Shown in pieces: positions 1 to 32,099 of a DNA stretch of 32,099 bases (positions within the stretch are counted from its first letter, which is position 1; every line of letters begins with the position of its first letter). This stretch comes from Alphaproteobacteria bacterium (lineage in GTDB: Bacteria > Pseudomonadota > Alphaproteobacteria > DSM-16000 > Inquilinaceae). The DNA is taken from the NCBI GenBank assembly GCA_028281985.1, contig JANQIU010000144.1:1-32099 (forward strand). Reading direction: 5' to 3'. A program made the position numbers and the translations under genes. A model generated the notes under the pieces. It made no database searches, was not told the DNA's origin, and saw nothing but the letters and a program-made list of their open reading frames with translations.

Positions 1-98
1 CAGCTGACGCGCAAGCGGGGAATGCCCAACGGCGGCGTGGCTGGCGCCGTCCCGGTCTGCTAGGGTTCGCGCCGCGCGGCCGGCCGGCCGCCGCCTGA

Positions 99-1796
<1,698 letters not shown>

Positions 1797-2344
1797 GGCC
1801 GGATAGCGATGCATGGGCGCCCTTGGGTCACCAGGGGCGCCGCATTGATCCGCATCTCATCCTGAATTGGGCGCTCGACCAGTCACGCCTCGATTATCGG
1901 GCGTTCCCCAACCGTTATGCGTTTTCCGCACAAGCCAGCGCCGGCAGGGTGTTGATCCGCTGCCGGCGCAACGGCTGCCCGAGTGCTTCCGGGTCCAGCC
2001 AACCCCTTCGGCTAGGGGTTTGGGTCGCGATGCTTGCCCGCAGACAGAGCATCGTTCGCGCCGAAAAGAGAAGAAACACAGTAAACGTCAAGCAATCTCG
2101 CTTTTCGTGCTTCGGACCAGGGCTTTTAGCCACCGGTCAACGCGCACCGGGATCTACCAAACGACCACTGCATTACTCTGTTCTGTTTCGACGACAACTT
2201 CAATGTAGCACATCGCGTTCAATTCTGTCATGAAATTATCACATTGCTATCATCGCCTGCCATGCAGATTCAGGGGCAATCCGTTCCGGCCCCGTTAACG
2301 CTGCTGTGGTATAGGCACGGCGCATGCCGGCAACCCAACGGCGA
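1797..2344. other. 548-bp intergenic region, no convincing gene
   Basis: This lies between the convergent ends of pgi and the thermonuclease-like gene. Apart from the pgi hairpin it contains a second small hairpin (AACCCC at 2001-2006 with GGGGTT at 2015-2020) and a distinctly AT-richer stretch at about 2050-2270. The open frames crossing it have poor codon use and no recognisable protein. No RNA gene was recognised, although an unannotated small RNA cannot be excluded. Confidence 0.5.
1816..1841 (+). terminator. hairpin after pgi, likely terminator
   Basis: Arms GGCGCCC (1816-1822) and GGGCGCC (1835-1841) pair perfectly. The stem extends inward through one G-T wobble and three more pairs to a GTCA tetraloop, about 11 pairs in all. 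It starts 20 bases after the pgi stop. There is no clear U-tract, so Rho-independent action is inferred from stem strength and position only. Confidence 0.6.
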
Positions 2345-2788
2345 TCAGGGTGCGCACCAGGACGGCCTGGCGCCCGAGCCGTCATAGGGCTGTGCCAGTC
2401 CCTGCGCCAGAAGCGCTGCCGCCACATCGCGGCCAAGGGAATCGTGGATGCCGGCCACGACCCGCCCGGCGAACGCCCCGTTCCGCACGCCGTGCAGGGT
2501 CACCGCCGACGCATCCAGAAGATCCGCCAGCCCATCGCGCGCCGCCTGCGCCAACAGCCGCTCGGTGGGACAGTCACCGCGCAGTTCCGGCGTGTCGATA
2601 CCGGCAAGGCGCACATGGGTGGTGACGGTCTGGCCGATCCAGATGGTGGCCTCGACCACCACGGTGTCACCGTCCACCACCCGGGTCACCTGGGCAGGGA
2701 TCGGCCCCGGCAGAACGTCGGCGGCGGAACCGCCAGGCGGCAGGAGCAGACACAGCAGGCTGATGATCAGGCAGGCGGAGGGGCGCAT
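2345..2788 (-). CDS. secreted thermonuclease-like (SNase) protein
   Basis: A 147-aa protein with a hydrophobic N-terminal signal sequence (about residues 1-22), followed by a staphylococcal-nuclease-like OB fold. Typical SNase elements are present in order: VVDGDTVVV with a metal-binding Asp, VRLAGIDTPELRG with the conserved Arg and Glu, and a later GRVVA segment at the position of the second catalytic Arg. It probably acts in the periplasm or outside the cell as a Ca-dependent phosphodiesterase on DNA or RNA. The ATG at 2788 is chosen over an in-frame ATG at 2818 because it starts directly on the signal peptide and has a GGA 7 bases upstream. Catalytic activity is inferred. It stands alone, downstream of sdhAF4 on the same strand. 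Confidence 0.85.
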   Translation of the reverse strand: MRPSACLIISLLCLLLPPGGSAADVLPGPIPAQVTRVVDGDTVVVEATIWIGQTVTTHVRLAGIDTPELRGDCPTERLLAQAARDGLADLLDASAVTLHGVRNGAFAGRVVAGIHDSLGRDVAAALLAQGLAQPYDGSGARPSWCAP

Positions 2789-2838
2789 CGGCGTTCCAAG
2801 GCATGGCCACGCCCGCATCCTACCCGATCTTGTCTGAG

Positions 2839-2871
2839 AAAAAACCTAGAAAACAGAAAAAATACCTAGGT
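2839..2871 (-). terminator. AT-rich terminator after the SDHAF4 gene
   Basis: On the minus strand, just after the stop at 2875, ACCTAG and CTAGGT arms (plus-strand 2844-2849 and 2866-2871) form a 6-bp stem around a T-rich 16-base loop. Five T follow directly (complement of A 2839-2843). The stem is weak but the U-tract is good. Confidence 0.45.
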
Positions 2872-2874
2872 CGG

Positions 2875-3081
2875 TCAGAAATCGGTGCACCGCCCGCCGA
2901 CTTCCCAGTCGCCGTAGCGGGTCGGCTCCGGACCGTCCCGGCCGCCGATTTCACCCGGCGGCTGCTGGGGGCCCTTGGGGCGCTTTGCCGCCGGGTCCGG
3001 CTTGGCCGCGTCTTCCTGGGTCGTGGCCGCCGGCGGCGTGTCTTCCGCGGCCGGGCCTGTCGATCGTTTGCTGTCGGTCAT
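2875..3081 (-). CDS. succinate dehydrogenase assembly factor 4 (DUF1674)
   Basis: A 68-aa protein with a Pro/Ala/Lys-rich, probably disordered first half. Its C-terminus reads GEIGG, then GPEPTRYGDWE, then GRC-DF, the hallmark of the DUF1674/SDHAF4 family. In eukaryotes and alphaproteobacteria this family binds flavinylated SdhA and promotes its assembly with SdhB. The start is the second of two adjacent ATGs (3081; the other is 3084), with an AGGA just upstream. The gene is divergent from htpX across about 130 bp, an arrangement often seen in this class of bacteria. The match of the C-terminal motif makes the call strong. Confidence 0.92.
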   Translation of the reverse strand: MTDSKRSTGPAAEDTPPAATTQEDAAKPDPAAKRPKGPQQPPGEIGGRDGPEPTRYGDWEVGGRCTDF

Positions 3082-3208
3082 CATTCCTATATGGCGCCGA
3101 CCGCCCCGAAGGTCCACCGCTTGAACCGGCGATCCCGCCCCCAACCTATAGCGCGCACGCCGATGTCGCAGGACGACCGGCGAAACGAGAAGGAGATCAA
3201 GCCCGACC

Positions 3209-4066
3209 ATGACCGGGATGATGCGTACCTTTGCCCTGCTGGCGGCGCTGACCGCGCTGTTCCTGGTGGCCGGCTTCATGCTGGGTGGCGAAGCCGGATT
3301 GATCATCGCCCTGGCGGTGGCCATCGGCATGAACGCCTTCGCCTATTGGAACTCGGACGGCCTGGTGCTGCGCATGCACAACGCCCGCGAGGTGGATGCC
3401 CGCACGGCGCCGGACCTCGTGGGCCTCGTCCGCCAGTTGGCCGATCGCGCCGGGATGCCGATGCCGAAGGTCTACGTGATCGACACCGCCCAGCCGAACG
3501 CCTTCGCCACCGGTCGCAACCCGCAGAACGCGGCGGTTGCCGCCACCACCGGGCTGCTGCGGACGCTAACACCCGAGGAAGTGGCCGGGGTGATGGCGCA
3601 TGAGCTGGCGCATGTGCGCAACCGCGACACCCTGATCATGACCATCACCGCCACCCTGGCCGGGGCGCTGTCGATGCTGGCCAACTTCGCCCTGTTCTTC
3701 GGCGGCAACCGCAACAGCCCGCTGGGCCTGATCGGCACGATACTGATGATGGTGCTGGCGCCGCTGGCGGCGATGATGGTGCAGATGGCGATCAGCCGGT
3801 CGCGGGAATACGAGGCCGACCGGATCGGCGCGGAGATCTGCGGCCGCCCCGAATGGCTGGCCTCGGCGCTGCGCAAGATCGAGGGTATGGCCCAACGGAC
3901 CGACTATGTGGCCGCCGAACGCAACCCGGCTACGGCGCACCTGTTCATCATCAACCCGCTGCACATGCAGGCCGTGGACAGCCTGTTCGCCACCCATCCG
4001 AAGACCGCCGAACGCGTCGCCCGACTAATGCGCATGTCCGGCAAGCCGACCGGCCCCTGGGGCTAG
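3209..4066 (+). CDS. htpX: membrane zinc metalloprotease HtpX
   Basis: An M48-family inner-membrane endopeptidase that helps degrade misfolded membrane proteins. The protein is 285 aa, the normal length. Two hydrophobic segments (about 7-24 and 28-46) precede the cytosolic catalytic part. The HEXXH zinc motif is HELAH at 131-135 and the third ligand is Glu202 in the EYEAD motif. Further hydrophobic stretches lie at about 141-165 and 172-195. A strong AAGGAG Shine-Dalgarno about 15 bases upstream supports this start region. A 7-bp inverted repeat (4048-4054 with 4070-4076) overlaps the stop and may help termination in this convergent region. Confidence 0.96.
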
Positions 4067-4103
4067 GCCGCCGGTCAAACCCGGGTCATCTCGAAAGTGC
4101 CGT

Positions 4104-4652
4104 CTAGAACAGCGACTGCACCCAGGTCCGGCGCGGGCCGGTATCCAGATGGGCGAAGCGGCTGCGCATATAGATGCCAACGCCGCCGACCGCGACCTGC
4201 CGGGCCCGGTCCTTCAGGAAATGGATGCCGTATCCCTGGGCCGACACGTCGATGGCTTTGCCGAACATATGGTAGCTGTTCTGGGCGGCCCCTTCCGAGC
4301 GCAGGCGCGCATTGGTTTCGGGCGTCCGGTAGGCGGAATGGATATTGATGGTGACGTTGGCGCCATAGTACTGGCGGTAGGATCGGCGCAGATCCCACAG
4401 CATGTCGAACAGCCGCGGATCCATCGGCATCTGCGCTTCGGTGTGATGGTCGCGCAGGAACCGGTTCAACGTCGCCTGGGCGGCGCCGATGTAGCCTTCG
4501 CCGTTGTGATAGGTGTCGTGGAACCGCTCGTCGGTATGCGGATTGTACAGCCGCAACTCCCGCGGTTCCGCGGCGCCGGCCAGGGCCGGCCGCGCAATCA
4601 GGGCCGCCCCAAGGCCAGCCAGAACGGTCCTACGATCAAGGGCCAAGACCAC
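4104..4652 (-). CDS. DUF882/YcbK-like murein peptidase, Tat-exported
   Basis: A predicted periplasmic LAS-fold zinc peptidase of the YcbK (MepK)/peptidase M15 type, which cleaves peptidoglycan cross-bridges. From a GTG start at 4652 it is 182 aa. A twin-arginine-like signal (LDRRTVLAGLG, then a hydrophobic stretch ending near ALAGA at about 27) leads the protein. The metal-binding motif SxHxxGxAxD is intact (Ser126, His128, Gly131, Asp135), and the second His lies in RFAHLDTGPRRTW (His168), all as in YcbK. The frame stays open upstream to 4805. GTG 4652 was chosen because AGGGAG lies 4 bases before it and translation then begins at the Tat signal; a TTG at 4646 is possible. Substrate specificity is inferred from the family. 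Confidence 0.88.
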   Translation of the reverse strand: MVLALDRRTVLAGLGAALIARPALAGAAEPRELRLYNPHTDERFHDTYHNGEGYIGAAQATLNRFLRDHHTEAQMPMDPRLFDMLWDLRRSYRQYYGANVTINIHSAYRTPETNARLRSEGAAQNSYHMFGKAIDVSAQGYGIHFLKDRARQVAVGGVGIYMRSRFAHLDTGPRRTWVQSLF

Positions 4653-4977
4653 AATGCTCCCTGTTCCGATGCGCGTTCCGGACGGCCATTTCGGACAAGC
4701 CCCTTTAACTGGGTCCTTGGGGGGACCCGACAAGGCCGAACAGAATCCGGAGCCGGAAGCCAAAAACGACGACACGGCAAGTCTGTCGTCATCGGCAATA
4801 TCCATGATCCTAACATGGACTTGGCCGATTCGTGTGGCGATTTATTGGTTAAGCGATCATTAGCAATTTTGTTTCTGCGGCCGAGCCGATCTACTCGGAA
4901 ACTGGCGGCGGGGTCCTTACCCGGTACCGGCGGCCCGGCCCTGGCCGGAGGACCCGGCTTGCTTTAGATGCAGGGCC

Positions 4978-6339
4978 ATGCCTGCCGATCCCAGCCCCTC
5001 CACCGTCGCCAAGCCCGGAGCCCGCCCCGTCGGCCTGTCGGCCCGGCGCATGGCGCTGGACCTGTTCGCCGCCGTGACGCGCCAGCGCCAGCCGCTGGAC
5101 GAGGCCATCGAGGCCAACCGTCGGCTGGACGCCCTGCCGTCACGCGACCGCGCCTTCGCCCGGCTGCTGGCGACCACCGGTCTGCGGCGCCTGGGTCAGA
5201 TCGACGACCTGCTGGCATCGGCGTTGGACCGTCCCCTGGGCCGGCATACCCGGCCGGCACACGACATCCTGCGGCTGGCGGTCGCCCAGCTTGCCTTCCT
5301 GCAGACGCCGCCCCACGCCGCGGTCAGCACCTCCCTGGCGCTACTGGAGGTGACCGGTCGCGGCGGTCTGAAAGGCCTGGCGAATGCCGTGCTGCGCCGG
5401 ATCGCGGCCATGGACCGGCAACCCGACAGCGGTGCTGCCCTGCGCCGGACGGTGCCCGACTGGCTGTGGCGAAGCTGGGCAGAGGCCTATGGCGAGGAGG
5501 TTGCCGGCGACATCGCCCGCGCCCATCTGGCCGAACCGCCCCTGGACCTGACCCTTCGCGACCCCGGATCTCCGGCGGATTGGGCCCGGCAGTTGGGCGC
5601 TGAACCGCTGCCCACCGGAACGCTGCGCCTGCCGCCCGGACGCGCCGGGGCGGTTCCCGATCTGCCCGGGTTCGCCGACGGGGCCTGGTGGATCCAGGAT
5701 GCCGCCGCGGCCCTGCCCGCCCGGTTGTTGGGCGATGTGGCCGGCCGCAGCGTTGTCGACCTGTGTGCCGCGCCGGGCGGCAAAACCCTGCAACTGGCCG
5801 CAGCCGGGGCCGAGGTGACCGCGGTCGATCGATCCGACGCCCGTCTGGGACGGCTGCGCGCCAACCTGCAGCGGACCGGTCTGACGGCGCATACAGTTGC
5901 CGCGGACGCCACGGCATGGCGGCCGGAGGACCCGGTGCCGGCGATCCTGCTGGACGCCCCCTGTTCCGCGACCGGAACAGTCAGGCGCCATCCGGATGTT
6001 CCGCATCTGAAACGACCGGAAGACCAGGCCAAACTGACCGGCTTGCAAGCGCGTCTGTTCGACGCGGCGGCCGCAATGCTCGCCCCCGGCGGCCGGCTCG
6101 TCTGGTGCGTCTGCTCCCTGCAGCCTGAGGAGGGCGAGCGCCAGGTGGCCGATGGCCTGTTGCGCAACCCGGCGCTGACCCGCGATCCGATCCTTCCCGA
6201 AGAGGTGCCCGGCCTGGCAGCCGCGATTACCGGGGACGGCGAAGTGCGGACGCTGCCCAGCCTGTGGCCGGAGCATGGCGGCATCGACGGTTTCCATATC
6301 AGCCGGTTGCGGCGCCGCGGCGACGGCATTATTCCGTGA
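4978..6339 (+). CDS. rsmB: 16S rRNA m5C967 methyltransferase RsmB
   Basis: Transfers a methyl group from SAM to a 16S rRNA cytosine (C967 in E. coli numbering) during 30S assembly. The 453-aa protein has an N-terminal NusB-like RNA-binding domain (about 20-145, with the LANAVLRRI helix) and a C-terminal Rossmann methyltransferase domain. SAM motif I is DLCAAPGGKT (261-270). The two NOL1/NOP2/Sun cysteines are Cys329 in LDAPCSATG and Cys379 in CSLQPEEGE. Length and motif order are normal. The rpe start follows 58 bp after the stop on the same strand, so cotranscription is likely. Confidence 0.96.
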   Translation: MPADPSPSTVAKPGARPVGLSARRMALDLFAAVTRQRQPLDEAIEANRRLDALPSRDRAFARLLATTGLRRLGQIDDLLASALDRPLGRHTRPAHDILRLAVAQLAFLQTPPHAAVSTSLALLEVTGRGGLKGLANAVLRRIAAMDRQPDSGAALRRTVPDWLWRSWAEAYGEEVAGDIARAHLAEPPLDLTLRDPGSPADWARQLGAEPLPTGTLRLPPGRAGAVPDLPGFADGAWWIQDAAAALPARLLGDVAGRSVVDLCAAPGGKTLQLAAAGAEVTAVDRSDARLGRLRANLQRTGLTAHTVAADATAWRPEDPVPAILLDAPCSATGTVRRHPDVPHLKRPEDQAKLTGLQARLFDAAAAMLAPGGRLVWCVCSLQPEEGERQVADGLLRNPALTRDPILPEEVPGLAAAITGDGEVRTLPSLWPEHGGIDGFHISRLRRRGDGIIP

Positions 6340-6397
6340 GACGTGGTGCGGTTCGCCCATTTCCGGCCAACCGCCAACCCCGACCGAGCGCCCCGGC

Positions 6398-7078
6398 ATG
6401 TCCCGACCGACCCTGATCGCCCCATCGCTGCTTTCCGCCGATTTCGCCCGGCTGGGCGAAGAGGCGCAGGCCATGCAGGCCGCCGGTGCGGACTGGCTGC
6501 ATTTCGACGTCATGGACGGCCATTTCGTGCCGAACCTGACGCTGGGGCCGATGGCGGTGAAGGCGCTGCGCAGCTGGGTCCAGATCCCCCTGGACGTGCA
6601 TCTGATGATGGCGCCGGTCGATCCCTTCGTGGCCGAATTCGCCGCCGCGGGCGCCGACCGGCTGACCTTCCATCCGGAAGCCGGGCCGCACCCGCACCGC
6701 ACCGCCCAGTTGATCCGCAGCCATGGCATGCGGGTCGGTATCGCCCTGAACCCCGGCACGCCGATCGCCGTCGCCGAGGAGCTGTTGGACGGCGTCGACC
6801 TGATCCTGGCGATGACCGTCAACCCCGGGTTCGGCGGACAGGCCTTCATCGAGCAGATGGTCAACAAGATCGGCCGACTGCGACGCCTGATCGACGTATC
6901 CGGTCATCCCATCCACCTGCAGGTCGACGGCGGGATCAACCCGCAGACCGCCGCCCTGGCCACCGCGGCCGGGGCCGACGTGCTGGTAGCCGGCACCGCC
7001 TGCTTCTCCGGCGGCGCCCAGGCCTACGCCGCCAATATCGACCGGCTGCGCGCAGGCTCGCCGGCCCCATCCGCCTGA
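6398..7078 (+). CDS. rpe: ribulose-phosphate 3-epimerase
   Basis: TIM-barrel enzyme interconverting ribulose-5-phosphate and xylulose-5-phosphate in the pentose phosphate pathway. The 226-aa length is standard. The metal and catalytic residues are all visible: His35 and Asp37 in HFDVMDGHFVPN, His68 in DVHLMM, and Asp177 in QVDGGIN. The phosphate-binding and loop segment TVNPGFGGQ is at 141-148. The start at 6398 (MSRPTLIAPSLLSADF) matches family N-termini; the frame is open further upstream but overlaps rsmB. It probably forms an operon with rsmB and the heparinase-like gene. Confidence 0.97.
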   Translation: MSRPTLIAPSLLSADFARLGEEAQAMQAAGADWLHFDVMDGHFVPNLTLGPMAVKALRSWVQIPLDVHLMMAPVDPFVAEFAAAGADRLTFHPEAGPHPHRTAQLIRSHGMRVGIALNPGTPIAVAEELLDGVDLILAMTVNPGFGGQAFIEQMVNKIGRLRRLIDVSGHPIHLQVDGGINPQTAALATAAGADVLVAGTACFSGGAQAYAANIDRLRAGSPAPSA

Positions 7079-7106
7079 GCGCGGGCAGGCCGGCGAAGAC
7101 CGACCC

Positions 7107-8801
7107 TTGGCCAGGGACGCGTTCGTCGCCGCCCCCGCCGCAACGCCGGACCTGCGCCAGCGGCTGACGGCCTTCGTCTACCGATCCTTGCCGTACCGGT
7201 GGAGCCTCGGCAGCGCCCGCACGCATGTCCTCACGCTGGTGCCGGCCGACCCCTGGCCGGGGGATGCCGACCGCGGCGCAGCGCTGATCGCGGGCGCCTA
7301 CGCCATGGCCGGCCGATTCATCCAGTCGGAAACGCCGCCGTGGAAGGGTGTCGGGCAGGGCACCGCCTTCCGCCGCGAACTGCATGGGTTCGCCTGGCTT
7401 CGCGATCTGCGCGCGGCCGGCGGCGATGCCGCCCGCCGGCACGCCCGACTGCTTGTCGAGCACTGGCTGGACCATCACGCCCAGTGGGACCGCCTGACCT
7501 GGCGGCCCGACGTCCTGGGCCAGCGCATCATGAACTGGCTGTCGGCGCACGACTTCTTCCTGGCCAGCGCGGATGACCGGTTTCGCCACCGGGTCCTGGC
7601 GATGCTGGCGCGCCAGACCCGGCACCTGGCCCGCGTGGCGCCGGGCGGCGCCGGCGGTGCCCAGCAGGTCGATGCGCTGCGGGGGCTGATTGCCGGCGTC
7701 CTGGCGGTCCCCAGCGCGGCACCGGCCCTGCCGCGGGCCCTGCGCCTGCTGGACCGGGCGATCGCCAGCCAGATCCTGCCCGACGGCGGCCATGGCACCC
7801 GCAATCCATCGGTCCATCTGTCGGTCTTGAGAGCCCTGATCGATATCCGCAGCATGCTGCGCCAGGCCGGAGAGACGCCGCCGGAGTCGGTTCAGCAGGC
7901 TGTGGACCGGATGACCCCGGCCTTGCGCTTCTTCAAGCATGGCGACGGCCGCCTTGCCCTGTTCAACGGCGCCCAGGAAGGCGTCGCCATCCAGGTGGAT
8001 GCCGCCCTGGCCCGGGCCGATGCCCGCGGCCGGCCGATGAAGAGCGCGCGTCATTCCGGCTTCGAAAGAATTCTCGCCGGGCGCACCCTGTTGTTGATGG
8101 ACGTCGGCGCGCCACCGGCCCCGGGGCTGGACGATGCCGCCCATGCCGGGGTGCTGAGCTTCGAGTTGTCGGTGGGGCGGGAGCGGCTGATCGTCAACTG
8201 CGGCGCCATGCCCGAAGCCGGCGACGGCCCGGTCGGGGACTGGCACGGCGTGCTTCGGGGTACGGCAGCCCATTCCACCTTGGCCGTGGCGGACACCAAC
8301 GCCTTCGGGGTCGCCGATGGTGGGGGTGTGGAGCGTCGTCCGGTGACGGTCGAGGCCGAACGGATGGCCGAGCAGGGTGCGGTCCTGATCGACGCCAGCC
8401 ATGACGGCTACCGGCCGCGGTTCGGCCTGGTGCACCGGCGGCGGCTCTATGTCAGCGCCGGCGGGGACGACATTCGCGGGGAAGACGCCCTGGTGGTCGA
8501 CACCGACCCGTTGACCGGCCGCCCCAAGGCGGCGGACCGGGCCGACGCCTTCGCCATCCGGTTCCACCTGCACCCGGATGTGCGCGCGTCCATGACCCAG
8601 GATGGCGCCGCGGTCCTGCTGCGCCTGGCCGGTGGCGCCGGCTTCCGTTTTCTGGCCGCCGGTGCCGGGATGGCGCTGGAGGAAAGCGTTTATTTTGGAA
8701 CCGGAACATTGCGCCGGACCCAGCAGATCGTCCTGACCGGTGAGACGACACCGGATGGCGCCAACGTCCAGTGGTCCCTGAAGCGCGAGGCCAAAGCCTA
8801 G
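7107..8801 (+). CDS. heparinase II/III-like protein
   Basis: A 564-aa protein of the alphaproteobacterial heparinase II/III-like family. The first half (about 20-300) looks like the alpha/alpha barrel domain, including RFIQSETPPWK and the conserved DGGHGTRNPS segment (226-235). The second half (about 315-550) is the beta-rich heparinase II/III C-terminal domain, with LSFELSVGRERLIVNCG and GDWHGVLRGTAAHSTL. No signal peptide is evident. True substrates are unknown; most such proteins have never been tested, so polysaccharide lysis is only a family inference. The TTG start at 7107, 28 bp after rpe, is the best available; the frame is open further upstream. The 3' end overlaps the convergent transporter gene by 4 bp. 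Confidence 0.88.
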   Translation: MARDAFVAAPAATPDLRQRLTAFVYRSLPYRWSLGSARTHVLTLVPADPWPGDADRGAALIAGAYAMAGRFIQSETPPWKGVGQGTAFRRELHGFAWLRDLRAAGGDAARRHARLLVEHWLDHHAQWDRLTWRPDVLGQRIMNWLSAHDFFLASADDRFRHRVLAMLARQTRHLARVAPGGAGGAQQVDALRGLIAGVLAVPSAAPALPRALRLLDRAIASQILPDGGHGTRNPSVHLSVLRALIDIRSMLRQAGETPPESVQQAVDRMTPALRFFKHGDGRLALFNGAQEGVAIQVDAALARADARGRPMKSARHSGFERILAGRTLLLMDVGAPPAPGLDDAAHAGVLSFELSVGRERLIVNCGAMPEAGDGPVGDWHGVLRGTAAHSTLAVADTNAFGVADGGGVERRPVTVEAERMAEQGAVLIDASHDGYRPRFGLVHRRRLYVSAGGDDIRGEDALVVDTDPLTGRPKAADRADAFAIRFHLHPDVRASMTQDGAAVLLRLAGGAGFRFLAAGAGMALEESVYFGTGTLRRTQQIVLTGETTPDGANVQWSLKREAKA

Positions 8802-9718
8802 GGCCTGCCTGGGCCACCGGATCGTTGCGATATCGTATCGAGCTCCGGCCCGGGTGCCGGCCGGTGGACGGCGATGCCGGCCATCACCATGGCCACGCCG
8901 ATCGCGTCGCGGACCGTGGGGATCTGTGCCAGCACAACGGCACCGACCAGGGTCGCCACCGCCGGCAAGAGCGCCAACAGCAGGGCAAAGCTGGCCCTGG
9001 GCAGTCGCGACATCGCCAGTTGATCGCAGATATAGGGGATCACCGACGAACAGATCCCGACGCCGATCCCGGCCAGGATCAGCGTCGCCGAGCCGAAGGC
9101 GTCCAATGCCTGGGTGAACCCGACCGGCATGACGAAGATGAAGGCCAGCGACATCGATGCCCCCAGCCTTTCAACCCCGTCGCCAGCGCCGCGGGACGCC
9201 ACCCGATGGCCCAGGACGATGTACCCGGCGAACAGCGCGGCGTTCAGCCCGGCCCAGGCAAGCCCGACCGGATCGCTGGACCAGGTGACGTCGATCAGGA
9301 CGAACACGCCCGCCACCGCCAGCACCAGTGCGGCCAGATTGCGCCCGCTGCGCAGGCCCGCCAGGGCGATGCCGATGGTGCCGACGAACTCCATCGCCGC
9401 GACGAGGCTCATCGGCAACCGGTCGAGCGCCAGATAGAAAGACGTGTTCATGGCCGCCAGACAGGCACCCAGGCCCACCAGCAGCCACCGGGTCTGCGGG
9501 TCGGCCCGGCGCAGGGTCCGCCACGGACGGGTCCAGGGGGCGAAAGCCGCAGCGGCGGAGGCAATGCGCAGCCAGGCCACGCCCAGAACGCCGACCGACG
9601 GAAACAGCAGAACCGCAAATGACGGCCCAAGATAGTGGAACACCGCGCTGACGCCGAACCAGGCGTGCGGTGGCACCGCATTAGCGGCGCGGGTCATCGT
9701 GTCGGTGCGGCCGGGCAT
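8798..9718 (-). CDS. EamA/DMT-family exporter, RhtA-like
   Basis: A 306-aa integral membrane protein with about ten hydrophobic segments arranged as two EamA repeats. The pattern is like the threonine/homoserine exporter RhtA (YLGPSFAVLLFP and WLRIASAAAAF near the N-terminus, a central LVAAMEFVGTIGIALAG segment). It probably exports an amino acid or a related small metabolite; the substrate is not deducible. The ATG at 9718 is chosen over the longer frame (to 9859) because GGGAG lies 6 bases upstream and the longer version would overlap the divergent Lrp-type gene. The divergent regulator suggests local control. Confidence 0.88.
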   Translation of the reverse strand: MPGRTDTMTRAANAVPPHAWFGVSAVFHYLGPSFAVLLFPSVGVLGVAWLRIASAAAAFAPWTRPWRTLRRADPQTRWLLVGLGACLAAMNTSFYLALDRLPMSLVAAMEFVGTIGIALAGLRSGRNLAALVLAVAGVFVLIDVTWSSDPVGLAWAGLNAALFAGYIVLGHRVASRGAGDGVERLGASMSLAFIFVMPVGFTQALDAFGSATLILAGIGVGICSSVIPYICDQLAMSRLPRASFALLLALLPAVATLVGAVVLAQIPTVRDAIGVAMVMAGIAVHRPAPGPELDTISQRSGGPGRP

Positions 9719-9782
9719 GCGCACTCCCTGGCGGATATGTGATTGGATTATGCAAGGCCCCAGCGCACCTCTATATGGTGGA

Positions 9783-9792
9783 TCACCGGTGA
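9783..9792. promoter_or_regulatory. palindrome in the exporter/Lrp divergent promoter
   Basis: A perfect 10-bp palindrome, TCACCGGTGA, sits in the 110-bp region between the divergently transcribed exporter and Lrp/AsnC genes, 36 bp before the Lrp start. The position suits an operator for the adjacent regulator, but Lrp sites are degenerate, so binding is a guess. Confidence 0.3.
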
Positions 9793-9828
9793 ACTCCGGG
9801 AATTCTGTAGTTTTCGAAGGCCATAGCC

Positions 9829-10311
9829 GTGAAGCGCCTGCGATACCAAGACGGGACATTGGACGCGACCGACCTGCGCATCCTGGGCGCGTTGGCCGAG
9901 GATGCCCGGATCAGCGTCGCCGAGTTGGCCCGGTCGGTCGGATTGTCGGCCCCCAGCGTCGCCGAAAGGATCAAGCGGCTGGAAGAAGCCGGGGTGATCG
10001 GCGGCTACAGCGCCCAGATCGACCCCAAGGCCCTGGGCCTGCCCATCGCCGCCTGGCTGCGGATCCGGCCGATCCCCGGGCAGCTTCCGCGGGTGGCCGA
10101 CCTGCTGCGCCGGCTGCCGGAGATCGTCGAATGCGACCGGGTCACCGGCGAGGACTGCTTCATCGCCCGCGCCCATCTGGCATCGGTCGACGACCTGGAA
10201 CAGCTGATCGACAAGATCATCCCGTTTGCGACAACAAACACGTCGATCATCCAGTCATCGCCGGTGCGCCGCCGCCCGCCCCCGATCATCGCGCAGGAGC
10301 CGCCATCATGA
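9829..10311 (+). CDS. Lrp/AsnC-family transcriptional regulator
   Basis: A 160-aa feast/famine regulator. The N-terminal winged helix-turn-helix covers about residues 10-60 (LDATDLRILGALAEDARISV, then LARSVGLSAPSVAERIKRLEEAGVI). The RAM ligand-binding domain covers about 65-145, with the GEDCFIARAH segment. Such proteins sense amino acids and bind as dimers or octamers. Translation starts at a GTG (9829). It is divergent from the EamA exporter, a classic pairing in which the regulator controls amino-acid efflux. Its last four bases overlap the start of the following methyltransferase (ATGA), so the two are probably translationally coupled. The Pro/Arg-rich C-terminal tail (about 145-160) is atypical. 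Confidence 0.93.
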   Translation: MKRLRYQDGTLDATDLRILGALAEDARISVAELARSVGLSAPSVAERIKRLEEAGVIGGYSAQIDPKALGLPIAAWLRIRPIPGQLPRVADLLRRLPEIVECDRVTGEDCFIARAHLASVDDLEQLIDKIIPFATTNTSIIQSSPVRRRPPPIIAQEPPS

Positions 10312-11078
10312 CCGATGCGGATACCCGACGCTGGCAGACCCGCCGCCTGGCCAGCGACGCGGCGTTCATCCTGCCCTATCTGCGGGCCGGTCTGGATGTC
10401 CTGGACGTGGGGTGCGGCCCCGGGTCGATCACCCTGGGGCTGGCGGCCAAGGTGGCGCCGGGCCGGGTACTGGGCGTCGACCTGGACAACGACCGGATCA
10501 CGATCGCCTCGCGGGCAGCCCGGGAGGCGGCGCTGGATACCGTCACCTTCCAAACCGGCGACGCCTACAACCTGCCGATGGCGGAACCGGCCTTCGATGT
10601 GGTGTTCGCCAACGGCCTGCTGGAGCACCTGCCGGACCCGGCGGCAGCCTTGCGCGAGTTCGTGCGGGTGCTGAAACCGGGTGGCCTGCTGGCCCTGCGC
10701 AGCCCGGACTGGGGCACGGCCATCGTCCAGCCGGCGGACCCCGCCCTGCTGGGATCGATCGACCTGCGCAACCGCTGGCAGCGGCATGACGGCGGCGATC
10801 CCGAAGCCGGGCGCAAGCTGAAGGGATGGATCGCCGCCGCCGGCCTGGACGTCCTGGCCGCCCAGGCGGAGGGCGACCGCGACGGCAGCAGCGCCGGCAC
10901 CCGGGACTACATGCGCCGTGTGCTGCTGGACCCCGAATTGACGCGTCTGGCCGAAGCGCAGGGCTGGGCGACGGCGGACGGCATCGCCCGGATGGCCCAA
11001 GCCTGGTCCGCCTGGGCGGACCGCCCGGATGCCTTTGCCGGCCTGTTCTGGTGCCACGCGGTGGGCCGCAAGGGGTAG
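10308..11078 (+). CDS. class I SAM-dependent methyltransferase
   Basis: A 256-aa Rossmann-fold methyltransferase of the UbiE/Methyltransf_11 type. SAM motif I is VLDVGCGPGS (31-40). An acidic strand end, VLGVDLDNDRI, follows, then FDVVFANGLLEHLPDP and LKPGGLLALRSPD as motifs II and III. The C-terminal third is a helical cap typical of small-molecule methyltransferases. The substrate is unknown. The start ATG overlaps the Lrp stop by ATGA and has CAGGAG 10 bases upstream, so it is coexpressed with the regulator. A hairpin follows the stop. Confidence 0.88.
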   Translation: MTDADTRRWQTRRLASDAAFILPYLRAGLDVLDVGCGPGSITLGLAAKVAPGRVLGVDLDNDRITIASRAAREAALDTVTFQTGDAYNLPMAEPAFDVVFANGLLEHLPDPAAALREFVRVLKPGGLLALRSPDWGTAIVQPADPALLGSIDLRNRWQRHDGGDPEAGRKLKGWIAAAGLDVLAAQAEGDRDGSSAGTRDYMRRVLLDPELTRLAEAQGWATADGIARMAQAWSAWADRPDAFAGLFWCHAVGRKG

Positions 11079-11089
11079 CGGTCAGTCGA

Positions 11090-11110
11090 CCGGCTTAGTT
11101 TCGAAGCCGG
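11090..11110 (+). terminator. hairpin after the methyltransferase gene
   Basis: Arms CCGGCTT (11090-11096) and AAGCCGG (11104-11110) form a perfect 7-bp stem with a 7-base loop, 12 bases after the stop codon. No U-tract follows, so terminator function is probable rather than certain. Confidence 0.45.
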
Positions 11111-11252
11111 CGTCCACATCCATCGCCGCCGACAGGCGCGGGGCGATATGATCGCGGCCGGGAGACGGGTCCCCGTCCGGCTGGTTCATCGTTCGGCCAT
11201 GGCCGGCGCATCCGCCCGTCTCCGGCACCGAACGGTATGGAGATCGCGCAAC

Positions 11253-12641
11253 ATGACCGCCGCCGCCCATCAGCCGCCACCGCCGAACCGATCCGAAGGC
11301 CCAGGGGTCGCCGGCGCGGCCGACAACCGGTTCACGGAAGCGGCGCTGGAGCGCCACAAGCGCGAGGGGATGGACCTTGCGGTCAAGGCGCGCTGGATCG
11401 GCCTGTCCGTGGTCGGCGTGATGCTGCCGATCCTCGATTTCCAGTGGGAGGTCCTCTACTACCACTTCCTGCTCTTGGTCCTGGCGGCGATCGGCTGGGC
11501 GCAGCGCCGGGTCGCCCGCATCGGTCTGTCGCGGACCGAACTGGCCCTGATCCTGTGCGATCTGCTGGTGATGACCGTCGCGGTCGCCCTGCCGAACCCG
11601 TTCGCGAGCGGCGAGTGGCTGCCGGCGCTGGAGTTCCGCAGCGGCGCGTTCATGTATTTCTACGTCCTGCTGGCGGCGGCGACCCTGGCCTATTCCTGGC
11701 GAACCGTGCGCGGCTACGGCTCGGTCACAGCCGTCTTGTGGATCAGCGCCATCGTCATCACCTGGGTCGCCACGGACGAGAACGCGGCCCTAAGCGAGGC
11801 GGCCCAGGCGGCGTTCGGTGCCGATCCCGAGTTGGCGGCGTTCCTGAATCCCAACAGCTACCTCTGGTACATCCGGGTCCAGGAAGTCGTTGTCTTCGCG
11901 ATCGTCGCCGCGACCCTTGCCCTGACCGTCCGCCGGTATGGCAACCTGCTGCAGGGTCATGCCGCGCTGGAACGGGAGCGGACGAACCTGGCCCGCTATT
12001 TCTCACCCAACGTCGTCGAGGAGCTTTCGCAGAACGACGAGCCCCTGAAGCAGATCCGTACCCAGCACATCGCCGTCCTATTCGTCGACATCGTCGGCTT
12101 CACCGGCTACGCCGCCGGCCGGGCGCCGGAGGAGGTAATCTCCACCCTGCGCGACTTCCACCGGCGGATGGAGGATGCGGTGTTCCGCCATCACGGAACC
12201 TTGGACAAGTATCTGGGCGACGGCCTGATGGCGACTTTCGGCACACCGGTCGCCGGTGACACCGACGCCTTGAACGGCCTGCGGTGCGCCCAGGCCATGA
12301 TCGAAACCGTCGCCGACTGGAACGCCGAACGGGCTGCGACCGGTGAACCGCCGATCCGGGCCAGCGTAGGCCTGCATTACGGGCCGGCGGTGCTGGGCAA
12401 TATCGGCGCCAACCGTCTGGAATTCGCCGTGATCGGCAATACGGTCAACATCGCCAGCCGCGTCGAAGCCCTGACCCGTACGTTGTCGGCAACCGTGGCG
12501 GTCACCGACGAGTTGCTGGATCGGGCCCGCCACGAAGCCAACGGGGAAGACGTCGCTGCCGGGTTCACCCGGCACCAGGCGCTGGAGATCCGCGGCCTGG
12601 CGACCCCGATGACGGTCTGGTCGGGGCTGCCGCAGGCGTAA
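11253..12641 (+). CDS. membrane-bound class III adenylate cyclase
   Basis: Makes cAMP from ATP. From the ATG at 11253 the protein is 462 aa; a longer frame from 11148 adds an Arg-rich stretch with poor protein character. An N-terminal membrane domain with about six hydrophobic segments (roughly 48-62, 68-84, 97-113, 132-148, 155-173, 209-226) leads through a short coil (ARYFSPNVVEEL) into the catalytic domain (about 270-460). Metal Asp279 lies in FVDIVGFTGYA, Lys319 and Asp323 in DKYLGDGLMATFG, and Asn399 and Arg403 in GNTVNIASR, so all key residues are present and Lys319 favours ATP over GTP. The membrane sensor domain does not match a family I can name. Confidence 0.92.
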   Translation: MTAAAHQPPPPNRSEGPGVAGAADNRFTEAALERHKREGMDLAVKARWIGLSVVGVMLPILDFQWEVLYYHFLLLVLAAIGWAQRRVARIGLSRTELALILCDLLVMTVAVALPNPFASGEWLPALEFRSGAFMYFYVLLAAATLAYSWRTVRGYGSVTAVLWISAIVITWVATDENAALSEAAQAAFGADPELAAFLNPNSYLWYIRVQEVVVFAIVAATLALTVRRYGNLLQGHAALERERTNLARYFSPNVVEELSQNDEPLKQIRTQHIAVLFVDIVGFTGYAAGRAPEEVISTLRDFHRRMEDAVFRHHGTLDKYLGDGLMATFGTPVAGDTDALNGLRCAQAMIETVADWNAERAATGEPPIRASVGLHYGPAVLGNIGANRLEFAVIGNTVNIASRVEALTRTLSATVAVTDELLDRARHEANGEDVAAGFTRHQALEIRGLATPMTVWSGLPQA

Positions 12642-12759
12642 GCGGAAGGCCGCGCCGCTGCCCGGTGCCGGGTCGATCCCCCCGGTCACCGCCTCCAAAT
12701 GTCATAAAGAATTCAGAGAGCGAGTCACAAAAGCTTCAAACCCCTGCGTCATACCTCCG

Positions 12760-12769
12760 TTGGGCCCAA
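12760..12769. promoter_or_regulatory. palindrome upstream of the ABC operon
   Basis: TTGGGCCCAA, a perfect 10-bp palindrome, lies 40 bp before the substrate-binding protein start, in the only sizeable gap ahead of the operon. It is the best candidate operator for the PhnF-like regulator encoded at the operon end. It does not match the published GntR/HutC consensus, so the assignment is speculative. Confidence 0.25.
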
Positions 12770-12809
12770 ACATACCAACCTTTCGATCCAACGACCTCAG
12801 GGGAACCCG

Positions 12810-14399
12810 ATGACACGCAAATCGAAGCACCCGTTGCGGCGCGGATACGACGCGGTTTCCGCCGCCCGTCGCGGGCTGGCGGCCGCGGGATTGACGGTCG
12901 CGTTGGCGGCGGTGCCGGTCGGCTTGGCCACGGCCCAGGCACAGGACGCCAGTCAGATCACCATCGCCGTGCAGCAGAACCCGCTGCAGCTCGACCCGAT
13001 CCTGCAGGCCTTCAACGTCGCCTACCGGACGCTCCCCAACGTCTTCGAGACGTTGATCGCCGTGGATTATCAGGACAACGAGCGGCTGATCCCTGGCCTG
13101 GCCACCGATTGGGAGCGGATCGACGAGGTCACGCTGCGGCTGAACCTGCGGCCGGGCGTGACGTTCCATGACGGCACCGAAATGACGTCGGAAGACGTGG
13201 TGTTCAGCTTCAGCGATGTCCGCACCGGTGAAGACAGCCCCGGTGCCCCGGTCTTCAACCAGTTTCAGGGGACGATTACCGAGGTTCGCGCCGTCGACAA
13301 CGACACGGTCGATGTCATCACCTCGCAACCGGACCCGATCCTGGAGCGGCGTCTGGCCGCCTGGGCGACCCAGATCGTCAGCCGCGACGCCTTCGACGCC
13401 GCCGGCAGCTGGGATGCCTGGCAATTCGCCCCTGTCGGCACCGGCCCCTTCAGGATCGTCGAGTACACCGCCAACGACCGCCTGGTGCTTGAAGCCCACG
13501 ATGCTTATTGGGGCGACACGCCCAATGTGGACCGGGTCGTCTTCGCCGTCGTGCCGGATGCGTCGGCGCGCGCGGCCGGCCTGCTGGCCGGCGACTACGA
13601 CATCATTACCGAGGTTTCGGCCGACCAGATCGACCGGATCGAAGGGGCTGACGGCTACAGCGTCATCGGCGGGACAATCCGCAACCATCAGCTCGTGATC
13701 TTCGACCAGGACAATCCGGTGCTGCAGGACGTTCGGATCCGCCAGGCGCTGAGTCTTGCCATCGATCGCGACCTGCTTGTGGAGACGATCTGGCAGGGGA
13801 CCGTCGATGTCACCAACGGGCTGCAATGGCCGGCCTTCGGACCGCTCTACATCGCCGACCGGCAGCCACCGGCCTTCGATACGGAACGGGCGCCGGCGGT
13901 GCTGGGCGAGGCGGGTTATGACGGTACGCCCATCGTCTACCGGACCCGTGCCGGCTACTACCCCAGCGAACTGATCACCGCCCAGGCACTCGTCGAGATG
14001 TGGCGCGCGGTAGGCTTCGACATCGAGCTGGAAGTGAAGGAAAGCTGGGACCAGGTCTTTGCCGAACCCGGAACCGGGATCCGGAACAGCTCCAGCCCAC
14101 CGCTCTATGCCGATCCGATCTCCGGCCTGTGGCGTAACTTCGGTGGGGGCCTGGAACGCGAACACTGGCAGAACGCCGAGTTCGACGCGCTGGGGGAAAC
14201 GCTGCTGTTCGACTTCGACGAGGCAGAACGGGCGGCGGCACACGCCCGCATGCTGGAGATCTGGCATGACGAGGATCCCCCAGGGGCCATGCTGCATGCG
14301 CTGGGCGCCTTCTACGGCATTCGCGACGGCATCGACTGGACCCCGTATGAGATCGCTTTCATGGATCTCGGCGCGGCAAACCTGAGCCTGGCCGACTGA
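12810..14399 (+). CDS. ABC substrate-binding protein, SBP_bac_5 family
   Basis: A periplasmic solute receptor of the peptide/nickel/opine (DppA/OppA/NikA) family, 529 aa. A long signal sequence (about 1-44, with a hydrophobic stretch at 22-40 and an AQA-QD cleavage region) precedes the mature protein. Typical family blocks follow: LIPGLATDWERID, FHDGTEMTSEDVVFS, FAPVGTGPFRIVEY, and VRIRQALSLAIDRDLL. An AGGGGA ribosome-binding site precedes the ATG. It is the first gene of the cluster, separated from the ATPase by 45 bp. The ligand cannot be read from sequence. The downstream phosphodiesterase and PhnF-like regulator make an organophosphorus ligand plausible; a peptide is the default alternative. 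Confidence 0.93.
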   Translation: MTRKSKHPLRRGYDAVSAARRGLAAAGLTVALAAVPVGLATAQAQDASQITIAVQQNPLQLDPILQAFNVAYRTLPNVFETLIAVDYQDNERLIPGLATDWERIDEVTLRLNLRPGVTFHDGTEMTSEDVVFSFSDVRTGEDSPGAPVFNQFQGTITEVRAVDNDTVDVITSQPDPILERRLAAWATQIVSRDAFDAAGSWDAWQFAPVGTGPFRIVEYTANDRLVLEAHDAYWGDTPNVDRVVFAVVPDASARAAGLLAGDYDIITEVSADQIDRIEGADGYSVIGGTIRNHQLVIFDQDNPVLQDVRIRQALSLAIDRDLLVETIWQGTVDVTNGLQWPAFGPLYIADRQPPAFDTERAPAVLGEAGYDGTPIVYRTRAGYYPSELITAQALVEMWRAVGFDIELEVKESWDQVFAEPGTGIRNSSSPPLYADPISGLWRNFGGGLEREHWQNAEFDALGETLLFDFDEAERAAAHARMLEIWHDEDPPGAMLHALGAFYGIRDGIDWTPYEIAFMDLGAANLSLAD

Positions 14400-14444
14400 C
14401 ACGAAGACGGACGGACAGCACCTCGGGGTGGCCGACGCCATGCC

Positions 14445-15236
14445 ATGTGCGTGACGGCGCAGCAGACAACGGTCACGGCGGGCCGACAGCCCATCCTGAG
14501 ATTGGACGGGCTGTCGGTTCGTTTTGCCGGCCGTCGGGAACCGACGACGGTGCTGGACGGCCTGTCGCTCGACGTGGCCCCGGGATCGATCACCGCCCTG
14601 ACCGGCGCCAGCGGGTCCGGCAAGTCACTGACCTGCCTAGCGATACTGGGCCTTCTGCCGCCGCGCGCCCTGGCCACCGGGCGGATCGTGCTCGACGGAC
14701 ACGCGTATGACGCGGACAACATCGGCGGGCTTGCCGGCCTGCGCGGCGCGACGGTGTCGCTGATCCTTCAGGATCCGGCGGCGTCACTGAACCCGGTCCG
14801 TCGGATCGGTGGCCAGATCGCCGAAACCGTGCGCTTCTGGCACCCCGAATTGGCCAAGCCTGCGATCCGGGACCGCGCGGCCGCCCTGCTCGACGCGGTT
14901 GGGCTTGGCGCGACCGACGGGTTCCTGGAACGCTATCCCCACCAACTCTCCGGCGGCCAGAACCAGCGAGTCATGGCGGCGCTCGCCCTGGCCAGCGGGG
15001 CACGCCTGGTGCTGGCGGACGAACCGACATCGGCCCTGGATCCGAAAACCGCCCACGGCCTTCTGTCGCTGTTCGACCGGCTCCGACGGGAGCAGGGCAT
15101 GAGCTTCCTGCTCATCAGCCACGACATGGACAGCGTCGTCCAATACGCCGACCGGATCTATCGGGTGACGGAAGGCCGGGCATCGGAGGTATCGGTCGAG
15201 GCCGCCAAAGAACCCTGGATCGAGGCCCTGCCGTGA
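14445..15236 (+). CDS. ABC transporter ATPase (DppD/NikD type, short)
   Basis: A cytoplasmic nucleotide-binding subunit powering the import complex. Walker A is GASGSGKS (54-61), the Q-loop is LILQDPAASLNP, the signature is LSGGQ (168-172), and Walker B is LVLADEP (188-194). The H-loop SHD follows. At 263 aa it lacks the C-terminal oligopeptide-transporter (oligo_HPY) extension and its cysteine cluster. That makes it closer in length to NikD than to OppD. The stop overlaps the next gene's start, giving translational coupling. Confidence 0.93.
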   Translation: MCVTAQQTTVTAGRQPILRLDGLSVRFAGRREPTTVLDGLSLDVAPGSITALTGASGSGKSLTCLAILGLLPPRALATGRIVLDGHAYDADNIGGLAGLRGATVSLILQDPAASLNPVRRIGGQIAETVRFWHPELAKPAIRDRAAALLDAVGLGATDGFLERYPHQLSGGQNQRVMAALALASGARLVLADEPTSALDPKTAHGLLSLFDRLRREQGMSFLLISHDMDSVVQYADRIYRVTEGRASEVSVEAAKEPWIEALP

Positions 15237-16078
15237 TGCCCGATCCGATCCTGAGCCTTCGCGACATCGAGAAAAGCTTCGACGTGCGCTCCGGCCACCG
15301 GCTGCGGTCCGGCGCGGATACCCGGCAACGGGTGCTCAAAGGGGTCAGCTTCGACCTGGCGGCCGGCTGCTGCCTGGCGCTGGTGGGCGAGAGCGGCTCG
15401 GGTAAGTCGACACTGGCCAGGATCATCGCCGGCCTGATCCGACCCGACCGCGGCGACGTTGTGTTCGACGGACACAGGCACAGCGACCGGCGCGACCGGC
15501 AGGCGCGCCTCCGGCTGCACAAAACGATCCAGTTGATCCAACAGGACACGCGCGGTGCCCTCGACCCCCGCATGCGGGTCGGCGACCAGATCTGCGAGGC
15601 CATGGCGATCCACCGGATCGGCACCCGCGCGTGGCGCCGAACCCGGTGCGCCGGCCTGATGGCCCGGGTCGGGCTGGACCCCTCGCTGGCCGTCCGCCAT
15701 CCGGGATCGCTGTCCGGCGGCCAGCGGCAGCGGGTGCTGGTGGCCCGGGCGATGAGCCTGGCTCCGCGCCTGCTGGTCTGCGACGAACCGACTTCGGCCC
15801 TCGACGTCGAAAACAAGGGCATGTTCCTGGACCTGATCCAGACCCTGCAGCGCGAAGGGGGGCTGACGGTCGTTCTCGTCACGCACGACCTTCGCGTGGC
15901 CGTCAGGCTGGCCGACCGGATCGCCGTGTTGCATCAGGGGTCGATTGTGGAATCGGGCGCTACCCTGCCGGTGCTGCGCCATTCCACCGACCCCCGGACC
16001 CGGGCGCTGACCGCCCACCTGCGGTCCGGTTTCCCATCAAGCGACCCGGTTCCCGCATCCCTGGGGCAGGCGTCGTGA
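15236..16078 (+). CDS. ABC transporter ATPase (DppF/NikE type, short)
   Basis: The second ATPase of the heterodimeric motor, 280 aa. Walker A is GESGSGKS (51-58), the Q-loop region is LIQQDTRGALDP, the signature is LSGGQ (159-163), Walker B ends in CDEP (182-185), and the H-loop is THD. Like its partner it has no cysteine-rich oligo_HPY tail. Two overlapping starts exist: ATG 15236 and GTG 15233, the latter overlapping the upstream TGA. ATG is taken here. A GTGA junction couples it to the following permease. Confidence 0.92.
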   Translation: MPDPILSLRDIEKSFDVRSGHRLRSGADTRQRVLKGVSFDLAAGCCLALVGESGSGKSTLARIIAGLIRPDRGDVVFDGHRHSDRRDRQARLRLHKTIQLIQQDTRGALDPRMRVGDQICEAMAIHRIGTRAWRRTRCAGLMARVGLDPSLAVRHPGSLSGGQRQRVLVARAMSLAPRLLVCDEPTSALDVENKGMFLDLIQTLQREGGLTVVLVTHDLRVAVRLADRIAVLHQGSIVESGATLPVLRHSTDPRTRALTAHLRSGFPSSDPVPASLGQAS

Positions 16079-17004
16079 GCTTCATTGTCCGGAAGAGCCT
16101 CCGCGCCCTCTTCAGCATCGTCTTCATCGTCACAGCGATCTTTCTGCTGATGCGGCTGGCAGGCGATCCGGCCCTGGCGATCCTGGGGCCGGACGATTTT
16201 CCGCCGGCAGTTCTGGCAGATTTCCGAGCCCTGTGGGGGCTCGATCAGCCGGTTTGGCGGCAATACCTGGACTATCTGGCAAACGCCGCCACCGGGCATT
16301 TCGGCCGCTCCTTCGTCGACAACCGCCCCGCGCTTACCGTCGTGCTGGAACGCCTTCCGGGCACGCTGTTCCTGATGGCAACGGCGCTGATCATTACCCT
16401 GCTGATTGGCGTTCCCGCCGGGATCATTGCCGCCCTGAAGCGAAACCACCCGTGGGACGTGGCCGTGTCCGGGGCGGCGGTGATCTTCCAGGCCACGCCC
16501 AACTTCGTCCTGGGCATTGGGCTGGTCCTGGTCTTCTCGGTCTGGCTGCGCCTGCTGCCCTCGGCCGGCACAGAAAGCTGGCAGCATGTCGTGCTGCCCG
16601 CGATCACCTTTGGCGCGTCCAATGCCGCCATCTTTGCCCGGTTCGTCCGGGCAACACTGCTGGACGTCTTGCGACAGCCCTACATGCTGGCCGCCGCGGC
16701 GCGTGGTCTGTCGCCGCGTATCCTGCTTCTGCGGCACGCGCTGCCGAATGCCGGGCTGCCGCTGCTGACCATCCTCGGCTTCTCGCTGGGGGGCATGGTG
16801 GCCGGGTCGATCATCGTGGAGACGATCTTTGCCTGGCCGGGCGTCGGCCGGCTGACGGCAACCTCCGTCGGCTTTCGCGATCTGGCGGTGATTCAGGTCG
16901 TGGCGCTGTTCACGATGACGGCGATGGTGCTGACCAATCTGGCGGTCGACCTGCTGTACACGGTCCTGGATCCACGCATCCGCCTGTCGGGCGGGCCGCG
17001 ATGA
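16075..17004 (+). CDS. ABC permease, DppB type
   Basis: An inner-membrane subunit of 309 aa with about six hydrophobic segments. Typical DppB features include the N-terminal RKSLRALFSIVFIVTAIFLLMR segment running into LAGDPA, the GLDQPVWRQYLDYL motif, and the EAA-like loop YMLAAAARGLSPRILLLRHALPNA that contacts the ATPase. The conserved GSIIVETIFAWPGVGRL segment near the C-terminus is also present. A GTG start overlaps the previous stop (GTGA). The frame is open far upstream but only as a shadow of the ATPase gene. Confidence 0.94.
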   Translation: MSFIVRKSLRALFSIVFIVTAIFLLMRLAGDPALAILGPDDFPPAVLADFRALWGLDQPVWRQYLDYLANAATGHFGRSFVDNRPALTVVLERLPGTLFLMATALIITLLIGVPAGIIAALKRNHPWDVAVSGAAVIFQATPNFVLGIGLVLVFSVWLRLLPSAGTESWQHVVLPAITFGASNAAIFARFVRATLLDVLRQPYMLAAAARGLSPRILLLRHALPNAGLPLLTILGFSLGGMVAGSIIVETIFAWPGVGRLTATSVGFRDLAVIQVVALFTMTAMVLTNLAVDLLYTVLDPRIRLSGGPR

Positions 17005-17825
17005 CCGCCCGATCGGTGTTCCTGCAGCTATGCGCCGCCGGACTGGCCGGGTGCGTCCTGGTCACGCTGACCGTGGACCTGCTGCCCTTGGCGGATCCGC
17101 GCGCCATGGACCTGCGCGCCCGGCTGCAGCCGCCGCTGCTCTTCGGTGGCGACTGGGCGCACCCGCTGGGCACCGACGAACTGGGTCGCGACATCCTGGC
17201 CCGGGCGCTGCACGGACTCCGGCTCAGCTTCGCCCTGGCGATCTTCGGCACGCTGGCCGGCGCCGTTCTCGGCACGGTGCTGGGCTTTCTGGCCGCCCAT
17301 TTCCGGGGCCTGGTCGACGACATTCTGATGATCCTGATCGATATCCAGGCAGCGATCCCCTTTTTTCTGATCGCGGTGATCGTGGTCGCCGTGTTCGGGG
17401 CCTCGTTCGCGCTGTTCATCGGCCTGATGGCCGTTTACGGCTGGGAACGATACGCGCGGCTGGCGCGCGCCTCGGCCCTTTCGGCCGCCGAACAGGGCTA
17501 CGCCGAAGCGGTGCGCGGGCTGGGTGCCGGGCCCGTCCGCCTCTACGCCCGTCATATTCTGCCCAACGTATCGAGCCCGCTGATCGTCGGCGCGACGCTC
17601 AACTTTCCGGAAACGGTGCTGCTGGAGAGCTCGATGAGCTTTCTCGGCATCGGTGTCCAGCCACCCATGGTCAGCCTGGGCAACATGGTCGGCTATGGCC
17701 AGGACTACCTGATCACCGCCTGGTGGATCTCGGCGACGCCCGCCGCCCTGATCTTCTCCGTCACCGTCGCCATGGCCTTTCTGGGCGACGCGCTCCGCGA
17801 CCGATTGGACCCCTCCCACCGATGA
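17001..17825 (+). CDS. ABC permease, DppC type
   Basis: The partner permease of 274 aa with an N-terminal hydrophobic segment, the HPLGTDELGRDILARALHG block that opens the BPD_transp_1 domain, and about five more membrane segments. The EAA loop reads GYAEAVRGLGAGPVRLYARHILPN. The C-terminal VLLESSMSFLGIGVQPP segment is typical of DppC and OppC. Length is normal, in strong contrast with the 788-aa OppC of the second transporter in this window. The ATG overlaps the preceding stop (ATGA), and the stop overlaps the next start in the same way. Confidence 0.94.
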   Translation: MTARSVFLQLCAAGLAGCVLVTLTVDLLPLADPRAMDLRARLQPPLLFGGDWAHPLGTDELGRDILARALHGLRLSFALAIFGTLAGAVLGTVLGFLAAHFRGLVDDILMILIDIQAAIPFFLIAVIVVAVFGASFALFIGLMAVYGWERYARLARASALSAAEQGYAEAVRGLGAGPVRLYARHILPNVSSPLIVGATLNFPETVLLESSMSFLGIGVQPPMVSLGNMVGYGQDYLITAWWISATPAALIFSVTVAMAFLGDALRDRLDPSHR

Positions 17826-18643
17826 CGAAGCTGATCCTGATCGCCGATCCGCATGTTCTTCCGCCGGGGGCAGCCGCCCACGGTATCCGCACCTTCGACC
17901 GGCTGGCACAGGCGTGCGACGACATCGCCCGCCGGCACGCGGATGCCGATGCGTGCCTGTTTCTGGGCGATCTGACCGAAGACGCGGCGCCGGCCTCCTA
18001 CGGCGCCTTCGCCGACCTACGGGACCGGCTTGGACTGCCGGTGCATCTGTCCGTCGGCAATCACGACGCGCGGGCGGCGTTCCTGGCCGCCTTTCCGGAG
18101 ACGCCACACACCGCCGACGGCTTCGTCCAGTTTGCCGTGCGCGTCGGCGACCTGCGGTTGGTCGTGCTCGACAGCGTCGAACCGGGCGTCCACGACGGCA
18201 ACCTGTGCGACCGCCGGCTGTCCTGGCTCGACGCCTGCCTAGGCGAGGACCGCCAGACCCCCACGCTGGTGGCGCTGCATCACCATCCCTGGCCCCTGGG
18301 CATGGCGGTCGACGACTGCATGCTGCGCCAGCCGGAAAGACTGGCGGCGGTGGTCGGCCGACACCCGCAGGTGCGCCTGATGGTTTCGGGCCATGTGCAT
18401 TGTGGCGCTTCCGGCCTCTGGCACGGCATCGCCTTTGCGTCGATCGCCGCGACCAACTACACGACGGCGCACCATCAGGCGGCGAAGGGGGAACAGGGGG
18501 ACCGGCTGACCCAGCCGGTGTCCTACACCATCCTGACCGCGGCGGCCGGGCAGATCCTGCTGCAAAGCCACTTCTTCGCCGCGGCGGGCACGCTTCTGCC
18601 GGCCGCATCACCGGCGCCGCGGGCAGCAGGACAAGGGGGGTGA
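17822..18643 (+). CDS. GpdQ/CpdA-like binuclear metallophosphoesterase
   Basis: A 273-aa calcineurin-like phosphodiesterase of the class III cyclic-nucleotide PDE/GpdQ group. All expected metal ligands are present at nearly the same positions as in GpdQ: Asp9, His11, Asp50, Asn80 with His81, a histidine in ALHHHPWPLG (His154 most likely), and His191 and His193 in SGHVHCG. No signal peptide is evident, so it acts in the cytoplasm. It could hydrolyse an imported phosphodiester such as a glycerophosphodiester or phosphonate diester, or act on cAMP like CpdA; sequence alone does not decide. ATGA overlap with the permease gene argues for a role tied to the imported substrate. Confidence 0.9.
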   Translation: MTKLILIADPHVLPPGAAAHGIRTFDRLAQACDDIARRHADADACLFLGDLTEDAAPASYGAFADLRDRLGLPVHLSVGNHDARAAFLAAFPETPHTADGFVQFAVRVGDLRLVVLDSVEPGVHDGNLCDRRLSWLDACLGEDRQTPTLVALHHHPWPLGMAVDDCMLRQPERLAAVVGRHPQVRLMVSGHVHCGASGLWHGIAFASIAATNYTTAHHQAAKGEQGDRLTQPVSYTILTAAAGQILLQSHFFAAAGTLLPAASPAPRAAGQGG

Positions 18644-18650
18644 CCGCATC

Positions 18651-19373
18651 ATGCTGAAACGACAGAACGGCGCCACTCTTTGGCAGCAGGTCAGCGAACG
18701 CCTGTCGACGCAGATCGTCGACGGGGTCTACCCGCCCGGTGCCCGGCTGCCGGCCGAGATGGAACTGGCCGACATGTTCGGCGTCAGCCGCAATACCCTG
18801 CGGCGCGCCATGGCGAAGCTGGAGGAGCAGGGGCTGATCCGGATCGGCCAGGGCCAGGGTACCTTCGTCAGCGGCGCCGTCCTGCCCTACACGATTTCCC
18901 GGACCACCCGGTACTCCGAGAACCTGTCCAAGGAAGGCCGGGCGGCGGCCACCGAAGTCCTGAAGATCGAAGCCACGACGGCAGAGCCCCTGATCGCCGA
19001 CATGCTGGCGATCGATGCGGGTGACCACGTGCTGGCGGTGCGGTCGCGAAGTTGGGCGGATGAGGCGGTCCTGACGGTCGCAACCATGCATTATCCCAGC
19101 GCCCGGTTTCCCGGCCTCGCCGAACGCCGGCGGGGATTCAAGTCGCAGACCGCGGTGCTGAAAGCCTACGGCATCACCGACTATCGGCGGCTGCGCACCT
19201 GGATCACCACCCGCCCCCCGACCGACGAGGAGGCACGGATGCTGCAGACGCCGCGGTCGCAGTGGGTACTGCACACCCGCAAGGTCGATGTCGATGCCGA
19301 TGGCGTGCCGCTTTGCTGTTCGGAAAGCTGCTGGGCCAGCGACAAGGTCGAGTTCGTCATCGAAAGCGATTGA
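18651..19373 (+). CDS. GntR/HutC-family regulator, PhnF-like
   Basis: A 240-aa regulator with an N-terminal GntR winged helix (about 8-75; ARLPAEMELADMFGVSRNTL, then EEQGLIRIGQGQGTFV) and a C-terminal UTRA ligand-binding domain (about 90-238). The UTRA domain begins YTISRTTRYSENLSKEG, resembling the start of PhnF, which regulates phosphonate and phosphate-related genes. No C-P lyase genes are in the window. It lies 7 bp after the phosphoesterase gene and is thus the last gene of the operon, suggesting autoregulation with the transported compound or its product as effector. GntR membership is certain; the PhnF likeness is a reading of the UTRA start and is less sure. Confidence 0.88.
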   Translation: MLKRQNGATLWQQVSERLSTQIVDGVYPPGARLPAEMELADMFGVSRNTLRRAMAKLEEQGLIRIGQGQGTFVSGAVLPYTISRTTRYSENLSKEGRAAATEVLKIEATTAEPLIADMLAIDAGDHVLAVRSRSWADEAVLTVATMHYPSARFPGLAERRRGFKSQTAVLKAYGITDYRRLRTWITTRPPTDEEARMLQTPRSQWVLHTRKVDVDADGVPLCCSESCWASDKVEFVIESD

Positions 19374-19406
19374 GCCGCAGCCGGCCGAGGCGGATCCACC
19401 CTTTGC

Positions 19407-19427
19407 ATCCCGGTTCCGGACCGGGAT
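19407..19427. terminator. bidirectional hairpin between convergent genes
   Basis: ATCCCGGT (19407-19414) and ACCGGGAT (19420-19427) form a perfect 8-bp stem with a 5-base TCCGG loop. It sits in the 75-bp gap between the ends of the GntR gene and the convergent methyltransferase gene, so it can serve both. No T-tract is seen on either side. Confidence 0.55.
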
Positions 19428-19448
19428 ACCCGGACAGGGCGTCCCGGC

Positions 19449-20237
19449 CTACGCGACCTTGCAAACCGTCCAGGCGCGGGTGCGGTAGAACAGCCGCTGA
19501 TCGGTGCGTTGCTCGGCCCGTTCGCGGATCGCGTCCAGCAGGGTTTCGAAGCCTTCCGGGCTGATCTGGCTGCGCACATCGTGGACCATGCGCCAAAGCC
19601 CCAGATACGCCTCGATCGGTGTCTCCTCCGCGTGCTCGCCCTCGAGGAACAGGCAACGGTCGAACAGACCGTCGGTCGTCAACACCTCGGCCAGATGCCG
19701 TTGCAGACGCTCGATGCCGTAGTAGACGCGCTGGACGTTGGGGATATGGTCTTCGATCAGCCGGTCGATTTCGCGCTGAAAGGGATCCCGCTCCAGGTCC
19801 CGCATCGTCCAGATCGCCGTCAGCCGGCCACCCGGCTTCAGGATCCGGTGCGCCTCCACCAGTGCCGCCTTCTTGCGCGCCCAATGGAAGGAGCCGCCGT
19901 AGAGCACCCAATCGACCGACCGGTCGTCCAGACCGGTGGCTTCGGCAGAGCCCTCGCGCCAGCGGAAGGCTGCGTCACCGGCCATGCGCTGTTCGCCCTT
20001 CCGGCGCATGGCCGCGTTGGGTTCGACGGCAACGCCGCGCAATCCCCTTGCGGCGAGCGCAACCGTCAGTTCACCCGTGCCGGCGCCGAGGTCGGCGACC
20101 TGCAGCGGCTCGCCGCCGGAGACGACGATACGGCAAAGCGCATCGATCACGCCAGGCGTATAGTGAAACTTGTATCGATAATAGGCAGCGCACTCAGTAA
20201 AATCAGCATATTGAACGTTTTCGCTCAAAGGTTCCAT
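19449..20237 (-). CDS. class I SAM-dependent methyltransferase
   Basis: A 262-aa Methyltransf_11-like protein. Motif I is VADLGAGTGE (47-56), then GVAVEPNAAM as the acidic strand, VDWVLYGGSFHWARKK as the post-II region, and LKPGGRLTAIWTM. The C-terminal part is rich in charged helices. The substrate is unknown. The first 30-odd codons (NVQYADFTECAAYYRYKFHYT) and the upstream DNA are clearly AT-richer than the rest of the window, which may mark a recently acquired gene or a strong promoter region. ATG 20237 is the only clear start near the conserved N-terminus. It is convergent with the GntR gene. Confidence 0.87.
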   Translation of the reverse strand: MEPLSENVQYADFTECAAYYRYKFHYTPGVIDALCRIVVSGGEPLQVADLGAGTGELTVALAARGLRGVAVEPNAAMRRKGEQRMAGDAAFRWREGSAEATGLDDRSVDWVLYGGSFHWARKKAALVEAHRILKPGGRLTAIWTMRDLERDPFQREIDRLIEDHIPNVQRVYYGIERLQRHLAEVLTTDGLFDRCLFLEGEHAEETPIEAYLGLWRMVHDVRSQISPEGFETLLDAIRERAEQRTDQRLFYRTRAWTVCKVA

Positions 20238-20294
20238 AGTCGTGATGAGCCTCGAATTCTCTTCATACTTGGAATTTACACTTCTAAACGAAAG

Positions 20295-20474
20295 CTAATC
20301 CCTCTCGCAATACATTAAGCATAGCTCCACCCAAGGGTGAATGCCGTTGGCAGCCGGAGGCCCATTCCCGCCTGCCTTGAACGCCCCGGGCGTCGCAGTG
20401 ATCCCTCCGCGCTCCCGGACCTGCGGCAGGGTGGCGGCTGCGCGGGTCTTGTCGACGGCGTGAGGGAAGGACAT
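20295..20474 (-). CDS. possible small ORF, 59 aa, unknown
   Basis: An ATG at 20474 opens a 59-codon frame beginning MSFPHAVDKTRAAATL and ending WVELCLMYCERD, with two Cys near the end. By hand count about three quarters of its codons end in G or C, which suits a real gene in this genome but is not decisive. There is only a weak GGGCGG-like Shine-Dalgarno. It ends 57 bp before the methyltransferase gene on the same strand, so it could be an upstream small ORF. I recognise no family. Confidence 0.25.
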   Translation of the reverse strand: MSFPHAVDKTRAAATLPQVRERGGITATPGAFKAGGNGPPAANGIHPWVELCLMYCERD

Positions 20475-20553
20475 GCCGCCCGCACATTGTTTCGGTCACT
20501 AAGCAATTGCCCTGTGGCAGTTCAACACTTGACCGGGCAAGCCGGGTGCTGTC

Positions 20554-20569
20554 GGTTTCGCGGATCGTA
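20554..20569 (+). repeat. 16-bp direct repeat, copy 1
   Basis: GGTTTCGCGGATCGTA occurs here, upstream of the first predicted LAS peptidase gene, and again at 21537-21552 directly after its stop. The copies are exact over 16 bp and diverge immediately on both sides. In copy 1 the last seven bases are also one arm of an inverted repeat (20563-20579). Confidence 0.7.
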
Positions 20570-20692
20570 ATCTACGATCTGCCGGACCGCGCCTCCGCGG
20601 GGTCGGCGGTACCACCGACATGCACGCCAAGACACCCCCGATGTCCGAGGTCCCGATACGCCGATGACCGTCCGGTTCGACCCGCCGCGATC

Positions 20693-21535
20693 ATGAGACG
20701 GGGCATCATCACCGCGATCCGCGGCCTTGGATTCCTGGTGGCGCTGACCGTGCTGACGGCGGTCACCCAGGTCGGCGGGGTCATCCTGCTGGCGGCCTGG
20801 GGGATCGCGTGCCTGTGGCGGCCGCGGGGCAAGCGCGGCTACGCCACTGCGGGCCTGTTCGCCGCCCTCTATACCGCCGCGTCCCTATGGGTGGTCCCGC
20901 CGCTGGCGACGCTGGGCGGTCGACAGGCCCTGCCCTGCGGGCTGATCGAGGACAACTCCGTCGGGCCGCGCAGCCTGTTCTTCTGCGCCCTCAACCGACA
21001 CTACGCGACGCCGACCGTGGGCGCGGCGCTCACGGCTCTGGCCGACGACATGGCACGGTCGTATCCGGGCATCCAGGTGGCCTATCTCGACGCCAGCTTC
21101 CCGTTCTTCGACGGGTTCCGCATGCTGCCGCACCTGACGCACGACGACGGCCGCAAGGTCGATCTGGCTTTCTTCTACGTCGATGGGGAAGGCCGGCCCT
21201 CGGCCATGATCTCGCCATCGCCCATCGGGTACTGGGGATACGAGCAGCCGCGGCTGGGCGACCCGACGCCCTGTTCGGGCGACGGGCAGCGCTGGCTGGC
21301 GCGGTGGGACCTGAACTGGCTGCAGACGCTGCTGCCGGAACGCACGCTGCACGCCGAGGCAACGGCCGCGATGATCCGGTGGTTCGCCGGGCCGGGCTCG
21401 CAATACGGCGTGCAAGGGCTGATCCTGGAACCGCACCTGCAGAAGCGCCTGGGCGTCGAAGGCAGCCGCGTCCGGTTCTACGGCTGCGGTACCGCCCGCC
21501 ATGACGACCACATCGATGTCAGCATCTGGCCGTGA
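20693..21535 (+). CDS. membrane-anchored predicted LAS-type zinc peptidase, paralog 1
   Basis: A 280-aa protein with two N-terminal membrane segments (about 10-37 and 50-69) and a C-terminal domain that should be periplasmic, with conserved Cys82, Cys98, Cys194 and Cys265 suited to disulfides. The domain carries an HxxGxxxD motif (His150, Gly153, Asp157 in HDDGRKVDLAFFY) and ends ARHDDHIDVSI. This resembles the HxxGxAxD plus HxH metal site of LAS peptidases such as MepA and VanX, but the last His of HxH is Asp275 here. The LAS assignment is my inference from motifs. Gapless hand alignment with paralog 2 gives about 65% identity. The ATG at 20693 aligns with the paralog start; its ribosome-binding site is poor. 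Confidence 0.75.
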   Translation: MRRGIITAIRGLGFLVALTVLTAVTQVGGVILLAAWGIACLWRPRGKRGYATAGLFAALYTAASLWVVPPLATLGGRQALPCGLIEDNSVGPRSLFFCALNRHYATPTVGAALTALADDMARSYPGIQVAYLDASFPFFDGFRMLPHLTHDDGRKVDLAFFYVDGEGRPSAMISPSPIGYWGYEQPRLGDPTPCSGDGQRWLARWDLNWLQTLLPERTLHAEATAAMIRWFAGPGSQYGVQGLILEPHLQKRLGVEGSRVRFYGCGTARHDDHIDVSIWP

Positions 21536-21536
21536 A

Positions 21537-21552
21537 GGTTTCGCGGATCGTA
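21537..21552 (+). repeat. 16-bp direct repeat, copy 2
   Basis: Second exact copy of the repeat found at 20554-20569. It begins one base after the stop of the first predicted peptidase gene and lies in the 27-bp gap before the convergent serine hydrolase gene. Confidence 0.7.
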
Positions 21553-21562
21553 CAGCAACGCC

Positions 21563-22522
21563 CTACTCCACCGCTGCCCGGAACAGCGCCGCATCGAGGT
21601 CGCGTAGACGGTCGGTACCGGCCAGGCAGTCGGCGTAGAGGGTGACGACCACCCATTCGCCGCCGTAGCTGGCGAAGTACCCGCCGTTGCCGTCGCCGGC
21701 CCAGCACAGCATGCCCGACGACCAGAAGAAGGTTCGGCCGCGCACCGCGCGCCAGAACACACCCATGCCGTAGCGCGCGCCACCCATATCCGCCGACGGC
21801 CAAGCCGCCGGCGCGGCGCCGATCGCGGCATCCGGGCCGAAGGTCGCCCACACCAGGCGGGCGTAGTCGGCCGCCGACATCGACCATCCGCCCCACGACG
21901 CATGGGCACCCCATGTCCCGTCCAGCGTCGCACTGTCGATCCCGAGGGGATCCAGGACCAGGCGGCGACAGGCCCGATCGTAGGGCTCGCCGGTGACCGT
22001 TTCGATCACCAGGCCCAGGATGGCGTAGTTCTCGTTGTTGTAGGCGAAGGTACCGGCGGTCCCGAGTTGCGGATCGCGCCGCAAAGCCCGGTGCGCCACC
22101 CCTTCGGACGGCGAGCCGGCAAGGGTCGGCGCACGGCCCTGGGTAGCATCGGGCCAGATGCCGCTGCTGTGCGTCAGCAGGGCGCCGATGGTCTGTCCGC
22201 CCGCGGGGCCGGCCTCGGTCACGATCTCGTCGACCCGGGTGTCGGCCGTCAATCGGCCTTGCCCGATCAGCTCGGCGACACAGGCCGCCGTGACCACCTT
22301 GCCCAGGCTGGCCAGCAGCATCGCCGCATCGGCGGCCGTGCCACGACCGGCCGTGTGGACGACCGCGCCCGACCGCAGGACGGCCAGCGTCGCCGCATCG
22401 GTACCGCCGGCGTCGACCCAGGCCGACCAGGCGCTTTCGATACGCGCCAGGCGGGCATCCTGCTGGGCAGAGGCCAGGGACGGCAGGATCGCCAGGAGAA
22501 GGGCAAGCCGGAACACGCCCAT
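21563..22522 (-). CDS. class C beta-lactamase-like serine hydrolase, exported
   Basis: A 319-aa protein with a signal peptide (MGVFRLALLLAILPSLASA, cleavage near residue 19) and a penicillin-binding/beta-lactamase class C fold. The SxxK motif is SLGK (Ser72, Lys75) and the YxN motif is YNN (Tyr161, Asn163). A THSSGIW segment typical of the family lies between them. The usual third motif (HxG/KTG) is not obvious; the GGYFASYGGEWVVV stretch occupies that place. Candidates are a D-Ala-D-Ala carboxypeptidase or an esterase; resistance is not implied. ATG 22522 is chosen because GGAG lies 6 bases upstream; 22534 is an alternative. It sits between the two peptidase paralogs on the opposite strand, consistent with a wall-remodelling neighbourhood. 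Confidence 0.86.
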   Translation of the reverse strand: MGVFRLALLLAILPSLASAQQDARLARIESAWSAWVDAGGTDAATLAVLRSGAVVHTAGRGTAADAAMLLASLGKVVTAACVAELIGQGRLTADTRVDEIVTEAGPAGGQTIGALLTHSSGIWPDATQGRAPTLAGSPSEGVAHRALRRDPQLGTAGTFAYNNENYAILGLVIETVTGEPYDRACRRLVLDPLGIDSATLDGTWGAHASWGGWSMSAADYARLVWATFGPDAAIGAAPAAWPSADMGGARYGMGVFWRAVRGRTFFWSSGMLCWAGDGNGGYFASYGGEWVVVTLYADCLAGTDRLRDLDAALFRAAVE

Positions 22523-22706
22523 TGACCGCTCCATGTGTGGTTGCGTCGATCAGGACCGTTTTTTCAGGTCGTTTCGGACAATGGCCATACAGGGACCAGA
22601 GTTTGACCTCAAAGTACCGGCATATCTCCATCAACGTGGCAGCGATGACCCCGCCGTTTGGGCGGCCGGATATGGGCACGCCGGGCCGCGTAAGGAGATC
22701 GGCACA

Positions 22707-23561
22707 TTGTCTCGCTTGTTGATGGCCACCCTCCGGGGACTGGGCTTCCTGACGGCCGTCGTCGTCCTGACCCTGGTGACGCAGATCGGCGGTGCCGTTC
22801 TGCTGGGCGCCTGGGTGCTGGCGCGGATCTGGCGGCCACGGGGCCGGCGGTCGCTGGCAACCGCCGGGTTGTTCACGGCCCTCTACGCGGCGGCGTCCTT
22901 ATGGGTCGTCCCGCCATTGGCGCAGCTTGGCGGCCGGGTGCCGCTGCCCTGCACGCTGTCGGCTGACGCGCCCGTCCGGCCGCAGAACCCGATCTACTGC
23001 GTCTTGAACCGGCACTACGCGACACCGCAGGTGGGGGCGATGCTGACGGCCCTGGCCGGCGACCTGTCGCGGCGGTATCCCGGCCTCCAGGTCGCCTATC
23101 TGGATGCGAACTTCCCGTTCATCGACGGGTTCCCGTTGCTGCCCCACCGATCGCATGACGACGGGCGCAAAGTGGATCTGGCGTTCTTCTATGCCGGACC
23201 GGCCGGCCGGCCCTCCGCCGCCATCACGCCGTCGCCCATCGGCTACTGGGGGTTCGAGCAGCCGCGCCCGGGGGACCCGACACCCTGCGCCGGCGACCCG
23301 CGAACCTGGACGCTGCGGTGGGACATGCCGTGGCTGCAGCACCTTCTGCCGGCCCGCGACCTGCATGAGGGGGCCAACCGGGCCATGGTCCTGTGGCTGG
23401 CGAATTCCGGCACGCGGTTCGGCGTGGAACGGCTGTTGCTGGAGCCGCATCTGCAGCGGCGGTGGGGCGTCGAAGGCGGGCTGATCCGGTTCCAGGGATG
23501 CAGCGCCGCCCGGCACGACGACCACTTGCACGTCCAGATCCGGGCGTTCGTCGGCCGCTAG
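22707..23561 (+). CDS. membrane-anchored predicted LAS-type zinc peptidase, paralog 2
   Basis: A 284-aa paralog of the protein at 20693-21535, alignable without gaps over 280 residues (about 65% identical by hand count). It has the same two membrane segments and the same Cys82, Cys98, Cys194 and Cys265. His150, Gly153 and Asp157 are conserved, and here the C-terminal motif is complete: ARHDDHLHVQI with His273 and His275 as HxH. This resembles the end of MepA-type murein endopeptidases. Translation begins at a TTG (22707) with an excellent AAGGAG about 9 bases upstream, and this start aligns with the ATG of paralog 1. It is divergent from the serine hydrolase. A role in peptidoglycan cleavage is inferred. 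Confidence 0.77.
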   Translation: MSRLLMATLRGLGFLTAVVVLTLVTQIGGAVLLGAWVLARIWRPRGRRSLATAGLFTALYAAASLWVVPPLAQLGGRVPLPCTLSADAPVRPQNPIYCVLNRHYATPQVGAMLTALAGDLSRRYPGLQVAYLDANFPFIDGFPLLPHRSHDDGRKVDLAFFYAGPAGRPSAAITPSPIGYWGFEQPRPGDPTPCAGDPRTWTLRWDMPWLQHLLPARDLHEGANRAMVLWLANSGTRFGVERLLLEPHLQRRWGVEGGLIRFQGCSAARHDDHLHVQIRAFVGR

Positions 23562-23571
23562 AACATCTTGT

Positions 23572-23591
23572 CGGCGTTCGTATGAACGCCG
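23572..23591. terminator. bidirectional hairpin between convergent genes
   Basis: CGGCGTTC (23572-23579) and GAACGCCG (23584-23591) form a perfect 8-bp stem with a GTAT loop in the 37-bp gap between the ends of paralog 2 and the chemoreceptor gene. It is well placed to terminate both transcripts. Confidence 0.6.
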
Positions 23592-23598
23592 GGCGCCT

Positions 23599-25317
23599 TC
23601 ACGCCGCGCGGACGTCCGCCAGGAATTGCTCCACGAAGGCCTTCAGGTCTGCGGCCTGGTCGGACAGGCTGTTCGAGGCGGTCAGGACCTCGCCGGCGGC
23701 ATGTCCGGTCTCGGTGGCCGCCGACGAGACGCCGGCGATGTTGGTGGAGACCTCCTGGGTGCCGGCGGCCGCCTGCTGCACATTGCGCGCGATCTCCTGC
23801 GTGGCGGCATTCTGTTCCTCCACCGCCGAGGCCACCTGGGCACAGATCTCGCTCATCTGCCGGATCTTGTCGCCGATGCCGCGGATCGAGGCGGCGGTGC
23901 CGCCGGTGGCCTGCTGGATCTCGGAAATCTGGGCGGCGATATCATCGGTGGCCCTGGCGGTCTGGCCGGCCAGGCTCTTGACCTCGGATGCCACGACCGC
24001 GAAGCCGCGGCCGGCATCCCCGGCCCGCGCCGCCTCGATCGTGGCATTCAGCGCCAGCAGGTTGGTCTGCTCGGCAATCGATGTGATCAGGTCGACCACG
24101 TCGCCGATCTTCTGCGCGGTTGCGGTCAGCGACTGGACCTGACCGTCCGACGTCCGGGCTTCCGCCACCGCGACGTCGGCCATCTCGGCGGAGTTATGGA
24201 CCTGCCGGCCGATCTCCTCAATCGACGAGGCCAGTTCTTCGGCAGCCGAGGAGACGGTCTGGACATTCTGGGTCGTCTGTTCGGAGGCCGCCGCGCAGTT
24301 GGCCGACTGGCTGTGGGCCTGTCCGGCCATGGCCGACAGGTTGTTGGCGGTGGCCTGGAGCTGTTCGATCGCCGACGCCACCGTCGACAGCATGGTGCCG
24401 ACCCGTTGCTCGAACCCCCGCGCCAGCTCGTCCATACGGGCGGCGCGACGGTTGCGGATTTCCTGCTCACGCGCCGACTCCGCCGCCAGCTCATCGGCGT
24501 GGATCAGGCCTTCCTTGAATACCTGGACGGCCTTGGCCATGTCGCCGATCTCGTCCTGGTGGTCCCGGGCCGGGACCTCGACCTGCCGTTCGCCGGCGGC
24601 CAGCCGGCCCATGGTCCGGGTCATCCGGCCAACCGGGCGGGTGATCGATCGCGCGGCCACATACGACCCAAAAAGCACGCCCACGGCGATCAGGCCGCCG
24701 CCGCCGACGATCAGCCACTGGGACAGCGCATACTGACTTTCGGCCTGATCGATGATCTCGATCGAAAGCGCTTCGTGCGCCAACTGTAGGGCTTCGGCCT
24801 CGGTCTTGGTTGCCTGGTACTGCCCCAGTACATGCGTGGTCAGGAAGGCGCCCAGTTCCTCAAAGCCGTCGACGCTGTCTTTGCTCGCCTGCTCGATGCC
24901 CGGCATCAGTCCGGTATCCCGGAGCTGCTCCCAGCGGCGTTCGAGCCCGGACAGCTTCTCCGGGAAAAGCGCTCCCGCCTCGGACTGCCGGTAATCCGCC
25001 AGGATGTCGTCGATGCGGTCGATGGCCGCCGCGACCCGTTCGGTATGCATGGTGACCGGGTGGTCATGCAGGGGCGCGGCCAGCAGGTTCGGATGGTGCA
25101 GCGTGGCGCCATAAAGCTGCTGCAGGGATTCCCGCATCGCTTCGTTCACGTCGGCGATCTGCTTGATGGGCATCAGCGCTTCTGCGCGCGATCTCTCAAG
25201 CGCCGAGTAGGTGATCGACGTGGTCACCAGACCGGTGCCACCGACCAGCAGCAACGCCAGCAATGACAGCGTGATGAGGCCGAACAATCGCGGCCCGATG
25301 CGGATCTTCGTCAGCAT
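23599..25317 (-). CDS. methyl-accepting chemotaxis protein
   Basis: A 572-aa transmembrane chemoreceptor. A first membrane helix (about 8-32) is followed by a periplasmic helical-bundle sensor of about 160 residues, rich in Glu, Gln and His, which looks like a 4HB-type domain. A second membrane helix (about 200-222) and a HAMP linker ([20 protein letters not shown]) lead to the coiled-coil signalling domain. The kinase-control tip is canonical ([20 protein letters not shown], then [15 protein letters not shown]). There is no C-terminal NWETF-like tether. The ATG at 25317 (MLTKIRIG) is preferred over 25359 because GGGGGA lies 7 bases upstream. The ligand is unknown. Confidence 0.96.
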
Positions 25318-25359
25318 GCGTTCATCCCCCAGTGAGAACGCGGTTGGCGGGATGCTCAT

Positions 25360-25693
25360 TGGTCAATGACACATCCACCCATCGACTTACGTGTAATACT
25401 TAGAAATCGATCATCCAGAAGTAGGCCCACCGAAAGTAGATGAATATGAGTGAACGCTTAATTAACATTGACGAGTTTGACTGCAACTATCTTGCCCGAC
25501 AGTTGCTCTCGGGCAGCGCCAATTGCACGAACCATGCTGCCCGCCAAAGACTTCTCGCGAAACCGATGCGGACAACCCGGCACACGCGCGAGATGAAGGG
25601 TTCGCGGAACGCGAAAGCGAAAATCTCAATCAAATCAGAAAGATGGCCACCCTCGCGAGCATGCCGCGCTCACCGGGCGCCCCATAAAGCACG
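25360..25693. other. intergenic region between chemoreceptor and opp operon
   Basis: An AT-richer stretch that should contain the chemoreceptor promoter (minus strand, about 25330-25430) and the 3' end of the opp transcript. A stem-loop TGCCCGA (25493-25499) with TCGGGCA (25509-25515) is the only clear structure and could terminate the opp message, though it lies about 180 bp past the stop. The open frame at 25440-25733 has poor codon use and runs into the opp gene, so no protein is called. Confidence 0.45.
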
Positions 25694-26764
25694 CTATTCG
25701 GCGGCCGGCGCCGGCATCGGCGTGTCCCAGTAGTGGCAGGCGGCACGGTGGCCGGGGCCGACCTGGTGCAGGGGCGGTTCCTCCATCGCGCAGCGGTCGG
25801 TCGCCTTCGGACAGCGGGTGCGGAAATAGCAGCCGCTGGGCGGGCTGACCGGGGACGGCAGGTCACCGGTCAGGACGATGCGCTGCTTGGCGCGTTCGGC
25901 ATCCGGGTCCGGCAGCGGCACGGCGGAGATCAGTGCCTGGGTGTAGGGGTGGCGGGGATTGTCGTACAGCGGATCGCGCTCGGCGACCTCCACCAGCTTG
26001 CCGAGATACAGCACCATGATCCGGTGGCTGATATGGCGCACAACCGACAGGTCGTGGCTGATGAACACCAGCGACAGGTCGAATTCCCGCTGCAGCTTCA
26101 TCAACAGGTTGATGATCTGCGACTGGATCGACACGTCCAGGGCCGACACCGGCTCGTCGCAGATCACCAGCTTCGGGTTCAGCACCATCGCCCGGGCGAT
26201 TCCGATGCGCTGGCACTGGCCGCCGGAAAACTCGTGCGGATAGCGGTTGATCATGTCGGGGACGAGACCGACCTGCGCCATCCATTCCCGCACCTTCGCC
26301 TTGACCTCGGACGCCGGCATGCCGGGGTTAAAGGTCTTCAGCGGCTCGGCGATGATATCGCCGATCGTCATGCGCGGGTTCAAGGACGCCAGCGGATCCT
26401 GGAAGATGATCTGCATGTCCTGGCGGCGGCGGCGCATGTCGGACTTGCCCAGCGCCAGCAGATCCTCGCCCAGCCAGACGATCTTGCCTTCCGTCGCCGG
26501 GATCAGCCGCAGGATGGCCCGCCCCAGGGTGGACTTGCCGCAGCCGCTTTCGCCGACGATGCCCAGGGTTTCGCCGGGATGCAGATCGAAACTGATGCCG
26601 TCCACCGCCTTGATGTAGTCGCGGTGGGTGGCGAACAGGTGCCGCTTGGGCATGGCGAAGTGGACCCGCAGGTCCTTGACCGACAGGCGCGGTGCCCCGT
26701 GGGGGGCCGTCTGGCCGGTGGTGGTCGGGTCGAGCGCCGACGAGGCAAGGGCGGTATCGGTCAT
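25694..26764 (-). CDS. oligopeptide ABC transporter ATPase, OppF/DppF type
   Basis: A 356-aa ATPase. Walker A is GESGCGKS (71-78), the Q-loop is IIFQDPLASLNP, the signature is FSGGQ (179-183), Walker B ends in CDEP (202-205), and the H-loop is SHD. A full C-terminal oligo_HPY domain is present, with NPRHPYTQALISAVP and the cysteines Cys312, Cys318, Cys325 and Cys343, the pattern linked to an iron-sulfur site in OppD/OppF proteins. The start ATG overlaps the stop of the upstream ATPase gene (ATGA). The frame is open further upstream only as a shadow. Last gene of the operon. Confidence 0.95.
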   Translation of the reverse strand: MTDTALASSALDPTTTGQTAPHGAPRLSVKDLRVHFAMPKRHLFATHRDYIKAVDGISFDLHPGETLGIVGESGCGKSTLGRAILRLIPATEGKIVWLGEDLLALGKSDMRRRRQDMQIIFQDPLASLNPRMTIGDIIAEPLKTFNPGMPASEVKAKVREWMAQVGLVPDMINRYPHEFSGGQCQRIGIARAMVLNPKLVICDEPVSALDVSIQSQIINLLMKLQREFDLSLVFISHDLSVVRHISHRIMVLYLGKLVEVAERDPLYDNPRHPYTQALISAVPLPDPDAERAKQRIVLTGDLPSPVSPPSGCYFRTRCPKATDRCAMEEPPLHQVGPGHRAACHYWDTPMPAPAAE

Positions 26765-27798
26765 AGGGCGTCCAGGTGACAGGCTTTGGCGCGGCCGGGG
26801 CCGATATCCCGCTGTGCCGGTTCTTCGACCCGGCAGCGGTCGAAGGCATAGGCGCAACGCGGACGGAAATTGCAGCCGGATGGCAGGTGCTGGAGGTTCG
26901 GCGGCTGGCCAGGGATCGACGGCAGCTCGGTCTGTTCCGTGCCGGTCAGCCGCGGCATGCTTTTCAGCAGGCCTTCGGTATAGGGGTGCTGGGGACCGTA
27001 GAAGATCTCGCGGACCGCACCGCGTTCGACGATGTTGCCGGCGTACATCACCAGGACCCGGTCGGACAGGCCGGCGATCACCCCCAGATCGTGGGTGATC
27101 AGCACGATTGCCGTGTTCAGTTCGGTCTTCAGGTCGTGCATCAGCTCCAGGATCTGGGCCTGCACGGTGACGTCCAGCGCCGTCGTCGGTTCGTCGGCGA
27201 TCAGCATGTCCGGCTGGCACAACAGGGCGATGGCGATCATCACCCGCTGGCGCATCCCGCCGGAGAATTCGTGCGGGTACATCCGGATGCGGCGCTTGGC
27301 TTCCGGGATCCGGACCAGGTCGAGCATCTCCACCGAGCGCTTCTCGGCGTCGGATTCGCCCATTCCCTTATGCTGGACCAGGACCTCGGTCATCTGCCGG
27401 GACACCGTCAGATACGGGTTCAGCGAGGTCATCGGGTCCTGGAAGATCATCGACATATGGGCGCCGCGGATGCGGTTCAGCTTCTGCGGCGGCATGCCCA
27501 GGATTTCCTGGTCCCTGAACTTCACCGATCCGGTAGCCCGGCCGTTGGCCGCCAGCAGGCCCATGACCGACATGAAGACCTGGCTCTTGCCGGAGCCGGA
27601 CTCGCCGACGATACCGACGGTTTCGCCTTCGCGGACGCGGAAGCTGACATCGTTGACGGCGCAGACTTCGCCTTCCGGCGTGTCGAAGCGGGTGTTCAGG
27701 CCGTCGACCGCCAGGACGGTCGGACGCTCGGCCGCGGCGGCCGGCGGCGGGCCAACCGCCGCCGCTTCGGGAACCTCGGTCATACCTTCAGGAGCCAT
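26761..27798 (-). CDS. oligopeptide ABC transporter ATPase, OppD/DppD type
   Basis: A 345-aa ATPase with an Ala/Pro-rich N-terminal tail (about 1-26). Walker A is GESGSGKS (65-72), the Q-loop is MIFQDPMTSLNP, the signature is FSGGM (178-182, the form usual in OppD), Walker B is LIADEP (199-204), and the H-loop is THD. The oligo_HPY tail carries Cys309, Cys315, Cys322 and Cys340. Start choice is uncertain: TTG 27819 overlaps the upstream stop (TTGA), ATG 27798 is taken here, and ATG 27783 has a GAAGG very close to it. Confidence 0.94.
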   Translation of the reverse strand: MAPEGMTEVPEAAAVGPPPAAAAERPTVLAVDGLNTRFDTPEGEVCAVNDVSFRVREGETVGIVGESGSGKSQVFMSVMGLLAANGRATGSVKFRDQEILGMPPQKLNRIRGAHMSMIFQDPMTSLNPYLTVSRQMTEVLVQHKGMGESDAEKRSVEMLDLVRIPEAKRRIRMYPHEFSGGMRQRVMIAIALLCQPDMLIADEPTTALDVTVQAQILELMHDLKTELNTAIVLITHDLGVIAGLSDRVLVMYAGNIVERGAVREIFYGPQHPYTEGLLKSMPRLTGTEQTELPSIPGQPPNLQHLPSGCNFRPRCAYAFDRCRVEEPAQRDIGPGRAKACHLDAL

Positions 27799-27815
27799 GG
27801 TCTGGGGGTGTCGGG

Positions 27816-30182
27816 TCAACGGTCTTTCGGGTCCAAAGCGTCTCGCAGGCCGTCGCCGATGAAGTTCAGACAGAACAGGGTGGTGGCCAGGAACACGGCG
27901 GGGAACGCCAGCATCCAGATCGCCCCTTCCATGTTGCGGGCCCCGTCATCGATCAGCACGCCCCAACTGGTCATGGGTTCCTGGACCCCGAGCCCGAGGA
28001 AGCTGAGGAAGCTTTCGATCAGGATGACCTTCGGCACGGTCAGCGTCATGTAGACCACGACCGGTCCCAGGGCGTTCGGCACCACATGCCGCCGGATGAT
28101 GGTCGGCGTGCGCACGCCGCCGGCATGGGCGGCTTCGATGTACTCCTTGCGTTTGATGCTGAGCGTCTGCCCGCGGACGATACGGGCCATGTCCAGCCAC
28201 TCCACCGCGCCCAGGGCGATGAACATCAGGAACACGTTCCGGCCGAAGAACACCACCAGCAGGATGACGAAGAACATGAACGGCAGCGAGTACAGGATGT
28301 CGACGATCCGCATCATCAGATTGTCGGCGCGGCCGCCGAGATAGCCCGCACTGGCGCCCCACATGACGCCGATCAGCAGACTGACGCTGGTGGCGGCCAG
28401 GCCGATCATCAGCGACACCCGGCCGCCCATCATCACCCGGCTCATCAGGTCGCGGCCGTTGCTGTCGGTCCCGAACAGGAACAGGTGCCGTTCCACGTCC
28501 ATGGCCAGGGTCACCTGGCGCCCGTCTTCGCCGATATCGACGACGCGCACGCCGTACAATTCGGAGTTCGCCTCCAGGGCGTTCTCCAGGGTCAGCCGGT
28601 CGATCGGCGCCTCGCCGACGACGGACACAGCCATCGGCGCAACCTCTTGCGACCAGTCGGTCAGCGTCGCCCCGGCCCGGCGAAGCTGGCGCCGCAGGGC
28701 TCGGGCCGGATCGGCTTCGGCGAACGCCATGTCCAGCGCCATGCGGCGGCCGTCGTCGCCGATCTCCGTCGTCGTCACCTGGAACAGGTCGTCGTTGCGG
28801 GCGATCGACCGGACCAGCACCCGTTCGTCGACTGGCTCGAACCCGGACACGGTCACCGTCGACGGCCCGGCATCGAGCGCATAGGAGATCAGATCGACAT
28901 CGATCCGCTGCATCGCCAGATCGACGACCCCGGTCGGATCCTTGTCGTCGATGCTGAAGGACACCGTCATCTGCTGGCCGTCTTCGCTGACCGCGGCGGG
29001 TGCGGCGGAAAACAGCTCCGAGGCGCTGGGCGACAGGATGTTGATCAGGGCGTTGGGGTCGAGCTGGCCGTTAACCGCCAGGGTCATGGTCAAGGACCCG
29101 GTTCCCGGCTGCACGTCATCGACCTGCGGCAGGGTCCAGTCGACCGCGTCCAGGGCCGCTTCCCGCAGGGCCTCGGCACCGGCCCAGCTATAGCGTAGCG
29201 TCAGGTAGTAGCCGCCCTCGATGGCCGGAAACCCTGGTATGACCTGTTCCCGGGCGATCAGCTCCAGGTGCATCAGGTCGTCGACCTCGGCCAGGTTCTC
29301 CACCAGGACGTACTGGTCGATGGCCTCCTCGCCCTCCAGGGTCAGGGTCAGATGCCCCCCGGTCCCGGTGACGTCGTCGACCTCGAACCCGGTCCAGTCG
29401 ACCTCATGGGCGATGGCCCGGCGCAGCTCGTCGTCCTGGGCGAAGGTGTAGCGGACCACCATGCGCCGCCCGTCGTCGGCGACCGACTGGACGTCGCCGA
29501 TCAGCAGATCCGGGGAGGTGTCGAGGGACCGGCGCAGGTACCGGTCATCCAGCGGGTCGTCCGCTTCCGCGGTCACCGTGGCGACGCCGTCGGCATAGAT
29601 CCAGTCCACCGGCGCGGCATCGTACTGGCGCAGCACGCGGCCCAGGATCGACGGAACCGGATCCACCAGCACCCAGTCGATCTCGTCGCCGGGCGTCCGC
29701 ATCATCCCGGCAGCGACCGGGTCGAAGGCGGTGAGTAGTCGCCGGCCCTGATCTTCGGTGCCGAGGATCTCCACGTCCTCGATATGACCGCGGTGCACCA
29801 GGGTCGACGCGACGGCATCCGCATCGATGGCCTCGTCGGCCGAAAACGTCGCGACGATGCGGCCGTTGTCCATCCGCCAGTCGTCCAGCGACACGCCGGG
29901 CACGTCCACCACCCGGTCCAGGTGGTTGGCCACCGGCACCACATGCGGGTACGGATTGAAGCTGGCCGGCACCTTGATGTAGGCCTGATAGACCTGATCG
30001 TGGCGGTGCGGCGAGGCGAAGGGGCCGAAGACGCAGAACAGGGCGATGCTGAACAGAACGATCGCGCCGCCGACCGCCGCGCGGTTGCGGATCAGGCGCC
30101 GCCAGGCATCGGCCCACAGGCTGCGGCCCTTGATCTGGGGTTCTGCAAGGGTGCCGGCGTCTTCCGGGGTTACTGCGGTCAT
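27816..30182 (-). CDS. OppC-type ABC permease with giant periplasmic repeat insertion
   Basis: A 788-aa permease, more than twice the usual OppC length. Residues 1-60 are a normal OppC N-terminus with one membrane helix (about 37-56). Residues 565-788 are a normal BPD_transp_1 domain (LFGTDSNGRDLMSRV, then about five helices, the EAA loop EYIEAAHAGGVRTPTIIRRH, and LIESFLSFLGLGVQEP). Between them lies about 460 residues, predicted periplasmic, containing about six related units. A D in a [PA]-[IVL]-D motif recurs at 120, 212, 289, 375, 452 and 528, and a [DE]-D-G-R-R-like turn has its Gly at 146, 238, 323, 402, 478 and 554 (weak in the third unit). The frame is intact throughout, so this is not an assembly fusion of two genes. 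Confidence 0.93.
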   Translation of the reverse strand: MTAVTPEDAGTLAEPQIKGRSLWADAWRRLIRNRAAVGGAIVLFSIALFCVFGPFASPHRHDQVYQAYIKVPASFNPYPHVVPVANHLDRVVDVPGVSLDDWRMDNGRIVATFSADEAIDADAVASTLVHRGHIEDVEILGTEDQGRRLLTAFDPVAAGMMRTPGDEIDWVLVDPVPSILGRVLRQYDAAPVDWIYADGVATVTAEADDPLDDRYLRRSLDTSPDLLIGDVQSVADDGRRMVVRYTFAQDDELRRAIAHEVDWTGFEVDDVTGTGGHLTLTLEGEEAIDQYVLVENLAEVDDLMHLELIAREQVIPGFPAIEGGYYLTLRYSWAGAEALREAALDAVDWTLPQVDDVQPGTGSLTMTLAVNGQLDPNALINILSPSASELFSAAPAAVSEDGQQMTVSFSIDDKDPTGVVDLAMQRIDVDLISYALDAGPSTVTVSGFEPVDERVLVRSIARNDDLFQVTTTEIGDDGRRMALDMAFAEADPARALRRQLRRAGATLTDWSQEVAPMAVSVVGEAPIDRLTLENALEANSELYGVRVVDIGEDGRQVTLAMDVERHLFLFGTDSNGRDLMSRVMMGGRVSLMIGLAATSVSLLIGVMWGASAGYLGGRADNLMMRIVDILYSLPFMFFVILLVVFFGRNVFLMFIALGAVEWLDMARIVRGQTLSIKRKEYIEAAHAGGVRTPTIIRRHVVPNALGPVVVYMTLTVPKVILIESFLSFLGLGVQEPMTSWGVLIDDGARNMEGAIWMLAFPAVFLATTLFCLNFIGDGLRDALDPKDR

Positions 30183-30194
30183 GGCCTGCCCCCC

Positions 30195-31118
30195 TCAGTC
30201 GTAGCGCACTTTGGGATCGAGCAGCCCGTAGATCAGATCGACCAACAGGTTGAAGATCACGATGAAGGTGGCGAACAGCACCACCGTGCCCATCACCAGC
30301 GTGTAGTCGCGGTTCAGCGCCCCCTGGACGAAGTAGCGGCCGACCCCGGGGATGCCGAAGATCGTCTCGATCACCACCGATCCGGTCAGCACCGCGGCAG
30401 TCGCCGGCCCCAGATAGGACACCACCGGCAGGGCCGCGGCCTTCATGGCGTGGCGCACCAGCACGATGCGTTCCGGCAGCCCCTTGGCGCGGGCCGTGCG
30501 GATATGGTTGGAGCGCAAGACCTCGACCATGCTGCCGCGGGTCAGCCGCGCCACGATGGCGATCTGCGGCAGCGCCAGGGCGATCACCGGCAGGATCCGG
30601 TTGACCAGCGCACCGTCATCCCACCGGCCGGTCGGCAGCCACCCCAGATAAACGCCGAAGATCAGCGACAGCACCGGCGCGACCACGAAATTCGGGATGG
30701 TGATGCCGACCATGGCGCCGGCCATGATGCCGTAATCGGTTCGGCTGTTCTGCTTCAGCGCCGCGATCGAGCCGACCGACGTGCCCACGACCAGGGCCAG
30801 GATGATGGCCACGGCGCCGTTCTGGATCGACGCCGGCAGGCCGGACAGGATGATCTCTTCGACCGTTCGGCCGGGATAGAAGAAGCTTGGCCCCATCTGC
30901 CCCTGGACCAGGTTCTGCAGGTACAGCAGGTACTGGGTGATCAGCGGCTTATCGAGGTTATAGATGGCGTTGAGGTTGCGCATGATCTGTTCCGGCAACG
31001 GCCGTTCCAGACTGAACGGCCCGCCGGGCGCCACGCGCATCATGAAGAAGGCGACGGTGATGATGATCAGCAGCGTCGGTATTGCGCCAAGAAGCCGACG
31101 AATGGCGTAAGTCAGCAC
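30195..31118 (-). CDS. oligopeptide ABC permease, OppB type
   Basis: A 307-aa permease with the standard six-helix DppB/OppB layout. It has the N-terminal membrane segment ending MRVAPGGPF, then YNLDKPLITQYLLYLQNL, the EAA-like loop HIRTARAKGLPERIVLVRHA, and the C-terminal GSVVIETIFGIPGVGRYFV segment. A GTG start at 31118 has GGGGAGG about 10 bases upstream. It lies 12 bp before the giant OppC gene and 326 bp after the oppA stop. Length and motifs are ordinary, so the size anomaly is confined to OppC. Confidence 0.95.
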   Translation of the reverse strand: MLTYAIRRLLGAIPTLLIIITVAFFMMRVAPGGPFSLERPLPEQIMRNLNAIYNLDKPLITQYLLYLQNLVQGQMGPSFFYPGRTVEEIILSGLPASIQNGAVAIILALVVGTSVGSIAALKQNSRTDYGIMAGAMVGITIPNFVVAPVLSLIFGVYLGWLPTGRWDDGALVNRILPVIALALPQIAIVARLTRGSMVEVLRSNHIRTARAKGLPERIVLVRHAMKAAALPVVSYLGPATAAVLTGSVVIETIFGIPGVGRYFVQGALNRDYTLVMGTVVLFATFIVIFNLLVDLIYGLLDPKVRYD

Positions 31119-31444
31119 CGGCTGGCAACCTCCCCGCGGAGAACAACGATCAGGATATGCCGGTCCATCCGCCCTGGGCCGGCGGGCGCCGGACGGGTTG
31201 CACGCCGCGCGCCTTTAAGCCCGGGCATCATGACCCCGGGCAAACGACAGGAGCAATGCTCGAGTCGTCAGATCGCGAAAAATTTGGGCGCATGCCTGCC
31301 ATCGCCCGACATTTGGGCAAAGAAAGCGCGCAATTGCCCAAAACGAAGGCCCCGGTGCCGCGTTGGGCCGCACCGGGGCATCGCTTCAGCCCCCCGGGGA
31401 GCATCGGGCGCCCGCCCTTCTGCCCCCGGGAAGCAACCGTCCAA
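31119..31444 (-). other. oppA-oppB intergenic region rich in hairpins
   Basis: 326 bp without a gene. Reading along the minus strand from the oppA stop it contains the strong stem listed at 31349-31379, then a 9-bp stem (TTTGGGCAA 31312-31320 with TTGCCCAAA 31334-31342), a 5-bp stem (CGCCC 31303-31307 with GGGCG 31286-31290) followed on the minus strand by AAATTTTT, and a 7-bp stem (GCCCGGG 31219-31225 with CCCGGGC 31235-31241). The motif ATTTGGGC is repeated at 31282 and 31311. The oppB ribosome-binding site follows. Confidence 0.6.
31349..31379 (-). terminator. strong hairpin after oppA
   Basis: GCCCCGGTGC (31349-31358) and GCACCGGGGC (31370-31379) form a perfect 10-bp GC-rich stem with an 11-base loop, about 65 bases after the oppA stop on the minus strand. 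A TTTT run follows five bases later. It probably ends or attenuates most oppA transcripts or protects their 3' ends, so the receptor is made in excess over the membrane complex. Confidence 0.65.
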
Positions 31445-32099
31445 TCAGCCTTCGCCGTCGGTGATCGACAGGAAGCGGGTGGCATGGACGTTCTGGATGT
31501 TGTCTTCCCAACCTTCCAGATTGTCCGCCACCAGGCTCAACGAAGCGTAGTAGTAGATCGGCAGGAACGGCAGATCTTCCATGAAGATCTCCTCGGCCTG
31601 GAACAGCACGTCGGAGCGCGCCTGCAGGTCGACCGTCTCCGCCGCTTCGTCCATCAGCGCATCGTATGCCGGGTTCTCGTACCGGGCGTAGTTGAAGCCG
31701 GTGTTGTCGCTTTCCACCATGAACAGGAAGTTCTGGGGATCGCTGTAGTCGCCGATCCAGCCGGCCCGGGCGACGTCGAAATCGCCACGGTCGCGCAGAT
31801 GGGCGTAGTGGGTGGCCACGTCGGTGTTGAACAGCTCGATGTTCACGCCCAGCGGCGCCCACATGTCGGCGATCGCCAGCGCCACCTTGCGGTGGTTTTC
31901 CGAGGTGTTGTAGCGCAGCTCGATGGTGACCGGGTTGTCCGGGCCGTACCCGGCTTCGGTCATCAGTTCGACGGCTTCCTCGACCCGCTCGGCCATGGGC
32001 ACGCCCATGTAGTCGGCGAAGGCCGGCTCACCGTAATTGCCGATGCCCGGCGGCACGAAGCTGTAGGCCGCGACTTCACCACCGCCGGTGATCTCATCG
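31445..32099 (-). CDS. oligopeptide-binding protein OppA, 3' part
   Basis: The C-terminal 217 residues of an SBP_bac_5 family peptide receptor; the 5' part lies outside the window. The frame is open to the edge, beginning DEITGGGEVAAYSFVPPG, a family-typical stretch. Later blocks include AVELMTEAGYGPDNPVTIEL, IADMWAPLGVNIELFNTD, and ARAGWIGDYSDPQNFLFM, which matches the OppA pattern around the peptide-binding cleft. The end, NLEGWEDNIQNVHATRFLSI, is typical. It is the receptor of the oppBCDF genes downstream. An internal GTG near 32056 is not the start. Confidence 0.94.
   Translation of the reverse strand, partial: DEITGGGEVAAYSFVPPGIGNYGEPAFADYMGVPMAERVEEAVELMTEAGYGPDNPVTIELRYNTSENHRKVALAIADMWAPLGVNIELFNTDVATHYAHLRDRGDFDVARAGWIGDYSDPQNFLFMVESDNTGFNYARYENPAYDALMDEAAETVDLQARSDVLFQAEEIFMEDLPFLPIYYYASLSLVADNLEGWEDNIQNVHATRFLSITDGEG

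Follow-up and report, generated by a model that had tools for sequence, protein, structure and literature searches.

A tandem pair of putative membrane-tethered, M74-like LAS metallopeptidases in an alphaproteobacterial genome, one with an altered predicted zinc site

The window analysed here, a stretch of 32,099 nucleotides from a draft alphaproteobacterial assembly (4.3 Mb, 361 contigs, 86% complete), contains two similar genes on the plus strand with a third gene between them on the minus strand. This arrangement raises the question of what the two similar proteins do, and whether the protein encoded between them has a share in it. A reading made from the sequence only had proposed that two paralogous LAS-type peptidases and a serine hydrolase constitute a local wall-remodelling module that arose by an old tandem duplication. 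The three genes are as follows.

20693..21535 (+): copy A, a predicted membrane-anchored, M74-like LAS protein with an altered zinc site (HxxHxD); ATG start, 280 aa, open frame, GC3 0.90
21563..22534 (-): the middle hydrolase, a predicted exported serine hydrolase of the S12/beta-lactamase family; 323 aa, Pfam PF00144 at E 2.1e-27
22707..23561 (+): copy B, a predicted membrane-anchored, M74-like LAS protein with a complete predicted zinc site; 284 aa, TTG start

All three are open frames with homologues, and the TTG start of copy B is preceded by AAGGAG. A scan for promoters and terminators gave no signal above chance, and an Rfam search gave no match. Pairwise alignment of copy A and copy B yields 64% identity over 280 columns without a gap (66% in the anchor and 64% in the domain), which agrees with the earlier hand count of about 65%, and in a whole-genome search the two match at 65% with an E-value of 7e-126, far beyond chance. 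The pair is an ordinary duplication inside a real, unnamed family, and the view that the duplication is old is borne out by the alignment, the tree and the dN/dS analysis.

The explanation favoured here, to which we would assign as a whole a probability of about two in three, is that of a tethered MepA-type LAS pair in which copy B is a cross-link cutter, copy A is altered, and the hydrolase is a bystander. The two gene products would be LAS metallopeptidases similar in type to MepA (M74) and anchored in the inner membrane, whereby three N-terminal membrane segments would hold a zinc domain of about 200 residues, with four conserved cysteines, in the periplasm. Copy B would bind zinc via H150, D157 and H275, with H273 as the catalytic base, and would most likely cut peptidoglycan peptide cross-links near the membrane face as a DD- or LD-endopeptidase. 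Copy A would have kept the fold and an open frame since the duplication, with an Asp at the position of the third zinc ligand, and may be an enzyme of low or changed activity, or may bind without catalysis.

The fold and the predicted metal site

AlphaFold2 models built with 62 homologues each are of high confidence for both proteins (copy B, pLDDT 94.6 and pTM 0.90; copy A, pLDDT 93.6 and pTM 0.89). When the model of copy B was compared with the PDB by Foldseek, the top five matches were MepA chains (E 6e-5 to 5e-4, probability 1.00) and nearly all the remaining ones were Hedgehog N-domains, which are also LAS folds; for copy A, MepA was likewise best (E 5.6e-5, probability 1.00) and filled the top five, followed mainly by Hedgehog. 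The superposition is partial, as moderate TM-scores (0.40-0.51) and an rmsd of 7-10 A show; in sequence, identity with MepA is about 15%. YcbK/MepK and VanX, of the M15 group, belong to the LAS superfamily and carry HxxxxxxD and HxH. Both had been named with MepA as proteins for comparison, and neither occurs among the 38 hits that copy B gave in the PDB; MepA is clearly nearer. The sequence-only reading had guessed an LAS fold and held that a predicted structure lacking it would count against the idea; the fold is present in both models, with MepA and Hedgehog as the top folds at the TM-scores given above, and matches to family models among the relatives and a profile-profile comparison point the same way.

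No Pfam or NCBIfam model matched copy A or copy B, and a PDB sequence search with family profiles returned nothing relevant. Among 62 family members, 16 match Pfam PF03411 (Peptidase_M74) weakly when E-values of up to 1 are admitted, the best being 2.2e-5, and neither window copy matches it even at that limit, so that the family is M74-related rather than a member by the PF03411 cut-off. The NCBIfam model for penicillin-insensitive murein endopeptidase is matched by eight members (best 7e-6). Alignment of the family against a set of 16 M74 proteins from the same order by hhalign gave an E-value of 2.3e-5 over 171 columns (probability 76%), with both motifs in register.

Within the family, H147, H150, G153, D157, H270 and H273 are invariant and H275 is nearly so; in the 16 M74 sequences, the invariant residues are H138, H141, G144, D148, H234, H237 and H239. 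The spacing of the two motifs, H-x2-H-x2-G-x3-D and H-x2-H-(x-H), is identical in the family and the M74 set. LAS enzymes hold their zinc by one His, one Asp and a second, distal His, and the HxH motif supplies the catalytic residue with its first His (PMC4087270). By this rule copy B would have a full site.

H147, H150, D157, H270, H273, H275: predicted zinc-site residues of copy B

HxxxxxxD with a distal HxH is found in copy B and in 84 of 85 family members, whereas copy A has HxD; likewise the M74 motif, HxxHxxGxxxD ... HxxHxH, is present in copy B, but its second half reads HxxHxD in copy A. The motifs that had been pointed out from the sequence (four cysteines, C82, C98, C194 and C265; HxxGxxxD at H150-D157; DDHx[HD] at 272-275) were all found in both copies and are kept in 84-85 of 85 family members, the exception being Asp 275 in copy A. 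The segments SPIGY, RWD and EPH are conserved in the family and missing from the M74 set.

MepA (penicillin-insensitive murein endopeptidase, PF03411; PDB 1U10, 1TZP) is thus the system that the family resembles in fold, in the spacing of HxxHxxGxxxD and HxxHxH, and in its likely zinc LAS chemistry. MepA, however, is soluble and exported to the periplasm, whereas in the family three membrane segments, themselves conserved, precede the domain, and the four conserved cysteines and the family's own segments are added; in addition, copy A lacks the last His and both window copies fall below PF03411. From sequence and models, the most fitting description of the family protein is that of an M74-like LAS metallopeptidase tethered to the membrane.

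Divergence of copy A

The two copies had been treated as equal at the [HD] position of the C-terminal motif. This overlooked that the position is the presumed third zinc ligand, and the copies, which differ there, are therefore not equivalent.

21515..21517 (+): GAT codon encoding Asp275 in copy A; the equivalent position is the zinc-ligand His in the MepA HxH, and 84 of 85 family members have His there

The counterpart of residue 275 is invariant in the 16 M74 sequences, and H275D occurs in copy A only among the 85 family members. Nearby, copy A has further changes at conserved sites (Q263Y, A267T), and over 65 conserved columns it departs at nine, compared with three for copy B and four for the nearest relative. 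An Asp in place of a zinc-binding His together with nine broken columns suggests that copy A is probably catalytically altered. Tree branch lengths (0.42 for copy A versus 0.18) also mark its divergence. The dN/dS values are given pairwise only, as branch-wise estimates from three sequences are too noisy: between copy A and copy B the ratio is about 0.46, below 1, and for the LAS part it is about 0.53, versus 0.21 between copy B and the nearest relative. These values and the divergence of copy A fit a relaxed but still present constraint. With regard to timing, dS is 0.62 between the copies and 0.88 between copy B and the nearest relative, which suggests that the duplication postdates the split from that relative; the tree disagrees, since it groups copy A with the nearest relative and not with copy B, although without firm support (96/69).

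A narrower question, compatible with the explanation favoured here, is whether copy A still works, with Asp275 acting as a metal ligand (His/Asp/Asp) and the activity changed. The open frame, the GC3 of 0.90, the fold retained at high confidence, the pairwise dN/dS below 1, and the retention of the catalytic His273 and the remaining ligands would all fit such a protein, but the conservation of His275 in all other relatives, the accompanying Q263Y and A267T, and the lack of any family precedent for Asp at this position weigh on the other side, and we would put the chance somewhat short of even. It is rather unlikely that copy A is a dedicated pseudoenzyme, one that has lost a zinc ligand and now regulates an active copy B or competes with it at a shared site in the wall.

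Copy A is also bracketed by a perfect direct repeat.

20554..20569 (+): 16-bp direct repeat GGTTTCGCGGATCGTA, left of copy A
21537..21552 (+): 16-bp direct repeat GGTTTCGCGGATCGTA, right of copy A

These are the only two exact copies in the 4.3 Mb assembly, and the repeat could mark a past insertion or serve in regulation. The left repeat runs into a small dyad, GATCGTA-ATC-TACGATC.

Distribution of the family and the predicted substrate

One scan of species genomes returned 164 relatives, nearly all with record titles from the Alphaproteobacteria, and 80 of these were retained. Named carriers include Rhizobium, Ensifer, Shinella, Agrobacterium, Caulobacter, Rhodobacter, Devosia, Kiloniella, Thalassospira, Paracoccus and others. 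The distribution is nevertheless sparse: of 385 genomes drawn from across the class, 9 carry the family, and every sampled carrier has one copy except the genome of the window; next to the other family members found there was no tandem partner. Three plasmid-borne copies are annotated only as 'hypothetical protein', and a search of openly accessible literature found no paper on the family and no assay of any member. No significant relatives were found in a viral fold library, phage records or viral contigs.

By resemblance to its M74 relatives, the family protein is probably a periplasmic peptidoglycan endopeptidase, whose likely substrate would be peptide cross-links. The alternative is that the LAS domain is real but that its substrate is something else, such as an envelope protein or a lipid-linked peptide, or that it is a Hedgehog-like zinc domain that binds without cutting. 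The Sonic Hedgehog N-terminal domain, which has the LAS fold and is the second-best structural match to the copies (probability up to 0.97), is an example of an LAS domain without confirmed enzymatic activity (PMC4102407); it belongs, however, to a secreted animal ligand, and only about 85 residues align with the window copies. That Hedgehog domains are the next best folds, that identity to MepA is so low, that the M74 set lacks SPIGY, RWD and EPH, and that a true M74 enzyme is also encoded in the genome of the window would all agree with another substrate. So would the surroundings of the family genes: among 43 loci there was no enrichment for wall genes, the neighbours being mostly metabolic and housekeeping genes with no common theme. 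Against this, MepA is the closest fold, almost all members keep every catalytic residue, the catalytic His among them, and one relative adjoins a lytic transglycosylase gene; a different substrate, or none, is a minority prospect at perhaps the odds of an outsider, and cross-link cutting by copy B is preferred.

Conserved neighbourhood was dropped as a clue to function, as there is neither conservation across genera nor wall-gene enrichment. One locus offers a lead only. On the Agrobacterium tumefaciens plasmid pAt (CP048471.1, 2213-7522) the family gene lies between type I secretion genes (an ABC permease/ATPase and an HlyD-type adaptor) and the lytic transglycosylase gene. In the window, a methyl-accepting chemotaxis protein gene (23599-25359, -) adjoins the family gene, and such a gene also stands beside the family gene in a relative that shares the window's taxonomic family (51-1067, +), which is probably a coincidence. 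Further out in the window are oligopeptide-type ABC transporter genes, a GntR/UTRA regulator and a calcineurin-like phosphoesterase (14445-19373) and, on the other side of the locus, two more oligopeptide ABC ATPases (25694-27819).

The membrane anchor and the gene between the copies

The N-terminal anchors of the two copies are as follows.

22707..22931 (+): N-terminal membrane anchor of copy B, from AF2 secondary structure, hydropathy and charge profile
20693..20917 (+): N-terminal membrane anchor of copy A, laid out as in copy B, from AF2 model, hydropathy and charge profile

The anchor helices in the AF2 model span about residues 2-25, 28-42 and 45-74, with TQxGG conserved at the first turn. 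Across the family, K/R number 1.9 at the N-terminus and 3.6 in loop 39-52, which has almost no acidic residue, and are almost absent from turn 24-31. If the positive-inside rule holds, the basic N-terminus and loop 39-52 are cytoplasmic, so that segments 1 and 2 would form a hairpin and segment 3 would exit, placing the LAS domain in the periplasm after three membrane crossings. Two helices had been counted originally, which would leave the catalytic domain in the cytoplasm; although helix 2 is short and segments 1 and 2 might be a single kinked 34-residue stretch, such a layout would expose the most basic loop on the outer side and leave the domain, with its four conserved cysteines, in the cytoplasm, and is very improbable.

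The middle hydrolase was described from the sequence as an exported SxxK/YxN enzyme on the opposite strand, and this description holds: S76-L-G-K79 and Y165-N-N167 are present, as are an export-type N-terminus and the PF00144 match, and the protein has relatives in the PDB. It shares SxxK and YxN with the S12/class C beta-lactamase family (PF00144; R61 DD-carboxypeptidase, ClbP), but its third motif, at residues 271-274, is WSSG and not H[ST]G or KTG. By eye, WHAG and WHTG seem to occupy this place in two relatives, so that the third motif of the hydrolase looks degenerate.

The proposal that copy A, the hydrolase and copy B work together as a wall-remodelling module draws on their adjacency, on all three being predicted envelope proteins and on both folds being known among peptidoglycan enzymes, but it fares poorly in comparison with other genomes and is highly unlikely. 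The regions flanking the other family loci examined contained no homologue of the hydrolase, and close hydrolase relatives occurred in only three of 289 genomes of the class, in which no family member was found. The triplet is thus private to this genome as far as seen, which leaves a shared function unsupported. Moreover, the hydrolase is transcribed towards copy A and away from copy B, and three genes that are not co-directional do not form a simple operon; on orientation and the comparative data an operon was rejected. The degenerate third motif of the hydrolase also speaks against the module. The hydrolase appears to be an unrelated bystander between the copies.

The tethered-pair reading would provide a testable function for a conserved, unnamed alphaproteobacterial membrane protein, and would extend MepA-type enzymes to membrane-tethered forms; copy A and copy B would offer a natural comparison, since one of them has lost a residue of the active site. 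Growth in Rhizobiales is from a single pole, and LD cross-linking is described as important for the polar growth of Agrobacterium (PMC8546619, PMC11527210); on that account an additional enzyme that cuts cross-links while tethered to the membrane would deserve attention in these bacteria.
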